Positions 1 to 64,000 of a stretch of 64,000 nt of DNA are shown in pieces; position 1 is the stretch's first letter, and every line of letters begins with the position of its first letter. The stretch spans positions 124,001 through 188,000 of the forward strand of contig NZ_JAUHPV010000003.1 in the NCBI RefSeq assembly GCF_030418315.1, read 5' to 3'. A program made the translations under genes and the position numbers. The notes under the pieces are model-generated. The model was not told the DNA's origin. It did no database searches and saw only the letters and a list, made by a program, of their open reading frames with translations. Origin of the DNA: Demequina zhanjiangensis. Lineage in GTDB: Bacteria > Actinomycetota > Actinomycetes > Actinomycetales > Demequinaceae.

Positions 1-670
1 TCTTGAAGCCGCCCGCACCGCCGAGAAGGAGGGCGTCGCCGCCGTGGGGCTTCACGCCCGCACCGCTGCCGACTACTACTCGGGCACCGCCGACTGGAGC
101 GCCATCTCGCGCCTCAAGGACGCGATCAAGACGATCCCGGTGCTTGGCAACGGCGACATCTGGGCCGCCGAGGACGCCGTGCGCATGGTCGAGGAGACGG
201 GCTGCGACGGCGTGGTCGTCGGTCGCGGCTGCATGGGCCGCCCGTGGCTGTTCGCAGACCTGCAGGCGGCCTTCGAGGGCCGCGAGGATCGGGTGCGCCC
301 CGGTCTCCGGGTCGTGGCCGACACGATCTACCGTCACGGTGAGCTCATGGTCGACACCTTCGGTGGTGACGAGGGAAAGGCGATGCGTGAGATCCGCAAG
401 CACATGGCCTGGTACCTCAAGGGATATCCGGTAGGCGGCGACGTCCGACGCTCTCTCGGGCTCGTCGAGACGCTTGGCGAGCTCCGGTCCCACCTGGACT
501 CGATGGATCTTGATCTGCCGTACCCGGGGGCTGACGCCGAGGGCGCGCGGGGTCGACAGGGAAGCCCCCGGCAGCCCGCGTGCCCCGAGGGATGGCTCGA
601 CACCCAGGACATCACCCCGGACCTGGAGCTCAAGCTGCGCGAGGCCGAGCTCTCGGTATCGGGCGGCTGA
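1..670 (+). CDS. dusB: tRNA-dihydrouridine synthase, C-terminal part (5' end outside window)
   Basis: Dus enzymes reduce uridines to dihydrouridine in the tRNA D-loop using FMN and NADPH. The frame is open from base 2 and reads EKEGVAAVGLHAR, then VLGNGDIWAAEDA and GVVVGRGCMGRPWLF, which match the second half of the Dus TIM barrel, including the phosphate-binding loop of FMN. The catalytic cysteine would lie before the window, so activity cannot be judged. The C-terminus carries a roughly 40-residue tail beyond the usual helical domain. A dus-dgt-dnaG order is common in actinobacteria, which supports the call. The split between DusA, DusB and DusC is by context only. Confidence 0.9.
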   Translation, partial: LEAARTAEKEGVAAVGLHARTAADYYSGTADWSAISRLKDAIKTIPVLGNGDIWAAEDAVRMVEETGCDGVVVGRGCMGRPWLFADLQAAFEGREDRVRPGLRVVADTIYRHGELMVDTFGGDEGKAMREIRKHMAWYLKGYPVGGDVRRSLGLVETLGELRSHLDSMDLDLPYPGADAEGARGRQGSPRQPACPEGWLDTQDITPDLELKLREAELSVSGG

Positions 671-729
671 TCCACACCGGCACGTCACGTTCGCCGTCGC
701 GCGCCCGAGTGCCGCTAGGTTGGGGTCCC

Positions 730-1203
730 ATGGACCACCCCGACGGCGCCAAGCGCTTCCCTGTGGACGGCGAGCTCGGCCAGCATGAGCCCGAGGCGCT
801 GCCCGAGTACGCGGAGATCGTGGCGTTCTTCGGCCACATCGCGTACGTGATGCCGCCGCTGCGCGAGGTGCTCGCGGAGCACCTGCGCGTGGCGGAGGGC
901 GAGATGCTGCCGATCCTGCTCATGGAGGACGTCACCGCGTGGCTTCTGGAGACGTTCCGCACGACGGGTCCCGACGGCAGGACGCTTCAGCTCCTGTCGA
1001 TCCTGGACGCCGGCTATCACGAGGCGTCGGATCAGCTGCGCTCGGTGATCCTGCTCGGATTCCTCGAGCGGATCCCAGGCTTCGCGGGCCAGACGACCGA
1101 CGCCGACGGGGCGGGCATGCTCGTCCGCTCCGGGCTCGGGCCCACCCTCTCAGCGGTGCTCGCGGAGGTCGAGAGCTGGCGCGACGATAGCATCGGTACG
1201 TGA
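730..1203 (+). CDS. hypothetical protein, possibly DUF7674-like
   Basis: A 157-residue protein of unknown function. It is acidic and predicted mainly helical, with a conserved-looking core MPPLREVLAEHLRVAEGE followed by MLPILLMEDVTAWLLE. This resembles small cytoplasmic DUF7674-type proteins, but I hold that only weakly. I chose ATG 730 over an in-frame upstream ATG at 580 because 580 lies inside dus and its translation is Arg/Pro/Gly-rich with no structure. A TAGGTT box at 716-721 lies just before ATG 730. The stop codon overlaps the GTG of dgt (GTGA), so the two are probably co-translated. No signal peptide or membrane segment is visible. Confidence 0.7.
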   Translation: MDHPDGAKRFPVDGELGQHEPEALPEYAEIVAFFGHIAYVMPPLREVLAEHLRVAEGEMLPILLMEDVTAWLLETFRTTGPDGRTLQLLSILDAGYHEASDQLRSVILLGFLERIPGFAGQTTDADGAGMLVRSGLGPTLSAVLAEVESWRDDSIGT

Positions 1204-2483
1204 GCGATGTGAGCGCGGGCTATACCGAGTCCGACAAGGAACGGCTGGTACCTGAGCCCGCGAAGACGGCGAACCGCACGTCGTTCGCCCGCGACCGCGC
1301 CAGGATCGTCCACTCGAGCGCCCTCCGCAGGCTCGGCGCGAAGACGCAGATCCTCGGCGCAGGCAGCGGCGATTTCGTCCGCACCAGGCTGACCCATTCG
1401 CTCGAGGTGGCCCAGGTGGGTCGCGAGCTGGGCAAGGCGCTCGGATGCGATCCCGATGTGGTCGACGCGGCCTGCCTGGCCCACGACCTGGGCCACCCGC
1501 CGTTCGGACACAATGGCGAGCGCGCGCTCGACGAGGCCGTGCGGCACGTCGGGGGCTTCGAGGGCAACGCGCAGACCCTGCGGGTCCTCACCAGGCTCGA
1601 GCCCAAGACGGTCCACCCGGAGACGGGGGAGAGCATCGGACTCAACCTCACGCGCGCCGTGCTGGACGCGACCGTGAAGTACCCGTGGGGCGAGCAGGAG
1701 CTCAAGCTGGACGCCCACGGGCGCCCGATCCGCAAGTTCAACGTCTACGAGGACGATCGGGCGGTCTACGACTGGCTGCGCGCCGACGCGCCGGAGCGTC
1801 AGCCCAGCTTCGAGGCGCAGGTCATGGACCTCGCCGACGACATCTCCTACTCGGTGCACGACGTCGAGGACTCCGTGGTGCACAAGGGCGTCTCGCTGTC
1901 GGTGCTGCAGGACCCGGGGACTGCGCGCGACGTCGCCGCGCGCGCACGTGACTGGTACGGCTGGGAGGACGAGGAGGGGCTGCTGCAGGCTCTCGAGCGG
2001 CTCCGCACCTTCGGGTGGTGGGCCGACGAGTACGACGGATCGCGCAAGGCGCTCGCCGCGCTCAAGGACATGACCAGCCAGCTCATCGGTCGCATGTGCA
2101 CCGACACGATCGCGGCGACGCGGGCCGTCCACGGCGAGGGGCCCTTGACGCGCTACAACGCGAGCCTGGTGCTCCCGCAGGAGACGCATGCTGAGATCGT
2201 CCTGCTCAAGGGGATCGCCGTGCACTTCCTCATGGCCCCGCGTGAGGCGTCGCCCTCGTACGCGAAGCAGCGGCGCGTGCTCAAGCAGCTCGTCGCGGCG
2301 CTCGCCGACCGGGGGCCCGAAGCCTTCGAGCCGCAGTTCGCCGCTGACTATCTCGCGGCCTCGGACGACGCCGGCCGGTTGAGAGCCGCGGTGGACCAGG
2401 TGGCGTCGCTCACCGACAAGTCGGCGTACGACTGGCACCACAGGCTCGTGGTGAGCCCCCGACGCCACCGCGGCGACGCCTGA
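1200..2483 (+). CDS. dgt: deoxyguanosinetriphosphate triphosphohydrolase-like protein
   Basis: An HD-domain dNTPase that hydrolyses dGTP (often any dNTP) to the deoxynucleoside and triphosphate. The 427-residue protein has the expected metal ligands: H66 in RLTHSLEVA, the H95-D96 pair in CLAHDLGHPPFGH, and a later aspartate in MDLADDISYSVHD. Length fits the actinobacterial dGTPase-like family (about 420). GTG 1200 overlaps the preceding stop as GTGA. It lies next to dus and near dnaG, an order seen in many actinobacteria, which links it to replication and nucleotide-pool control. It converges on the minus-strand membrane operon, only 6 nt away, with no clear terminator between. Confidence 0.95.
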   Translation: MSDVSAGYTESDKERLVPEPAKTANRTSFARDRARIVHSSALRRLGAKTQILGAGSGDFVRTRLTHSLEVAQVGRELGKALGCDPDVVDAACLAHDLGHPPFGHNGERALDEAVRHVGGFEGNAQTLRVLTRLEPKTVHPETGESIGLNLTRAVLDATVKYPWGEQELKLDAHGRPIRKFNVYEDDRAVYDWLRADAPERQPSFEAQVMDLADDISYSVHDVEDSVVHKGVSLSVLQDPGTARDVAARARDWYGWEDEEGLLQALERLRTFGWWADEYDGSRKALAALKDMTSQLIGRMCTDTIAATRAVHGEGPLTRYNASLVLPQETHAEIVLLKGIAVHFLMAPREASPSYAKQRRVLKQLVAALADRGPEAFEPQFAADYLAASDDAGRLRAAVDQVASLTDKSAYDWHHRLVVSPRRHRGDA

Positions 2484-2489
2484 GCCGCG

Positions 2490-2897
2490 TCAGCGCGCGT
2501 CGGCCTCCACACGGCGCGCCCGCAGAAGCGCGACAAGCGCGAGGATCGGGAGCACGAGCGGCACCCAGCCGTAGGCGGAGCCGAATCCGGTCCACACCGT
2601 CTCGTCGGGCCACCACGAGGACTCGACGTAGCCGAGCGTTCCCACGAGCAGCACGCCCGCCAGCTCGACGGCCGAGCCGATGACGGCGGTGCGGCGCCAG
2701 CCTCGCCACAGCGCGAGAGCGATGACTCCGTACAGCACCGCGGAGACCGCGGAGATCGCGTACGGGAGCGGGGCCTCGGAGAACTTGGTGGAGATCTGGT
2801 AGACGGACCGTCCGGTGGCGGCGAGGCACAGCACCGCATACACGGCGATCAGCGAGATGCGGGCGACCGGGTTCACGACCCGGCGCTCGTCGCTCAC
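2490..2897 (-). CDS. small membrane protein, third gene of the DUF6941 operon
   Basis: A 135-residue integral membrane protein with about four hydrophobic segments (near residues 12-28, 42-64, 70-88 and 108-125) and a basic C-terminal end. The GTG start overlaps the stop of the upstream gene as GTGA, so it is the last member of a translationally coupled minus-strand trio with the gene at 2894-3313 and the DUF6941 gene at 3313-3765. I do not recognise a specific family. The topology resembles small DoxX- or YhhN-like proteins, but no diagnostic motif is visible. Confidence 0.75.
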   Translation of the reverse strand: MSDERRVVNPVARISLIAVYAVLCLAATGRSVYQISTKFSEAPLPYAISAVSAVLYGVIALALWRGWRRTAVIGSAVELAGVLLVGTLGYVESSWWPDETVWTGFGSAYGWVPLVLPILALVALLRARRVEADAR

Positions 2898-3313
2898 GCG
2901 GCCCCCATGATCACGGCGACGCGCCAGGCGACCACGGCGATCGCGATGCCGATGATGATCGCCGCGATGGCGTCCAGGCGCATGATCTGGTCAGGGCGCA
3001 GCACCGGTCGATCGGGGTCGACCGTCTCACCCGGTGCGGGCGGCTCGCCCAGGCGTCCGATTCCCAGCAGGGGCAGGAGCGCCACGGAGGCGAGCAGGTA
3101 GCCGAGCGTGAGGACGACTCCGGCATCGTTCCCGCTCAGCAGCGCGACGACGACGGTGATCAGGTGGACCGCCGTGGCGATCCATGCGGCCGTGACCACC
3201 GCCTTGAGCAGCCTGTGCCCTCGACCCGAGATGAGGACCGCGAGCCCGACGACGACGAGCGCGCCCGACACGATCAGCACCGCCGGGTAGGCGATGACCG
3301 CGTAGAAGTCCAT
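2894..3313 (-). CDS. small membrane protein, second gene of the DUF6941 operon
   Basis: A 139-residue protein starting MDFYAVIAYPAVL with four predicted transmembrane helices (about 8-28, 37-57, 62-83 and 116-136). Helices 3 and 4 are separated by a proline- and aspartate-rich loop (GEPPAPGETVDPDRP). ATG 3313 overlaps the TGA of the upstream DUF6941 gene as TGATG, and its own stop overlaps the next gene. Tight coupling suggests a membrane complex or a stoichiometric pair with the 2490-2897 product. Function unknown. Confidence 0.75.
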   Translation of the reverse strand: MDFYAVIAYPAVLIVSGALVVVGLAVLISGRGHRLLKAVVTAAWIATAVHLITVVVALLSGNDAGVVLTLGYLLASVALLPLLGIGRLGEPPAPGETVDPDRPVLRPDQIMRLDAIAAIIIGIAIAVVAWRVAVIMGAA

Positions 3314-3765
3314 CAGGCCTGCGGGGCCTGCTGCACGCGCATGGGAAGGCGGGCAGCCTCCTCGCCGTCGATCGTGATCAGCCAGGAGAACATGCCGGCC
3401 TCGTTGAAGCGGAGGCCGTCGAACGGGAAGGCGAAGGGGGCGACCTGCTCGTCGCCGTCGACCAGGTGAGCGGGGCGGCCGAGCGTGAACTCGCCGCCGA
3501 CGCCGAACACCGGCACAGGCTTGCCGTCCTCGCCCATGCGCAGGCCGATGGGGTGGTCCTTGCCGTCCTCGGTGAGGAGCTTGACCTCGAACCGGTGGGC
3601 GGTGCCCGTCGCAGTGAAGGGGACGTGCACGGTGGCAGCGAGCGTGAGGCGGCGGTGCACCGCAGGGAAGCTGCGGACGTTGATGGCGTTCCAGCCGGCG
3701 CCCAGGGCGTAGATCTTGCCCTGCACCACCTCGGCGGAGTCGCACAGGAAGGAGTTGACGCGCAC
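3313..3765 (-). CDS. DUF6941 family protein, first gene of a three-gene operon
   Basis: A 150-residue soluble protein, VRVNSFLCDSAEV at the N-terminus, with an all-beta look (VHVPFTATG, FEVKLLTEDG, GMFSWLITIDGEE) like the DUF6941 family, whose function is unknown. The GTG at 3765 is chosen because a GAAAGGAC ribosome-binding site lies just upstream and translation further upstream loses family likeness. Its promoter region is shared with divergent dnaG. It leads two membrane-protein genes, to which it is coupled by stop/start overlap. A ligand-binding partner of those proteins is possible, but that is inference. Confidence 0.75.
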   Translation of the reverse strand: MRVNSFLCDSAEVVQGKIYALGAGWNAINVRSFPAVHRRLTLAATVHVPFTATGTAHRFEVKLLTEDGKDHPIGLRMGEDGKPVPVFGVGGEFTLGRPAHLVDGDEQVAPFAFPFDGLRFNEAGMFSWLITIDGEEAARLPMRVQQAPQA

Positions 3766-3852
3766 GGGGAAGTCCTTTCGTCGTTGACCGCAGACCAGCC
3801 TACCCACGTCCGGCGCGGCTGCGGACAGTTGGCTCCCGGTGCCGTGACGGTC

Positions 3853-3873
3853 ATACCGGCCGCGCGCCGGTAT
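3853..3873. promoter_or_regulatory. perfect 8-bp palindrome and -10 box at the dnaG start
   Basis: ATACCGGC at 3853-3860 and GCCGGTAT at 3866-3873 form a perfect inverted repeat with a 5-nt spacer. The right arm runs into TATCGT (3871-3876), a -10-like box exactly 6 nt before the dnaG GTG at 3883. A protein bound here would cover the dnaG promoter and could also affect the divergent DUF6941 operon. Operator function is inferred. Confidence 0.4.
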
Positions 3874-3882
3874 CGTGAAGCC

Positions 3883-5883
3883 GTGGCGGGCACAATCAAC
3901 AGGGAAGACATCGCGGCTGTCCGTGAGCGCGCCCCCCTGGAGGACATCGTCGGCCAGCATGTGGCGCTCAAGCCCGCCGGCGTCGGCTCGCTCAAAGGCC
4001 TGTGCCCCTTCCATGACGAGCGCAGCCCGTCGTTCCATGTGCGGCCGCAGGCCGGCCGCTGGCATTGCTTCGGCTGCGGCGAGGGCGGCGACGTCATCGA
4101 GTTCGTGATGCGGATGGACGGGCTCACGTTCGTCGACGCGGTCGAGTACCTGGCGGAGCGTGCGGGCGTCACCCTGCGCTACGAGCAGGGCGCGGCGCCC
4201 CGCAAGGAGGGCACTGCGGGCCAGCGCAAGCGGCTGCTGGACGCCCATCGTGTGGCTGCGGAGTTCTTCGTGGCGCAGCTCGCGACGCCCGAGGCGAAGA
4301 CCGGGCGCGACTTCCTGATGGAGCGCGGTTTCGGCCGGGAGGCGGCGGCGCAGTTCGGCGTCGGCTATGCGCCCCAGGGATGGCAGGCGCTCACCGACCA
4401 CCTGCGTCGGAACGGCTTCACCGACGCGGAGCTGAGGACGTCCGGCCTCGTGTCCGAAGGGTCGCGCGGCGTCTATGACAGGTTCAGGGGTCGCCTGGTG
4501 TGGCCCATCCGCGACGTCACCGGCGAGGTGATCGGGTTCGGCGCGCGCCGGCTCTACGAGGATGACCAGGGCCCCAAGTACCTCAACACGCCGGAGACCC
4601 CGCTCTACAAGAAGGCGCAGGTGCTCTACGGCCTTGACCTCGCGAAGGGCACGATCCGCTCCGAGCGGACCGTCGTGGTCGTCGAGGGCTACACCGACGT
4701 GATGGCGTGCCATCTCGCGGGCGTCACCAACGCCGTCGCCACCTGCGGCACCGCCTTCGGCGAGGACCACGTGAAGGTGGTCCGGCGCCTCATGGGGGAC
4801 ACGGGCGGCGCCCAGCTCAAGATCGGCTCGACCGGCTCCAAGGTGATCTTCACGTTCGACGGGGACGAGGCGGGCCAGAACGCTGCGCTCAAGGCGTTCT
4901 CGCTCGACCAGCAGTTCCTCGCGCAGACGTTCGTCGCGGTGGACGCCGACGGGCAGGACCCCTGCGAGATCCGCCAGCATCGGGGCGACGAGGCGGTGCG
5001 TGCGCTCATGGAGTCGCGCGTGCCGCTGTTCGAGTTCGTGCTGAAGACGACCCTGGCGACGCACGACCTGAACACCATCGAGGGTCGGGTCGCCGCGCTG
5101 AGGGCTGCTGCGCCCGTCGTGGCAGGCATCCGCGACCGTGTCCTGCAGCCCGAGTACGCGCGCAGGCTCGCCGGCTGGCTGGGCATGGACGTGCAGCCGG
5201 TGCGCGATGCCGTCTCCGCCGCCGCGCGTTCGGGGGCGGGCCGCCAGCAGGTCTCGCGGCCGCACCAGCAGACGCGTCAAGGAGCGCCGCAGCAGGGCCG
5301 CCCGACGGCGCAGGGCGGGGGAGGCCAGTCCCCCCAGGAGCCCTACGACGACGGTCCGCCGCCGATCGACCCCGAGACCGGCGCGGTCATGCAGGTGGTC
5401 GCCGGACCCGCGCGCCCGTCCCGCCGGGACCCCGTGGTGCGGCAGGAGGCGCTGTCGCTCGGCGTCCTGCTGCAGCTGGCGGGCGCGATCACGCGCGATT
5501 CGACGGCGGCGCGCGTGCACCGCGAGCTGGCGCCCGATGCCTTCACCGTCCCCCAGTACCGCGCCGTGTTCGAGGCGATGATGGCGGCGGGCGGCCCCAC
5601 GCCGTCGGCCGACTGGGTCGATGCCGTCGTCGAGCAGGCAGGACCCGAGCTCGCCCCCACGATCTCCGAGCTGGCCGTCACCCCGCTGCCGCACGAAGGC
5701 GGCGACGACGGCCCCTACGCGGCCTCCGTGCTCGCGCGGCTGCTCGATTTCGCGCTCACGCGACGCATCGCCGAGACCCGCGGCGCGATGCAGCGGGCGG
5801 GGGAGGGCAGCGACGCAGCACAGGAGGCGTTCGCCCGGCTGCTCGCGCTCGAGAGCCAGCGCCGCGCGCTGCGCGGAGAGTGA
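3883..5883 (+). CDS. dnaG: DNA primase
   Basis: DnaG makes the RNA primers for replication. The 666-residue protein has the CHC2 zinc finger (C41, H44, C62, C65), an N-terminal catalytic domain, and a TOPRIM domain starting near residue 262 (VVVVEGYTDVM, then TFDGDEAGQ near 325). A Q/P/G-rich linker (about 450-500) leads to the C-terminal DnaB-binding domain. GTG 3883 is chosen because homologous sequence begins there (AGTINREDIAAVRE) and TATCGT at 3871-3876 puts the likely transcript start on the codon. The reading frame runs further upstream, but that part is unlike DnaG. It is followed by a hairpin region at 5900-5942. Confidence 0.96.
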   Translation: MAGTINREDIAAVRERAPLEDIVGQHVALKPAGVGSLKGLCPFHDERSPSFHVRPQAGRWHCFGCGEGGDVIEFVMRMDGLTFVDAVEYLAERAGVTLRYEQGAAPRKEGTAGQRKRLLDAHRVAAEFFVAQLATPEAKTGRDFLMERGFGREAAAQFGVGYAPQGWQALTDHLRRNGFTDAELRTSGLVSEGSRGVYDRFRGRLVWPIRDVTGEVIGFGARRLYEDDQGPKYLNTPETPLYKKAQVLYGLDLAKGTIRSERTVVVVEGYTDVMACHLAGVTNAVATCGTAFGEDHVKVVRRLMGDTGGAQLKIGSTGSKVIFTFDGDEAGQNAALKAFSLDQQFLAQTFVAVDADGQDPCEIRQHRGDEAVRALMESRVPLFEFVLKTTLATHDLNTIEGRVAALRAAAPVVAGIRDRVLQPEYARRLAGWLGMDVQPVRDAVSAAARSGAGRQQVSRPHQQTRQGAPQQGRPTAQGGGGQSPQEPYDDGPPPIDPETGAVMQVVAGPARPSRRDPVVRQEALSLGVLLQLAGAITRDSTAARVHRELAPDAFTVPQYRAVFEAMMAAGGPTPSADWVDAVVEQAGPELAPTISELAVTPLPHEGGDDGPYAASVLARLLDFALTRRIAETRGAMQRAGEGSDAAQEAFARLLALESQRRALRGE

Positions 5884-5899
5884 TGGCCCGGCGCCTCGC

Positions 5900-5942
5900 C
5901 GTGTCCGAATCGCGCCGCTTGGCCGGTTCGGACACGATTCGG
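5900..5942 (+). terminator. nested alternative hairpins after dnaG
   Basis: A perfect 10-bp inverted repeat (5900-5909 with 5927-5936) surrounds a 17-nt loop. A second 8-bp repeat (CCGAATCG at 5905-5912 with CGATTCGG at 5935-5942) uses part of the same bases, so the two stems exclude each other. There is no T-tract, which is usual in high-GC genomes. It probably ends dnaG transcription; a switch role upstream of phnD is possible. Confidence 0.5.
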
Positions 5943-5952
5943 TGAAGGCCAG

Positions 5953-5974
5953 GTAACCGTCACGTTAAATCTCG
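5953..5974 (+). promoter_or_regulatory. possible PhoP-type direct repeat upstream of phnD
   Basis: GTAACC (5953-5958) and GTTAAA (5964-5969) start 11 nt apart, the spacing of actinobacterial PHO-box units (consensus near GTTCACC). The match to the consensus is only partial. Position about 120 nt before a phosphonate-type importer makes phosphate-starvation control plausible. A -10-like TAGCGT lies at 6007-6012. Confidence 0.3.
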
Positions 5975-6085
5975 CCCGTGTTGTTAGCGAGAGCAACATC
6001 GTCGGATAGCGTCGAGGGGTCGCCCAGCGACTGCCGCCGCCCGGGGGGGTTGCGCGCATTTCGAAGAAGATGCAGAGGTAGAAAC

Positions 6086-7120
6086 GTGATTCAGTTCCCC
6101 AAGCGCTTTGCGGTCCCGGCACTCGTCGGCGCCAGCGCGCTGCTCCTGGCCGCCTGCTCGTCCGGCGGCGACACCGAGGCCACCGACTCGGCCGCCCCCA
6201 CGACCGACACCGAGGCCGGCGCTGACCTGCCCGACTCGCTCACCCTCGCGCTCGTCCCGTCGGACGACGTGGAGCAGATCACGACCGACGGTGAGGCGCT
6301 CGCCGCCGCGCTGTCCGACGAGATCGGCATCCCCGTCGAGGTCTTCGTGCCCGACAGCTACAACGCCGTCGTCGTCGCGCTCCAGACCGGCCAGGCCGAC
6401 ATCGGCTTCCTCGGCCCGATCGCCATGTGGCAGGCCCACGAGGAGGCTGGCGCCGAGATCGTGCTGCAGGCCGTCCGCTACGGCTCGTCCGAGTACGTCG
6501 GCCAGTGGTTCACCAACGACCCCGACACGTACTGCCTCGACGACGTCACCACCGAGGCCGACGACGAGGGCATCAACTACTCGTACTGCAACGGCGCCAC
6601 CGGCTACTCCGGCCCGCAGGGTGAGGACGCGCTCGCGCTCGTCCCGGCCGACGCCTCGATCGCGTGGGTCGACGCCACCTCCGCGTCGGGCTACTACTTC
6701 CCGGCCACGCAGCTGAGCGGCCTGCTCGGCATCGAGGACCCGATCACCGGGTTCCCGAACGGCACCTTCGCAGGCGGTCACCCGCAGGCCGTCCAGGCCG
6801 TGTACGACGGTGACGCCACCATCGGCCTGTCCTACAACGACGCCCGCGGCAACCTCGCAGAGGAGTTCTCCGACGTCGGCGAGCAGGTCGTCGTCTTCGC
6901 CTACACCGAGAACATCCCGAACGACGGTGTGGTCCTCAACGGCGAGCTGTCGGCCGACGCCCAGCAGACCCTGACCGACGCGCTCCTCGCGCTCGCCGGC
7001 ACCGACGAGGGCCTCGCCGCTCTCGACGCCGTCTACGAGATCGAGGGCCTCGAGGCCGCGAACCTCGGCGCCTTCGAGGGCATCGTCGCCTCGACCTACG
7101 CGAACTTCGGCTCCGAGTAA
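6086..7120 (+). CDS. phnD: phosphonate/phosphite-type ABC transporter substrate-binding lipoprotein
   Basis: The binding component of a PhnCDE-type importer, anchored outside the membrane by lipid. The 344-residue protein has a lipobox LAAC at residues 21-24 followed by an acidic, Ser/Thr-rich linker. It then has PhnD signatures: LVPSDDVEQ, YNAVVVALQTGQADIGFLGP, and the DATSASGYYFPATQL segment that forms the phosph(on)ate-binding edge. GTG 6086 follows a GCAGAGG site and gives a proper signal peptide. No C-P lyase, phosphonatase or phosphite dehydrogenase gene follows, so the ligand could be phosphonate, phosphite or phosphate. Confidence 0.9.
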   Translation: MIQFPKRFAVPALVGASALLLAACSSGGDTEATDSAAPTTDTEAGADLPDSLTLALVPSDDVEQITTDGEALAAALSDEIGIPVEVFVPDSYNAVVVALQTGQADIGFLGPIAMWQAHEEAGAEIVLQAVRYGSSEYVGQWFTNDPDTYCLDDVTTEADDEGINYSYCNGATGYSGPQGEDALALVPADASIAWVDATSASGYYFPATQLSGLLGIEDPITGFPNGTFAGGHPQAVQAVYDGDATIGLSYNDARGNLAEEFSDVGEQVVVFAYTENIPNDGVVLNGELSADAQQTLTDALLALAGTDEGLAALDAVYEIEGLEAANLGAFEGIVASTYANFGSE

Positions 7121-7205
7121 GCCAGAAGCACTCCGAAGGACATCCGCACCGGCGGCCAGCTCCCGTGGCTGGCCGCCGGTGCCATTCCCCTGGTAGGCAA
7201 GGAAC

Positions 7206-7972
<767 letters not shown>

Positions 7973-7976
<4 letters not shown>

Positions 7977-8779
7977 CGGTCGCGTCACCTGCCCCCGCCG
8001 GGGTCGCACGTCCCAAGAAGCCGGCGCCCAGCCGGTTCCTGATCGCGGGCTTGGCGGTCACCGCCGCCATCACCGTGTGGGCGGCCTGGGAGATCGACTT
8101 CACGCTCGGCCCGCTGTTCGAGAACTTCGCGAACGGCTGGGTCGTCGTCGAGCAGTTCCTGCGGCCCAACTGGGGCTACCTGGACAACGCGTGGACCGCG
8201 TGGCTCGAGACCATCTCCATCGCGATCGTCGCGAGCTTCTTCGGCGTCGCCGTGGGCCTCATCTTCGCCTACATGGCGTCGAACGTGACCAACAGGTCCA
8301 CGAGGCTGTACCGGCTCACCAAGTGGTTCCTGTCGGTGCTGCGCTCCCTGCCCGACGTGGCGTACGTGCTGATCTTCGTCGCACTTGTCGGCGTCGGTTC
8401 GCTCGCGGGAATCCTCGCCCTGTTCATCTTCAACATCGGCATCGCCGCGAAGCTCACGTCGGAGACGATCGACGCGGTCGACCCGGGCCCGCTCGAGGCG
8501 GCGGACGCTGCAGGCAACGGCACCTTCTCGCGCGCCCGCTGGGCCGTGCAGCCGCAGATCCTGCCGAACTTCCTCTCGTACGCGCTGTACATCTTCGAGC
8601 TCAACATCCGCTCGTCGGTCGTCATCGGATATGCGGGCGGTGGCGGTATCGGCTACCTGATCCAGGTGCAGTTCGCGCGGTTCAACTACGAGAACGTCTC
8701 GGCGATCGTCATCAGCATGTTCCTCGTGGTGCTGCTGATCGACCAGCTGTCCCAGTACCTGCGAAGGAGGCTCGTGTGA
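7973..8779 (+). CDS. phnE: phosphonate-type ABC transporter permease 1
   Basis: An integral membrane permease of 268 residues with about six helices and the cytoplasmic coupling (EAA) loop GPLEAADAAGNGTFSRARW near residues 173-191. The N-terminal tail is Pro/Lys-rich and short. ATG 7973 overlaps the phnC stop (ATGA), and its own stop overlaps the second permease (GTGA), so phnC-E-E are coupled. It pairs with the next gene as a heterodimer. Confidence 0.92.
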
Positions 8780-9660
8780 GCGCCGAGACCACCGCGTCCA
8801 CGACGCGCACCGCACGCCCGCAGGAGCCGGGCAAGGCCCGCGCCACGATCGGCGCGATCGTCCTCGTCGTCCTCGTGATCGGCGGAGGCTTCTTCTCCAA
8901 CGCCCAGTGGTCCAAGTTCCCGGATATCTTCACCGAGGGCGGGCGGTACTTCTACCTGATGCTGCGCGGCATCGTGCAGAACCCGTTCTCCGAGCCTTAC
9001 AGCGAGTACTGGGTGCAGGCCTTCAACGGCATGCTCGAGTCCATCTCGATGGCGTGGATCGGCACGATGATCGGCGCCGCGATCTCCATCCCGATGGGAT
9101 TCCTCGCGGCGCGCAACGTCTCGCACCCCGCTCTGGTGCAGGTGACGCGAGTGATCCTGAACGCGATCCGCACGCTCCCTGAGCTGATCTTCGCGATCAT
9201 CCTGCTGCTGCCGATCTTCGGCTTCGGCCCGAACGCGGGCGCGCTGGCGCTCGGCATCGGCGCGGTCGGCACGCTCGGCAAGCTGACGGCGGAGGCGCTC
9301 GAGGGCATCGATCCTGGACCCGTGGAGGCGGCGCGCGCTGCGGGAGCGCCTCGCAGCGCGATCCTGCGCTGGACGTACTGGTCGCAGGTGCTGCCCGAGG
9401 TGCTGGCCTTCTGGCTGTACCGCTTCGAGATCAACATCCGTGCCTCGGCGATCCTCGGTGTGATCGGCGCGGGCGGTATCGGATCGGTCCTCTCGCAGGC
9501 GTTCCGCTACCGCGAGTGGGACTTCATCGGCATCCTGCTGTTCGTGATCATCGTGGTCACCGTGGTCGTCGACTCGGTCTCGGGCGCGGTCCGGCACCGC
9601 ATCATCGCGGGCACCGGCAAGACGGACAAGGACATCGACACGGAGCCCGTCGGACTCTGA
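8776..9660 (+). CDS. phnE: phosphonate-type ABC transporter permease 2
   Basis: The second PhnE-type permease, 294 residues, with six predicted helices and the EAA loop GPVEAARAAGAPRSAILRW. It starts at GTG 8776 overlapping the stop of permease 1; AAGGAGG lies a few nt upstream. The N-terminal 30 residues are Thr/Ala-rich and cytoplasmic. It ends the operon, and a 13-bp stem-loop follows directly (9673-9714). The presence of two different PhnE subunits is a known variant of phosphonate importers. Confidence 0.92.
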   Translation: MSAETTASTTRTARPQEPGKARATIGAIVLVVLVIGGGFFSNAQWSKFPDIFTEGGRYFYLMLRGIVQNPFSEPYSEYWVQAFNGMLESISMAWIGTMIGAAISIPMGFLAARNVSHPALVQVTRVILNAIRTLPELIFAIILLLPIFGFGPNAGALALGIGAVGTLGKLTAEALEGIDPGPVEAARAAGAPRSAILRWTYWSQVLPEVLAFWLYRFEINIRASAILGVIGAGGIGSVLSQAFRYREWDFIGILLFVIIVVTVVVDSVSGAVRHRIIAGTGKTDKDIDTEPVGL

Positions 9661-9672
9661 CGCTCCCGAACG

Positions 9673-9714
9673 ACGTGAGGCGCGGAACCGGGAGACCGGG
9701 GCCGCGCCTCACGT
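9673..9714 (+). terminator. terminator of the phn operon
   Basis: A perfect 13-bp inverted repeat (ACGTGAGGCGCGG at 9673-9685 with its complement at 9702-9714) and a 16-nt loop, beginning 13 nt after the last permease stop. GC-rich, without a clear T-tract. Confidence 0.75.
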
Positions 9715-9788
9715 GCGTGTGGGTTTGGGGTCGCGCTGCCTCGGGTGTGTCTCGGGTCGGGGCTGGCGCCGCCTCGCGGCAGGTTCAC

Positions 9789-9887
9789 CCGACACTGCGA
9801 ACCAATCCGGGCGGCTTCGCGTCGGCGTGTCCGCGGACGGGTGGTCTCTCTGCGGCGTGTCGGATCCGGGATGGTTCGCACTGTCGG
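9789..9887. repeat. 22-bp imperfect inverted repeat around a 55-nt core
   Basis: Arms at 9789-9810 and 9866-9887 are complementary at 19 of 22 positions, with the shared core TGCGAACCA. The spacer has no coding signal. It sits 14 nt downstream of the minus-strand CAU tRNA. It could be a long-range terminator for that tRNA or the remnant of a small non-autonomous element. No target-site duplication is evident. Confidence 0.4.
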
Positions 9888-9900
9888 AGACGGATGGGGG

Positions 9901-9974
9901 TGGGCCAGGCGGGACTTGAACCCGCGACCGATGGATTATGAGTCCACTGCTCTAACCGGCTGAGCTACTGGCCC
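9901..9974 (-). tRNA. tRNA with CAU anticodon (tRNA-Ile2 or elongator tRNA-Met)
   Basis: A 74-nt cloverleaf on the minus strand with a 7-bp acceptor stem (GGGCCAG/CTGGCCC), D-loop, anticodon loop CTCATAA and T-arm GCGGGTTCAAGTCCCGC. The discriminator base is A. The GGGCC...GGCCCA acceptor resembles isoleucine tRNAs, so this may be tRNA-Ile(CAU), read as AUA after TilS modification, rather than elongator Met. CCA is not encoded. Confidence 0.92.
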
Positions 9975-10061
9975 GTGCGTCGCGCCGCGACGCGCCACAC
10001 AGCCTAGCGGCCCCGCGACCGTGGCCTCTGTCACTTTCGGAGGCTCAAGAGTCGAAAGTGG

Positions 10062-10091
10062 TTCAAACCAGCCTCTGGGATCGTGTAGAGT
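10062..10091 (+). promoter_or_regulatory. promoter of tRNA-Asn
   Basis: TTCAAA (10062-10067) and TAGAGT (10086-10091) are 18 nt apart, with the tRNA starting 12 nt downstream. An 8-bp inverted repeat CACTTTCG/CGAAAGTG (10032-10039, 10053-10060) lies just upstream, between the two divergent tRNA genes. Confidence 0.5.
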
Positions 10092-10103
10092 TCTACAGCG
10101 CGA

Positions 10104-10176
10104 TCCTCCGTAGCTCAATTGGCAGAGCAGCCGACTGTTAATCGGCAGGTTACTGGTTCGAGTCCAGTCGGGGGAG
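10104..10176 (+). tRNA. tRNA-Asn (GUU)
   Basis: A 73-nt cloverleaf with acceptor TCCTCCG/CGGGGGA, anticodon loop CTGTTAA (anticodon GTT), T-arm CTGGTTCGAGTCCAG and discriminator G. CCA is encoded at 10177-10179. An imperfect stem-loop (10183-10225) follows as the likely terminator. Confidence 0.95.
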
Positions 10177-10182
10177 CCACAC

Positions 10183-10225
10183 AGAAGGCCTTCTACCAGC
10201 GGAAACGCGGGTGGGAGGCCTTTCT
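10183..10225 (+). terminator. stem-loop after tRNA-Asn
   Basis: AGAAGGCCT (10183-10191) pairs with AGGCCTTTCT (10216-10225) with one bulged T; the stem is followed by a short pyrimidine run. It lies 7 nt after the tRNA body. Confidence 0.55.
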
Positions 10226-10345
10226 GCTTCTCTATGGCATGCGTCACCGGGAACGCGGTTCCTGCGGCGTCGCCATCTCTGTGCGACGCTCGGCCGCTTC
10301 CGTCTTGCCGCATGCAGTGTCCGACGCTCGGTGTACGTTCGAGCG

Positions 10346-10642
10346 ATGGCGCACTTCACCTTCGACGCTGACCTCTACCTCTGGGAGGCGCGTCAGCAGA
10401 CCTGGGTCTTCGCGGACCTGCCGCACGATGCGGCGGACGCCATCGAGGACGCGCAGCGTGGGCCTCGGCGCGGCTTCGGCGCCGTCAAGGTGGAGGTCAC
10501 GCTCGGTGAGACGGTGTGGCGCACGAGCATCTTCCCGTCGAAGGATCGCGGCACGTACATCGTGCCGGTGAAACGCGCGGTGCTGGACGCGGAGGGCGTG
10601 AAGCCGCCCGAGACCGTCACCCTGCGCGTGGAGACCGTCTGA
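10346..10642 (+). CDS. DUF1905 domain protein
   Basis: A 98-residue protein covering a complete DUF1905 domain, a small beta-rich fold of unknown function often found alone or fused to a YdeI-like domain. Family features seen are the FTFDADLYLWE start, VKVEVTLGETVWRTSIFP and the ending YIVPVKRAVLDAEG. A -10-like TACGTT at 10334-10339 lies 6 nt before the ATG, so the mRNA is probably leaderless. It stands alone, converging on nnrD. Confidence 0.85.
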   Translation: MAHFTFDADLYLWEARQQTWVFADLPHDAADAIEDAQRGPRRGFGAVKVEVTLGETVWRTSIFPSKDRGTYIVPVKRAVLDAEGVKPPETVTLRVETV

Positions 10643-10660
10643 ACGCCGGCTGAGCGGTCG

Positions 10661-11542
10661 TCAGGCGGACTTCAGGAGCCGGACGGCCCGAGGAATGGCC
10701 ACGGCGACGTCCAGGGCAGTCACGGGGCCGCCAGAGCCGTCGGGCCGCTCGGGGTCGTCGCCTGAGGCGAGCGCCGCCGCCCTCGCGTGCACCCACGCGG
10801 CGCAGACGCCTGCGTCCGCTGCGTCGAGCCCCGAGGCGAGGAGCGCGCCAGCGATACCTGCCAGGACGTCGCCGGAACCGGCGGTCGCGAGCCAGGGGGT
10901 CGCCATCGGGAGCGTGCGCGTCTGCCCACCCGGCGCGACGACGACGGTCTGCGACCCCTTGAGGAGCACCGTCGCGCGAGTCGTCTCGGCGAGCAGCCGT
11001 GCATGACCCTCGCGGTCCGCCTGCAGGTCGGCCCGAGTCACGTCGTGCCCGATCGCGGCCAACGCGCGGATCAGCTCACCCTCGTGCGGGGTCATGAGGA
11101 CGCGGTCGGGCGGGGTGGCGCGGTAGCCGGCCTGTCGTGCCCTCGCGAGGTCCTGCAGGGCTCCCGCGTCGACGACGCAGGGCGCGCCGCTGTCGAGCAC
11201 CGCGCCGATGACGGCGTCCTGGCCGGGCTGATCGGCAACGCCGGAGCCCATCGTCCAGGCGGAGGCACGCGGCAGCCGGTCGATGGCGTCGGAATCTGCA
11301 TGGACCACTGTCTCGGGCCGCGCGGCGAGCACCAGATCCTGGGCTCGGCGCGGGCCCACGTAGCGCACCATCCCCGCGCCGGCACGCGCCGCGCCCGAGA
11401 CGCAGAGCACCGCTGCGCCGGGGTAGGCGTCGGATCCCGCGACCACGCCGACGACCCCTCGTGAGTACTTGTCGTCGTCAGGAACGGGTCGGCGCCACAG
11501 CGACGCGACCATCGCAAGATCGACGTTGCGCTCTGTGCCCAT
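10661..11542 (-). CDS. nnrD: ADP-dependent NAD(P)H-hydrate dehydratase
   Basis: Repairs hydrated NAD(P)H (S-NADHX) using ADP. The 293-residue ribokinase-fold protein shows [19 protein letters not shown] near the N-terminus, LMTPHEGEL, and the ATP/ADP-binding anion hole [17 protein letters not shown] near residues 217-232. In many bacteria dehydratase and epimerase are fused into one Nnr protein. Here they are separate genes facing each other across peptide deformylase (epimerase at 12117-12767). Only 42 nt separate it from divergent def. Confidence 0.93.
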
Positions 11543-11584
11543 ATGCCCAGCCTGGCACAGCCCGAGTCGTGGAAGAATAGCGGC

Positions 11585-12082
11585 ATGGCCATGCGAGAGA
11601 TCCGAGTCACAGGCGACCCTGTGCTGCGTACGCCCTGCGACCCCATCACCGAGATCGACGACAAGGTGCGAACTCTCGTCGAAGACCTCCTCGAGACGGT
11701 GGACTACGAGGGCCGTGCGGGCCTTGCGGCGCCGCAGATCGGCGTGAGCCTGCGGGCGTTCTCATGGAACATCGACGGGGACATCGGCTACATCCTCAAC
11801 CCGGTCATCACCGAGAACTCCGACGAGCTGCAGGAGCTGGGGGAGGAGGGCTGCCTCTCGGTCCCCGGTCTCTGGTACCCGTGCGAGCGCCCGGCGTTCG
11901 CGCGTGCGGAGGGCACCGACCTCGACGGCAACGTGGTCGTGGTCGAGGGTGAGGAGATCTGGGCGCGCCTCATCAACCACGAGTGCGACCACCTGGACGG
12001 GAAGCTGTACCTGGACCGGCTTGAGAAGGGCGTGCGCAAGAAGGCGATGCGCGAGCTGCGCGAGTCGCTCGAGAAGGCCTGA
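11585..12082 (+). CDS. def: peptide deformylase
   Basis: Removes the formyl group from the N-terminal methionine of new proteins; an Fe/Zn enzyme. The 165-residue sequence has motif 1 GLAAPQIG (46-53), motif 2 EGCLS (88-92, Cys is a metal ligand) and motif 3 HECDH (132-136, two His ligands and catalytic Glu). Two starts are possible, ATG 11585 or ATG 11591. An AAGAAT box at 11573-11578 lies 6 nt before 11585, which suits a leaderless start. It is flanked by nnrD and nnrE. Confidence 0.96.
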
Positions 12083-12116
12083 TCCGTCACCTCTGACGCC
12101 CGGCTGCGGATGCCCC

Positions 12117-12767
12117 TCAGGCGCTGCGCCACCCCAGGTCGATCCCTACGTCGGCGATCACGACGTTCCCAGCCGCAGCGGCGGCCGGTTGCTCCAACAG
12201 GCACCGCTTGGGAGCCGTGAACGTCACAGTGGACGTCGCGCGCACGTGCGGTGCGTCGGCCGTGGGTGAGTCGGCCTCGAGCCCGCTCGGCAGGTCGACC
12301 GACACGACCGGAACCGAGCGCGGGATCAGAGGCACCAGCGAGAGGGCCGGCTCGCGAAGCCCGGGTCGTCCCCCCAGGCCCACGATGCCGTCGATGATCA
12401 GGTCCGCCCCCGCGACCAGCACGGGACCGGCCGACGCCTCGGTCCGGACGCCGCCCGCGGCGCTCAGCCTGGCCGCTCCACGCTCGTGCAGCCGATCCGT
12501 GCAGGGCACCACCCTCACGAGCGCCCCGGCCTCAGCGAGCAGCGCCCCCGCGAGAAGCGCGTCGCCACCGTTGTTGCCGCTGCCTGCGAGCACGACGACC
12601 GCCGCGCCCTCCACGCCTGCCTCACGCGACTCGAGGAGTCGAAGGCACTCGCCGGCGACCTCCACGGCTGCCCGATCCATCAGATCTGACTCAGGGACCG
12701 TCATCATCGTCCAGTCCTCGGCGTCACGGATCTGTGCTGCGGAGAGCGGCTCGTCGGTGATGGCCAT
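12117..12767 (-). CDS. nnrE: NAD(P)H-hydrate epimerase
   Basis: Interconverts R- and S-NAD(P)HX so that the dehydratase can repair both. The 216-residue YjeF_N-type protein has SAAQIRDAEDWTM at the start (the usual ExxxM segment), VVVLAGSGNNGGDALLAG (phosphate-binding loop), LIIDGIVGLGGR and VVSVDLPSGLEAD. The ATG at 12767 is used because the in-frame upstream extension is unlike the family. It converges on def, and nnrD is just beyond. Confidence 0.92.
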   Translation of the reverse strand: MAITDEPLSAAQIRDAEDWTMMTVPESDLMDRAAVEVAGECLRLLESREAGVEGAAVVVLAGSGNNGGDALLAGALLAEAGALVRVVPCTDRLHERGAARLSAAGGVRTEASAGPVLVAGADLIIDGIVGLGGRPGLREPALSLVPLIPRSVPVVSVDLPSGLEADSPTADAPHVRATSTVTFTAPKRCLLEQPAAAAAGNVVIADVGIDLGWRSA

Positions 12768-12923
12768 GCCCTCAGAGTCGCACACCCGTGCGGCGCGTCT
12801 GCGAGCCACTGCGGGGCTTGCTGGCATTTCTCCCGGTATTGGGGCACGATAGAGACACACCCGGTTCAGCCGGATCGCCTTCGAGGTCGTAGGGGAAGAC
12901 GCACCTCACAGGAAGGAAGGGTC

Positions 12924-13421
12924 ATGGCTGCCATCACCCGTGGTGTTCTTTTCGTGCACTCGGCCACACGCGCGATGTGCCCGCACATCGAGTGGGCGGC
13001 GCAGGGAGTGCTGGGTCCGCGCGCCCATTTCGAGTGGACCGATCAGCCCGCCGGCCATCGCATGTTCCGTGCGGAGGTCGCGTGGCAGGGGCGCCCCGGC
13101 ACCGGGGCCTCGCTCGCCTCCGCCCTGCGCGGGTGGGAGCACGTCCGCTACGAGGTGACCGAGGACCCGTCCTTCGGCTGCGACGGCGGGCGCTGGATGC
13201 ACACTCCTTCGCTCGGCATCTTCCACGCGGTCACCGACGTGCACGGCAACATCGTGGTCCCTGAGGACCGCATCCGCTCGGTCATGGAGGCCGGCGGTAC
13301 CGCGGCCGACTTCTCGCGCGCGATGAACCTCGCCCTGGGGAGCGCGTGGGATGAGGAGCTCGAGCCGTTCCGCTACGCCGGCCACGGCGCGCCAGTGCGC
13401 TGGCTGCACCGCGTGGGGTGA
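12924..13421 (+). CDS. DUF3145 family protein
   Basis: A 165-residue protein that matches in full the actinobacteria-specific DUF3145 family. It has GVLFVHSATRAMCPHIEWA at the N-terminus, RWMHTPSLGIFHAVTDVHGN in the middle and a FRYAGHGAPVRWLHRVG end. Function is not known; the family is widely conserved in actinobacteria. A strong AGGAAGGAAGGG ribosome-binding site precedes the ATG. The stop overlaps the next start (TGATG). Confidence 0.93.
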   Translation: MAAITRGVLFVHSATRAMCPHIEWAAQGVLGPRAHFEWTDQPAGHRMFRAEVAWQGRPGTGASLASALRGWEHVRYEVTEDPSFGCDGGRWMHTPSLGIFHAVTDVHGNIVVPEDRIRSVMEAGGTAADFSRAMNLALGSAWDEELEPFRYAGHGAPVRWLHRVG

Positions 13422-13786
13422 TGGTGGAGATCCCTCGGGACGACGTGCTGCTCCTCCAGGCGATGGAGGAGGCCATGTGGCGGCCTGAGACGCGCTTCGA
13501 CCGCGCCTACATGGAAGCGGTGCTCGCACCGGAGTTCGTGGAGATCGGCCAGTCGGGACGCATCTGGGCACGCGAGGAGATCGTCGGAACACCGTTCCAG
13601 GAGATCGACGTGGTGCTTCCCCTCACGGACTTCCATGTCCAGGGCGTGTGCGAGCACGGGGCGCTCGTGAGGTACACCTCCATGCCGGCGCACGGTTCGC
13701 GGGGAGCCGCACACCGGAGCTCCGTATGGACGCGCACCGACCGGTGGCGGCTGAGCTTTCACCAGGGCACGCCTGTCGCGCTGTAG
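13421..13786 (+). CDS. DUF4440 / SnoaL-like protein
   Basis: A 121-residue NTF2-fold protein with the DUF4440 pattern: LLQAMEEAMWRPETRFDRAYMEAVLAPEFVEIGQSGRIWAREEI, then a C-terminal strand ending SVWTRTDRWRLSFHQGTP. Members are small ligand-binding or enzyme-like proteins of mostly unknown role. ATG 13421 uses the last base of the DUF3145 stop; a GTG 3 nt earlier is the alternative. It ends a two-gene unit followed by an 18-bp terminator. Confidence 0.85.
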   Translation: MVEIPRDDVLLLQAMEEAMWRPETRFDRAYMEAVLAPEFVEIGQSGRIWAREEIVGTPFQEIDVVLPLTDFHVQGVCEHGALVRYTSMPAHGSRGAAHRSSVWTRTDRWRLSFHQGTPVAL

Positions 13787-13803
13787 CCGCGGCTGCCCGG
13801 ACA

Positions 13804-13842
13804 GCCGTAGGGCCGGACCCCGCCGGGGTCCGGCCCTACGGC
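13804..13842. terminator. bidirectional terminator between DUF4440 gene and fabF
   Basis: A perfect 18-bp inverted repeat (13804-13821 with 13825-13842) and a 3-nt loop, between converging genes; the fabF stop is 11 nt away. One of the strongest hairpins in the window. Confidence 0.88.
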
Positions 13843-13852
13843 GTATGTCGGA

Positions 13853-15088
13853 TCAGACGGTGGTGAACACCAGCGCCACGTTGTGGCCGCCGAATCCGAA
13901 GGAGTTGTTGATCGCGGCGAGGTCTCCCTCAGCAGGAAGGGCGCGCGGCGTGTCGCGCACCAGGTCCACCTGGAGCTCCGGGTCCGGCTCGGTCACGTTG
14001 ATCGTGGGGGGAGCCGTGCGGGTCTCGAGCGCCTTCACGGTGAAGACCGACTCGAGCGCTCCGGCACCACCGAGCAGGTGGCCGGTCATCGACTTCGTGG
14101 CGGAGAGCAGCACGTCGTCCGCGTGGGAGCCGAGCAGTGCGCGGATGCCACGCGCCTCGATCATGTCGCCGACGGGGGTGGACGTGGCGTGTGCGTTGAC
14201 GTGCACCACGTCGGCAGTGGTGAGGCCGGAGGACTCGAGCGCGAGCTCCATGGCACGCGTCTGGCCGGCGCCGTTGGGCTCGGGCGCCGCGATGTGATGC
14301 GCGTCGGCGGTCATGCCGCGGCCCATGAGGCGCGCGTAGATGCGGGCGCCACGTGCCTTGGCGTGCTCCTCGGACTCGAGGATGACGACGCCGGCGCCCT
14401 CGCCCAGGACGAAGCCGTCGCGGCTCACATCGTAGGGACGCGAGGCCCCGGCCGGATCGTCGTTGCGCTTGGACAGCGCCTGCATGGACGCGAACGCGGA
14501 GATGGGGAGCGGGTGGATCGCCGCCTCGGTTCCTCCTGCGATCACGATGTCGGCACGGCCCGACTCGATCATCTCGAGTCCCATGCCGATCGCCTCGGCG
14601 CCGGATGCGCACGCCGAGACGGGGGAGTGTGCGCCCGCGCGTGCCTTGAACTCGAGCGACACGTAGGCCGTGGGGGAGTTGGGCATCAGCATGGGCACGG
14701 TGAGGGGAAGCACGCGGCCTGCGCCCTTCTCCTTCACCGTGTCCCATGCCGAGAGCAGCGTCCACACCCCGCCGATGCCCGAGGAGACGATCGAGCCGAG
14801 ACGCTCCGAGTCGACCTCGGGCGAGCCCGCGTCGGCCCAGGCTTCGCGCGCCGCCACGATGGCCATCTGGGCCGACGGGTCCATGCGCTTGGTCTCCGGA
14901 CGGCTCAGGACCTCCTCGGGGCGCACCGCGAGCTGGCCTGCGAAGTGGACGGGAACCCCGTACTTCTCGGCCCAGTCGTTGTCGAGCGTGCGCACGCCGG
15001 AGCGTCCGGCGAGCGCGGCCTCCCAGGTGCTGGCCACGTCCCCGCCGAGCGGGGACGTCGTGCCGAGTCCGGTGACGACGACGGTCAT
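13853..15088 (-). CDS. fabF: beta-ketoacyl-ACP synthase II
   Basis: Condenses acyl-ACP with malonyl-ACP in fatty acid chain elongation. The 411-residue thiolase-fold protein has the catalytic cysteine C160 in PVSACASGAEA, the first histidine in VNAHATSTPVGD (about residue 298) and the second in KSMTGHLLGGAGALE (about 334). It is last in the transcription order fabD-fabH-acpP-fabF. A 51-nt gap separates it from acpP, with AGAAAGGCAC before the ATG. Confidence 0.95.
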   Translation of the reverse strand: MTVVVTGLGTTSPLGGDVASTWEAALAGRSGVRTLDNDWAEKYGVPVHFAGQLAVRPEEVLSRPETKRMDPSAQMAIVAAREAWADAGSPEVDSERLGSIVSSGIGGVWTLLSAWDTVKEKGAGRVLPLTVPMLMPNSPTAYVSLEFKARAGAHSPVSACASGAEAIGMGLEMIESGRADIVIAGGTEAAIHPLPISAFASMQALSKRNDDPAGASRPYDVSRDGFVLGEGAGVVILESEEHAKARGARIYARLMGRGMTADAHHIAAPEPNGAGQTRAMELALESSGLTTADVVHVNAHATSTPVGDMIEARGIRALLGSHADDVLLSATKSMTGHLLGGAGALESVFTVKALETRTAPPTINVTEPDPELQVDLVRDTPRALPAEGDLAAINNSFGFGGHNVALVFTTV

Positions 15089-15139
15089 GGTGTGCCTTTC
15101 TGGTGGGGAACTGCGGTGCGGTGCGTCAGAGCCTGAAGG

Positions 15140-15388
15140 TCAGGCCTGCGCGCCCGTGATGTAGGTGACGGCGTCGCCGACGGTGACCAGGTTCTTGACG
15201 TCCTCGTCGGGGATGCGGACGTCGAACTTCTCCTCGGCGAGGGTGACGATGGTCATCATCGACAGCGAGTCGATGTCGAGGTCGTCGGTGAACGACTTCT
15301 CGAGCGTGACCTCGGCGGCGTCGATGCCGGTCTCGTCGACGACGATCTCGGCCAGGCCCTCAAGGACCTCGTTCTCAGACAGAGCCAT
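15140..15388 (-). CDS. acpP: acyl carrier protein
   Basis: Carries growing acyl chains on a phosphopantetheine arm. An 82-residue acidic helical protein with the attachment motif DIDSLS; the serine is residue 41. The location within fabD-fabH-acpP-fabF shows it is the fatty acid ACP rather than a secondary-metabolite ACP. A GGAGAGAAAC ribosome-binding site precedes the ATG. A short hairpin (GTGCCGGGGCGGCAC) lies in the 75-nt gap to fabH. Confidence 0.96.
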   Translation of the reverse strand: MALSENEVLEGLAEIVVDETGIDAAEVTLEKSFTDDLDIDSLSMMTIVTLAEEKFDVRIPDEDVKNLVTVGDAVTYITGAQA

Positions 15389-15463
15389 GTTTCTCTCCTT
15401 GTTCGTCGGTGCCGGGGCGGCACCGTGCTCGTGGGTGAACTCTTGAAGACTAGTGGTGGCGCT

Positions 15464-16465
15464 CTACGGCAGGGCGATGACCTGCGCGGCGTAGACCAGA
15501 CCGGCGCCGAAGCCGATCTGGAGCGCCAGATCGCCCGACTTGGCGTCGCCGTCGCGCAGCAGGCGCTCGGTGGCCAACGGGATCGATGCGGCGGACGTGT
15601 TGCCCGAGTCGACGATGTCCTTGGCGATCGCGACGTGCTTCGGGAGCCCGATCTGCTTGACCATCTGGTCGATGATCCTGACGTTCGCCTGGTGGGGGAT
15701 GAAGGCCTTGATGTCTGCCGGGGTGACGCCCGCCGCCTCGATCGCCTCGAGTGCGATCTTGGGCATCTTGAACGAGGCCCACTTGAAGACGCTCGGCCCC
15801 TCCTGTCGGAGCGTGGGGAACGGTGTCTCGCGGTCGTCGCGGATGTCGAGCCAGGACGACGTCTGGTAGATCAGGTTCGCACCGTCGCCTTCCGAACCCC
15901 ACACCGTCGGGCCGATGCCAGGCGTGTCGGACGCGCCGATCACCACGGCGCCTGCACCGTCGCCGAGCAGGTAGGAGATGGAGCGGTCGGCCGGGTCCAC
16001 CCAGTCGCTGAGCTTCTCCGCGCCGATCACGAGCGTGTACTTGGAGGCGCCCGAGCGGACGAGCGCGTCGCCCTGCCCGATGCCGTAGCAGTAGCCCGCG
16101 CATGCGGCGGAGATGTCGAACGCCGCAGCGTGCGTCGCGCCGAGGCGGTCGGCGAGGATCGGTGCGCCACCGGGAGTGATGTGGGGGTAGGAGATGGTCG
16201 ACAGGATGACGGCATCGATCTCGGACGGGTCGATGCCGGCCTGTGCGATCGCGTCGCGTGCGGCCCGTTCCGAGAGGTCGAGCACCGAGGTGTCCTGGTC
16301 CGCGCGCACGCGCGTCACGATGCCCGTCATCTTGCGGATCCACTCGTCGGAGGAGTTGATCGGCTCGATCAGGTCATCGTTGGGGACGGCGTTCTCGCCG
16401 CGGGCGACGCCGAGGCCGAGGATGCGGGTGTACTCGGGTCCTCGACGGACGTTCATGGTGGTCAC
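15464..16465 (-). CDS. fabH: beta-ketoacyl-ACP synthase III
   Basis: Starts fatty acid synthesis by condensing an acyl-CoA primer with malonyl-ACP. The 333-residue sequence has C122 in DISAACAGYCYG, His in AFIPHQANVRI (about 256) and Asn in DSGNTSAASIPLA (about 286), the complete Cys-His-Asn triad. GTG 16465 overlaps the fabD stop (GTGA); an internal ATG at 16456 is the other possible start. Primer choice (branched or straight) cannot be told from the sequence. Confidence 0.95.
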   Translation of the reverse strand: MTTMNVRRGPEYTRILGLGVARGENAVPNDDLIEPINSSDEWIRKMTGIVTRVRADQDTSVLDLSERAARDAIAQAGIDPSEIDAVILSTISYPHITPGGAPILADRLGATHAAAFDISAACAGYCYGIGQGDALVRSGASKYTLVIGAEKLSDWVDPADRSISYLLGDGAGAVVIGASDTPGIGPTVWGSEGDGANLIYQTSSWLDIRDDRETPFPTLRQEGPSVFKWASFKMPKIALEAIEAAGVTPADIKAFIPHQANVRIIDQMVKQIGLPKHVAIAKDIVDSGNTSAASIPLATERLLRDGDAKSGDLALQIGFGAGLVYAAQVIALP

Positions 16466-17376
16466 GCGTGCGCCTCCAGCAGCTCTCGTGCGGCCGGCAG
16501 ATCGTCTGGCGTCTTGAGGGCGACTGCCGGGACGCCCTTCATGCCGCGCTTGGCGAGACCGGTGAGGACCCCGCCGGGCGCTACCTCAAGGATGCCCGTC
16601 ACTCCGAGCTCGAGCATCCGCTCCATGCACAGATCCCAGCGCACGGGGCTTGCGACCTGCGACACCAGGCGCGCGAGCACCTCGTCGCCGGAGTCGACGG
16701 CGGTGCCGTCGGCGTTGGACAGGAGGGTGGCCGTCGGGCGGGTGCGGGCCACGCCTGAGGCGGCGTCGGCGAGGATTTCGACAGCCGGCGCCATGTACGA
16801 GGTGTGGAAGGCGCCGGCGACCTGGAGCTCGACGACGCGAGCGCGGGCGGGCGGCTCCGCGACGAGGGCATCGATCGCGGACTTCGCGCCGGCGGCGACG
16901 ACCTGGCCGCCGCCGTTGGCGTTCGCGGGGGTGAGACCGAGCGACTCGAGCTTCTCGGCGACCTCCTCAGCGACGCCACCGAGCACGGCTGCCATCGAGG
17001 TGGGCTCGGACTGTGCGGCTGCCTGGGCCATGGCCCGGCCGCGGACGGTCACGAGCGAGACGGCGTCGGCGTCGGCGAGCGTGCCCGCAAGTGCGGCCGC
17101 GGCGAACTCGCCCACGCTGTGGCCCGCGACGACTCCAGGCGTGAGCCCCGCGAGGGCCTCCCGGCCGGTGGCGATCGCGGTCGCGACGAGCAGGGGCTGC
17201 GCGATCGCGGTGTCGCGGATCGTGTCAGCGTCGGACGTGGTGCCGTGCGCGATCAGGTCGACCTCTGTGGCATTCGACAAAGCGTGAAGCCTCTGAGCGA
17301 CCGAGTCTAGCTCGAGCCAAGGAAGGAGCATTCCGGGCGTTTGGGCGCCCTGACCGGGGCACAGAACAGCAAGCAT
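16462..17376 (-). CDS. fabD: malonyl-CoA:ACP transacylase
   Basis: Loads malonyl groups onto ACP. The 304-residue protein begins LAVLCPGQGAQ, has the nucleophile S87 in GHSVGE, and a histidine in GAFHTSYM near residue 187. I use ATG 17376; a GTG at 17394 would add six residues and is possible. It is the first gene of the fab operon. A TTGT-N9-ACAA site at 17442-17460, overlapping the end of fasR, probably controls it. Confidence 0.94.
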   Translation of the reverse strand: MLAVLCPGQGAQTPGMLLPWLELDSVAQRLHALSNATEVDLIAHGTTSDADTIRDTAIAQPLLVATAIATGREALAGLTPGVVAGHSVGEFAAAALAGTLADADAVSLVTVRGRAMAQAAAQSEPTSMAAVLGGVAEEVAEKLESLGLTPANANGGGQVVAAGAKSAIDALVAEPPARARVVELQVAGAFHTSYMAPAVEILADAASGVARTRPTATLLSNADGTAVDSGDEVLARLVSQVASPVRWDLCMERMLELGVTGILEVAPGGVLTGLAKRGMKGVPAVALKTPDDLPAARELLEAHA

Positions 17377-17441
17377 GCCTCTAGCGTGCCCCACTTTCGG
17401 GGTCTCGAAGTTCAGGCGCGACGAAGAAAGCGGCGCAATGT

Positions 17442-17460
17442 TTTGTGGATGTCCTACAAG
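17442..17460. promoter_or_regulatory. candidate FasR box upstream of fabD
   Basis: TTTGT and ACAAG half-sites separated by 9 nt (17442-17446, 17456-17460), overlapping the fasR stop codon and about 70 nt before fabD. The same half-sites and spacing recur in front of fasR (18644-18662), with the left arm CTTGT. Confidence 0.5.
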
Positions 17461-18623
17461 GATGGCGGGGTGGACTCACGAAGGCGCCCGAGAGCGAGCG
17501 CGGTGTGAAGCACATGGGCGTCGCGCGTGTGCAGGACATCCCACCCGGTGATCTCGGCGACCTTCTTGAGGCGATACCGCACGGTGTTCGCGTGCACGAA
17601 CATGGTGCGCGCCGTGAGCTCGAGAGACCTCCCGCAGTCCAGGAAGGTGGCGACGGTCTCCTGCAGGGACCCCCCGGCACGTTGGATCGGGTCGTACGCC
17701 ACGTCCAGCAGCCGGTCGCGCGCGTGCGGATCGCCGACGAGCACGCGCTCGGGGAGGAGGTCGTCGGCGTGCACCGGGCGCGGCGCGAGCGCCCATGCGG
17801 GAGCGGCAGTCGCTCCCGCGATCGCCGCGCGCGTCGCGCGCGCGACCTCCTGGAGCGTCGCCGCGGGAGGCCCGAGCACCACGGGGCCGGGACCGAACAC
17901 CTGGAGCAGCTGCTGCGCGATCGCCTCGTGGTCCTCATCCGACCGTGCGACCACCACGAGGTCGTCGCCGTGGATGCCCACGAGCGCGTTCCCCGCGGCA
18001 CGCCGGATCGCGCGGCGCACCTCCGCGGACTCGACCTCACCCAGAGTGCTGCCCGTGGTGCCGACCATGACGAGGGTGGGTCCCGGCTTCCAACCCAGAG
18101 CTGCAGCGCGGGACGGGATCGCGTCATCCACCTCTCCGCGCACCAGGGCGTCGACCACGAGCGCCTCGATCCTGGCGTCCCATGCGCCGCGGGACTCGGC
18201 GGCGCGCGCATAGACCTCGGCGGCCGAGAAGGCGATCTCGCGCGAGTAGCGCAGCACAGCCTCGCGGAGAAGCTGCTCCGCGCCGGGTGCGGCGAAGTCG
18301 TCGGCGTGGCCCTCCACGACCTTCACCGCGGTGCGCACGATCGCGAGGGCGTGCTGGAGCGAGATCACACGCGTCAGCTCGGGCGGCGCCGCGGCGAACA
18401 CCTCCATGGCGGACCGGGTCGTCTCGGACCTGTCGGCGAACCACGTGACGAAGGAGTCGATGCCCGCCTGGGCGACGATTCCCACCCAGGAGCGCTCGCG
18501 CGCGGGAAGCTCGCGGAACCAGTGATAGTCGGCGTCGAGAGACTTGAGCGCTGCGGTGGCGAGCTGTCCGCTGCCTGCCCTCAGCCGGCGCAGCGTCTCC
18601 GCACGGGGATCGGTCGAGGACAT
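17454..18623 (-). CDS. fasR: PucR-type transcriptional regulator of fatty acid synthesis
   Basis: A 389-residue regulator with a long N-terminal helical domain (about 1-170), a GGDEF-like central domain (about 170-285) and a C-terminal PucR-type HTH (TARTMFVHANTVRYRLKKV, about 330-350). In Streptomyces coelicolor, FasR sits directly upstream of fabD-fabH-acpP-fabF and activates them, and gene order here is the same. ATG 18623 is chosen over an upstream in-frame start because a TAGGAT box (minus strand, 18636-18631) lies 7 nt before it. Its promoter carries a 9-bp inverted repeat, suggesting self-control. Confidence 0.88.
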   Translation of the reverse strand: MSSTDPRAETLRRLRAGSGQLATAALKSLDADYHWFRELPARERSWVGIVAQAGIDSFVTWFADRSETTRSAMEVFAAAPPELTRVISLQHALAIVRTAVKVVEGHADDFAAPGAEQLLREAVLRYSREIAFSAAEVYARAAESRGAWDARIEALVVDALVRGEVDDAIPSRAAALGWKPGPTLVMVGTTGSTLGEVESAEVRRAIRRAAGNALVGIHGDDLVVVARSDEDHEAIAQQLLQVFGPGPVVLGPPAATLQEVARATRAAIAGATAAPAWALAPRPVHADDLLPERVLVGDPHARDRLLDVAYDPIQRAGGSLQETVATFLDCGRSLELTARTMFVHANTVRYRLKKVAEITGWDVLHTRDAHVLHTALALGRLRESTPPSL

Positions 18624-18639
18624 GACGACGATCCTAGAC

Positions 18640-18695
18640 CCGACTTGTGCGGACCCCACAAGTCGGTGCCCCCCATTTGGGGGGAAAACTTGTGG
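18640..18695. promoter_or_regulatory. overlapping inverted repeats in the fasR promoter
   Basis: CCGACTTGT (18640-18648) and ACAAGTCGG (18658-18666) form a perfect 9-bp repeat with a 9-nt spacer over the expected -35 region of fasR. The right arm also pairs with a third copy, CCACAAGT (18656-18663) with ACTTGTGG (18688-18695), around a C6/G6 hairpin (18669-18684). Confidence 0.55.
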
Positions 18696-18848
18696 CGGGT
18701 GACACGAAGTGCCTGGTCTGGGGACTGCGCTTTCCCCAGGATGCTGTGGAAACCACCAAGTCTGGAGGTCCGGTCGCCTGTCCTCGGGACGCATCGGGTG
18801 CGGCACCGCCGTCGTCCGTCTAGCGTGGGCTCTGACGGAGGTGGTGCG

Positions 18849-19697
18849 ATGCGAGCGCGGCCCAAGCCCTGGGTGGGCGCGACCCTGGGTCTGCTGCTCG
18901 CGCTGACCGGCGTCGCGTTGCTCAGCGTGCTCGGCGTGTACCCCGCCGAGCGGGTGCTCGTCTGGGGTGCCTCGGCCGTCGGCGTGCTGCTGGGAGGCCT
19001 GTTGCTGACCCAGCGCCCGTCGCTCGCACGGCGCAGGATGCTCGTGGTCACAGTGGTCGCTGGAGTCGCCGCCTCGGTGGCCGTCACCGGCGCCTCCGCG
19101 GCGACGCAGGGCGGGGCGATCGCCGACGGATGCACGCTCACGGCGACCTCGAACCTCGAGAGGGAGCCGGTATCGCCGTCCGACACGACGGCGCTCGATC
19201 CGTTCGAGGTCGCGCCCGACGGGTGGATCGCCTGGGAGGCAGGGTCGCAGACTGTGCTCACGGACGCGGCGACAAGCATCGGCCTGCGCGTGGGGGGTTT
19301 CGACATCACGCTCTGGGAGGGCGCCTACGAGAACACGGAGCAGGTCACCGAGCTCTCAGGGACCGAGCTGGTGCAGCGCCGCATGTCGGCGTTCTACGAC
19401 CGCTTCGGCGTCCCCTTCAGCGGCGTGTACCGGGCCGTCGGCACGCTCGACGCGAGGCAGGGGTCGTGCGAGACCGACCTGTATCTGCGCGTCGCGCCGG
19501 AGACGCCGCTCAGCGGATGGTTGCTGCTGAGCCTGTGGGCGGGCCTCGCTGCGGTGGCGCTCGCGCTCCTGGTGCTCACCTGGGATGTGCGCAGCTCGAT
19601 CCGCGACGCCGACGCGTACGAGCGGGCAGCGCACGGGCCGGGCGACGCGGAGAGCGCGCCTTCGGGAGTCTGGCCTGAGCTCGACGAGGGCGACTGA
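18849..19697 (+). CDS. hypothetical membrane protein
   Basis: A 282-residue protein with three N-terminal hydrophobic helices (about 10-30, 36-54 and 65-86), an extracytoplasmic domain of about 130 residues with two cysteines (DGCTLT and GSCETD, possibly disulfide-linked), and a final helix near 225-245 before an acidic cytoplasmic tail. No known family is recognised. GGAGGTGG precedes the ATG. It is transcribed divergently from fasR and converges on aceE, separated by a terminator. Confidence 0.8.
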   Translation: MRARPKPWVGATLGLLLALTGVALLSVLGVYPAERVLVWGASAVGVLLGGLLLTQRPSLARRRMLVVTVVAGVAASVAVTGASAATQGGAIADGCTLTATSNLEREPVSPSDTTALDPFEVAPDGWIAWEAGSQTVLTDAATSIGLRVGGFDITLWEGAYENTEQVTELSGTELVQRRMSAFYDRFGVPFSGVYRAVGTLDARQGSCETDLYLRVAPETPLSGWLLLSLWAGLAAVALALLVLTWDVRSSIRDADAYERAAHGPGDAESAPSGVWPELDEGD

Positions 19698-19762
19698 GCG
19701 CACCGCAGGTGGGAACGGCGCTCCGGACGCATGGTGACGCGGGAGTGCACGGGCACCTACGA

Positions 19763-19800
19763 CGGGAGCCCCGCCGCGCTGTGCGCTGACGGGGCTCCCG
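19763..19800. terminator. terminator between the membrane protein gene and aceE
   Basis: A perfect 11-bp stem (19763-19773 with 19790-19800) and a 16-nt loop; the outer CACCT/AGGTG pairs (19755-19759, 19801-19805) can extend it. It serves converging genes. Confidence 0.75.
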
Positions 19801-19815
19801 AGGTGTGACGTGAGG

Positions 19816-22530
<2,715 letters not shown>

Positions 22531-22799
22531 GGGTCCTCTTCCTGTCGCGGGCGCGGGGTGCTGCGCCGCCGTGTATCGGGGAATGCGGGTATAGCCGCTC
22601 TCCGAGCCATTCTGGTCATCTTCGGTCGCGTTGTCACGCCGGGCCAGGGCCGGAGGGTCGTGCGGGGACCGACGCACAGTATCACCGTTGGGCCCTTGGT
22701 CCCGTACCCGCTGATTGCACGCCTCGGGCGCTGACCTCTACGCTGTCCTGAAGACGCGTCGGACGGCGCGGCTTCGACGAGGAAGGGAGCGCCGCCACC

Positions 22800-23228
22800 G
22801 TGGCGACACAGGAGGACGCGACGGCTGCTGACAGCAGCGTCGCCGCAAGGCTGGGCCTGAAGCACGGCCATGTCATCCAGGAGTTCGGCTACGACGACGA
22901 CGTCGACTCGAATCTGCGCGAAGCGATCGAGAAGGTCACCGGCGAGTCGCTCGCCGACGAGGACTACGGGGACGTCACCGACGGTGCCCTCGTGTGGTTC
23001 CGCGACGGCGACGACGACCTCGCGGACCTGCTCATGGACGTTCAGTCGTTGCTTGACGACGGACGTCCCGTCTGGCTGCTGACGCCCAAGGCGGGCAGCG
23101 CTGGCGCGGTGGAGCCGCGCGACGTCGAGGAGTCCTCGTCGCTCGCAGGGCTTCACGCCACCTCGACCTTCGTGGTCGGATCCGGCTGGTGGTGCACCCA
23201 GCTCGTCGAGAAGGGTCGCAGCAAGTGA
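22800..23228 (+). CDS. DUF3052 family protein
   Basis: A 142-residue acidic protein that matches in full the actinobacterial DUF3052 family, with ARLGLKHGHVIQEFGYDDDVD, DGALVWFRDGDDDLADLLMD and the ending VVGSGWWCTQLVEKG. Function unknown. A GTG start follows GAGGAAGGGAG. The stop overlaps the peroxiredoxin start (GTGA). The arrangement DUF3052-AhpE next to aceE is conserved in mycobacteria and others, hinting at a role near the peroxiredoxin or pyruvate metabolism. Confidence 0.92.
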   Translation: MATQEDATAADSSVAARLGLKHGHVIQEFGYDDDVDSNLREAIEKVTGESLADEDYGDVTDGALVWFRDGDDDLADLLMDVQSLLDDGRPVWLLTPKAGSAGAVEPRDVEESSSLAGLHATSTFVVGSGWWCTQLVEKGRSK

Positions 23229-23689
23229 CGAACCCGCTCGTCGGCCATCCCGCCCCGGCCTTCGAGCTCACGGACCAGAACGGGCGCACCGTCACGCTCG
23301 CGAGCCTCAAGGGTCGCGCCGTGCTGCTCGTGTTCGTGCCGTTCGCCTTCTCGGACACGTGCACGAACGAGCTCGTGGATCTGCGAGACGCAACGGACCT
23401 GCGCGAGCGAGACGACCTCGAGGTGCTGGTCGTGTCCTGCGACTCGATGTATTCGCTGAAGGCGTGGGCCGACACCCACGGCTACCGGAGCCTGCTGCTG
23501 AGCGACTTCTGGCCCCACGGCGACGCCTCGCGCGACTACGGGGTGTTCAACCCGCGTAAGGGCCTCGCGACCCGCGGCACCTTCCTCATCGACGCCGAGG
23601 GCGTGGTCCGCTGGGCCGTGGTCAACCCCACCGGCGAGGCGAGGGACGTGGACGACTACCGCCGAGAGGTGGCCGCGCTGCTCGACTAG
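23225..23689 (+). CDS. ahpE: AhpE-type peroxiredoxin
   Basis: A thiol peroxidase that reduces peroxides. The 154-residue thioredoxin-fold protein has the peroxidatic cysteine C46 in FVPFAFSDTCTNEL; the T-x-x-C pattern is kept. A second cysteine at 72 (VVSCDSMYS) might act as an intramolecular partner. RGTFLIDAEGVVRW is the usual C-terminal strand. GTG 23225 overlaps the DUF3052 stop. The family name is by likeness to mycobacterial AhpE and by the same gene neighbourhood. Confidence 0.88.
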   Translation: MTNPLVGHPAPAFELTDQNGRTVTLASLKGRAVLLVFVPFAFSDTCTNELVDLRDATDLRERDDLEVLVVSCDSMYSLKAWADTHGYRSLLLSDFWPHGDASRDYGVFNPRKGLATRGTFLIDAEGVVRWAVVNPTGEARDVDDYRREVAALLD

Positions 23690-23747
23690 CGTGCGGTGCG
23701 GGCGGCACCTCCATCGCCGTCCGCGATAGGGGACAATAGGTCCCCGC

Positions 23748-23821
23748 GGGCCCTTAGCTCAGTTGGTTAGAGCACTGCGTTTACACCGCAGGTGTCGTCG
23801 GTTCGAGTCCGGCAGGGCCCA
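23748..23821 (+). tRNA. tRNA-Val (UAC)
   Basis: A 74-nt cloverleaf with acceptor GGGCCCT/AGGGCCC, anticodon stem CTGCG/CGCAG around loop TTTACAC (anticodon TAC), T-arm CGGTTCGAGTCCG and discriminator A. CCA is not encoded. A -10-like GACAAT at 23732-23737 lies 10 nt upstream. Confidence 0.95.
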
Positions 23822-23829
23822 CTGCATTC

Positions 23830-23877
23830 ATCTCCCACATGCCGTAGCGCAGCGTTCTGCGCGCCGGCGTGTGAGAT
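23830..23877 (+). terminator. stem-loop after tRNA-Val, in the protease leader
   Basis: A core stem GCGCAG/CTGCGC (23847-23852, 23857-23862) with a CGTT loop sits inside an imperfect outer stem (23830-23844 with 23864-23877). It probably ends the tRNA transcript; it could also fold in the 5' leader of the protease mRNA. Confidence 0.5.
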
Positions 23878-23927
23878 ATCTGCGATTCAGTGACATTCGG
23901 CGCCGTGCTGCCGAAGGGAACACCGCT

Positions 23928-26150
23928 ATGGGTTCTCACGACACGGCCAGGCGCCGCACCGCACCGAAGTCCCCGCACGTCCGCGGCATCGTGTCCGCGC
24001 GCGTGCCCGTCCTGCGACGCGCGCGTCCCGCGATCAGCGCCGCTCTCGCTCTCGCGCTCGCGTCCGCGGGGCTGGCGACGGCTTCCGCAGACACCTGGGA
24101 CGGTTCCGTCTCGGGCGAGCTGCTGGAGGTCATCATCGAGACCGACGGCTCCCCGACCGAGGAGCACGTGGTCGTCGCCGACGACGGTGAGGTCTCGCGG
24201 GTGCAGGGAGAGGTCCTCGACCAGATCGACCCAGGCTCCACCGTCGAGGTGACGGTGTCCGGCGCCGACGTCGAATCGGCGACCGTGCTCGGACCCGCGT
24301 CCGAGACTGTGGCGCTCAGCGCTCACCACGCCTATGTGGTGGCCATCGACGATCCGAGCGCCTCGGGTGACGTCGCGCTCTCGAGCGCGGTGGCGAACAC
24401 CGAGTACGCCGCCGACTACTGGGTGCGAGAGGCGCGTGGAGCGATCACGGGCTTCGACGTCGCCGACTCCACCACGCTCACGTGGAGCGGCTCGTGCTCG
24501 GCCACGTACTCGCAGCTGTGGAGCACTGCGGCCGCCGAGTTCCCTGGGGTGAGCTTCTCAGGTTCCGGGAATCACCTGATCGTGTACACCCCTAGCGCCT
24601 GCTCGTACAGCTATGCGGGCGTCGCGACAGTCGGGTCGATGCCCGCCGGCGGCTATGTTCACATCTCCTCGCTCAGCCCGTCGACCACGGTCCACGAGCT
24701 CGGGCACAACCTCGGCCTGGGCCACTCCAACGCTCTGTGGGGCGACCCCTACGGCGCGTACGGCTTCGCTGAGTACTACGGCGTGTACGGGCCGCAGGCC
24801 GGATCGATCGGCTCCCTCCAGCCGGGTGCGCTGGACGCCGCGTACCGCGCCTTCCTCGACCTGCCGGGCTGGCAGTCCCAGACCGAGACCGTGACGGTCG
24901 ACCCCGAGCTCCGGGAGGAACGCACCCTCACGCTGACGGAGACCACGTCCGGCACGGGCATCACTGCGATCACGCTCGTCGACGACTCCGACGGTTCGCG
25001 GTACTTCCTCGACTTCCGCAGCGGCCAGGGGGTCGACTCCGGCGCGTTCTACCCGCTGTCCTACTCGAAGCTCAGCGTGCAGGGCCTGCTGGCGGACTAC
25101 TCGCCCGGAGTGGTGGTCACGTGGGTGCCGGGCGGCCGGGACGTCGAGATCGTCGGCGTGGCCGACGGATCCGACCTGTGGACGTCGTTCCAGGTCGGTG
25201 ACACCTACACCGCCCCCGACGGTCTGTTCTCGATGACGGTGACCTCCGCCACCGCGAGCACCGCCACCGTCGAGGTCGTCACCAGCCCCGGCGCGATCCC
25301 GACAGTGCCGTCCACCACGACCGTGACCGTCCCTCCCGTGTATGCCGGAAGCGCGCCGCAGGCGTCGGTGACGGTGAGCTCGGACGAGGTCCCCACCGGG
25401 ACCGTCGACATCTATGTGGACGGCGTGCTCCGCAGGTCCGGCACCCTCGTGGCCGGCGAGGCGACGCTGTCCCTGCCGACCACGCTCACGGTCGGCGACC
25501 ACGCCGTCCGGGCCGTGTACTCCGGGGCGCCAGGCATCGCCGCGTCCGAGTCGACCGCCACCGCGACCGTGCAGGCGCGTCCGACCCTGTCCGTCGCGGC
25601 GAGCGCACGGCCCTCGTGGGAGGGCAGAGGGATGCGCGTCGAGATCTCAGTGTCCGGCACGCAGGGCAAGGGCGGCGTCGTGACCGTCTCCCACGGAGGT
25701 CGGTCGTGGAGCGGCAGCGTCGACGTGGACGGCAACGCTCTCGTGACGCTGCCGAAGACCTGGACCGCCGGTATCCGGCCGCTGACCGTCGTCTACAAAG
25801 GCCCGTCCTCCGTCGGTTCCGCCCAGACCTCGCTCGTGGGCATCACGCTGCAGGTGAACCGACCCGTGGTGCTCGACAAGGTGCGCGGGCCGGCGCCGTC
25901 CCAGGACCTGTCCGCGACCAGCGACGGCTCAGATCAGGCTGGCACGTGGCAGGACGAGGCGATCGCGTCCGACGCGGCTGCGGGCCGGAGCACGGATCTG
26001 TACGGCGAGGTCGAGCCGACCACGGCGCCTTCGGATCTCACGGCGGAGGGTGCCCAGTCGTTCCCGGAGGCCGTGTCCGCCGCCCTGTGCACGACCGAGG
26101 CGGGCTGCGCCGACGCACGTGATTACACGATGCGGTTCATCCTCCGCTAG
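23928..26150 (+). CDS. secreted metzincin-like zinc metalloprotease with Ig-like domains
   Basis: A 740-residue exported protein. Residues 1-55 form a long Arg-rich signal peptide. The catalytic zinc motif HELGHNLGLGH (H256, E257, H260, H266) follows the metzincin pattern HExxHxxGxxH. The segment after it (DPYGAYGFAEYYGVYG) resembles M11-type proteases but has Tyr where the Met-turn methionine is expected. Beyond about residue 450 are Ig-like repeats (PTGTVDIYVDGVLR, TLTVGDHAVRAVYSG) and a polar tail with two late cysteines. ATG 23928 follows GAAGGGA. The substrate is unknown. It stands alone after tRNA-Val. Confidence 0.85.
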   Translation: MGSHDTARRRTAPKSPHVRGIVSARVPVLRRARPAISAALALALASAGLATASADTWDGSVSGELLEVIIETDGSPTEEHVVVADDGEVSRVQGEVLDQIDPGSTVEVTVSGADVESATVLGPASETVALSAHHAYVVAIDDPSASGDVALSSAVANTEYAADYWVREARGAITGFDVADSTTLTWSGSCSATYSQLWSTAAAEFPGVSFSGSGNHLIVYTPSACSYSYAGVATVGSMPAGGYVHISSLSPSTTVHELGHNLGLGHSNALWGDPYGAYGFAEYYGVYGPQAGSIGSLQPGALDAAYRAFLDLPGWQSQTETVTVDPELREERTLTLTETTSGTGITAITLVDDSDGSRYFLDFRSGQGVDSGAFYPLSYSKLSVQGLLADYSPGVVVTWVPGGRDVEIVGVADGSDLWTSFQVGDTYTAPDGLFSMTVTSATASTATVEVVTSPGAIPTVPSTTTVTVPPVYAGSAPQASVTVSSDEVPTGTVDIYVDGVLRRSGTLVAGEATLSLPTTLTVGDHAVRAVYSGAPGIAASESTATATVQARPTLSVAASARPSWEGRGMRVEISVSGTQGKGGVVTVSHGGRSWSGSVDVDGNALVTLPKTWTAGIRPLTVVYKGPSSVGSAQTSLVGITLQVNRPVVLDKVRGPAPSQDLSATSDGSDQAGTWQDEAIASDAAAGRSTDLYGEVEPTTAPSDLTAEGAQSFPEAVSAALCTTEAGCADARDYTMRFILR

Positions 26151-26162
26151 TCGCGCGAGAGA

Positions 26163-26471
26163 TCAGTCCTGGAGGCTCGGAGCGGGGCGTGACGCCTCGT
26201 GGCTCACCACGTCGAAGCCATGCGGCGGGCGGCTCTTCGCGATGTAGAGGGCCATCGCCGCGGGGTACGCGAGTCCGCACGTGCCGAGCACGACAGCGAG
26301 GACGCTGAGGCGTGCGTCGCCTGGCTCCACCACGGCGGCCACGGCGATGGCTCCGATCACTCCGATCGCCGCCGCCGCGAGGGACGGGGCGAGCTCGGTG
26401 GTCCAGAAGCGGGCGTGATCGCGTACGTTCCATCGGCGCACGGACAGGGTCACTACCGACTCGGACGTCAT
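26163..26471 (-). CDS. small hypothetical membrane protein
   Basis: A 102-residue protein, MTSESVVTLSVRRWNVRDHARFW, with two transmembrane helices (about 28-48 and 58-80) and a polar C-terminus. ATG 26471 follows GGAG; an upstream ATG at 26495 is possible. It converges on the protease gene with a 12-nt gap. No family is recognised. Confidence 0.6.
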   Translation of the reverse strand: MTSESVVTLSVRRWNVRDHARFWTTELAPSLAAAAIGVIGAIAVAAVVEPGDARLSVLAVVLGTCGLAYPAAMALYIAKSRPPHGFDVVSHEASRPAPSLQD

Positions 26472-26682
26472 CGCGAGGGCTCCAGTCTGCGGCATCGTGC
26501 CGCGTCGTTCGCTGCCTCCCTGGCCGGGAGGCGGGTACCCCGCCCATCGGCACGCGGCGCTCCGATGCAAGTGAAAAAGCCAGGCACATTCATGCGAAGC
26601 GGCACCGGCTCGGATCGCCTTCCCCGCCGCTGGGCCTGAGGAACGCTAGCCTCGGTGGAGACGGCCGACGCGGGAGGGACCG

Positions 26683-27558
26683 ATGGCGCTGAACCAGCTC
26701 AGCGAGCTGACGAGCGGAAGCAAGTACGAGGCGTACGCGCGTCGGTTCGACCCCGCGATGGCGGCCCTGGCCCTGGTCTTCCTCGGCGTGTGGTCGGCCA
26801 GGATCATCGCCTACGAGGTGCTTCCCCACAGCGTGCGGGTCACTTTGCTGGCGGTCCAGGGGTGGATCTGGATCGTCTTCCTCGTCGACCTGATCATCCG
26901 CACCGTCCTGTCGGAGAAGTCCTGGCGCTACCTCTGGACCCACCCGCTGGACGTGATCGCGGTGCTCCTGCCCGCCGCGCGGCCGCTCAAGATCCTCTCC
27001 GTGTTCACGCAGGGCACGTCGATCCTCTCCTCTCAGGGGCGGATGAAGACCATGCAGGCGGTCGTGCTCTCCACGATCCTGCTGCTCTGGATCGGCTCCG
27101 TGTGGGTGCTGTCCGCCGAGCGCGAGGTGGCGGACTCGGCGATCAACACTTTCGGCGATGCGCTGTGGTGGGCCTTCGTGACGGTGACCACCGTCGGCTA
27201 CGGCGACTACGCACCGGTGAGCGTCACCGGTCGCATGGTCGCCGGAGGGATGATGCTGCTTGGCATCGCCCTCATCGGTGTGGTGACGGCCTCGGTCGCC
27301 GCCTGGTTCGTCTCGGTCACCTCCGGGGACGAGGAGGAGAAGCGGGATGCCGAGGAGGCCGACCGGGACATGGAGGCTCTCCAGATCGCTGAGGAGCGCC
27401 AGGCCGAGATGCTCGGTCGCATTCAGACGCTCGAGGCGAAGATCGACGTGCTGCTCGCCCACGGAGAGCACCCCGACGCCATCCGCGGTACGCGGTCCGC
27501 CGGCTCGACCTCCGCCGGCGCCTCACCCGAGGCCCCGAAGGAGGGCGAGGGGCAGTAG
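26683..27558 (+). CDS. voltage-gated-type potassium channel
   Basis: A 291-residue ion channel with a Kv-like plan: four N-terminal helices (about 24-125, without a clear Arg-rich S4), a pore region with the potassium selectivity filter TVGYGD (about residues 170-175) flanked by S5 and S6, and a cytoplasmic coiled coil (about 212-265, EEEKRDAEEADRDMEALQIA). A GGGAGGGACC site precedes the ATG. It starts a plus-strand run of four genes and ends 9 nt before the Nif3-like gene. Confidence 0.9.
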   Translation: MALNQLSELTSGSKYEAYARRFDPAMAALALVFLGVWSARIIAYEVLPHSVRVTLLAVQGWIWIVFLVDLIIRTVLSEKSWRYLWTHPLDVIAVLLPAARPLKILSVFTQGTSILSSQGRMKTMQAVVLSTILLLWIGSVWVLSAEREVADSAINTFGDALWWAFVTVTTVGYGDYAPVSVTGRMVAGGMMLLGIALIGVVTASVAAWFVSVTSGDEEEKRDAEEADRDMEALQIAEERQAEMLGRIQTLEAKIDVLLAHGEHPDAIRGTRSAGSTSAGASPEAPKEGEGQ

Positions 27559-27567
27559 CGTGGAGCC

Positions 27568-28395
27568 ATGGTCCAGGTATCCGACGTCATCGCCGCACTC
27601 GACCAGCGCTACCCGCCCCGGCTTCAGGAGTCGTGGGACCGCAACGGTCTTGTCGTCGGCCGGCCCGACGCCGTGGTCGAGAAGGTGCTCCTTGCCGTCG
27701 ACCCGGTGATCGCGATCGTCGAGGAGGCCGTGGACGAGGACTGCGACCTCATCTTCACCCACCACCCCCTGCTGCTGCGAGGCGTCACCTCCGTGCGGGC
27801 CGACACGTCCAAGGGCGCGGTCGTGCACGAGCTGATCGAGCGGGGGATCGCGCTCTTCAACGCGCACACCAACGCCGACGCCGCCGCCGGGGGAGTGGCC
27901 GACGCGCTCGCGGCGGACCTGGGCGTCACGGACACCGTGCCTCTCGTGCCCGACGCGGAGGACCCCTCGCTCGGCTCGGGTCGCCTCGGCCGGCTCGTGG
28001 AGCCCATGACGCTGCACCAGTTCGTCGAGCGGGCGGCGAACGTGCTGCCGCCCACCGCGCACGGCGTGCGCGTCGCAGGCGACCTGACCGCGACGGTCGA
28101 GACGGTCGCGGTGCTCGGCGGAAGCGGAGACTCGTTCCTCGACCTGGTGAGGACCACCGGGGCCGATGTCTACGTCACTGCGGACCTGCGACACCACCCC
28201 GCCTCGGAGGCGCGCGAGGAGGCGCTGCTGGGCGATGGTCGGCCGTTCCTCGTGGATGTGGCACACTCCGCCTCGGAGTGGTCGTGGCTCAAGGACGCGG
28301 CCACGTATCTCGAGGAGACGCTCGGCATCGAGACCTGCGTCAGCACCGTGACCACCGACCCGTGGACCGCCCGCTTCGGCGCGACCGGTTCCTGA
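27568..28395 (+). CDS. Nif3-like dinuclear metal centre protein (GTP cyclohydrolase 1 type 2 family)
   Basis: A 275-residue protein of the YbgI/YqfO/NIF3 family, which forms hexameric rings with a dinuclear metal site. Motifs include SWDRNGLVVG, DLIFTHHPLLLRG (two metal-ligand histidines), FNAHTNADAAAGGV, and late DLRHHPASEA and LVDVAHSASEW. The exact reaction is unsettled; the name GTP cyclohydrolase 1 type 2 is historical. It is 18 nt before the zinc-ribbon gene, a neighbour pair conserved in actinobacteria. Confidence 0.92.
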   Translation: MVQVSDVIAALDQRYPPRLQESWDRNGLVVGRPDAVVEKVLLAVDPVIAIVEEAVDEDCDLIFTHHPLLLRGVTSVRADTSKGAVVHELIERGIALFNAHTNADAAAGGVADALAADLGVTDTVPLVPDAEDPSLGSGRLGRLVEPMTLHQFVERAANVLPPTAHGVRVAGDLTATVETVAVLGGSGDSFLDLVRTTGADVYVTADLRHHPASEAREEALLGDGRPFLVDVAHSASEWSWLKDAATYLEETLGIETCVSTVTTDPWTARFGATGS

Positions 28396-28413
28396 ACCTG
28401 AAGGAGACCCATC

Positions 28414-29145
28414 GTGGCCACCGCCCCCGTAGCCGATCAGCGTCGGCTGCTCGACGTCCAGGACGCCGACCTGCGAGCGCAGCAGCTCAGGCACAAGCGG
28501 GACACCCTCCCGCAGCTCGCACAGCTCGAGGAGCTCGCGGCACGACTCGCCGACCTGCACGAGGAGCGCATCGCCCGCACGGCCGAGGTCGGGGACCTCA
28601 AGCGGGCCGTGACCAAGGCGGAGGACGACGTGCAGTCGGTGCGAGCGCGTGAGGAGCGCGACCAGCAGCGGCTCAACTCGGGTGCGGGCTCCGCGAAGGA
28701 CCTGCAGGCGCTCCAGGGCGAGCTCGAGGTGCTGGCGAAGCGTCGCAGCGACCTCGAGGACGTCGAGCTGGAGGCCATGGAGCGTCTGGAGGCCGCGGAG
28801 GCGACACTCGCGTCGGCGACGGAGCAGACCGAGGCGCTCGAGACGCAGGTCGCCGAGGTGACCGCTGACCGCGACGCTGCGGTGCGCGAGATCGATGAGC
28901 AGCTCGTCGCGATTCACGACGAGCGCGGGACGGCCGCACGTGACCTCGATGCCGCGCTCCTGGCGCTGTACGACAAGCTCCGCGAGCAGCACGGCGGCGT
29001 GGGTGCCGCCTCGCTCGTGGGGGGCGCCTGCCAGGGCTGTCACATGACGCTCAACGCGGGTGACCTCGCTGCGATCCTGAACGCCCCAGCGGACCAGATC
29101 GTCCGCTGCGAGGAGTGCGGGCGCATCCTCGTGCGCGGCGCCTGA
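28414..29145 (+). CDS. coiled-coil C4-type zinc-ribbon protein
   Basis: A 243-residue protein of the DUF164/CT398-like family. Residues about 10-180 are a long antiparallel coiled coil (repeats such as QLAQLEELAARLADLHEER). The C-terminus is a zinc ribbon with four cysteines: C-x2-C in GACQGCHM and C-x2-C in IVRCEECGRIL. Members are thought to bind nucleic acid or act as adaptors. It follows the Nif3-like gene and precedes the histidine phosphatase by 3 nt, so these form an operon. Confidence 0.92.
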   Translation: MATAPVADQRRLLDVQDADLRAQQLRHKRDTLPQLAQLEELAARLADLHEERIARTAEVGDLKRAVTKAEDDVQSVRAREERDQQRLNSGAGSAKDLQALQGELEVLAKRRSDLEDVELEAMERLEAAEATLASATEQTEALETQVAEVTADRDAAVREIDEQLVAIHDERGTAARDLDAALLALYDKLREQHGGVGAASLVGGACQGCHMTLNAGDLAAILNAPADQIVRCEECGRILVRGA

Positions 29146-29148
29146 CCC

Positions 29149-29889
29149 ATGGCGGGATCACACGCGTCAGGGGGCGCTGCGGCGTTCGCGCCGTCCGGAA
29201 GGCAGGACCTCGTGGCACCGCTCACGCTGGTGATGGTGCGCCACGGCGTGACGCCGATGACGCTCGAGCATCGCTTCTCGGGCTCGGGAGTGCCCGGGCC
29301 GTCCCTGACCTCGGCCGGCCGTGTGCAGGCCGCCAAGGCGGCTGACGCCGTCTATCAGATCGGCCGCCGCTCCTGGCAGGACCTTCCCTCCGTGGATCGC
29401 GTGCTCGCGTCGCCGATGACCCGCACCCAGGAGACGGGCGGAGCCATCGGCCGTCGCCTCGGCGCGCACGTGTCGACCGACGCGCGTCTCAAGGAGGTCG
29501 ACTTCGGCGCCTGGGAGGGGCTCTCGGCGCAGGAGATCGTCGCGCGCGACGGTGACGGCCTCGTACGGTGGCGCGACGGTGAGATCGCGCCCCCTGGCGG
29601 TGAGTCGCTGGACGACGTGGCGGACCGGGTCGAGTCCCTGGTGGTCGACATCGCGGGCACGCACGCCCGCGAATGCGTCGCCGGTCCTGATGCGGCGAGG
29701 TCGGTCGCGCTCGCCTCGCACGCGGTCGCGATCAAGTCCTTGGTGGGTCGCTCCCTGGAGGCCCCGCCGGCACGCTGGTCCAGGCTCTGGCCTTCGCCTG
29801 CGTCGCTCACGATCCTGCAGCTGCGCGTGTCGCAGGAGGGGGAGATCGTGGAACGGCATCTGCTGTGCGTGGGGGCACCCACGAGCTGA
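29149..29889 (+). CDS. histidine phosphatase family protein
   Basis: A 246-residue phosphoglycerate mutase-like phosphatase. The catalytic motif is LVMVRHGVTPMT (the RHG histidine near residue 32); the second arginine and acidic residue lie in VLASPMTRTQETGG and KEVDFGAWEGLS, and the second histidine in ALASHAVAIKS. In many actinobacteria the same position holds a fusion of RNase HI and this phosphatase. Here only the phosphatase part is present. The substrate is unknown; alpha-ribazole phosphatase activity is possible. Confidence 0.9.
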   Translation: MAGSHASGGAAAFAPSGRQDLVAPLTLVMVRHGVTPMTLEHRFSGSGVPGPSLTSAGRVQAAKAADAVYQIGRRSWQDLPSVDRVLASPMTRTQETGGAIGRRLGAHVSTDARLKEVDFGAWEGLSAQEIVARDGDGLVRWRDGEIAPPGGESLDDVADRVESLVVDIAGTHARECVAGPDAARSVALASHAVAIKSLVGRSLEAPPARWSRLWPSPASLTILQLRVSQEGEIVERHLLCVGAPTS

Positions 29890-30010
29890 TCCGGCGCGGT
29901 GCTGGGCGGCCCCTCCTCACGCGTTCTCACTCGGAAGAATTGCCCTTGACGGGGAACTAGGATGGTCCGTGCGACGTTCCGCTCGTGACACCCCCAACAC
30001 CTTGGAGCGA

Positions 30011-30775
30011 ATGATGCCCGATGCCGCCATGCCCGCCTCCGACAGCACCCTCGCTGCGTTGCAGGGAGCGCGAATCCTGGTGGTCGGTGGGACGTCGGGA
30101 TTCGGCCTGGAGGTGGCTCGCTCCGCGGCGACCGCCGGTGCACGCGTCGTCCTCGTCGGACGTGATCGGGGCCGGCTGGAGGGCGCCGTGTCCGCGCTCC
30201 GCGCGATCGGTGCGGCGGCGGGCGGCGCCACCTTCGACGCCACCGCCCCCGGCGCGCTCGAGCAGCTCGGCGAGCAGCTGGGAGAGATCGACCACGTGGT
30301 CTCCACGCTCGGCGGCGCGATGGGCGGCGGTTTCCTTGACGCCGACCCCGCGCTGATCCGCGACACGATCGAGGGCAAGCTGTTCGCGAACCTTCATGTC
30401 GCGCGTGCGCTCGCGCCCCGCGTTGCTGCGGGCGGATCGATCACCTTCACCGCGGGATCAGGAGGATCCCCCTCCACGTCCTCGGGCGCCACCATCGGCA
30501 ACGAGGCGATCGAGACGATGGTCAAGGGCCTCGCGGTCGAGCTCGCCCCTCAGGTGCGAGTGAACGCTGTCGCCCCGACGTGGACGGAGACCGGACTCTG
30601 GCGCGCGCTCGACTCGCAGGCGCTCGAGGAGACGCGCACCTCGATGGCGAACGCCATCCCTCTCGGGCGCACCGCAGAGATCCGCGAGGTCGCGCAGGCC
30701 TACCTGTTCCTCATGACCTGCGGCTTCGTCACCGGACAGACCATCGCGGTCGACGGCGGCGTCTCGCTCGTCTGA
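30011..30775 (+). CDS. SDR-fold protein lacking the YxxxK catalytic pair
   Basis: A 254-residue short-chain dehydrogenase/reductase fold with the nucleotide-binding GGTSGFG motif (about 26-32) and VVSTLGGAMGG. The usual Tyr-x-x-x-Lys is absent: the aligned stretch reads SSGATIGNEAIETMVKG, with no tyrosine. The C-terminal part (RVNAVAPTWTET and GQTIAVDGGVSLV) is normal. Similar catalytically altered SDRs are known. It may have a different mechanism or serve as a binding protein. ATG 30011 follows TTGGAGCG; ATG 30014 is equally possible. Confidence 0.85.
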   Translation: MMPDAAMPASDSTLAALQGARILVVGGTSGFGLEVARSAATAGARVVLVGRDRGRLEGAVSALRAIGAAAGGATFDATAPGALEQLGEQLGEIDHVVSTLGGAMGGGFLDADPALIRDTIEGKLFANLHVARALAPRVAAGGSITFTAGSGGSPSTSSGATIGNEAIETMVKGLAVELAPQVRVNAVAPTWTETGLWRALDSQALEETRTSMANAIPLGRTAEIREVAQAYLFLMTCGFVTGQTIAVDGGVSLV

Positions 30776-30790
30776 CCGGCTCCAGGGCTC

Positions 30791-31561
30791 TCAGCCCGCG
30801 ATGACGAGCGTGAGCTCGGCGGGGCCCTTCGCCTTCGCGGCGAGCGTCACATCGACGAGGCCCTCTCCGATCATGCCGGCCGCGGCGTCGGCGAGGTCCT
30901 GAGGCGTCTCCGGCGTCGCATCCGAACGCACCAGGTGAGCCGTCAGCAGGCCGCGCGTGTGCTTCGCCATGTGGCTCACCACAGCCCGCTTGCCGTCGAG
31001 CTCTCGCATCACCTTCACCGCGACCCACGGGCCTGTCGGCCGGTAGGCGGCGACATACGAGGCGCTGCGGCAGTCGACCACGAGGCCGCCGTCGGCGAGC
31101 GAGTCGAGCTCGGGTGAGAGACGTCCGCGCCAGAACGTCGCGAGACCGCCGAGCCGCCCCAGCGTCGTCCCCATGGACAGGCGATACGCCGGGATGCGGT
31201 CGGCGGGGGAGACGGCGCCCCAGAGTGCGGAGACCACCCTCACGCGATCCTGCGCCCTTCCGAGCAGCGCGTCGTCCCAGCCAGCCATGCCCGCGGCGTC
31301 GTACAGGACCCCCGTGTAGATGCGGGCGGCGGCGTCGGCCGGGTTGTCCCACACGGTCCGATTCCGCGCGACCTCGCCTGCGAGGCTCGCGCCCACGTCG
31401 AGCACCTCCAAGGCGTTGCGCTGCCCGCTCACCTTGGCGAGCGTGTCCGCGACCCGGCGGCGCGCGTCGGCCAGCACGGGGTGGGACAGCGAGTCCAGGT
31501 CGACGGGGGCGCCGGACGACGGCGCGGTCTTGCCTTCGGAAGGGGGGAGGAGGACGAGCAC
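30791..31561 (-). CDS. yaaA: YaaA/DUF328 peroxide stress protein
   Basis: A 256-residue protein of the YaaA family. In E. coli, YaaA lowers free iron during hydrogen peroxide stress. The family signature LLPPSEGKT stands at the N-terminus; later LYTGVLYD-type (IYTGVLYDAAGM) and RIPAYRLSMG segments are seen. It converges on the SDR gene with a 15-nt gap. No neighbour explains a link to a specific pathway. Confidence 0.92.
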   Translation of the reverse strand: MLVLLPPSEGKTAPSSGAPVDLDSLSHPVLADARRRVADTLAKVSGQRNALEVLDVGASLAGEVARNRTVWDNPADAAARIYTGVLYDAAGMAGWDDALLGRAQDRVRVVSALWGAVSPADRIPAYRLSMGTTLGRLGGLATFWRGRLSPELDSLADGGLVVDCRSASYVAAYRPTGPWVAVKVMRELDGKRAVVSHMAKHTRGLLTAHLVRSDATPETPQDLADAAAGMIGEGLVDVTLAAKAKGPAELTLVIAG

Positions 31562-31632
31562 GCAGACAGGCTAGCGGTGGTCAGGCCCGTCTCCGCACGG
31601 CGCGGACGCCTCAGCCGTCCTAGCCTGAGGCG

Positions 31633-32103
31633 ATGACGGAGCATGCCGAAGCCTCGGCCTGGCGTGCCGCACCCGCAGACGCCGACATGGTGGCGCGGCT
31701 GCTGCACGACTTCAACACCGAGTACGACGCCGCGAGCCCGGGCGTGCAGGTGCTGTCCGAACGGCTCGCGCACCTGCTCGCAGGGGACACCACGCTGGCC
31801 TACCTGGTCGGAGAACCCGCGACAGGCGTCGCGCTGCTGACGCTCCATACGAACGTCTGGCTGTCGGGGCGCGTCGCGCTGCTCGACGAGCTCTACGTGC
31901 AGGCCCCGCGCAGAGGTCACGGGCTCGGCACGGCGCTCATCCGACGGATCCTCGACGACGCTCCGGCGCTGGGCATCGAGTCGATCGAGATCCACGTCGA
32001 CGCGCCCGACGTTGACGCGCAACGCTTCTACGAGCGCCACGGCTTCCGCGGGCTCATGCCGGACACGGGGGAGCGGGCCTACTACTACGTCCAGGACCTG
32101 TGA
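31633..32103 (+). CDS. GNAT family N-acetyltransferase
   Basis: A 156-residue acetyl-CoA-dependent acyltransferase. The acetyl-CoA-binding segment is VQAPRRGHGLGTALIRRIL (pattern R-G-x-G-x-G), preceded by ALLDELYV and followed by NAT-type strand ESIEIHVDAPD and AQRFYERHGFRG. TAGCCT at 31621-31626 lies exactly 6 nt before the ATG, a leaderless-type start. The substrate is unknown. It stands alone before rnpB. Confidence 0.88.
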   Translation: MTEHAEASAWRAAPADADMVARLLHDFNTEYDAASPGVQVLSERLAHLLAGDTTLAYLVGEPATGVALLTLHTNVWLSGRVALLDELYVQAPRRGHGLGTALIRRILDDAPALGIESIEIHVDAPDVDAQRFYERHGFRGLMPDTGERAYYYVQDL

Positions 32104-32160
32104 CCGCGACCGCGACCGCGCCGTGACTGACGACGCGCCCGGCGCTGCCCAGGCACCCGG

Positions 32161-32166
32161 TACCCT
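32161..32166 (+). promoter_or_regulatory. -10 box of rnpB
   Basis: TACCCT lies 6 nt before the predicted first base of RNase P RNA, fitting a direct transcript start. Confidence 0.5.
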
Positions 32167-32172
32167 TGAGAC

Positions 32173-32544
32173 GCGGATGAGCTGGCCAGGCGGCCGCGTG
32201 ATCTTCGGATCCCGAGGAACGTCCGGGCTCCACAGGGCAGGGTGATGGCTAACGGCCACCCGGGGTGACCCGCGGGACAGTGCCACAGAGAGAAGACCGC
32301 CCTCGCCTCACGGCGAGGGTAAGGGTGAAAGGGTGAGGTAAGAGCTCACCGCGCGACCGGTGACGGAAGCGGCAAGGTAAACCCCACCCGGAGCAAGGCC
32401 AGACAGGAAGCGCTTGAGGGCTGCCCGCCCGATGCTTCCGGGTAGGCTGCTCGAGCCCTGGAGCAATCCAGGGCCTAGATGGATGGCCGCCCCTCGCGCC
32501 TCGGCGCGAGAGACAGAACCCGGCGTATCGGCCAGCTCATCCGC
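32173..32544 (+). ncRNA. rnpB: RNase P RNA (bacterial type A)
   Basis: The catalytic RNA that matures tRNA 5' ends. The outer P1 helix is formed by GCGGATGAGCTGGCC at 32173-32187 and its complement at 32530-32544. Conserved parts are readable: GAGGAACGTCCGGGCTCCAC, GGTGATGGCTAACGGCCACC, CACAGAGA-AGACCGCC, GTAAGGGTGAAAGGGTGAGG, AAGAGCTCACCGC and AGAACCCGGCGTAT near the 3' end. Length is about 372 nt. It fills the 466-nt gap between GNAT and the convergent GGDEF-EAL gene. Confidence 0.96.
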
Positions 32545-32569
32545 CTCAGCCGGCCGTGCGGCCGCGTGG

Positions 32570-34693
32570 CTACGCGTGCGCGTTCTCCGCGATGTTCTCG
32601 ATCACTGCGGGGATCATCGCCATCGGTCCGGGACGCGCCAGCAGGTAGCCCTGCCCGTAGGCGCATCCGGTGGCGCGTACCTCGGCGAGCTGCGACTGCG
32701 TCTCGATGCCCTCCGCGACCGGGGTGAGGCTCAGCGTGCGGACGAGCCCGATCAGTGCGCCGAGGAAGTCCCTGTCGCTGTCGCTCGAGTCCGCGAGGCC
32801 GACGAAGGCCTGGTCGATCTTGATCATGTCGACCGGCAGATCGCGCAGGTAGCTGAGCGAGGAGTAGCCCGTGCCGAAGTCGTCGATGGCCACTCGGATC
32901 CCTCCCGCGCGGAGAGTCGCCAGAGTGTCCCGACTGCACTCCTCGAGGAGGAGTCCCTCCGTCACCTCGAGGATGAGGCTCGCAGGCTCGAGCCCGCGAT
33001 CCTCCAGCACCGTCATGACGAACTCGGGGAACAGCTCGTCCTCGAACTGCAGGGGGGAGACGTTCACCGTCACGAACGCGACGTTCCCGGTCATGTCGCG
33101 CCATTGGACGAGCTCGGTGCACGCGCGGACCAGCACCTGGCGGCCCAGCTCGTGGATCAGCCCCGCCTGCTCAGCGGCAGGGATGAAGACCGACGGTGGC
33201 ACGACGCCCAGGTTCGCGTCGTACCAGCGGGCGAGCGCCTCGACGCCGACCACGCGGCCCGTGCCGAGATCGGCGATCGGTTGGAAGGCGAGCGAGATGG
33301 TGCCTGCAGCGACAGCGAGTTGAAGCGCCTCGTCGAGCTTGAACTGCGCCACTGCGCCCTGATGCATGTCGGACTCGTACGTCACGTGGCGACCGCGTCC
33401 TCGCGCCTTCGCCTGGTACATCGCGAGGTCTGCGTTGCGCAGCAGCGTCTCGGTCGTCTCTCCGTGCTCTGCGATGGCGATGCCGATGCTCGCGCCGACG
33501 AGCGCGGTGCCTCCGCTGAACGCGATCGGGGAGCCCTGGAGCCCGTTCAGGATCCTGTTCGCGAGCGCCTCCGCCTCCTCGGCGGTGGAGTGCGTGAGCA
33601 TGACCGCGAACTCGTCGCCGCCGAGCCGTGCCGCGATGTCGTTCTCGCGGGCGCTTGAGCGGATGCGCCTGGCCGCGGCGACCACCACCTCGTCGCCTGT
33701 GGCGTGGCCGAACGTGTCGTTGACCGCCTTGAAGTTGTCGAGGTCGATGAAGAGCACCACTGTGCGGTGCTCGCCGCGGACGGGTTCTGAGAGCGCCTCA
33801 GCCACCCGGTCGCGGAACAGGGTCCTGTTCGGGAGCCCCGTCAAGGCGTCGTGGTAGGCGTCATGCCCGAGCTTCGCCTCGAGCGCCTTCTCCTGGGTGA
33901 CGTCCACGATGACCCCTTGGATCATGGGTCGTCCCGCCTGGTCGTAGAGGACGATCGAGTCGTCCCTCACCCACAGCGGCGTGCCGTCGCGCCTGAACAT
34001 CCGGTAGGTGTCGCCTCGGCGCTCGCTCCGGGGGCCTTCGGCGAGCATGGCCGCCTCGGTCTCCATCAGCCGATCGCGGTCGGCGGGGTCCACCTGGTTC
34101 CACCACAGCTCGGGATCCGCGATCCATTCCTGAGCCGTGAATCCGAGCATCTCCTCGATCTGGGGGCTCACGTAGTGCCATCTGCCCCTCTGGCCCGGCT
34201 CGGCGGAGTACACGACGGCCGGGACCCGTTCGACGAGCATCCGGTAGCGCTCCTCAGCGGCCCGGAGCTCGCTCTCGAGCCGCTTGCGCTCGGTGATGTC
34301 AGTGGTCATGCCGATCTCGTAGGCGGGGGTTCCGTCCTCCTTGCGCACCAGGGAGACCGTGAGAGCGGTCCAGACCCAGCCCCCGTCCTTGCGTCGGAAT
34401 CGCTTCTCCATCTCGAACGTCTCGATCTCGCCTGCGGCGAGCTGACGCGAGAACTCAGCGTTCGTCTCGACGTCGTCCGGGTGCGTGTAGTCGGCCCACG
34501 ACAGGCTCGCGAACTCCTCGGGCGTGTAGCCGAGCATGCGGTGCAGGGCGCCGTTCGTCATGGTGGTGCGTCCGTGGGAGTCGACCAGGCCGATGCCGAC
34601 GGGTGCGAGCTGGAGGATCGCCTCGAGCTGCGCAAGGCGCGAGGCAGCGTCGTCGGCGTCGTGCGCCGGCGTGCTGGCGTGCGGCTCGCTCAC
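32570..34693 (-). CDS. PAS-PAS-GGDEF-EAL cyclic-di-GMP enzyme
   Basis: A 707-residue cytoplasmic protein with two PAS domains (about 20-135 and 150-275), a GGDEF domain (about 285-445) and an EAL domain (about 455-700). The cyclase motif RLGGDEF (about 350) is intact, with the inhibitory RxxD site as REND five residues before GGDEF. The EAL domain keeps EAL in GVEALARW (about 483), NVSPLQF, LEVTEG, DDFGTGYSSLSYL, IKIDQAF and AEGIET, so both synthesis and breakdown of cyclic-di-GMP are possible. There is no membrane segment. A PAS signal probably sets the balance. Confidence 0.93.
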   Translation of the reverse strand: MSEPHASTPAHDADDAASRLAQLEAILQLAPVGIGLVDSHGRTTMTNGALHRMLGYTPEEFASLSWADYTHPDDVETNAEFSRQLAAGEIETFEMEKRFRRKDGGWVWTALTVSLVRKEDGTPAYEIGMTTDITERKRLESELRAAEERYRMLVERVPAVVYSAEPGQRGRWHYVSPQIEEMLGFTAQEWIADPELWWNQVDPADRDRLMETEAAMLAEGPRSERRGDTYRMFRRDGTPLWVRDDSIVLYDQAGRPMIQGVIVDVTQEKALEAKLGHDAYHDALTGLPNRTLFRDRVAEALSEPVRGEHRTVVLFIDLDNFKAVNDTFGHATGDEVVVAAARRIRSSARENDIAARLGGDEFAVMLTHSTAEEAEALANRILNGLQGSPIAFSGGTALVGASIGIAIAEHGETTETLLRNADLAMYQAKARGRGRHVTYESDMHQGAVAQFKLDEALQLAVAAGTISLAFQPIADLGTGRVVGVEALARWYDANLGVVPPSVFIPAAEQAGLIHELGRQVLVRACTELVQWRDMTGNVAFVTVNVSPLQFEDELFPEFVMTVLEDRGLEPASLILEVTEGLLLEECSRDTLATLRAGGIRVAIDDFGTGYSSLSYLRDLPVDMIKIDQAFVGLADSSDSDRDFLGALIGLVRTLSLTPVAEGIETQSQLAEVRATGCAYGQGYLLARPGPMAMIPAVIENIAENAHA

Positions 34694-34847
34694 GAGATCC
34701 CTCCTCCTCCGTGAACTGGGAACCCCATCGTCCCCTGTGCGGCCTTTGTGAGCTCATCGGCGCGCCCCATCTCACATTCTCGCGGGAGTGAGAACGCTCC
34801 GCAGGCGCGAACCGGCGAGACTCCGCGGTCAGCGGGATGCTGGAGGC

Positions 34848-36080
34848 GTGGAGAACGTGGACGGCGTGACGCTCGCGGTGCTCGCAGCCCTGCTCACCGG
34901 GTGGGCGCTCGTAGGGCGTCGCGCCGAGGCATGGGGGATCACGGCGCCGATCGTGTTCCTCGTGTCCGGCATCGTCCTCGCCGAGTCCGTGGGAGCGGAC
35001 CCGGGCGCGCCGACGGTGCACGCGCTCGCAGAGGCCACCCTGGTGCTCGTGCTCTTCCACGACGCCAGCACGGTGCGCTTCCGCGAGCTGCGGCATGACC
35101 CCTGGGTGGCGGTCAGGCTGCTCGCGGTCGGATTCCCCGTGGCCGTGCTCATGACCGCGGGTGTCTCGTGGTGGCTGCTGCCGAGCCTCGGCTTCGCGGG
35201 GGCGCTGCTCGTCGGCGCGGCGCTGAGCGCGACGGACGCGAGCCTGGGAGCTCCGACCGTCCTCAACCCTGCGGTGCCGGTGCGCGTCAGGCGTGCGTTG
35301 AATGTGGAGAGCGGGCTCAACGACGGGCTCGCGACGCCGTTGGTGATCGTGGCGATCGGAGCGCTCGCCGCGAACGCCGACAGCGCCGACGGGGTGGCGG
35401 AGTCCGTGGCGCTCGAGCTGCCGTCGGGCGTGCTCGGCGTGGCGGTGGGCATCGCGATCGGGCTCGTCGCGGCGATCGCCTTCGATGCGACCCGCGCGTG
35501 GGGTCTCAGCGACCGGCGTGCGCGAAGCGTCGGCGTTCTCGCCCTGCCGCTGGTGACGTTCGGGCTGGCGGAGATCGCGGGCGCGAATGTGTTCCTCGCG
35601 GCGTTCCTGGGCGGGTTGGCCTTCGGCCGCTTCAGCCGGACGGTCCACGAGGAGGAGCAGGTGACGGAGCCGCTCGAGATCGCTGCGGACGTGCTGGGCG
35701 TCGTGCTGTGGTTCCTTGCAGGCGGAATGGCGGTCCGGGTCCTGCGGGAGGGGTTCAAGGTGGAGTGGCTGGTGATAGCGCTGCTCGCTGTCACGGTGCT
35801 GCGGCTCGTGCCCGTCGCTCTCGCCTTGCTGCGATCGGGGCTCGCATGGCCGACGCGTCTCTTCCTGGGGTGGTTCGGACCACGTGGCGTGGCGACGATC
35901 GTCTTCGGGCTGCTCACCTTCGAGGCGCTGCCTGCCGACGGTCGGACGTTCGACATCGTGGGGGTGTTCACGCTGACGGTGATGCTGAGCGTGGTGGCGC
36001 ATGGGCTCACCGCTGCGCCGTGGGCCGAGCGCTACGGTCGATGGGCGGGCGCAGCCTCACCCAGGGCGGATCGCGCCTGA
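34848..36080 (+). CDS. cation:proton antiporter (CPA1/NhaP type)
   Basis: A 410-residue membrane antiporter with about 12 helices. The conserved core is present: SATDASLGAPTVLNPAVP (ion-binding TD), RRALNVESGLNDGLATPLV (ND motif) and FLGWFGPRGVATIVFGLL. The likely substrates are Na+ or K+ in exchange for H+. The start is uncertain: GTG 34848 or GTG 34857, with GGAGG at 34842-34846 favouring the second by spacing. It is divergent from the GGDEF-EAL gene and converges on the LysR gene. Confidence 0.9.
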   Translation: MENVDGVTLAVLAALLTGWALVGRRAEAWGITAPIVFLVSGIVLAESVGADPGAPTVHALAEATLVLVLFHDASTVRFRELRHDPWVAVRLLAVGFPVAVLMTAGVSWWLLPSLGFAGALLVGAALSATDASLGAPTVLNPAVPVRVRRALNVESGLNDGLATPLVIVAIGALAANADSADGVAESVALELPSGVLGVAVGIAIGLVAAIAFDATRAWGLSDRRARSVGVLALPLVTFGLAEIAGANVFLAAFLGGLAFGRFSRTVHEEEQVTEPLEIAADVLGVVLWFLAGGMAVRVLREGFKVEWLVIALLAVTVLRLVPVALALLRSGLAWPTRLFLGWFGPRGVATIVFGLLTFEALPADGRTFDIVGVFTLTVMLSVVAHGLTAAPWAERYGRWAGAASPRADRA

Positions 36081-36105
36081 CAGCGGAGCCGGCGCGGCTC
36101 GCCCA

Positions 36106-36993
36106 TCAATACCACTGACCCGGCGCGAAGCGTTCGCGCGCGAGCTCGATGAGAGCGGAGAGCGGCGGCTGGGCCCGGTCTGCTCGACACGCGAGGTCCA
36201 CCTGCAGCGGCGGCACGTCGGAGACACGGGCGTATGCCATCCCGACGGGGGCGTAGAGCTGGGTGAACGCCTCGATGGTGATCGTGGCGCCGACGCCTGC
36301 GCGAATGCCCTCCACCATTCCTTCGATCGTCGCCTGGGCCGGACCGTTCAGAGGCGGGGCACCGCCTCGAACGTCGTCCAGCCGCCACGCCCGATCCCAG
36401 ACCTGGTCGCTCGCCTCGATCGGGATCCAGCCGACGGCGTCCACCTCGGCAAGGCTCACGGTGTCGCGGTGCGCGGGCAGAGCGCCTTCGGGAAGGAGTG
36501 CAAGCCGTGCGATGGTGCCGAGCGGGACCCGATGGATCTGGTGGTCGGCGCTCGTGGGGCCGACAAGCACCGCGATGTCCACCTCGTCGGTCCGCAGCCC
36601 GCACGAGGGCTCGGTCCAGTCGTAGACGCGAGCGACAGCGAGCAGGGGTTCCTGTGCTGAGTGCTGCGCGACGACTTGGCGCATGAGTCGTGCTCCGAGC
36701 CCGTAGAGGGTGCCGATCGTGATCTGGTGTGCGCCGCTGAGCCTTTCCGCGAGCTGCTCGAGCTCGTCGTGCGCGCACAGCAGCGCGCGGGCCGCGGGCA
36801 GGAGTGCTTGGCCGAATGCCGTGAGCTCCACGGAGCGGGGATCGCGGTCGAACAGGCGACGACCGTAGTGACGTTCGAGTAACTTGATCGTCTCGCTGAC
36901 GCTGGGCGTCCCCAGCGCGAGGCGGTCGCCGGCGCGGGTGAAGCTCAGCTCCTCTGCGACCGCGATGAACACGCGAGCCTCGCGCAGCTCCAT
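36106..36993 (-). CDS. LysR family transcriptional regulator
   Basis: A 295-residue regulator with an N-terminal winged HTH (about 1-60; FIAVAEELSFTRAGDRLALGTPSVSETIKLLE) and a periplasmic-binding-protein-like effector domain (about 90-290). The HTH sequence is a normal LTTR. It is divergent from the secreted orphan at 37222, with a symmetric site at 37052-37072 between them, so that gene is the likely target. The effector is unknown. Confidence 0.9.
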   Translation of the reverse strand: MELREARVFIAVAEELSFTRAGDRLALGTPSVSETIKLLERHYGRRLFDRDPRSVELTAFGQALLPAARALLCAHDELEQLAERLSGAHQITIGTLYGLGARLMRQVVAQHSAQEPLLAVARVYDWTEPSCGLRTDEVDIAVLVGPTSADHQIHRVPLGTIARLALLPEGALPAHRDTVSLAEVDAVGWIPIEASDQVWDRAWRLDDVRGGAPPLNGPAQATIEGMVEGIRAGVGATITIEAFTQLYAPVGMAYARVSDVPPLQVDLACRADRAQPPLSALIELARERFAPGQWY

Positions 36994-37051
36994 GATGGCG
37001 CCCCGTTCTCGTGACCTTGTGGGGAGACAGGCGATGAGCAGTATTCGGGGA

Positions 37052-37072
37052 TTCCGAACACAGCATTCGGAA
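37052..37072. promoter_or_regulatory. candidate LysR-regulator operator
   Basis: TTCCGAA (37052-37058) and TTCGGAA (37066-37072) form a perfect 7-bp inverted repeat with a 7-nt spacer, in the divergent region between the LysR gene and the secreted orphan. A further half-site ATTCGG lies at 37043. A TTGACG box is at 37082-37087. Confidence 0.45.
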
Positions 37073-37170
37073 ATCGACGCGTTGACGGGTCAAGCCTTCC
37101 ACGCAAATGTGGATATGTCACATTGTTCGGGGAAATTCTTCGACCGATGGCGCGATGTGGCATCCCGGAA

Positions 37171-37214
37171 GCCTCGCAAGGGAGCGCAGCTCCTTGCGGG
37201 GCGCGACAAAGGAG
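37171..37214 (+). promoter_or_regulatory. 5'-leader hairpin that can compete for the ribosome-binding site
   Basis: CGCAAGGGAGC (37175-37185) pairs with GCTCCTTGCG (37189-37198) with one bulge, and the stem extends outward (37171-37174 with 37199-37202). CTCCTT at 37190-37195 is also complementary to the AAGGAG ribosome-binding site at 37209-37214. The two pairings exclude each other, which is the layout of a translational switch. Confidence 0.4.
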
Positions 37215-37221
37215 TCCCCAC

Positions 37222-37842
37222 ATGATCCACTCACACATGAATGGTCACGGAACGCGCCGAGGACTGCGCGCTGCCGTCGTCGCCGCAGCCACCGCGCTGC
37301 TCCTGCTCGGATCCGCAGGAGCCGTCTCCGCCTCGCCTCCCCAGGGGTATGACCTGGAGGACGTCGGGGTCGGACGCTTCTACGGAGGCTGGGACTACGG
37401 CGTCCTGCTGTTCACCCATGACCCGGTCGACGAGATCTGCATGGGAGCTCCCGAGCCGATCGAGAGCGCGAAGATGTTCACGCGCGCCGATGGGAGCCTC
37501 GACTTCATGATCAGCGCCCTCCAGGTGCCGATCTACCTCTACCACTCGAACATGGATGCATTTGATTTCCTCGACATGAACTGTGCCGCAATTCTTGACG
37601 GAGATCCCACCACCGTTCCCGACGACTATTTCGCAAGTGGTGAAGCCAATTTCAAGGAGCGCGTCACCATTCACCCGAATGGCGACGAGGAGCATTTCAA
37701 CGGTGTCAACGGCTTCGCCACTGACATGGATGGTCAGTCATGGAAGGTGCGCACCTGGGCGGACTTCGAGATCATCGACGGTGACTTCATCGGCCATCCG
37801 TCGGAGTTCCAGGGACTGATCATTCACAAGATCCGCCGCTGA
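37222..37842 (+). CDS. secreted protein of unknown function
   Basis: A 206-residue exported protein. Residues 1-38 form a signal peptide (RRGLRAAVVAAATALLLLG, cleavage near VSA-SPP). The mature part is acidic with scattered aromatics (GRFYGGWDYGVLLF, IYLYHSNMDAFDFLDMNC) and two cysteines. No family is recognised. AAAGGAG sits 7 nt before ATG 37222. The middle (about 37550-37690) has clearly lower GC and more AT-rich codons than its neighbours, suggesting transfer or relaxed codon use. It is divergent from the LysR gene. Confidence 0.8.
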   Translation: MIHSHMNGHGTRRGLRAAVVAAATALLLLGSAGAVSASPPQGYDLEDVGVGRFYGGWDYGVLLFTHDPVDEICMGAPEPIESAKMFTRADGSLDFMISALQVPIYLYHSNMDAFDFLDMNCAAILDGDPTTVPDDYFASGEANFKERVTIHPNGDEEHFNGVNGFATDMDGQSWKVRTWADFEIIDGDFIGHPSEFQGLIIHKIRR

Positions 37843-37855
37843 ACGAGTGGCGAGC

Positions 37856-37894
37856 GGCGTCACCGGCGCGAGTCAGGCCCGTGCCGGTGACGCC
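37856..37894. terminator. terminator between the secreted orphan and the amidohydrolase
   Basis: A perfect 12-bp stem (GGCGTCACCGGC at 37856-37867 with 37883-37894) and a 15-nt loop, between converging genes. Confidence 0.75.
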
Positions 37895-37913
37895 CCTCCG
37901 CGCGCGCGGCAGG

Positions 37914-39584
37914 TCATCGCTCCCGTGCGTAGACCTCGACGCCTTCGATGAAGGTGTGGTCGACGACGGCCTGGCCGATCTCCTCGGGAGGAACGGTGAG
38001 CAGGTCGCGGTCCAGGACGATCAGGTCGGCGGCCGCCCCGACGCGGAGGGAGCCTGTGGTCTCCTCAGCGCGGTTCAGCCAGGCCGAGCCAGCCGTGTAC
38101 GCCTTGAGCGCGGTCAGGAGCGGTATGTCCTGACTCGACCCCAGAGGACGGACACTCTGGTCCGCTCCCACGGCGCGACGGTTCACGGCGACGTGGATCG
38201 CCGCCAGCGGGTCCGGGGTGGACACCGGCCAGTCGCTTCCCATCGCCAAGGGCGCGCCCGTGCGGAGCAGCTCCCCGAACGGGTACATCCGCTCCGCACG
38301 CTCCTCGCCGACGTACGGCGCGGTGAGGGCATCGGTCTGAGGATCGTGCACCGCCCAGAGCGCCTGGATGTTCGCTGTCGCGCGGAGCTCAGCGAAGCGC
38401 GGCACGTCATCCGGATCGACGAACTGCAGATGCACCAGGTGATGCCGCAGGTCGCGGTCGCCATGCGCGGCGCGCGCGGCCTCGAGCGCGTCCAGGCAGT
38501 CACGCACCGCGCGATCGCCGAGCGCGTGAAGATGGATCTGGAATCCCGCCGCGTCCAGCGCCGCCACGACCTTCGTGAGCAGCTCCGGCTCCAGGAAGGA
38601 GATCCCGGTGTTGGCAGTCGGTGCGCCGTCCTCTCCCAGGTACGGCTCGAGCATCGCGGCGGTGTACGTCTCCGCGACACCGTCCTGCATGATCTTCACC
38701 GCATTGATGCCGTAGCGGCCGCCCGCACGGTTCGTCTCCTCGCGGATCTCGGCCAGCCTCGCGACCTCTGCCGCGATCCCCTCAGCGGGCACCGTGGGAT
38801 CCCACCAGAGCGCGGCACGGACTCGGGCGTGCAGCGCGCCCTCGGCATCCGCGCTCCGGTACGCCTGGTGCGGTCCTGGCTCCGCGTCCACGGTCTTCAG
38901 ATAGACCTCCTGCCAGCCGACGATGCCGAGCGAGGTCAGGTACTCCGACGCGGTGCGAAGGCCTGCGTCGTACTCGTCCTGAGTGGTCGTGGGCATCACC
39001 GCCTGAACCAGGCCCATCGCATGCTCATGAAGCATGCCGGTGGGCTCCCCGTCAGGGTCCCGCTCGATGCGCCCGCCGGGCGGATCCGGGGTGCCCTGGT
39101 CGATGCCGGCGGCGCGCAGCGCCGCCGAGCTCACCCATGCCGAGTGGTGGTCCTTGTTCGGCAGGAATGCCGGCCGATCGCCGACGAGCTCGTCGAGCGT
39201 CTCCCTGCGGGCGAGCCCGTTCGGGAACGCCTCCATCGCCCACCCGCCACCGACGAGCCATCCCTCAGGGTGGTCGACGTGGTACCGGCGGATGATGTCC
39301 TCGTACGCCTCAGCGGTGAGCGCGGATGTGAGGTCGCACGCATTGCGCTCGAGTCCGCCCTGGTAGGCGTGGACGTGGGCGTCCACGAAGCCCGGCATGA
39401 GCAGGCGGCCTTCGAGGTCGATCACGCGGTCGGCGCCGTCGAGGTGGGCCTCTGCCGTGTCCTCCTGCCCGATCGCGGCGATCACGCCGTCCTCGACCAC
39501 CAGCGCCGACGGCGGCTGCTCCAGGGTGCCGTCGAGCACCGCCTCTGACAGGACCTTCCCATTGCGGAAGATGAGGGTCGTCAC
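37914..39584 (-). CDS. YtcJ-type metal-dependent amidohydrolase
   Basis: A 556-residue TIM-barrel hydrolase of the amidohydrolase superfamily (YtcJ/AepA-like branch). Visible metal-site motifs are MPGFVDAHVHAYQGG (HxH), a later IHLHALGDRAVRDCLDAL histidine pair, and GSDWPVSTPDPL (catalytic Asp). GTG 39584 is used; GTG 39590 lies two codons upstream and is closer to the GAAAGGAA site. The real substrate is unknown; members act on N-acyl or cyclic amides. It is a single gene between two terminators. Confidence 0.87.
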   Translation of the reverse strand: MTTLIFRNGKVLSEAVLDGTLEQPPSALVVEDGVIAAIGQEDTAEAHLDGADRVIDLEGRLLMPGFVDAHVHAYQGGLERNACDLTSALTAEAYEDIIRRYHVDHPEGWLVGGGWAMEAFPNGLARRETLDELVGDRPAFLPNKDHHSAWVSSAALRAAGIDQGTPDPPGGRIERDPDGEPTGMLHEHAMGLVQAVMPTTTQDEYDAGLRTASEYLTSLGIVGWQEVYLKTVDAEPGPHQAYRSADAEGALHARVRAALWWDPTVPAEGIAAEVARLAEIREETNRAGGRYGINAVKIMQDGVAETYTAAMLEPYLGEDGAPTANTGISFLEPELLTKVVAALDAAGFQIHLHALGDRAVRDCLDALEAARAAHGDRDLRHHLVHLQFVDPDDVPRFAELRATANIQALWAVHDPQTDALTAPYVGEERAERMYPFGELLRTGAPLAMGSDWPVSTPDPLAAIHVAVNRRAVGADQSVRPLGSSQDIPLLTALKAYTAGSAWLNRAEETTGSLRVGAAADLIVLDRDLLTVPPEEIGQAVVDHTFIEGVEVYARER

Positions 39585-39665
39585 GTCCACGGTTCCTTTC
39601 GTCTGAGGGCAAACCAATCGCAGCCCGAGGGTGCTGTCAACGGAACGCGCGGTCAGGGCATGACA

Positions 39666-39705
39666 AAGGCGGTGGTGACAGGCCCTCGCCTCTCACCACC
39701 GCCTT
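39666..39705 (-). terminator. terminator of the small membrane protein gene
   Basis: A perfect 13-bp stem (AAGGCGGTGGTGA at 39666-39678 with 39693-39705) and a 14-nt loop, in the 239-nt gap between the amidohydrolase and the minus-strand gene that ends at 39824. Confidence 0.75.
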
Positions 39706-39823
39706 CGCACACCGTCAGGAGACCGGCACAGGCGTGGCGCGGTGGATCCTCACCGAGGGGGCGATGGGGGGCAGAGTGTCGGCGCGGCCGGCCGGTTCCG
39801 GCCTTCGATGGTCCGCGCGAGCC

Positions 39824-40105
39824 TCAGAGCTCGTGCGCGCTGTCCCGTCTGACGACCTCGTCAGCGCCGAGCGCTCGCACGAGGGCGGCCGTCTCGAGGT
39901 TGCGCAGGAAGTAGCGCGTTCCCTGCAGCGCTCGAAGGAGGCCGACGGCGAGGAGGCCGAGTCCGAGGATCACGCCGACGGTGACGAGCGAGGGCTGGAC
40001 GAACATGGAGACGATCGCGATCACCGCGTAGATCAGCGGTGCCCCGACGAAGGCGAGCAGCAACCCCTGGATGATCTCGTCTGCACCGCGCTTGAGATGT
40101 GACAT
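39824..40105 (-). CDS. small two-helix membrane protein, paralogue of 52658-52942
   Basis: A 93-residue protein with two hydrophobic helices (about 13-36 and 40-60) and a conserved C-terminal segment YFLRNLETAALVRALGADEVV. The protein at 52658-52942 has the same plan: KRGA at the start, GxPxIY in helix 1, and YLRNVETAALVSLHGADAV at the end. The family is not one I know. ATG 40105 is preceded by GAGGC. It is transcribed away from the LacI gene. Confidence 0.8.
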   Translation of the reverse strand: MSHLKRGADEIIQGLLLAFVGAPLIYAVIAIVSMFVQPSLVTVGVILGLGLLAVGLLRALQGTRYFLRNLETAALVRALGADEVVRRDSAHEL

Positions 40106-40215
40106 GGGGCCTCCTCATGGCCTCGACGGACCCCGTTGTCCGCCTTCCTCACGATGTTACAGATATGTGGCGCAGTTATCACGATTTGATAACGGCGAGG
40201 CTCTCGACTTGCGTT

Positions 40216-40231
40216 GTCGAATCCATTCGAC
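40216..40231. promoter_or_regulatory. LacI-type operator 1
   Basis: GTCGAATCCATTCGAC: 7-bp arms around a CC centre. It is identical to the copy at 40251-40266, with starts 35 nt apart. It lies 83 nt before the LacI gene. Confidence 0.75.
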
Positions 40232-40250
40232 TTACTGTCGTGGCCGTTCA

Positions 40251-40266
40251 GTCGAATCCATTCGAC
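40251..40266. promoter_or_regulatory. LacI-type operator 2
   Basis: A second exact copy of GTCGAATCCATTCGAC. A lone half-site TTCGAC follows at 40271-40276. It lies 32 nt before the regulator ATG, so binding would block its own promoter. Confidence 0.75.
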
Positions 40267-40298
40267 AGTGTTCGACAGCGAAGGAGCTGAGGCGAACG

Positions 40299-41321
40299 AT
40301 GGTGACCATCGGGGACGTGGCGAAGGCCGCAGGCGTGTCGCGCAGCACCGCCTCCTACGCACTCAGCGGCAAGCGCTCCATCTCGCCCGAGGTCACCCAG
40401 CGTGTGCTCGATGCGGTCGCCGAGCTCGGCTACACGCCCAACGCCGGCGCCCGAGCCCTCCGTACTTCGCAGACCAGGGTTCTCGCCCTCTTCGCGCAGT
40501 TCGTCGAGGACGAGTTCGCACCCGCCATGCTCGAGTACATCAAGGGCGTCACGGACACCGCACGTGAGCTCGGCTACGACACCCTTCTCGTCTCGGACGA
40601 CGACGGAGTCGGCGCGGTCCAGCGCCTCGCCCGCTCCCGCATGGTCGACGGCTTCGTGCTCCTCAACGTCGCCGAGGACGACGACCGCCTCGAGCCGCTC
40701 CGCCAGGTTCCCCAGCCCGGCGCGCTCGTCGGTCTCCCTGGCGACCCCTCAGGACTCGACGTGTTCGACCTGGACTTCGAGGCGTCGGGACGCATGATGG
40801 TCGACGAGATGCACGCGCTCGGGCATCGCGAGATGATCCTCGTCTCCCAGCCCGAGGACGTCGTCGAGCGCGGCGGTGCCTATGTCTGGCGCCTCGCCGA
40901 CGCGGCCAAGGACCGCGCGGCCTCGCTCGGCATCGAGCTGCACCACTACTTCGCCGCCTCGAGCCAGCCGCAGATCGGGGAGGACCTCCACAGGTTCCTC
41001 GATGCGCACCCCGGCGCGACGGCGCTCCTGCTCAACAACGAGGGTGCGGCGGCCGCGCTGCCGGCCGTCCTCCACGCTCGCGGGCTGTCCGCGCCCGAAG
41101 ACCTCTCCGTCGTCGGTCGCTACTCGGACGTCTTCGCCCGCACCTTCTCACTTCCGTTCTCGGCGATCGACAGCGCCGCGGATCGGCTCGGACGACACGC
41201 TGTGCACCAGCTGGTCGGTCGAATCGAGGGGAGCCTCGACAAGGCCTCGCCTCACACTGTCGAGCTCATCGCCCCGGAGGTCCACGACCGGGGCTCGATG
41301 GCGGCACCACCCGCCGCCTGA
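40299..41321 (+). CDS. LacI family transcriptional regulator
   Basis: A 340-residue sugar-responsive repressor. The HTH (VTIGDVAKAAGVSRSTASYALSGKR, residues 2-26) and hinge (YTPNAGARALRT) are standard, followed by the ligand-binding domain (about 60-330). AAGGAGC precedes ATG 40299. It is followed by the importer and arabinofuranosidase genes in the same direction, and two identical palindromes precede it. It most likely senses an arabinose-containing sugar; that is inferred from the neighbours. Confidence 0.92.
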   Translation: MVTIGDVAKAAGVSRSTASYALSGKRSISPEVTQRVLDAVAELGYTPNAGARALRTSQTRVLALFAQFVEDEFAPAMLEYIKGVTDTARELGYDTLLVSDDDGVGAVQRLARSRMVDGFVLLNVAEDDDRLEPLRQVPQPGALVGLPGDPSGLDVFDLDFEASGRMMVDEMHALGHREMILVSQPEDVVERGGAYVWRLADAAKDRAASLGIELHHYFAASSQPQIGEDLHRFLDAHPGATALLLNNEGAAAALPAVLHARGLSAPEDLSVVGRYSDVFARTFSLPFSAIDSAADRLGRHAVHQLVGRIEGSLDKASPHTVELIAPEVHDRGSMAAPPAA

Positions 41322-41374
41322 CGGGGTCCAGCCACTTCCCGCAGCCCCGGCGGGTCAACGTTCAAGGAGGAACG

Positions 41375-42643
41375 ATGAACTTCACGCACAAGCGGACGAC
41401 GGTGGCCTTCGCCACCGCGGCCATCGCAGTGGGCGCCCTCGCAGGCTGCTCGACTTCCGACGGTGGCGAGAACGCCTCGGGCTCGGCCGACGCGCCCGGC
41501 GGCACCTACACCTGGTGGGACCCGTACCCCCAGCACACCGAGGGCTCCGACTGGCAGAACCGCGTGCAGGCGTGCGGCGACGAGGCAGGCGTGACGATCG
41601 AGCGCACCGCGTACGACACGACCGCGCTGACCAACCAGCTTCTGCTGTCGGCTCAGGAGGGCACGTCGCCCGACGTCGTCCTGCTGGACAACCCGGCCGT
41701 GTCCACGCTCGCCGAGACCGGTGCGATCACCTCGATGGACGAGCTCGGATTCGACACGTCGAACATCGACGAGAACCTGCTCGCGGCAGGCGTCGTGGAC
41801 GGGACGGCGTACGGCATCCCGATCGGTGCGAACACGCTCGCGCTCTACTACAACGCCGAGATCCTCGACGCTGCGGGCGTCGACCCGTCGACCATCACCG
41901 ACTGGGACTCGCTCAACGCCGCACTCGAGGCGATCGACGCCGCGGGCAGCCGTGCGATCACCTTCGCCGGCATCGGCACCGAGGAGGGCTCCTTCCAGTT
42001 CCTTCCCTGGTTCTGGGGCGCAGGGGCCGACCTCACCGAGCTCAACTCGCCTGAGGCCGTCGAGGCCGTGCAGCTGTGGGTCGACTGGCTCGACAACGGC
42101 TGGGCGCCCCAGTCCGCGATCCAGAACTCGCAGAACACCGCCTGGGAGGAGTTCCTCGACGGTCAGACCGGTTTCGTGGAGAACGGCACCTGGCAGGTCA
42201 ACTCGGCAGCCGAGGCCGGCTTCGAGACCGGATACATCACCCTGCCCGCCAAGGACGGGGGAGCGGCTCCCGCTCCCACCGGCGGCGAGTTCGTGATGGC
42301 CCCTGTCCAGAGCGACACCGCGCGCTACGACGTGACCAGCCAGATCGTCGAGTGCATGACCACTCCCGAAGGCTTCGTGGAGACCGCGAACACGTTCGCG
42401 TACTACATCCCGCCGACGGCCGACGGCCAGGAGGCGTTCCTCGAGGAGCACCCCGAGCTGTCCGTGTGGGTCGACGCGGTCCGCGCTGCCAAGGGTCGCA
42501 CCAGCGACAACCTGGGCACCGACTACCCGCTGATCTCCGAGCAGCTCTGGACCGCGGTCCAGGCGGCGATGTCCGGCGCGATGTCCGCGCAGGACGCCAT
42601 GGACGCGGCGCAGGACGCCGCGGTCGCCGCCACCGGCGAGTGA
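41375..42643 (+). CDS. sugar ABC transporter substrate-binding lipoprotein
   Basis: The sugar-binding lipoprotein of a CUT1-type importer. The 422-residue protein has a lipobox LAGC (residues 22-25) then a Gly/Ser/Asp-rich linker and the bacterial extracellular solute-binding fold (PDVVLLDNP, GTAYGIPIGANTLALYYN, FVENGTWQVN). AAGGAGG precedes the ATG. It is 53 nt after the LacI gene. A 12-bp hairpin (42657-42694) follows and may raise its share of transcript over the permeases. Confidence 0.92.
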   Translation: MNFTHKRTTVAFATAAIAVGALAGCSTSDGGENASGSADAPGGTYTWWDPYPQHTEGSDWQNRVQACGDEAGVTIERTAYDTTALTNQLLLSAQEGTSPDVVLLDNPAVSTLAETGAITSMDELGFDTSNIDENLLAAGVVDGTAYGIPIGANTLALYYNAEILDAAGVDPSTITDWDSLNAALEAIDAAGSRAITFAGIGTEEGSFQFLPWFWGAGADLTELNSPEAVEAVQLWVDWLDNGWAPQSAIQNSQNTAWEEFLDGQTGFVENGTWQVNSAAEAGFETGYITLPAKDGGAAPAPTGGEFVMAPVQSDTARYDVTSQIVECMTTPEGFVETANTFAYYIPPTADGQEAFLEEHPELSVWVDAVRAAKGRTSDNLGTDYPLISEQLWTAVQAAMSGAMSAQDAMDAAQDAAVAATGE

Positions 42644-42656
42644 CGCTCCGCTGACC

Positions 42657-42694
42657 GGCGGGTGCGGGGCACCCTCTCCAGTCCCGCACCCGCC
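42657..42694 (+). terminator. intra-operon hairpin after the binding-protein gene
   Basis: A perfect 12-bp stem (GGCGGGTGCGGG at 42657-42668 with 42683-42694) and a 14-nt loop between the binding protein and the first permease. It probably causes partial termination or protects the 3' end of the upstream message. Confidence 0.65.
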
Positions 42695-42744
42695 CCAGCG
42701 GGCAGCACGCCATCCACACCTTCTGCACGTTCGAGGAACCACGC

Positions 42745-43707
42745 ATGACAACGACTGAGCTGGACGCCGTCAGCACGACGGAGGACCAGGCGCCCACCCC
42801 GCGCACGCGGCGGAGCTGGCAGCGCACGATCCACGGATCGCCGTGGACCGCGATCGCCTTCGCGGCGCCGCTGGTGATCTACCTGGTGGCGTTCTACGCG
42901 TACCCGCTGATGAGGAGCGTGGACCTCTCCGTCCACGACTACAACATCCGGGCCTTCGTGCAGGGGGATGCCGAGTTCGTCGGGCTCGCCAACTACGTCG
43001 ATGTCATCACCTCGGACCTGTTCCAGCCCGCGCTGTGGAACACGTTCCTGTTCGTCGGGGTCTCGATCCTGTTCCAGTACGGGATCGGCCTGGCCCTCGC
43101 GGTCTTCTTCCGCAACAACTTCCGCCTCTCCGGCGTGCTGCGGGCGCTGTTCCTGGTGCCGTGGCTGCTGCCGCTGATCGTCTCCGCGTCCACGTGGGCG
43201 TGGATGATGAACTCCGACTCGGGCATCGTCAACGCCTTCCTGCTCGCCGTCGGCATGGACCCGATCAACTGGCTGACCTCGCCCGACTGGTCGCTCACGG
43301 CCGTGATCATCGCCAACATCTGGCTCGGCATCCCGTTCAACCTGGTGATCCTGTACTCGGGCCTTCAGAACATCCCCGGCGACGTGTACGAGGCGGCCTC
43401 GCTCGACGGTGCGGGAGCCTGGAAGACCTTCTGGCGCATCACCTTCCCGCTGCTCAGGCCGGTGTCCGCCATCACGATCCTGCTGGGCCTCGTCTACACC
43501 CTCAAGGTCGTGGACATCATCTGGATCATGACGAAGGGTGGGCCCGCCAACAGCTCCCTCATCCTGTCCGTCTGGTCCTACCGCGAAGCCTTCGGCACCG
43601 GCCAGCCCGCCTTCTCGCCAGCGTCCGCGATCGGAAACCTGCTGATCCTGATCGCCCTGGTGTTCGGCCTGATCTACGTCCGGCTCCAGAGCCGAGAGGA
43701 GCACTGA
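42745..43707 (+). CDS. sugar ABC transporter permease 1 (MalF-like)
   Basis: A 320-residue permease with six helices after a cytoplasmic N-terminus rich in Thr and Arg. The coupling loop is VYEAASLDGAGAWKTFWRITFPLLRP (pattern EAA-x3-G). It forms a heterodimer with the next gene, which starts 1 nt after this stop. No ATPase gene is in the locus, so a shared ATPase such as MsiK, common for actinobacterial CUT1 systems, is expected elsewhere. Confidence 0.93.
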   Translation: MTTTELDAVSTTEDQAPTPRTRRSWQRTIHGSPWTAIAFAAPLVIYLVAFYAYPLMRSVDLSVHDYNIRAFVQGDAEFVGLANYVDVITSDLFQPALWNTFLFVGVSILFQYGIGLALAVFFRNNFRLSGVLRALFLVPWLLPLIVSASTWAWMMNSDSGIVNAFLLAVGMDPINWLTSPDWSLTAVIIANIWLGIPFNLVILYSGLQNIPGDVYEAASLDGAGAWKTFWRITFPLLRPVSAITILLGLVYTLKVVDIIWIMTKGGPANSSLILSVWSYREAFGTGQPAFSPASAIGNLLILIALVFGLIYVRLQSREEH

Positions 43708-43708
43708 C

Positions 43709-44545
43709 ATGGCGCACGAGACTGCTGCGAAGAAGCGCAGCACCTGGTGGAAGACCGCGCTCGGAGTCGTGTTCACGGCGCTCATGCTCTTCCCCGTCTA
43801 CTGGATGGTGAACGTCTCGCTCACCCAGCGCGGCGATCTGAGGCAGAACCCGCCCTCGCTGTTCCCCACGGATCCCACCCTTGAGGGCTACCGAGCCGTC
43901 GTCGAGCAGCAGCTGCCCGCGCTCGGCGTGAGCCTGCTCGTGGGGCTCGGCTGCGTGGTCCTCACCGTCGCTCTCGCGGCGCCGGCAGGCTACGCGATCG
44001 CGCTGCTCAAGATGCGCGGTGGCCGCTCGCTCAACTTCATCCTCCTCGTCGCCCAGATGATCCCCGCCGTCGTCATGTCGATGGGCTTCTATGCGATCTA
44101 CGTGAGGCTGGGCCTCCTCAACTCGCTGTGGGGCCTGATCCTCGCGGACTCCACGATCGCGGTGCCGTTCGGCGTGCTGCTGTTCACCGCCTTCATGAGC
44201 GGCATCCCTCGCGAGCTGCTCCAGGCGGCACGGGTCGACGGCGCGAGCGCCTGGCGGACCTTCCGCTCCGTCGTGATGCCGATCAGTCGCAACTCCGCGA
44301 TCACGGTCTCGCTCTTCGCCTTCCTGTGGGCCTGGTCGGACTTCATCTTCGCGTCGACCCTGGCGCGCAACGCCGAGTTCGTGCCCGTGACCCTCAGCAT
44401 CTACGCGTACATCGGCAACAACACCACGCAATGGAACGCGATCATGGCCACCGCCGTGGTCGCCTCGGTCCCCGCCGCAGTGCTCCTCGTGTTCGCCCAG
44501 CGCTACGTCGCCGCCGGAGTCACCGCCGGCGCAGTGAAGGACTGA
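43709..44545 (+). CDS. sugar ABC transporter permease 2 (MalG-like)
   Basis: A 278-residue permease with six helices and the coupling loop ELLQAARVDGASAWRTFRSVVMP. It starts almost directly after permease 1 (GAGAGGAGCAC before the ATG) and ends 3 nt before the GH127 gene. This tight spacing puts transport and cytoplasmic hydrolysis in one transcript. Confidence 0.93.
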   Translation: MAHETAAKKRSTWWKTALGVVFTALMLFPVYWMVNVSLTQRGDLRQNPPSLFPTDPTLEGYRAVVEQQLPALGVSLLVGLGCVVLTVALAAPAGYAIALLKMRGGRSLNFILLVAQMIPAVVMSMGFYAIYVRLGLLNSLWGLILADSTIAVPFGVLLFTAFMSGIPRELLQAARVDGASAWRTFRSVVMPISRNSAITVSLFAFLWAWSDFIFASTLARNAEFVPVTLSIYAYIGNNTTQWNAIMATAVVASVPAAVLLVFAQRYVAAGVTAGAVKD

Positions 44546-44548
44546 TCC

Positions 44549-46513
44549 ATGACCGACAGCCTCCGGGTCAGCCCCACGGCCGACCCCGCCGATCACGCAC
44601 TCACCACGTCGCCGCTCGCGCGCCCGGTGATCCCTGCTGAAGGCCCGCGCCGCGGTGCGGGCATCGGCGAGGTCAGCTGGAGCCCCGACAGCTTCTGGGG
44701 TCGCCGCCAGCAGGTCAACGCCGACGCGACGCTCATGCACTGCGAGACGTGGATCGAGCGCCTCGGCTGGCTCGGGAACTTCGACCGTGTCGCCCGCGCC
44801 GAGGTCACTGAGGAGCACGCGGGCTGGCAGTTCGCCGACTCCGAGGTCTACAAGATGCTCGAGGGGATGGCCTGGGAGCTCGCGCGCTCCACCGATGAGA
44901 CCCTCCTTACCCGCTTCGAGTCCGTCGTCGCACGCGTGGCCGCCGCGCAGGACGACGACGGCTACCTGTGCACCGCGTACGGGCACCCCGGACTGCCACC
45001 GCGATACTCCGACATGTCGATGGGTCATGAGCTCTACAACGTCGGGCATCTCCTCCAAGCTGCGGTGGCACGGCTGCGCACCGGGCACGATGACCTCCTG
45101 GTCGACGTCGCCCGGCGCGCAGCCGACCATGTGTGCCGCGAGTTCGGCCCCGACGGACGGGACACCCTGTGCGGGCATCCCGAGATCGAGGTGGGGCTCG
45201 CGGAGTTCGGCCGTGCGACCGGCGACGAGCGCTACATCACGCAGGCGGAGCTCTTCCTCACGCGTCGCGGCCACGGCACCCTCGCGGTCCCTCCGCTGCT
45301 GTCCTCCGAGTACTTCCAGGACGACACCCCGATCCGCGACGCCGAGGCGTTCCGCGGACATGCTGTGCGCGCCCTCTACCTCACTGCAGGCGCCGTGGAT
45401 GTGGCGGTCGACCATGGCGACGCCGAGATGCTGTCCATCCTCGAGGCGCAGTGGCAGCGCACCGTCGAGCGTCGTACGTATCTGACGGGTGGCATGGGAT
45501 CGCGCCACCAGGACGAGGGGTTCGGTGAGGACTGGGAGCTGCCGCCGGATCGTGCCTACTGCGAGACCTGTGCGGGAGTCGCGTCGAACATGGTGTCGTG
45601 GCGGCTCCTGCTGGCGACGGGCGACGCGAAGTATGGGGACCTCATGGAGCGGACCCTGTTCAACGTGATCGCAGCCTCGCCCGACGCGGCGGGCACCGCC
45701 TTCTTCTACTCGAACCCGCTCCAGGTGCGGGTCGCCGGTGGCGAGTACTCGGGCGACGGCGTGAACATGAGGGCCGAGGGAGGGGTGAGGGCTCCGTGGT
45801 TCGACGTGTCCTGCTGCCCGAACAACGTGGCTCGCACGCTCGCGTCTCTGCACACGTACACGGCTCTGGTCGAGGGCGACGAGGTGTCGCTCGTGCTGTA
45901 CAACGAGGGCGTGATCGACGTCCAGACGGACGGCGGCAGGCTGACGGCACGGATCGACACGCGTTACCCCGACGAGGGTGCGATCGCCGTGACCGTTCTC
46001 GAGGCCGCACCGGAGTCCACGTTGCGGCTCCGGGTGCCCTCCTGGGCGGGCGATGCCCGCGTCACCGGGCCCGGGGGCGCAGGATCGGTCGAGCCCGGCT
46101 GGTGGGACGCGGGACGCGTCCAGGCGGGCGACGTCCTCACCCTCGAGCTCGACCTCAGCCCCAGGCTGACGTGGCCCGACAGGCGCATCGACGCGATGCG
46201 TGGCACCGTCGCCGTCGAGAGGGGGCCGCTCGTGCTCTGTCTCGAATCGACCGACCTGCCCGACGGAGCGGTGATCGACGACGTCGCCCTCGCGAGCGAC
46301 GGCCCGGTGACGCCCGAGGGGGATGGGGCGACGGTCACGCTTCGCCTCGGCGACTCGACCGGTGGCTTCGCTGGCCGTCCGCCCTATACGGCGGCCGCGT
46401 CAGCACCTGAGACCACACGCGACGCCCGCGTCGCGCTCGTGCCGTACCACCGGTGGGGCGAGAGGGCGCCCTCCCAGATGCGGGTGATGATCCCCGCGTC
46501 CGGGGGTGCATGA
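44549..46513 (+). CDS. GH127 beta-L-arabinofuranosidase
   Basis: A cytoplasmic glycosidase of 654 residues that removes beta-linked L-arabinofuranose. The zinc-cysteine active site known from Bifidobacterium HypBA1 (E338, C340, C417, C418; acid/base E322) has direct counterparts here: E339 and C341 in YCETC, C422-C423 in SCCPNN, and E323 in EGFGE. No signal peptide is present, so it acts on imported arabino-oligosaccharides. It is the last gene of the importer operon, 105 nt before the secreted glycosidase. Confidence 0.93.
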   Translation: MTDSLRVSPTADPADHALTTSPLARPVIPAEGPRRGAGIGEVSWSPDSFWGRRQQVNADATLMHCETWIERLGWLGNFDRVARAEVTEEHAGWQFADSEVYKMLEGMAWELARSTDETLLTRFESVVARVAAAQDDDGYLCTAYGHPGLPPRYSDMSMGHELYNVGHLLQAAVARLRTGHDDLLVDVARRAADHVCREFGPDGRDTLCGHPEIEVGLAEFGRATGDERYITQAELFLTRRGHGTLAVPPLLSSEYFQDDTPIRDAEAFRGHAVRALYLTAGAVDVAVDHGDAEMLSILEAQWQRTVERRTYLTGGMGSRHQDEGFGEDWELPPDRAYCETCAGVASNMVSWRLLLATGDAKYGDLMERTLFNVIAASPDAAGTAFFYSNPLQVRVAGGEYSGDGVNMRAEGGVRAPWFDVSCCPNNVARTLASLHTYTALVEGDEVSLVLYNEGVIDVQTDGGRLTARIDTRYPDEGAIAVTVLEAAPESTLRLRVPSWAGDARVTGPGGAGSVEPGWWDAGRVQAGDVLTLELDLSPRLTWPDRRIDAMRGTVAVERGPLVLCLESTDLPDGAVIDDVALASDGPVTPEGDGATVTLRLGDSTGGFAGRPPYTAAASAPETTRDARVALVPYHRWGERAPSQMRVMIPASGGA

Positions 46514-46617
46514 CGCACCTCCCACCACACGTGCGGCCGTCGTCTCGCTGACCGCCGCGTGAACCCGGTGCCGCCCCGGTCGCCGGTGAACCCACATGAG
46601 ACAAGGGGGTCTCGAGC

Positions 46618-49600
46618 ATGCGAGAGAGAACACAGGTACGCCCGCCGACGATGAGGGGTGCGGCGCTGGCCGTGCTCGCCGCCGTCGGCTTCGCAGGAGT
46701 CGTCACGGCTGCTCCTGCACACGCGGAGGAGGCGCCAGCGCCTGACCTCCACTACTCGATGGACGGCGTGGCGGGCACCTCGGTGCCGGACTCGTCCGGC
46801 AACGGCTGGGACGGCACCATCTCCGGATCGACCGCGATCGTCGCGGGCGAAGGCGGGGATGCGCTCGACCTCACCGGCGGCACCGTCGCGGTGCCTCGCG
46901 CCGCGCTCGACGGCGCGACCGACCTGACGGTGTCGACGCGCATGCGCTGGGACGGCGGTCCGTCGTGGCAGTGGCTGTTCGGCCTCGGGACGAACACGAC
47001 GCGGTACGTCTTCTGGACTCCGTCGAACTCCGACGGCGTGATGCGCACGGCGATCACGACCAACGGGCCCGGCTCAGAGGTGCAGCACACCGGCGCCGAG
47101 TCGCTGCGCACGGGGGAGTGGGCCACGCTCACCGTGGTGCTCGACACCACGGCTGACACGCTCACCACCTACCTGAACGGGGTGGCACTCCAGTCCGAGC
47201 CCACCACGATCGCCGCGGGGGACCTCCTCAGCTCCACCGCTGCGATCGCGGGTCGGATCGGCGGCTCCTTCTACCCGGATCCGGCGTTCGACGGTGCCGT
47301 GGACGACTTCCAGATCTTCAGGTCAGCGCTGACCGCCGCACAGGTGGAGTCGATGCAGGCGGGGGGCCTCGCCACGTTGGACGCGCTGCCTGAGTCCAGC
47401 TTCGAGGTGCGCACCCACGTGGGCGACGCCCCGACGCTGCCCACGTCGATCGACGCCGTCTACAGCGATGGCTACACACGGCACGTGCCGGTCGTGTGGG
47501 ATCCGATCGCGCCTGAGCTGTATGCCGGGTCCGGCCAGTTCACCGTCGACGGCGTGGCGGGCGACCTGCCCGTGACCGCCGAGGTGACGGTGCACCGGGG
47601 TGAGATCCGCATCGACGCGGGTCGGACCACCGGCGACTTCCTGGGCGGCGCCACCGGCGTCCTCTACGGACTCTACGGAGACGGCATGCCGAGCGAGAAC
47701 CTGCTCGAAGGCTTCAACGTGAGGTCGGTGGCCACGAAGGCCCAGGACGGGTCGCAGCACCCTGGCTCCGATGCGCTCGAGGTGCTTCCGACGCTCGCCG
47801 AGACGACGGGCGGTGACGTGTACCTGCGCGTGACCGACTGGTACCGGGGCTTCCCGTACCAGTGGCCGGGCAGCACGCCTGAGCAGAAGCTCGACTCGTA
47901 TCGCGGTGTGCTTGCGGACCAGCTCGACATGATCGCCGAGATCCCTGACGGGCAGCGCGCGCATCTGGTCATCGAGCCGTTCAATGAGCCCGAGGGCAAC
48001 ATGTTCGGCACCGGTTCATGGAGCCTCGACCGCACGTCCTGGCTGAACGACCCGACCGACTACTTCGCGATGTGGGACGAGACGTACCGCACGATCAAGG
48101 CCGCATTCCCCGACATTCGCATCGCGGGTCCGGGCACGTCCCAGCTCTTCGGGCAGGTCGAGGGCTTCCTCGAGCACGCCGTCGCGGAGGACACGGTTCC
48201 CGACATCATCACGTGGCACGAGCTCTCCCACCCTGAGGCGATCCGCGACTCCGTGGAGCGCTTCCGTGGCTGGGAGGACGAGGTCTTCGCCGGCACCGCC
48301 TACGAGGGCACCGAGCTCCCGATCAACATCAATGAGTACGCGTTCAACTACCACACGTCGGTCCCCGGCCAGATGATCCAGTGGATCTCCGCGATCGAGG
48401 ACTCGAAGGTGGACGCGATGATCGCGTTCTGGAACATCAACGGCAACCTGTCCGACTCGGCGGTCCAGCAGAACCGTGCGAACGGTCAGTGGTGGCTCTA
48501 CAACTCCTACTCGCAGATGAGCGGTCAGACGGTGGACGTCACGCCGCCGTACCCCGGCCAGAACTACACGCTCCAGGGCGTCGCGACCCTCGACGAGGAC
48601 CGCGACCAGCTGCGTGCGCTGATCGGTGGCGCCTCAGGCGAGGCCCCCGTGGACCTCGTCAACCTGCCTGGGGACGTGTTCGGCAAGGACGTCCGCGTCT
48701 GGGTCAAGGAGATCGACTGGACCGGCCAGCTGGGAGACTCGGCACAGCCCGAGGTCATCTTCGAACAGGTCCGCGACGTGGTCGACGGCGCCGTCACGCT
48801 CGACTTCGACGGCGAGGAGTTGCCGCTCCTCAAGGAGTCGTCGGCCTACGAGATCATCGTGACCCCTGCCGGCTCCTCGCAGCCGGGCGAGGTCACGGCG
48901 CCGTGGACCGCGTCGTACGAGGCCGAGGACGCCACCTACACCGGTGGCGGCTACAGCCGCAACGGCCCGGAGGGGACGCCGTCGGACGTCAGCAAGTTCT
49001 ACACGTCCGGCACGTACAACGTCGGCGGGCTCCGCACCGGCTCCGACGGGGTGCTGTCGTTCGACGTCTCAGTGCCCGAGGACGGCACCTACGACCTCTC
49101 GGTCTTCGCCAACAGCCTCAACACCTACGGATTGGTCGCGGACCAGGGCCCCACGAACGTGTTCCTCACGGTCGACGGGCAGGACGAGCAGGAGATCTAC
49201 CTCCCGCTCGGCTACAAGTGGGTGGTCTGGGACCACAGCGACACCACCGTCGAGCTCACGGCAGGCGAGCACACGATCGCACTGTCGGCGAACAGCCTCG
49301 ACGGCAGCGGTGCCACCCAGGGTGACGCGATCATCGACCGCCTCACCCTCACCCGCGCTGCGTCCGCAGAGGCGGCGACCGTGTATGAGGCCGAGCTGGC
49401 CGACACCACCGCGCGGATCCAGTACCGCAACAACGCGTCGGGATCCGGCATCGTCCGTCTGGACAAGGACGAGTCCGCGACGTTCTGGGTCTACGCCGAC
49501 CACGACGGCGAGCACTCGCTTGCCGTCGACACGTCCGGTCGCGGCCACGGCACCGTCGAGGTCAACGGATACCCGGTGCTCGACCTTCACGAGGCGGCCA

Positions 49601-50196
49601 GCGGCACCGTGCACCTCATGGGCGGCATCAACAAGGTGGTCATCACGGGGAAGGCGAAGGTCGACAGGCTGCTCGTCTCCGCGTCGGACGGGGCCCTGGC
49701 CTCAGTCGACTACCAGGCGGAGGACGCGGCCCTCAGCGGCGGGGCGCAGGTCATGGACCTGAGCCTTGCCGAGGGTGGTCAGGCGGTCTCGGGGCTCGGC
49801 GGTGAGCCGGGCAACGACAGCACGGTCTCCTTCACGGTGCAGGCCGAGCAGGCAGGGCCGCACGCGGTCGTCGTCAGGTTCTCCAACCCGGAGCAGGTGC
49901 CAGCGACGCACTACAACCCGAACCCGATGGCGCGACGCGCGCTGGTCTCCGTCAACGACGGCGACCCGGACTCGGTGCTGTTCGTGCCCACGTTCCATGA
50001 GAACAACTTCTGGGAGCGCACCCTGGTGCTCGACCTGGAGGCGGGGACGAACACGATCACGATCGGCTCCGAGGAGCAGCCGAACTTCGACGGCGAGACC
50101 TACGCCGACGAGAACTGGCCGGGCATCCCGCTGCGTGCGGATGAGGCTCCGATCATCGACCGGATCACGGTGTCGCCGCTGAGCGATCAGCAGTAG
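46618..50196 (+). CDS. secreted multidomain clan GH-A-like glycosidase with LamG, Ig-like and CBM domains
   Basis: A 1192-residue exported protein. It has a signal peptide (about 1-40), a LamG-type domain (about 42-245), a bacterial Ig-like BIG4-type domain (about 250-325), a TIM-barrel catalytic domain (about 330-690), and three CBM6/35-like modules (about 765-910, 915-1020, 1025-1190). Likely catalytic residues are E457 in EPFNEPEG (acid/base) and E573 in ININEYAF (nucleophile), 116 residues apart, as in GH39. No LPxTG anchor is present. The ribosome-binding site AAGGGG sits in a GAGAC/GTCTC hairpin loop (46598-46613). The GH127 neighbour points to an arabinose-bearing substrate. Confidence 0.85.
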   Translation: MRERTQVRPPTMRGAALAVLAAVGFAGVVTAAPAHAEEAPAPDLHYSMDGVAGTSVPDSSGNGWDGTISGSTAIVAGEGGDALDLTGGTVAVPRAALDGATDLTVSTRMRWDGGPSWQWLFGLGTNTTRYVFWTPSNSDGVMRTAITTNGPGSEVQHTGAESLRTGEWATLTVVLDTTADTLTTYLNGVALQSEPTTIAAGDLLSSTAAIAGRIGGSFYPDPAFDGAVDDFQIFRSALTAAQVESMQAGGLATLDALPESSFEVRTHVGDAPTLPTSIDAVYSDGYTRHVPVVWDPIAPELYAGSGQFTVDGVAGDLPVTAEVTVHRGEIRIDAGRTTGDFLGGATGVLYGLYGDGMPSENLLEGFNVRSVATKAQDGSQHPGSDALEVLPTLAETTGGDVYLRVTDWYRGFPYQWPGSTPEQKLDSYRGVLADQLDMIAEIPDGQRAHLVIEPFNEPEGNMFGTGSWSLDRTSWLNDPTDYFAMWDETYRTIKAAFPDIRIAGPGTSQLFGQVEGFLEHAVAEDTVPDIITWHELSHPEAIRDSVERFRGWEDEVFAGTAYEGTELPININEYAFNYHTSVPGQMIQWISAIEDSKVDAMIAFWNINGNLSDSAVQQNRANGQWWLYNSYSQMSGQTVDVTPPYPGQNYTLQGVATLDEDRDQLRALIGGASGEAPVDLVNLPGDVFGKDVRVWVKEIDWTGQLGDSAQPEVIFEQVRDVVDGAVTLDFDGEELPLLKESSAYEIIVTPAGSSQPGEVTAPWTASYEAEDATYTGGGYSRNGPEGTPSDVSKFYTSGTYNVGGLRTGSDGVLSFDVSVPEDGTYDLSVFANSLNTYGLVADQGPTNVFLTVDGQDEQEIYLPLGYKWVVWDHSDTTVELTAGEHTIALSANSLDGSGATQGDAIIDRLTLTRAASAEAATVYEAELADTTARIQYRNNASGSGIVRLDKDESATFWVYADHDGEHSLAVDTSGRGHGTVEVNGYPVLDLHEAASGTVHLMGGINKVVITGKAKVDRLLVSASDGALASVDYQAEDAALSGGAQVMDLSLAEGGQAVSGLGGEPGNDSTVSFTVQAEQAGPHAVVVRFSNPEQVPATHYNPNPMARRALVSVNDGDPDSVLFVPTFHENNFWERTLVLDLEAGTNTITIGSEEQPNFDGETYADENWPGIPLRADEAPIIDRITVSPLSDQQ

Positions 50197-50206
50197 CCGC
50201 GTTCCA

Positions 50207-50245
50207 GAGGTCCCGCAGGAGAGAGGTCTTCTCCTGCGGGACCTC
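50207..50245 (+). terminator. terminator of the arabinose locus
   Basis: A perfect 16-bp stem (50207-50222 with 50230-50245) and a 7-nt loop, starting 11 nt after the secreted glycosidase stop. Confidence 0.88.
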
Positions 50246-50307
50246 GTCGTCTCCAGGGGCGCATGTCCGCGGCGCCTCGTGCCCAGTTCCTGAGTACATT
50301 GGCGGAC

Positions 50308-51480
50308 ATGGCCTCTCTTGCAGGCAGGTTGCCCCTTCCTCCGACGCAGCGAGGGCGCGATGCGCTCGGTGCGGGCGTGGTGCTGATCCTGGTGGTGTGG
50401 GCTGCTCTGCCGCTCGAGGCCTCAAGCGGCGGGTGGTGGTTCAAGCTCGTCGCCTCGATCGCCGCGAGCGTTGCCCTTGTGTGGAGGCGCGACGCGCCGC
50501 TGCTGGTGCTTGCCGTCAGCTGGGTCGCCTTCGCGTTGCCGCTCGTGATCCTCCACGACTTTGGAAACGCCTATACGCCGTTCCTGATCGCGGTCTACAC
50601 GGCGGTGTCCCGATCAGGGGGAGTGCGGCGGGCGCTCCTCGTCGGCCTCATCGGAACGCTTGCAGCGGGTGCGCCCGTGGTGGTGAGTCGCGGCTGGAAC
50701 CCCTGGGACGTCGAGGTGATCCTCGCCGGAGTCCTCGCGGGCCTGGTTGCCGCGCTCGGACTCGCGATGGCGATGTACCGGCGCGCACTTGCTCAGGAGC
50801 GCGCGCGAGCCGTCGAGGCCGAGGAGACCAAGGAGGCGCTCGCGGAGACCCGCGTCGCCCAGGAACGCCTTCGGATCGCGCGCGAGCTGCACGACGCCGT
50901 CGGTCACCACATCGCCGTCATGAACGTCCAGGCGGGGGTGGCTGAAGCCCTCCTCGAATCCGACAAGGAGCGCGCCGCCGACGCGCTCGCCAACGTGCAG
51001 GAGGCCGGGGCTCGAGCGCTCGAGGAGCTGCCTCTCATGCTGCGAGTGCTCCGCCAGGATGGCGACGACGATGAGCGGCCAGGTGTCGGTCTCGCGCAGC
51101 TCGACGAGCTCGTCGCGCATGCGCGAGAGGCAGGGCTGGATGTCGTGCTGGACCGCCGCGGTGCTGAGGCCGTGCTCCCGACAGGGGTGGACCAGGCCGC
51201 CTACCGCATCGTCCAGGAGGCGCTCACCAATGCGCAGAAGCATGGGGTGGGGACCGCTGCGGTGACTGTCGAGGCGACGGCCGACGAGGTGCGGATCGAG
51301 GTCGGCAATCGCGTCGCTGAAGGGGCGAGCGTGGCGCCGGCCTCGGGCTTCGGGCTCGTCGGGATGAAGGAGCGTGCGACCGCCGTCGGGGGAGCGGTGA
51401 CCGCCGCGCGGGAGGGCGACAGCTTCGTCGTGTGCGCCCGGCTGCCCATGAAGGTCGACCAGGAGAGGGGAACACGATGA
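50308..51480 (+). CDS. NarL/DesK-type sensor histidine kinase
   Basis: A 390-residue kinase with a membrane sensor region of about five helices (about 20-170), a short coiled coil, the HisKA_3 phosphoacceptor H195 in RIARELHDAVGHH, and an HATPase domain (AYRIVQEALTNAQKHG, GFGLVGMKER). I prefer ATG 50308, because TACATT at 50295-50300 lies 7 nt before it and a terminator ends at 50245. An upstream ATG at 50263 would add 15 residues. It overlaps the response regulator (ATGA). The stimulus is unknown. Confidence 0.9.
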   Translation: MASLAGRLPLPPTQRGRDALGAGVVLILVVWAALPLEASSGGWWFKLVASIAASVALVWRRDAPLLVLAVSWVAFALPLVILHDFGNAYTPFLIAVYTAVSRSGGVRRALLVGLIGTLAAGAPVVVSRGWNPWDVEVILAGVLAGLVAALGLAMAMYRRALAQERARAVEAEETKEALAETRVAQERLRIARELHDAVGHHIAVMNVQAGVAEALLESDKERAADALANVQEAGARALEELPLMLRVLRQDGDDDERPGVGLAQLDELVAHAREAGLDVVLDRRGAEAVLPTGVDQAAYRIVQEALTNAQKHGVGTAAVTVEATADEVRIEVGNRVAEGASVAPASGFGLVGMKERATAVGGAVTAAREGDSFVVCARLPMKVDQERGTR

Positions 51481-52136
51481 CTATCCGAGTGGTGGTCGTA
51501 GACGACCAGGACCTGATCCGTGGAGGCTTCGTCGCGATCCTCGGCACGACAGAGGACATCGAGGTGGTGGGGGAGGCCGATGACGGAGAGGCCGCCGTCG
51601 CGCTCATCTCCGAGGTAAGGCCGGACGTGGTGCTGATGGATATCCGCATGCCCGGGATGGACGGCCTCGCAGCGACCGAGGCGATCGCGGCCGATCCCGA
51701 GCTGGGAGACGTCAAGGTGGTCGTGCTCACCACGTTCGAGGAGGAGGGCTACGTCCTGCGAGCGCTGAAGGCCGGTGCGAGCGGGTTCCTCGGCAAGGGT
51801 GTCCGTCCGGCCGAGCTGATCGGCGCGGTGCGAACCATCGCCGAGGGCGAGTCGCTGCTGTCGCCGGCGGCCACGCGGGCCGTCATCGCGCATGTCGCTC
51901 AGGACACGATCCAGCCTGCGGCCGACGGCGAGACGTTCACGTACCTCACCGAGCGCGAGCGTGAGGTGGTGCTGCTGGTCGCGCAGGGGCTCAGCAACGA
52001 CGAGATCGCTGCGCAGCTCTTCATCACTCCCTTGACCGCGAAGACCCACGTGGTGCGTGCGATGCACAAGGTGGGTGCGCGCGACCGCGCGCAGCTGGTC
52101 GTAGCCGCCTACCAGGCTGGATTCGCGACCCCCTGA
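51477..52136 (+). CDS. NarL-type response regulator
   Basis: A 219-residue response regulator: receiver domain with D9-D10, phosphoacceptor D55 (VVLMDIRMPGMDG), conserved Thr and Lys (VLTTFEEEG), and a LuxR-type HTH (about 150-212; LTEREREVVLLVAQGLSNDEIAAQLF). The start overlaps the kinase stop, so the pair is co-translated. Targets are not known. The nearby small secreted protein or membrane protein downstream are candidates by position only. Confidence 0.94.
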   Translation: MTIRVVVVDDQDLIRGGFVAILGTTEDIEVVGEADDGEAAVALISEVRPDVVLMDIRMPGMDGLAATEAIAADPELGDVKVVVLTTFEEEGYVLRALKAGASGFLGKGVRPAELIGAVRTIAEGESLLSPAATRAVIAHVAQDTIQPAADGETFTYLTEREREVVLLVAQGLSNDEIAAQLFITPLTAKTHVVRAMHKVGARDRAQLVVAAYQAGFATP

Positions 52137-52412
52137 CGTTCACGGCCGCCTCGTACTGCATGCGTAGCAGGCGGAAGTGTCTACATCTGTGCGATGTGCG
52201 GCGAGCCTTGCGCTGCGACTCTTGAGTGGTCGGCCGGCGAGGGTGCCCGCAGGGATGAGGAGGGGCGGCCCCGGCGGCCTCTCTCCCCGTCGGTGCCACC
52301 GTGTTCAACTCGCCGGTCGACTCTCGGTCCGCGTCGCAGGGCACGCCCCCATGCTCCACGACGCGGGCCGACGACCACGCTCTCGCCTTCTCGTCTCCGA
52401 AGGGACGGATCC

Positions 52413-52637
52413 ATGTCCACGCGTCTTTCCTGGCAGGCCACCGTGCTCGCGCTGGTGGCATTCACCGCCGGTCTGCTCACAGTGCCGCTCGCCTCACACG
52501 CGGCACACCCCGCGGTCTCTCACGCACAGCCGACTGCGGACGCGGTCGTCGCGCCGGTGCGTGCGGCCGATGCGCTGCCCGCCGAGATTGCGCCCGGCGT
52601 CGCGCAGGGCCTCGTCGTCGTGCGGTCGCACGACTGA
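52413..52637 (+). CDS. small secreted protein
   Basis: A 74-residue protein with a hydrophobic signal segment (about 8-30, ATVLALVAFTAGLLTVPLA) followed by an Ala/Pro/Val-rich stretch and the end VAQGLVVVRSHD. The GAAGGGACGG site precedes ATG 52413. No family is recognised. The 276 nt upstream (52137-52412) after the response regulator hold no convincing gene, only possible promoter sequence. Confidence 0.5.
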   Translation: MSTRLSWQATVLALVAFTAGLLTVPLASHAAHPAVSHAQPTADAVVAPVRAADALPAEIAPGVAQGLVVVRSHD

Positions 52638-52657
52638 ACGGTCGACTCGCGGCGACG

Positions 52658-52942
52658 TCAGGACGTCGGCTGCGCGTCGAGCTCCGCGACAGCGTCGGCT
52701 CCGTGAAGCGAGACCAGCGCCGCCGTCTCCACGTTGCGCAGGTAGATGCGGGCGCCGCGTGCGGCACGCGCACAGCCATACGCGAACGTGGCGAACCCGA
52801 GCGCGAGGCCCACGAAGACGACGACGGGAGCCGCGCTGATCGTTCCCGGGATGGCGAAGAGCCCGTAGATGATCGGGCCGCCGAGCACCGCGATCAGGGC
52901 GCCCTCGACCGCTTCGCCGGCGCCGCGCTTCGGCTCGTCCAT
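52658..52942 (-). CDS. small two-helix membrane protein, paralogue of 39824-40105
   Basis: A 94-residue protein, MDEPKRGAGEAVEGALIAVLGG at the start, two hydrophobic helices (about 12-35 and 38-60) and a C-terminal segment YLRNVETAALVSLHGADAVAEL. This is nearly the same as in the product of 39824-40105. The two loci are 12 kb apart and otherwise unrelated. A GGGGGAAAG site precedes the ATG. No known family is recognised. Confidence 0.8.
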   Translation of the reverse strand: MDEPKRGAGEAVEGALIAVLGGPIIYGLFAIPGTISAAPVVVFVGLALGFATFAYGCARAARGARIYLRNVETAALVSLHGADAVAELDAQPTS

Positions 52943-52965
52943 GTTCTTTCCCCCTTGTATCCATT

Positions 52966-52988
52966 CAGGACCGCCCCCCGGCGGTCTG
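52966..52988 (-). terminator. terminator of the aminotransferase operon
   Basis: GACCGCC (52969-52975) pairs with GGCGGTC (52980-52986) around CCCC, and the stem extends past one bulge. It lies 42 nt beyond the aminotransferase stop on the minus strand. Confidence 0.5.
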
Positions 52989-53029
52989 ACCAGACGCTAC
53001 TCGCCATTCTCCTCCAGCGGTGGCACGCC

Positions 53030-54214
53030 TCACCTGGGAGGGAGCGAGTCGAGCCAGCGGCCCAGGCGATCGATGCCCTCCACGATGTCCTCGCGCGACG
53101 ACGCGTAGGACAGGCGCACGTGCGTGTCTCCGTGCGTCTCCCCGAAGTCCTTACCAGGAGTGAGCGCCACGTGCGCCTCGGTGAGCGCACGCTCGCAGAA
53201 GGTCCAGGCGTCCATCCCGGTGGGGGAGACGTCAGGGTACGCGTAGAACGCTCCGTCAGGCTCCGAGTCGACGGGCAGTCCGATGCGCGCGAGCCCCTCC
53301 ACCATGAGCTGCCGCCGTGCGACCAGCTCCACACGCCGGGCCTCCGCCTCTGCGAGAGCCTCGGGCTCGAAGCAGGCGAGCGCGGCGATCTGCGCTGGGG
53401 TCGAGGCGCTGAGGAAGAAGTCCATGGCGAGCGTCTCGGCGGGCTTCACGAGCGACTCGGGCAGCACCACCCATCCGAGCCTCCACCCCGTCATGCCGAA
53501 GTACTTGGAGAAGCTGTTGACGACGATCGCCTCCGCGTCGTGCGCCAGCACGGTCTGCGGGGGCGTGCCATCCGCGTCGGGGTCGGCGAGGTCCAGGTAG
53601 ATCTCGTCGACGATCCGCCACGCGCCGCGCGCCTTGGCCAGGTCGCATACGGCAGCGAGCTCATCGGTGGGCAGCGACGTCCCGGTCGGGTTCGACGGGG
53701 TGGCGACCATGACCGCCTGCGTCCGGTCGGTCCACGCGTCCTCGAGCATCTGCGCGGTCAGCTGGTAGCGGGTCGCCGGGCTGGTGGGGATGGCGACGAC
53801 GTTGCCGCCGAACGACGTGACGATCTCGCGGTTGCACGGGTACGACGGGTCCGCGAGAAGGACGTCTGCGCCCGGGTCCACCGTCGCGGCGGTGACGAGG
53901 AGCAGCGCTGAGGACGCGCCTGACGTGATGGCGATGCGCGCAGGGTCCACGTCGACGCCGTGGCGCTCCTTGTAGAACCACGAGATCCGCTCCCGCAGCG
54001 CAGGCATGCCGAGCGCGAAGCTGTAGGGCAACGGCCGCCCGTCCATCGCGTCGACCATCGCCTTCCGCACAGACTCCGGTGCGCCGAAGGACGGCTCCCC
54101 GATGTTGAGGCGGATCACGCGGTGTCCTGCCTGCTCGATCGCGGTGGCGTTCTGGATCAGCGCCATCGCGTGGAACGGTTCGGCGTCGAGTGCGCGCTGG
54201 GCGATGCGCATCAT
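53030..54214 (-). CDS. class I/II pyridoxal phosphate aminotransferase
   Basis: A 394-residue fold-type I aminotransferase, AspC-like. Family features are LNIGEPSFGAPESV, TSGASSALLLVTAA, VATPSNPTGTSLP, and the PLP lysine in NSFSKYFGMTGWRLGW. The amino acid used is unknown. ATGATG at 54214 overlaps the stop of the PanE-like gene, so both enzymes are made together. The divergent Lrp regulator (55226) suggests control by amino acids. Confidence 0.9.
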   Translation of the reverse strand: MMRIAQRALDAEPFHAMALIQNATAIEQAGHRVIRLNIGEPSFGAPESVRKAMVDAMDGRPLPYSFALGMPALRERISWFYKERHGVDVDPARIAITSGASSALLLVTAATVDPGADVLLADPSYPCNREIVTSFGGNVVAIPTSPATRYQLTAQMLEDAWTDRTQAVMVATPSNPTGTSLPTDELAAVCDLAKARGAWRIVDEIYLDLADPDADGTPPQTVLAHDAEAIVVNSFSKYFGMTGWRLGWVVLPESLVKPAETLAMDFFLSASTPAQIAALACFEPEALAEAEARRVELVARRQLMVEGLARIGLPVDSEPDGAFYAYPDVSPTGMDAWTFCERALTEAHVALTPGKDFGETHGDTHVRLSYASSREDIVEGIDRLGRWLDSLPPR

Positions 54215-55113
54215 CCCTCCTCGGGTCGGAGCGCTCCGAGAAGCGCGAGGATCATCGTGTTCACAGGGACGTCCATGCCGTGCCGGGCGGCGAGACGGAC
54301 GATGGCGCCCGTGAGTGCGTCATGCTCGATCGGTCGGCCCGCCATCACATCCTCGCGCATCGAGGAGGTGTTGTTCGCTGGGGCGGCGGCCTGCAGCCAG
54401 GCGACCACAGCGTCGGCGTCGGCATCCGTGAGTCGCGCACCCTCCGCGCGGGCGACCGACGCGACCTCGCGGGTGATGCTGCGCGCGACCTCGGCGACCG
54501 CAGGGTCCAGCAGCACGGGGGCGCGGCGGCGTGTCAGCGCCGTGAGGCTGTTGCCCGCGCAGTTGATCATCATCTTGGTCCAGAGCACGTCGAGGAAGTC
54601 CTCGGCGGCGTTCATGCGCATGCGCCCGGTGGCGAGGATCTCTGCGATCTCCCTCCCGGCGGGTGTCGCGGGGAGAGCGATGTCGTGCTCTCCGACGCGT
54701 CGCAGGGTCGCGGTGCCGGGCGCGGTGCGCTCGACGTTGAGATAGACGATCGCGGGCACGGCCTCCGCGTCGCCGACATGAGGCGCGACCCGACCCACCT
54801 GCTCGACGCCGTTCTGGGCCACCAGGATCGTCGCGCCAGCCGCCGCGCCCGCCCGCAGCCATGCGGACATCGCATCCGTCGCATACGCCTTGACTGCGAG
54901 CACCATGACATCGACGCCGCCGAGCTCGGACGGATCGTCGACGTGCCGTGCGCGCCAGGTCTCAGGGGCGCCGTCCTCGACGATCGTGATGCTCTCGACG
55001 GGTGTCCTGCCACCGCACAGCGTGACGTCGCTGCCTGCACGCGCGAAGGCGGATCCGATCGCGAGCCCGATCGCGCCTGCTCCGACGATGGCGACCTTGG
55101 GCGATGCGGGCAC
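54211..55113 (-). CDS. ketopantoate reductase (PanE/ApbA) family protein
   Basis: A 300-residue NADPH-dependent reductase of the 2-dehydropantoate 2-reductase family. It has a Rossmann motif VAIVGAGAIGLAIGSAF, QNGVEQV, and the catalytic lysine in FLDVLWTKMMINCAGN. AGGAGG precedes GTG 55113. Linkage to an aminotransferase and an Lrp regulator, not to pan genes, suggests it may reduce a different 2-keto acid. It is the first gene of the minus-strand pair. Confidence 0.88.
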   Translation of the reverse strand: MPASPKVAIVGAGAIGLAIGSAFARAGSDVTLCGGRTPVESITIVEDGAPETWRARHVDDPSELGGVDVMVLAVKAYATDAMSAWLRAGAAAGATILVAQNGVEQVGRVAPHVGDAEAVPAIVYLNVERTAPGTATLRRVGEHDIALPATPAGREIAEILATGRMRMNAAEDFLDVLWTKMMINCAGNSLTALTRRRAPVLLDPAVAEVARSITREVASVARAEGARLTDADADAVVAWLQAAAPANNTSSMREDVMAGRPIEHDALTGAIVRLAARHGMDVPVNTMILALLGALRPEEG

Positions 55114-55225
55114 GGCAGACCTCCTGAGGGATTCTTCGGGGCTCCCCAGCAACCTACTGCCGTGCCGCTGAAATGTGCTCCCAAAACCTCCACGAGAGTA
55201 GGTCTCGGATGGGAGAATCTGCTGC

Positions 55226-55678
55226 ATGGATGCAATCGACAGGGAGATCCTTGCCATCGTGCAGTCGGAGGGCAGAATCAGCGCCACCGAGCTCGCACAG
55301 CGCATCGGACTCAGCCTCACGCCGTGCCACCGCAGGCTGCGCGCGCTCGAGGACTCGGGGGTGATCCGTGGCTACCGTGCCGAGGTCGATCCCCACCAGG
55401 TGGACCTGACCTTCGCCACCGTCGTCTCGGTCACCCTGCAGAACGTCGCGCCGGGCGACTTCCTCGACTTCGAGCAGGCCGTGGTCGACCTGCCGGAGGT
55501 GGTGCAGGCGCAGCGGCTCTTCGGCAACCCCGACTACATGCTCCAGGTCGTGTGCAGGGACCTCAAGGCTTTCCAGGAGCTGTTCGACACCAGGCTCTCC
55601 GCTCTGCCCGGGGTGCAGCGGCTCGAGTCGACTCTCGTGATGAAGGACATCGTGCCGCACCGAGGGTTGCCGATCTGA
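55226..55678 (+). CDS. Lrp/AsnC family transcriptional regulator
   Basis: A 150-residue regulator: N-terminal HTH (IDREILAIVQSEGRISATELAQRIGLSLTPCHRRLRALE) and a C-terminal RAM ligand-binding domain. Such proteins respond to amino acids. It is divergent from the PanE-like/aminotransferase operon across a 112-nt gap, so that operon is its likely target. A 9-bp hairpin follows the stop. Confidence 0.92.
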   Translation: MDAIDREILAIVQSEGRISATELAQRIGLSLTPCHRRLRALEDSGVIRGYRAEVDPHQVDLTFATVVSVTLQNVAPGDFLDFEQAVVDLPEVVQAQRLFGNPDYMLQVVCRDLKAFQELFDTRLSALPGVQRLESTLVMKDIVPHRGLPI

Positions 55679-55685
55679 GGTGTGA

Positions 55686-55706
55686 GGGGGGCTGACGCAG
55701 CCTCCC
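55686..55706 (+). terminator. terminator after the Lrp gene
   Basis: A 9-bp stem with one G-T pair (55686-55694 with 55698-55706) and an ACG loop, 7 nt after the stop. Confidence 0.6.
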
Positions 55707-55788
55707 GAGACGTCACGTCGGCACCTACGGTGGAACCCACACCGCCAGACCTGAGCCGACCCGGACCCCACCAGAGGAGCCCTGACCC

Positions 55789-56142
55789 ATGCAGATCGAG
55801 TTCGCGATCCCTGACAAGACCTTCACCGTCACCTTGGACGACGGCGCCGCAGCCCAGTCGCTCGTGGATCAGCTTCCCCTCACGCTCTCCATGCGTGACT
55901 TCCATGGCATCGAGAAGGTCGCGGATCTGCCCGCACGGCTGTCCACGAAGGGCGCCCCTGACGGGATGAAGCCCAGCGTCGGCGCCCTGACCTACTACGC
56001 CCCCTGGGGCAACCTCGCCTTCTTCTACAAGCCGTTCGGATTCGCCGACGGGCTTGTCGCCTTGGGGACCGTGGATGGGGACCCCGCCGTGCTCCAGAGG
56101 ATCTCCGACGGCGACCAGGCCTCCGTCACCCTCGTCTCCTAG
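55789..56142 (+). CDS. cyclophilin-like fold protein 1
   Basis: A 117-residue protein of the bacterial cyclophilin-like (TM1367-type, PF18050-like) family. Its marks are an IEFAIPDKTFTVTLDDGAAAQSLVDQLPLTLSM-type beginning, YYAPWGNLAFFYKPF in the middle, and GDPAVLQRISDGDQASVTLV at the end. These proteins have the cyclophilin barrel but not the known prolyl isomerase site; function is unknown. A second member lies at 60595-60966, on the other side of the redox cluster. GAGGAG precedes the ATG. Confidence 0.85.
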   Translation: MQIEFAIPDKTFTVTLDDGAAAQSLVDQLPLTLSMRDFHGIEKVADLPARLSTKGAPDGMKPSVGALTYYAPWGNLAFFYKPFGFADGLVALGTVDGDPAVLQRISDGDQASVTLVS

Positions 56143-56151
56143 CGCTGGATG

Positions 56152-56194
56152 CGACTGAGCCCCGCCATCCCTCACAGGAGGCGGGGCTCAGTCG
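56152..56194. terminator. bidirectional terminator
   Basis: A perfect 15-bp stem (56152-56166 with 56180-56194) and a 13-nt loop between the converging cyclophilin-like and aldo/keto reductase genes. Confidence 0.85.
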
Positions 56195-56209
56195 TCGGGA
56201 TCGGGCAGG

Positions 56210-57118
56210 TCAGCCGCGGTTGGAGCTGAAGATCATCTTGAAGATCGTGCCCAGGTTCATCTTGCCGCCGTAGACGGGCATCATGTTCGCGTCGCCGTAG
56301 TCGGTCACGGGCTCGACGTTGTTGAGCGTCTCCATGTCCTCATCCGAGATGACGAAGTCGAGCTCGGCGTTGCTCTTCATGTGCGCCGGGTTCGCGGTCT
56401 TCGGCAGCGGCAGAAGGCCCAGCTGAAGGCAGTAGCGGATGGACAGCTGCGGCACCGAGACGTCGTACTTCGCGGCGATCGCCTTCACTGCCTCGTTGTT
56501 CAGCAGGGCGCCGTGCGCCACGGGGGAGTAGGCCTCGACGAGGATGCCCTTGCTCTGCGTGTACTCGATCAGCTCGAACGGCGTGTTGCCGATGTGCGCG
56601 AGCACCTGGTTGACGGCAGGCTGCACCGTCGCGACCTCGAGGATGTTGTCCAGGTCGTCCTTCTCGAAGTTCGACAGGCCGATCGCGCGGACCTTGCCTG
56701 CCTTGGTCGCGTCCTCCAGCGCGCGCCACACCTCACGGTTCTCGTCGAAGAAGCGCTTCTCGCCACGGAAGGACGTCCAAGGCTGCGGCGAGTGGATGAT
56801 CATCATGTCGATGTAGTCCAGTCCCGTCGCCTTGAGGGTGCGGTCGATCGACTTCGCGGCACGGGCGTACGACTTCGCGCCCGCGTCGACCTTCGAGGTG
56901 ACGAAGATGTCCTCGCGCTTCGCGCCGCTCGCGCGGACGCCTTCGCCGACGCCGGCCTCGTTGCGGTAGGCCTGCGCGGTGTCGATGTGGCGGTAGCCGA
57001 GGTCGATCGCCGACTTCACGGCGCCGACGACGTTCGTGTTGTTGATGAACCAGGTGCCGAGGCCGAGCTTCGGAATCTCGACCCCGTTGTTCAGGGTGTA
57101 GTTTTCCTCGAGGACCAT
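56210..57118 (-). CDS. aldo/keto reductase
   Basis: A 302-residue NADPH-dependent carbonyl reductase. The catalytic tetrad is visible: D46 and Y51 (HIDTAQAYRNE), K76 (FVTSKVDAG) and H109 (MMIIHSPQPW). The C-terminal part is slightly longer than the minimal 2,5-diketogluconate reductase type. GAAGGAGGAGG precedes the ATG. It is last in the transcription order DUF3737, MDR, PatB, AKR. The substrate is unknown; reactive aldehydes are a fair guess. Confidence 0.92.
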   Translation of the reverse strand: MVLEENYTLNNGVEIPKLGLGTWFINNTNVVGAVKSAIDLGYRHIDTAQAYRNEAGVGEGVRASGAKREDIFVTSKVDAGAKSYARAAKSIDRTLKATGLDYIDMMIIHSPQPWTSFRGEKRFFDENREVWRALEDATKAGKVRAIGLSNFEKDDLDNILEVATVQPAVNQVLAHIGNTPFELIEYTQSKGILVEAYSPVAHGALLNNEAVKAIAAKYDVSVPQLSIRYCLQLGLLPLPKTANPAHMKSNAELDFVISDEDMETLNNVEPVTDYGDANMMPVYGGKMNLGTIFKMIFSSNRG

Positions 57119-57167
57119 CGTCCTCCTCCTTCGATGGGTGGGTGGGGGGGTAGGTGAGTGGTGGTTG

Positions 57168-58388
57168 TCAGTGCTGTGCTGAGATCTCGGGCGCGCCCGG
57201 CAGCGGCTCGGCCCGCTCGAGAAGCTCCTGGACCGCGCGGCGAAGACGCGCGAGACCGTCGTCCAGCCGTGCCCGCGGGCACGCGAGGTTCATGCGCAGA
57301 TGCGTGCGATTCGAGGGGTCGTACTCGTGGCCGTCCGACAGGACGAGTCCCGTCGTGCGCCGGATGTGCTCCACGAGCGTCGTGCTGTCCACGTCGAGCG
57401 CTGAGGCGTCTATCCACAGCAGGTAGGTCGCCTCTCCCCGCTCGGGGACGAGTCCAGGGATCTCTGAGATCGCCTCCTCCGCACGTCGGCGGTTCTGTGC
57501 AAGGTAGTCGCGCAGCTCATCGAGCCACGTCTCGCCCTCGGTGAAGGCAGCGATCGTCGCCTCGACAGCGATCACGTTCGGCTCTGCGACCTCGTCCCGG
57601 TTGAAGCCCTTGACCACGCGGGCGCGAAGCTCCTCGTCGGGGATCACGACGGCCGCCGTCTGCAGGCCCGCCAGATTGAAGGCCTTGCTCGGCGACACGC
57701 AGGTGACGCTGATGGCCGCGCACGTGTCAGAGGCGGAGGCGAACGGCGTGTACTCGAGCCCTGGCGAGGTGAGGTCGCAGTGCACCTCGTCCGACAGGAC
57801 CGTGACACCGTGCTGCGCGCACAGGTCTCCGAGGCGCGCGAGGGTCTCGCGGCTCCAGATCGTGCCCGTGGGGTTCTGCGGGTTGCACAGGATCATCAGC
57901 GACGCCTTGGGGTCCGCGAGACGCGCCTCGAGGTCCTCCCAGTCGATGACGTAGCCCTCCGGCGTGCGCACCAGGCCGCTGGCCGATATCTGCCTGCCGC
58001 TGTTGCGCGCCGACGCGAAGAACACGTTGTACACGGGGGTGAGCATCACGACGTTGTCACCAGGCTCCGTGACGGAGCGGACAGTCGAGGACACCGCCGG
58101 GACAGTTCCCGTGGTGATCGTGATCCACTCCGGCTGCATGGTGAACCCGTGGCGCCGTGACCACCAATCGGAAACGGCCTCCGCGTACTCCGCAGGCGCC
58201 TCGGTGTAGCCGAGCACGCCGACGTCGATCTTCCTGCGAATCGCTTCCAGGATGGGAGGGGCGGCCTTGAAGTCCATGTCGGCGACCCACATCGGCAGCT
58301 CGCCCTCCGCGACATCCCACTTCATCGAGTGGGTGCCGCGTCGGTCGATCAGCGCATCGAAGTCGTACGTCATGGTCTGGCCGCTCAC
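57168..58388 (-). CDS. PatB/MalY family C-S lyase / aminotransferase
   Basis: A 406-residue PLP enzyme of the MalY/PatB family, usually a cystathionine beta-lyase. Features are YDFDALIDRRGTHSMKWD, LPMWVADMDFKAAPPI, LCNPQNPTGTIW, and the PLP lysine in VSPSKAFNLAGLQ. GTG 58388 overlaps the stop of the MDR gene (GTGA); ATG 58373 is the other start. It stands between two oxidoreductase genes, hinting at cysteine or thiol-conjugate breakdown linked with redox defence. Confidence 0.9.
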   Translation of the reverse strand: MSGQTMTYDFDALIDRRGTHSMKWDVAEGELPMWVADMDFKAAPPILEAIRRKIDVGVLGYTEAPAEYAEAVSDWWSRRHGFTMQPEWITITTGTVPAVSSTVRSVTEPGDNVVMLTPVYNVFFASARNSGRQISASGLVRTPEGYVIDWEDLEARLADPKASLMILCNPQNPTGTIWSRETLARLGDLCAQHGVTVLSDEVHCDLTSPGLEYTPFASASDTCAAISVTCVSPSKAFNLAGLQTAAVVIPDEELRARVVKGFNRDEVAEPNVIAVEATIAAFTEGETWLDELRDYLAQNRRRAEEAISEIPGLVPERGEATYLLWIDASALDVDSTTLVEHIRRTTGLVLSDGHEYDPSNRTHLRMNLACPRARLDDGLARLRRAVQELLERAEPLPGAPEISAQH

Positions 58389-59335
58389 TCGCCGAACGTG
58401 AGGATGATGCGACCGCGCAGGTGGCCTTCGTCCAGGCGCTGGTGGGCGGCCACGGCGTCGGACGCGGCGAACGTGTGCGCGACGCGCATGGCGAGCATGC
58501 CCGACTCGACCTGCTCACGCAGGCGCGTGATCGCGTCGATGTCAGTCGCGCGCTGACGGACGTTGACATGCTCGACCGTGATGCCTCGACCAGGGTCCTC
58601 GTCCCAGAAGCGCAGGTCGATCAGCGTGCCGTCATCCTTCACCGCAGGGATGATCTCCGCGTAGAGGGTGGCGCCGTCGATCACGGCGTCCACGCCGCCG
58701 GGAGCAGCCTCAAGGATCGCCTCGATCGAGCCGTCGCCGCGCGGCACGAACACGTCGGCGCCCAGGGCGAGCACGTCCGCCTCGTCCTCGGCCGAGGCGG
58801 TGGCGATGACGCGCAGGCCCTCGCTCTTGGCGAGCGGGATGGAGTAGCCGCCCACCGCGCCTGCGGCACCGGTGACGAGAATGGTCGCGCTGGCGGGCAG
58901 AGCGAGGGTGTCCAGTGCGTTGCGGGCGGTGAGCGCGTTCATGAGCCACGACGCGGCGTGCGGCATGTCGGAGCCCTGCGGGGCGGCGGTCACCGAGGTC
59001 GCGGGCAGCGTGACGTACTCGCTGTAGCCGCCGTAGTTGCCGGTGTTGTCCACGATGCCGACCACGGCCTGGCCGATCTCGAGCCCGAGCTCGGGCTCGA
59101 CGCCGGGGCCGAGCTCGTCGATCACGCCGGCGATGTCCATGCCGGGGATGTACGGACGCTCAAGGCCCTCGTAGATCGCAGCCAGCAGGCCCTCGCGCAG
59201 CATCACGTCCGCAGGGTTGAGGCCGGCAGCCTTGACGCTGACGCGCACCTCGCCTTCAGCGGCGTGGGGCTCAGGCAGCTCCACCTGGGTCAGGACCTCG
59301 GGGCCGCCGTACTCGTTCAGACCGATCGCCTTCAT
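58385..59335 (-). CDS. MDR-type NADP-dependent oxidoreductase (quinone oxidoreductase-like)
   Basis: A 316-residue medium-chain reductase without zinc ligands. It has an N-terminal GroES-like domain (MKAIGLNEYGGPEVL, VKAAGLNPADVMLREG) and a Rossmann domain (ATILVTGAAGAVGGYSIPLAKSEG). This fits quinone or enoyl reductases of the QOR branch. GAAAGGAGAG precedes the ATG, 31 nt after the DUF3737 gene. Its stop overlaps the PatB start. Confidence 0.9.
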   Translation of the reverse strand: MKAIGLNEYGGPEVLTQVELPEPHAAEGEVRVSVKAAGLNPADVMLREGLLAAIYEGLERPYIPGMDIAGVIDELGPGVEPELGLEIGQAVVGIVDNTGNYGGYSEYVTLPATSVTAAPQGSDMPHAASWLMNALTARNALDTLALPASATILVTGAAGAVGGYSIPLAKSEGLRVIATASAEDEADVLALGADVFVPRGDGSIEAILEAAPGGVDAVIDGATLYAEIIPAVKDDGTLIDLRFWDEDPGRGITVEHVNVRQRATDIDAITRLREQVESGMLAMRVAHTFAASDAVAAHQRLDEGHLRGRIILTFGE

Positions 59336-59366
59336 CAGGGACTCTCCTTTCGGGAGGATGGGGTTG

Positions 59367-60245
59367 TCAGGAAGCGGAGAGCGACTCGTCGATGACGACG
59401 GTGGTCGCAGAGGGGTCGATGCGCTCGGGATCGAGCGTGAGCTCCCCGATGCCGGGGGCACGAATGATGCCTGCGGTGGGGTTGAGGACGGAGTCGATGC
59501 GGGTGACCGACTCGACGTCCACCGTCGAGTACTCGAAGGCCAGGCTCGTGTCGATCAGGCGACAGCTCCTGAGGGTGAGGTTCTCGATGTAGCACATGCC
59601 CTGCAGGCTCGTGATGGTGCAGTTCTCGAAGGTGAGGTGTGAGGAGTTCCAGCCCAGGTACTCGCCGACGATCACCGAGTCGCGGACCACCACGTTCGAG
59701 GAGTTCCAGAAGGCGTCCTTCGACAGGATCCTGGCGTCGCTGATCTCGATGTCGCTCGCGCCGTCGAACGCGTAGTTGCCGCTGATCCGCAGGTTCTTCG
59801 CACGGATGCCGGCGGAGTTCATCGCGAAGTAGTCTCCGCGGGCGCTCACGTCCAGCAGCTCGATCTCGCTGCAGTTCCAGAGGGTCTCCTGCGCGTTCGG
59901 GAGGTCCACGTGGGCGAGGCTGATCCCGTGGGAACGGCGGAACGTCTTCGGAGCGGCGATGGTCGAGTCGGTGATCCTGACGTCGCTCGCGTACCAGAGG
60001 CCCGAGCGGCCGTTGACTGACAGCACCGAGTCACGAGCGGTCACGTCGGTCGCGTACCAGAGGGGGTACTTCCAGTCGAACTGCGTGCGGTCGATCTCGA
60101 CCCCGGTGCTCTCCTTGAGGGGTGACTCGCCATCGGCGAAGACCGAGTCCTCGACGTGGATGTCCTGCGCGTGAAACAACGCACGCTCGCCGGTGAGTCG
60201 ACGCTGGCTGACGCTCTCCTGGGTGCGGATGATGGCCTCGGTCAT
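59367..60245 (-). CDS. DUF3737 family right-handed beta-helix protein
   Basis: A 292-residue protein that matches the DUF3737 family, of unknown function. It is built from about ten repeats of 20-25 residues with a recurring aromatic-Trp step: LWYATDV, LWYASDV, LWNCSEI, FWNSSNV, GWNSSHL. This is the pattern of a right-handed beta-helix like pectin lyase folds. No signal peptide is present. GGAGGGTC precedes the ATG. It is first in the four-gene minus-strand operon and divergent from cyclophilin-like protein 2. Confidence 0.9.
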   Translation of the reverse strand: MTEAIIRTQESVSQRRLTGERALFHAQDIHVEDSVFADGESPLKESTGVEIDRTQFDWKYPLWYATDVTARDSVLSVNGRSGLWYASDVRITDSTIAAPKTFRRSHGISLAHVDLPNAQETLWNCSEIELLDVSARGDYFAMNSAGIRAKNLRISGNYAFDGASDIEISDARILSKDAFWNSSNVVVRDSVIVGEYLGWNSSHLTFENCTITSLQGMCYIENLTLRSCRLIDTSLAFEYSTVDVESVTRIDSVLNPTAGIIRAPGIGELTLDPERIDPSATTVVIDESLSAS

Positions 60246-60339
60246 GTCTGACCCTCCTTGACGTGAGTGAAGCGAAGCGTGCGGTTGCGGGCCCTCCTCA
60301 GGTATGCCGCAGTGCCGCGATGCCTCCATGCTCACACCG

Positions 60340-60367
60340 ACAATCCTGGGTGCAGAGTGCGCGTCAA
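60340..60367 (-). promoter_or_regulatory. possible promoter of the DUF3737 operon
   Basis: Read on the minus strand: TTGACG (60367-60362), 16 nt, GATTGT (60345-60340), about 90 nt before the ATG. The -10 match is weak. Confidence 0.25.
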
Positions 60368-60371
60368 GAGG

Positions 60372-60499
60372 GGTTCTGCCAGGGCACCCCAGGGCCGTTC
60401 CACGGAGCGCAGGCCGGTCGGCATCCGGCGTGACGCGCGCCCCATTGCGGTGGTGCGACGCCGCTGCGGGGTGCTCGTGAGAGTGCTACTGGCAGAACC
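60372..60499. promoter_or_regulatory. inverted 11-bp copies in the divergent DUF3737/cyclophilin region
   Basis: GGTTCTGCCAG (60372-60382) and CTGGCAGAACC (60489-60499) are perfect inverted copies 106 nt apart, within the 349-nt gap between divergent genes. The gap has no other gene. The pair may be binding sites for a regulator of both operons; a TTGACT box lies at 60523-60528. Confidence 0.4.
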
Positions 60500-60594
60500 T
60501 GGCACGGGCGCGCCGACGGGAGTTGACTCTCCGATCAGAGAACGTCAGGCGCGCATCCCACGCGGTGCCGGCATCGAGCTGAGAGGAGGGTCGC

Positions 60595-60966
60595 ATGCGT
60601 GCGACCAGCCACGAGACACCCGTCATGCTGACGGTCGGATCCACGAAGATCCCTGCCACGTTGAACGACACCCGCACGGCGCAGGGCTTCCTGCAGAAGC
60701 TGCCTTTCACCATCAGCCTGCAGCGCTACGAGGTGGACTACTGCGCGCCCACCGCGCCCCTCGACACCGACCAGAAGGAGACACAGCATGGGTGGAGCAA
60801 CGGCGACATCGGTCTCTTCGGCGGATGGTTCACGCTGCTGTTCGACGGCGAGGAGAGCTCGGTGAACACACCGGGTGTCATGGTGATCGGGCACATCGAT
60901 CAGCCTCACCTCGATCGAGTCAAGCAGCTGGGCGACGCGATCACGCTCACCGTGGAGCGCGTCTGA
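60595..60966 (+). CDS. cyclophilin-like fold protein 2
   Basis: A 123-residue member of the same cyclophilin-like family as the product of 55789-56142. It has MLTVGSTKIPATLNDTRTAQGFLQKLPFTISL, a central VDYCAPT and DIGLFGGWFTLLFDGEE, and the end QLGDAITLTVERV. The two paralogues share plan more than sequence. GAGGAGGGTCGC precedes ATG 60595. Its stop overlaps the hydrolase start (TGATG). Confidence 0.85.
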   Translation: MRATSHETPVMLTVGSTKIPATLNDTRTAQGFLQKLPFTISLQRYEVDYCAPTAPLDTDQKETQHGWSNGDIGLFGGWFTLLFDGEESSVNTPGVMVIGHIDQPHLDRVKQLGDAITLTVERV

Positions 60967-61748
60967 TGTCCGGTTGGGGCCGCATGCACCCGCGGATCGA
61001 CCCGATCCGGCACGGCGAGGTATCGCTCGCGGCACGATGGCGGCTCCCTGCCGCAGCCGACGACGGGCAGGTTCCGCTTGTCATCCTGATGCACGGTCTG
61101 CTCGACAGCATGGAGGCCCCGGTGATCCGCGCGCTCGCCGACTCGCTCGCCGAGCGAGGCATCGCGTCCCTGCGCTTCGACTTCCACGGACACGGCCGCA
61201 GCAGCGGACGCTTCGAGGACATGACCGTACCCGCAGAGGTCGACGACGCGCTCACGGTGCTCGACCTCGCACAGTCCGACGCCCGCTTCTCGACGATCAG
61301 CGTCGTCGGTCACTCCCAAGGCGGTGTCGTCGCGTCACTGCTCGGAGGCCGCGTGGGTGACCGGATCGCCAGCATGGTGCTCCTCGCGCCGCCCCATGGC
61401 GTGGCCGGTGCAGCGCTGCGAGGCGACATCCTCGGCAACCGTTTCGACCCCACGGACCCGCCCGATTCCCTCGTGCTCCACCCATGGGGCGGAGCCAGGC
61501 TCGGCCGTGAGTACCTCGTGACGACGCAATCGCTCGACATCGACGCCGCGCTCGCGCGCTTTCCCGGGCCGGTCTGCATCATCCAGGGGACCAGGGACGA
61601 GATCGTCGATCCGGGTTCGGCCGAGGCATACGCCGCCGTCGCCCAGGACGCCGAGGTCCACATGGTGTCGGGCCAGGACCACGAGTTCCTCGCCGGTCCG
61701 AAGTGGATCGCAGAGATCGCGGCCGACTTCCTCGCGCGTCACGCCTGA
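60966..61748 (+). CDS. alpha/beta hydrolase (serine aminopeptidase S33 / esterase type)
   Basis: A 260-residue hydrolase with the nucleophile elbow GHSQGG (about residues 118-123), the oxyanion-region LMHGLLDS, acid in GTRDEIVD and histidine in GQDHEFL: a full Ser-Asp-His triad. The layout resembles feruloyl esterase-like enzymes of Firmicutes and bifidobacteria. The ATG uses the last base of the previous stop, so it is co-translated with cyclophilin-like protein 2. The substrate is unknown. Confidence 0.9.
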   Translation: MSGWGRMHPRIDPIRHGEVSLAARWRLPAAADDGQVPLVILMHGLLDSMEAPVIRALADSLAERGIASLRFDFHGHGRSSGRFEDMTVPAEVDDALTVLDLAQSDARFSTISVVGHSQGGVVASLLGGRVGDRIASMVLLAPPHGVAGAALRGDILGNRFDPTDPPDSLVLHPWGGARLGREYLVTTQSLDIDAALARFPGPVCIIQGTRDEIVDPGSAEAYAAVAQDAEVHMVSGQDHEFLAGPKWIAEIAADFLARHA

Positions 61749-61830
61749 GCCACCGCTCCAGAGCCGGTGAGAGCTCGACCCTGCCGCGTCCTCGCGCGAG
61801 GACGGCGCCGAGCAGCTGCCCGCGCACGAC

Positions 61831-61865
61831 ACGAGGGCCCGCACCGGCATGGTGCGGGCCCTCGT
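61831..61865. terminator. bidirectional terminator
   Basis: A perfect 15-bp stem (61831-61845 with 61851-61865) and a 5-nt loop between the converging hydrolase and XRE regulator genes. Confidence 0.88.
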
Positions 61866-61882
61866 TCAGTTCTCGTGCGATG

Positions 61883-62767
61883 TCAGCTGTGGAGGAAGAC
61901 GTTCTTCTCCTGCTCCACGGTCTCCGATGCCCACCAGCTCGCCAGCAGCGAGAGCTTCTCGTAGGACTCGGACTCCGGTGCGGCTGTGTACACGGTCAGG
62001 CCCAGGTCCTCGTCGCCCGGGAGGGCGAGCGTGTTGTACTCGAGCTCGAGCATGCCGACCGCCGGGTGCCGGACGCGCTTGATGCCCTCGATGTGAAGGC
62101 GGACGTCATGCCGTGCCCAGCGCGTACGGAACTCCTCGGATCGAGTGGACAGCTCACCGACGAGGTCCGTCACCTGACGGTCGAACGGGTTGCGTCCCGC
62201 GACCGTGCGCAGGCTCGCGACCGCGCCGTCGGCGATCTCGTCCCAGTCGGGGTAGAACTGCCTGGCGCTGGGGTCGAAGAAGATGAAGCGCGAGTAGTTG
62301 ACGGTGTCGCCGAGTGCGCGGAAGAGCGGGTCGTACATCGCCCTCGCCAGCGCGTTCGTCGCGATGATCGTGGAACGCCTGTCGCCGAGCACAGCCGCGC
62401 CATCGGAGATCGACGCCACGAGGTGCAGCAGACTGGGGCGCACGCCGGTACGCGGGGCCGGGCGCTTGCGCGCGCGGGATCCCGCGTTCGCGGCGCGCGC
62501 CAGGTCGAACAGATGCATCCGCTCGGCCTCGGTGAAGCGCAGCGCGGAGGCGATGGCCTCCAGCACCTCATCAGAGACGCCGCGAAGGTCGCCTCGCTCG
62601 AGCTTCGTGTAGTACTCGACGCTCACTCCTGCGAGCACCGCGACCTCGCCGCGGCGCAGGCCGGGCACACGTCGGTTGCCTGCCGCGGGCAGGCCTGCCA
62701 TCTCTGGTGTCACCTTGGCGCGGCGGGTCACGAGGAACTCGCGCACCTCTTCCTTGGAGTTGCTCAT
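61883..62767 (-). CDS. XRE-type regulator with MmyB-like ligand-binding domain
   Basis: A 294-residue regulator: N-terminal HTH (about 12-75; RVPGLRRGEVAVLAGVSVEYYTKLERG) and a C-terminal MmyB-like domain (about 105-275). In this widespread actinobacterial family the C-terminal domain binds fatty-acid-like ligands. It is 53 nt from the MFS gene on the same strand and downstream of it in transcription order. It may control that transporter. Confidence 0.92.
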   Translation of the reverse strand: MSNSKEEVREFLVTRRAKVTPEMAGLPAAGNRRVPGLRRGEVAVLAGVSVEYYTKLERGDLRGVSDEVLEAIASALRFTEAERMHLFDLARAANAGSRARKRPAPRTGVRPSLLHLVASISDGAAVLGDRRSTIIATNALARAMYDPLFRALGDTVNYSRFIFFDPSARQFYPDWDEIADGAVASLRTVAGRNPFDRQVTDLVGELSTRSEEFRTRWARHDVRLHIEGIKRVRHPAVGMLELEYNTLALPGDEDLGLTVYTAAPESESYEKLSLLASWWASETVEQEKNVFLHS

Positions 62768-62819
62768 GGCACCACGGTAAGCGTCGCGTCGTAGCCGAGG
62801 GAGACATTGGCGGTACCAC

Positions 62820-64000
62820 TCACGGCGTGGACCCCTCGGCGGGCCGCGCCTCCGCAGTTCTGCGCGCGCCGCCGATCGCGACCATCGCCACGATCGCCGA
62901 CAGGACTCCGAGCGCGCTGTAGCCCAGCAGGATCTGACCGGATGCGAGGTCCCCGGCGACGCGGCCCGAGATCAGCCCGGGAAGTGCGGCGCCCGAGTAG
63001 GACATCAGGTAGACGCTCGCCAGCAGGCCCGCACGCTCGTGCTGCTCCAATCCGGTGACGAGAGCGCGCATCGCCGAGGTGGAGGCGATGCCCTGCGCGA
63101 TGCCCACCACGAGCGTCGCCGTCATGAACGGGATGATCGCGCCCGCGTCGAGCGTGAGGATGATCCCCGTCAGCGCGACCATGTAGATGCCCATGCCGAG
63201 GCGCACGCCGACACGAGGGGACAGCTTGCCTGCGAGCGGTCCGCCCACAGGGTTGAGGATCATCATCGCCGAGAAGACGCATGCGGCGATCAGCGCGTCG
63301 TCCGTGCCCAGATACTCCGACGCGACCGTCGGCGCGAACGCCTGGAAGAACGCGCCCAGCGACCAGGTCGCGATCGCTGCGGTGCCGGTCGCCAGCAGCA
63401 CACGCCCCCTGCCAGCCGGCACGTGGAGTCGAGGCGCCAGCGAGGCGACGGCGCCGCGGCTGCGCGGCATGGTCTCCCCGCACAGCAGCACCAGCACGAT
63501 CATGAGGAGCGTGAGCGCGACGAGTGTGATCGAGACGATCGCGCGCGGGTGGGGGAGCAGGTCCACGACAAGCCCCGCCGAGATGGCGCCCAATGGGATA
63601 CCCAGCATCGGCGTGCTGCCCGTGACGAGTGCGGGAAGCCAGCGGGGTCGTTCCGGAGCCGTGTCGATCGCGAAGGCGCCGATCGCGCTCGGCGCGATTC
63701 CCGCGGCGAGTCCCTGCAGGACGCGCGCGACGATCAGCAGCGAGGGTTGATCGATGAACGCGAGGGTTCCAGCGCCGATCCCCGCCGACGCCAGAGCGGC
63801 GATCGCCACCGGACGTCGGCCCAGATGGTTCGACAGCCTCCCCAGAAGGAGGAGCGAGGTGACCGCCGCCACGAAGTAGCCGGCCGACGCGAAGGCGAAG
63901 TCGCCATCCGTCAGCCCGTTGTCCTCGCGGTACAGGTGGTACATCGGGATCGGCGCCCCCGCCGACGCGAATACCAGGGCGAACGATGCTGTGGCGACGA
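62820..64000 (-). CDS. MFS transporter (5' end outside window)
   Basis: A drug- or metabolite-efflux-type major facilitator. About 392 residues are visible. The frame stays open to the window edge, where it reads a first-helix-like FALVFASAGAPIPMYHLY, so the start codon lies just beyond. The loop 2-3 motif GRLSNHLGRRP is present, and about 12 helices are predicted. It is upstream of the XRE regulator gene, a common regulator-efflux pairing. Confidence 0.9.
   Translation of the reverse strand, partial: VATASFALVFASAGAPIPMYHLYREDNGLTDGDFAFASAGYFVAAVTSLLLLGRLSNHLGRRPVAIAALASAGIGAGTLAFIDQPSLLIVARVLQGLAAGIAPSAIGAFAIDTAPERPRWLPALVTGSTPMLGIPLGAISAGLVVDLLPHPRAIVSITLVALTLLMIVLVLLCGETMPRSRGAVASLAPRLHVPAGRGRVLLATGTAAIATWSLGAFFQAFAPTVASEYLGTDDALIAACVFSAMMILNPVGGPLAGKLSPRVGVRLGMGIYMVALTGIILTLDAGAIIPFMTATLVVGIAQGIASTSAMRALVTGLEQHERAGLLASVYLMSYSGAALPGLISGRVAGDLASGQILLGYSALGVLSAIVAMVAIGGARRTAEARPAEGSTP

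Follow-up and report, generated by a model that had tools for sequence, protein, structure and literature searches.

The locus lies in a window of 64,000 nucleotides (the whole stretch of Demequina zhanjiangensis DNA that we analysed) and comprises a cluster of seven genes followed by a regulator. Four genes occupy the minus strand. The first encodes a 292-aa DUF3737 protein of subfamily A (59367–60245; PF12541, 370 bits against a gathering cut-off of 23.9, over 273 of the 275 profile positions), followed by MDR, a PIG3-like protein of the NAD(P)H quinone-reductase type (58385–59341; PF08240 and PF13602; TIGR02824 at 137 bits, below the cut-off of 296.8), a PatB-type PLP C–S lyase of a DUF3737-associated clade (57168–58388) and, last, a DkgA/YvgN-like aldo/keto reductase (AKR; 56210–57118; PF00248; best PDB match, YvgN, 3D3F). 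A gap of ~25 bp separates DUF3737 from MDR, MDR and PatB overlap by 4 bp and 49 bp lie between PatB and AKR, a spacing from which we infer that the four genes form one operon; the genes have Shine–Dalgarno-like sequences. Across a 349-bp intergenic region (60246–60594), where both promoters are presumed to lie, DUF3737 is divergent from two plus-strand genes, which encode CYC2, a second cyclophilin-like protein (60595–60966; PF18050, 63.5 bits), and ABH, an alpha/beta hydrolase (60966–61748; Hydrolase_4, PF12146, 82 bits), with the CYC2 stop overlapping the ABH start (TGATG). At the other end lies CYC1, a TM1367-type cyclophilin-like protein, apparently cytosolic (55789–56142, plus strand; PF18050, 111 bits), which is convergent with AKR and not divergent from the minus-strand operon. 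An XRE/MmyB-like (MLTR_LBD) regulator follows beyond ABH (61883–62767, minus strand; PF17765, 187 bits). Searches of the locus for a sigma-70-like promoter, a convincing operator and a terminator found none. The GC content of the cluster genes (64–70%, against a window mean of 69.4%) is not clearly foreign. A preliminary description of this DNA had named the seven cluster genes and had set CYC2 and ABH divergent from four coupled minus-strand genes; all eight features are indeed open frames at or near the positions given here that match the named families, and the coordinates confirm the divergent arrangement.

The cluster is a junction of two older pieces, as seen from a DNA search of the genus (44 genomes, the window's own included), in which matches came in blocks. 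CYC1 and AKR (55787–57118) recur next to each other elsewhere in the genomes of congeners (77–79% DNA identity), with the DNA conserved in G405 and G410, and are a gene pair belonging to the host genus. The flanking block of KPR, aminotransferase and Lrp genes and the MLTR regulator also match congeners. In the same search, the stretch from PatB to ABH had no substantial DNA match, and none of the genomes other than the window's own (43) had DUF3737. Within the family, the window genome alone has it (1 of 47), and it is present in 5 of 396 genomes of the window's phylum and 8 of 299 of the phylum to which the Lachnospiraceae belong, and the nearest relatives of both the window DUF3737 and its PatB are in one Propionibacteriaceae metagenome-assembled genome (MAG), at 60% identity each. 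Given the absence across the genus and the patchy distribution of DUF3737, the DUF3737–PatB part was therefore very probably acquired. Simple insertion of a module between AKR and the MLTR regulator does not fit the order seen in congeners (MLTR, CYC1, AKR). In several congeners an MLTR_LBD regulator lies near AKR, with or without CYC1, and may regulate AKR and CYC1.

Among the genes of the window cluster, PatB is the constant companion of DUF3737. A profile scan yielded a MAG-rich set of 80 DUF3737 loci, distributed over Bacillota, Actinomycetota and Riflebacteria, and PatB was present at 72 of the 84 loci analysed. Of 45 DUF3737 genes in 44 whole genomes, 38 had a PatB no more than 5 kb away (~0.23 expected by chance), a rate that holds for the subfamily of the window protein because the 45 genes were picked by similarity to it; all of these PatBs were on the same strand as DUF3737 and 37 were downstream, mostly 30–190 bp away. 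The preliminary description had expected co-occurrence of the cluster's families elsewhere, and for DUF3737 with PatB this is borne out; its account of the cluster's composition was likewise right, although the DUF3737–PatB core and the distinct clade of that PatB had escaped it. The sets of DUF3737, AKR and cyclophilin-like genes that it named for lactic acid bacteria and bifidobacteria are real but in the minority (PF18050 genes within 5 kb of 9 of the 45 DUF3737 genes, against ~0.1–0.2 expected; AKR at 10 of the 84 loci) and fit a second subfamily, B, best. The cluster as one conserved unit is not borne out: CYC1 and AKR are a separate genus pair, no other locus has the full set of seven genes, and MDR, which had no match in the 84 loci and sits between DUF3737 and PatB only in the window genome, is incidental to DUF3737.

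Oxidoreductases, cyclophilin-like genes and exporters form a changeable shell around DUF3737–PatB; LysR regulators (24 loci), LysE (7) and MATE (5) recur near the pair, and LysE or MATE exporters adjoin DUF3737 in several loci. This shell bears on the function proposed in the preliminary description, in which reductases, C–S lyase, DUF3737 and cyclophilin-like proteins would act together against electrophile or quinone stress. The packing of four of the genes as one operon in the window genome accords with such a unit, as does the recurrence of AKR, FMN reductase, iron ADH, SDR, CMD, alpha/beta-hydrolase, LysR and cyclophilin-like genes around both DUF3737 subfamilies, but most DUF3737–PatB pairs lack all of these neighbours, MDR is peculiar to the window genome and CYC1–AKR has its own history in the genus, and we consider a joint stress-defence role rather doubtful.

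The PatB partner is itself distinctive. A tree built by a quick method from 103 members of the PatB family groups all 71 DUF3737-linked PatBs, among them that of the window, into a single clade (SH-aLRT 100) and places a further 27 PatB-like paralogs, encoded by the same genomes, outside it. Five further proteins inside the clade were labelled unlinked; of these, L127 really adjoins DUF3737 where its contig ends, and four are from genomes with DUF3737 elsewhere. Scores against a profile of the clade (A3) separate its full-length members (540–714 bits) from all others (≤471 bits), and a DUF3737 of Bacteroidota that lies outside subfamily A has an adjacent PatB with most of the signature residues, at 517 bits. 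The window protein exceeds the TIGR04350 cut-off (378.5 versus 340 bits), which places it in the PatB/MalY C–S lyase family. As in the MalY/PatB C–S beta-lyases of B. subtilis (6QP3) and S. hominis (6QP1 and 6QP2), which are fold type I PLP enzymes of the same kind, it keeps the PLP lysine (K235, aligned with Lys234 of 6QP3) and the carboxylate-binding arginine of the substrate site (R365), which correspond to Lys246 and Arg376 of S. hominis PatB with a constant offset of 11. The clade differs from these enzymes in its tie to DUF3737 and in having N121, Cys204 and a polar and acidic N263-D265-E266. The side-chain pocket of S. hominis PatB consists of Val108, Phe274 and Thr276 (PMC7385124), which the offset of 11, taken from sequence and not from a structure of the clade, maps to P97, N263 and D265, all clade-specific positions. 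N121 replaces the second Tyr of a Tyr–Tyr motif that is kept in 20 of 20 comparison PatBs, and the clade shows little or no variation at N129, C204, N263, D265, E266 and E269, where other PatBs mostly differ. The side-chain-selecting part of the pocket thus appears to have turned polar and acidic. A PDB search found no solved structure close to the clade; the Lactobacillus C–S lyases 3DZZ and 8Y54 were set aside, since they have N121 in common with it but most of its remaining signature residues are missing from them.

These residues also bear on a more ordinary role, in which this PatB would act like MetC as a cystathionine beta-lyase, with DUF3737 assisting in methionine synthesis or sulfur recycling. 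MalY/PatB enzymes are able to cleave cystathionine (PMC7385124, PMC11203769), and in Lachnospira eligens the pair comes after a sufCBDSU operon; against this, the clade stands apart from other PatBs with its pocket residues changed, the neighbourhoods show no recurring methionine genes and the SUF link was seen once, making such a role improbable. The L. eligens locus (ATCC 27750 plasmid NC_012780.1, 6–7709) carries sufCBDSU, then DUF3737–PatB, then thrH, on one strand; the SUF iron–sulfur operon was set aside as a general partner, being confined to this species.

We also assessed whether DUF3737-A and the PatB clade occur in the same genomes. Among 150 genomes of the family Lachnospiraceae, for which borderline assignments were checked, 30 had subfamily A, 33 had the PatB clade and 29 had both, with 1 genome having DUF3737-A only, 4 the PatB clade only and 116 neither (Fisher P ~1.5 × 10−25). 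The two genes were not adjacent in 6 of the 29 genomes with both, one of these probably owing to a contig break, and in five genomes (G450, G789, G795, G864 and G911) they co-occur at well-separated sites, which weakens co-inheritance by linkage alone as an explanation of the pairing. In the window's phylum (396 genomes) the PatB clade and subfamily A were both confined to G000 and G291, and in the Lachnospiraceae phylum (299 genomes) both were confined to G450; G000 and G450 were search centres, so these two samples add few independent positives, and the lack of any false positive in either is informative. Clade-profile scores were bimodal in both (617–652 versus ≤406 in the 396 genomes; 648 versus ≤471 in the 299). 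The divergences of DUF3737 and PatB are correlated (r = 0.68; permutation maximum, 0.28), which partly reflects shared species history. DUF3737-A, then, almost never occurs without a clade PatB, in several phyla; the 4 genomes with PatB only, and copies of DUF3737-A on Lactobacillaceae plasmids that have no adjacent PatB, indicate that the pairing is not absolute.

Subfamilies A and B split in the DUF3737 tree (SH-aLRT 99) and are 35–40% identical to each other. The PatB clade is present in 1 of the 28 genomes with subfamily B, and that one also has A; judged by gene content, subfamily B seems to work without a clade PatB. Its neighbours include LysR, cyclophilin-like lipoproteins, dienelactone-hydrolase-like proteins, flavodoxin/FMN reductases and AKRs. 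The window DUF3737, which has no evident signal peptide, was predicted by AlphaFold2 (82 sequences) to be an all-beta protein (pLDDT 95.7, pTM 0.91) with the fold of a right-handed parallel beta-helix, matching solved members over its full length. Its PDB matches are generic beta-helices (TM ≤0.46, ≤16% identity; VIA Z ~19–23 over ~280 residues); no sequence relative was found in the PDB, and against Pfam no polysaccharide-enzyme family was matched, with Beta_helix below threshold only. Compared with the pectate-lyase-like beta-helices (polygalacturonases, AlgE epimerases, tailspikes and pertactin), DUF3737 is small, single-domain and apparently cytosolic. The fold was rejected as a guide to function, the matches being generic and the solved neighbours of many functions. 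Both subfamilies keep E40, K44, Y60, W63, R80, W84, K100, R103, E120, W123 and Y139, together with Y158, D177, W180, E195, Y196, W199, Q215, C218, Y219, F237 and E238. These residues recur every ~19–20 positions, mostly at the turns that follow the strands of successive rungs or next to them, and such a conserved strip is what a long candidate binding face would look like in the model.

A strip common to both subfamilies suggests that DUF3737 itself has a ligand or an activity, which, with the existence of subfamily B and of lactobacillus plasmid copies that have no clade PatB nearby, argues against a purely non-enzymatic protein, such as a subunit or inhibitor, that binds PatB and controls or stabilises it. 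The very tight co-occurrence and co-orientation of the two genes, and the fact that DUF3737 has no known catalytic relative and resembles only generic beta-helices of the PDB, would fit such a partner, which we nevertheless regard as unlikely.

Because DUF3737 and PatB stay constant while the reductases and cyclophilin-like genes around them are interchangeable, the pair probably represents an unrecognised two-protein pathway for a sulfur compound. With reasonable, if limited, confidence, we propose that DUF3737-A and the PatB clade are a functional pair, usually in one operon and horizontally spread, in which PatB would cleave a polar cysteine S-conjugate and DUF3737 would either act on that conjugate, by binding or preparing it, or bind PatB. 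The clade PatB, a predicted C–S lyase acting on a polar substrate, would carry out beta-elimination of the conjugate to a thiol, pyruvate and ammonia, the side chain being more polar or charged than in known PatB substrates. DUF3737, as a putative cytosolic beta-helix, could bind or chemically prepare the S-conjugate, or bind PatB itself. The shell of reductases and exporters suggests that the precursors are reactive carbonyls or quinones and the products thiols, close to what the preliminary description had guessed. Oxidoreductases nearby, in the window AKR and MDR, might together with exporters handle such compounds, and LysE or MATE next to DUF3737 would fit product export. More tentatively, DUF3737 may be a new type of enzyme or a substrate carrier in series with a dedicated C–S lyase on a polar cysteine S-conjugate, in a pathway present in about one-fifth of the sampled Lachnospiraceae-family genomes and scattered horizontally into actinobacteria and Bacteroidota, with subfamily B perhaps serving a parallel pathway with cyclophilin-like and alpha/beta-hydrolase proteins. 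DUF3737, PF12541 and the gene combination were not mentioned in the one open-access literature collection searched. Through the pairing, a family whose function is so far unassigned gains a partner of known chemistry and a testable hypothesis (two genes, one operon) in which the products of the PLP enzyme, thiol and pyruvate, are easy to assay. C–S lyases decide the fate of cysteine conjugates from food compounds and xenobiotics, and this PatB clade is common in gut Lachnospiraceae.

The two cyclophilin-like proteins of the window are 17–18% identical, both exceed the PF18050 cut-off and neither has an evident signal peptide, unlike the Firmicute cyclophilin-like neighbours of DUF3737, which are mostly lipoproteins. 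CYC1 has a predicted cyclophilin-like fold (AlphaFold2 pLDDT 96.4) whose best PDB match is TM1367 (1ZX8; TM 0.82); it resembles TM1367-type proteins (1ZX8 and 2KA0) in fold at 16–17% identity, with canonical cyclophilins ranking well below TM1367. The model also matches the Pictet-Spenglerases KslB and McbB (TMq ~0.7–0.8), and such a fold may therefore catalyse reactions of amine or carbonyl substrates and not act as a PPIase.

Several smaller observations concern individual loci. A ~79-aa protein without a Pfam match lies near DUF3737, mostly directly upstream, at 12 loci (for example, L063, 9721–9957); by eye it is like the C-terminal helix of MerR regulators, minus the DNA-binding part. At five loci (L074 and L075, from Lachnospira, and L039, L067 and L080) PatB is not adjacent, and a MATE or LysE exporter often lies directly 3′ of DUF3737. 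Copper resistance was rejected as a general context, as it came down essentially to one plasmid island and one rumen locus with a divergent Cu-ATPase. On the Lactobacillus and Pediococcus plasmids (L214, L215 and L216), DUF3737-A, with no adjacent PatB, lies in this copper-resistance island together with cupredoxin, Cu-ATPase, a two-component system, lgt, DUF2933, PspC and YdhK, and the plasmid DUF3737 is ~99% identical between the genera, indicating recent plasmid spread.
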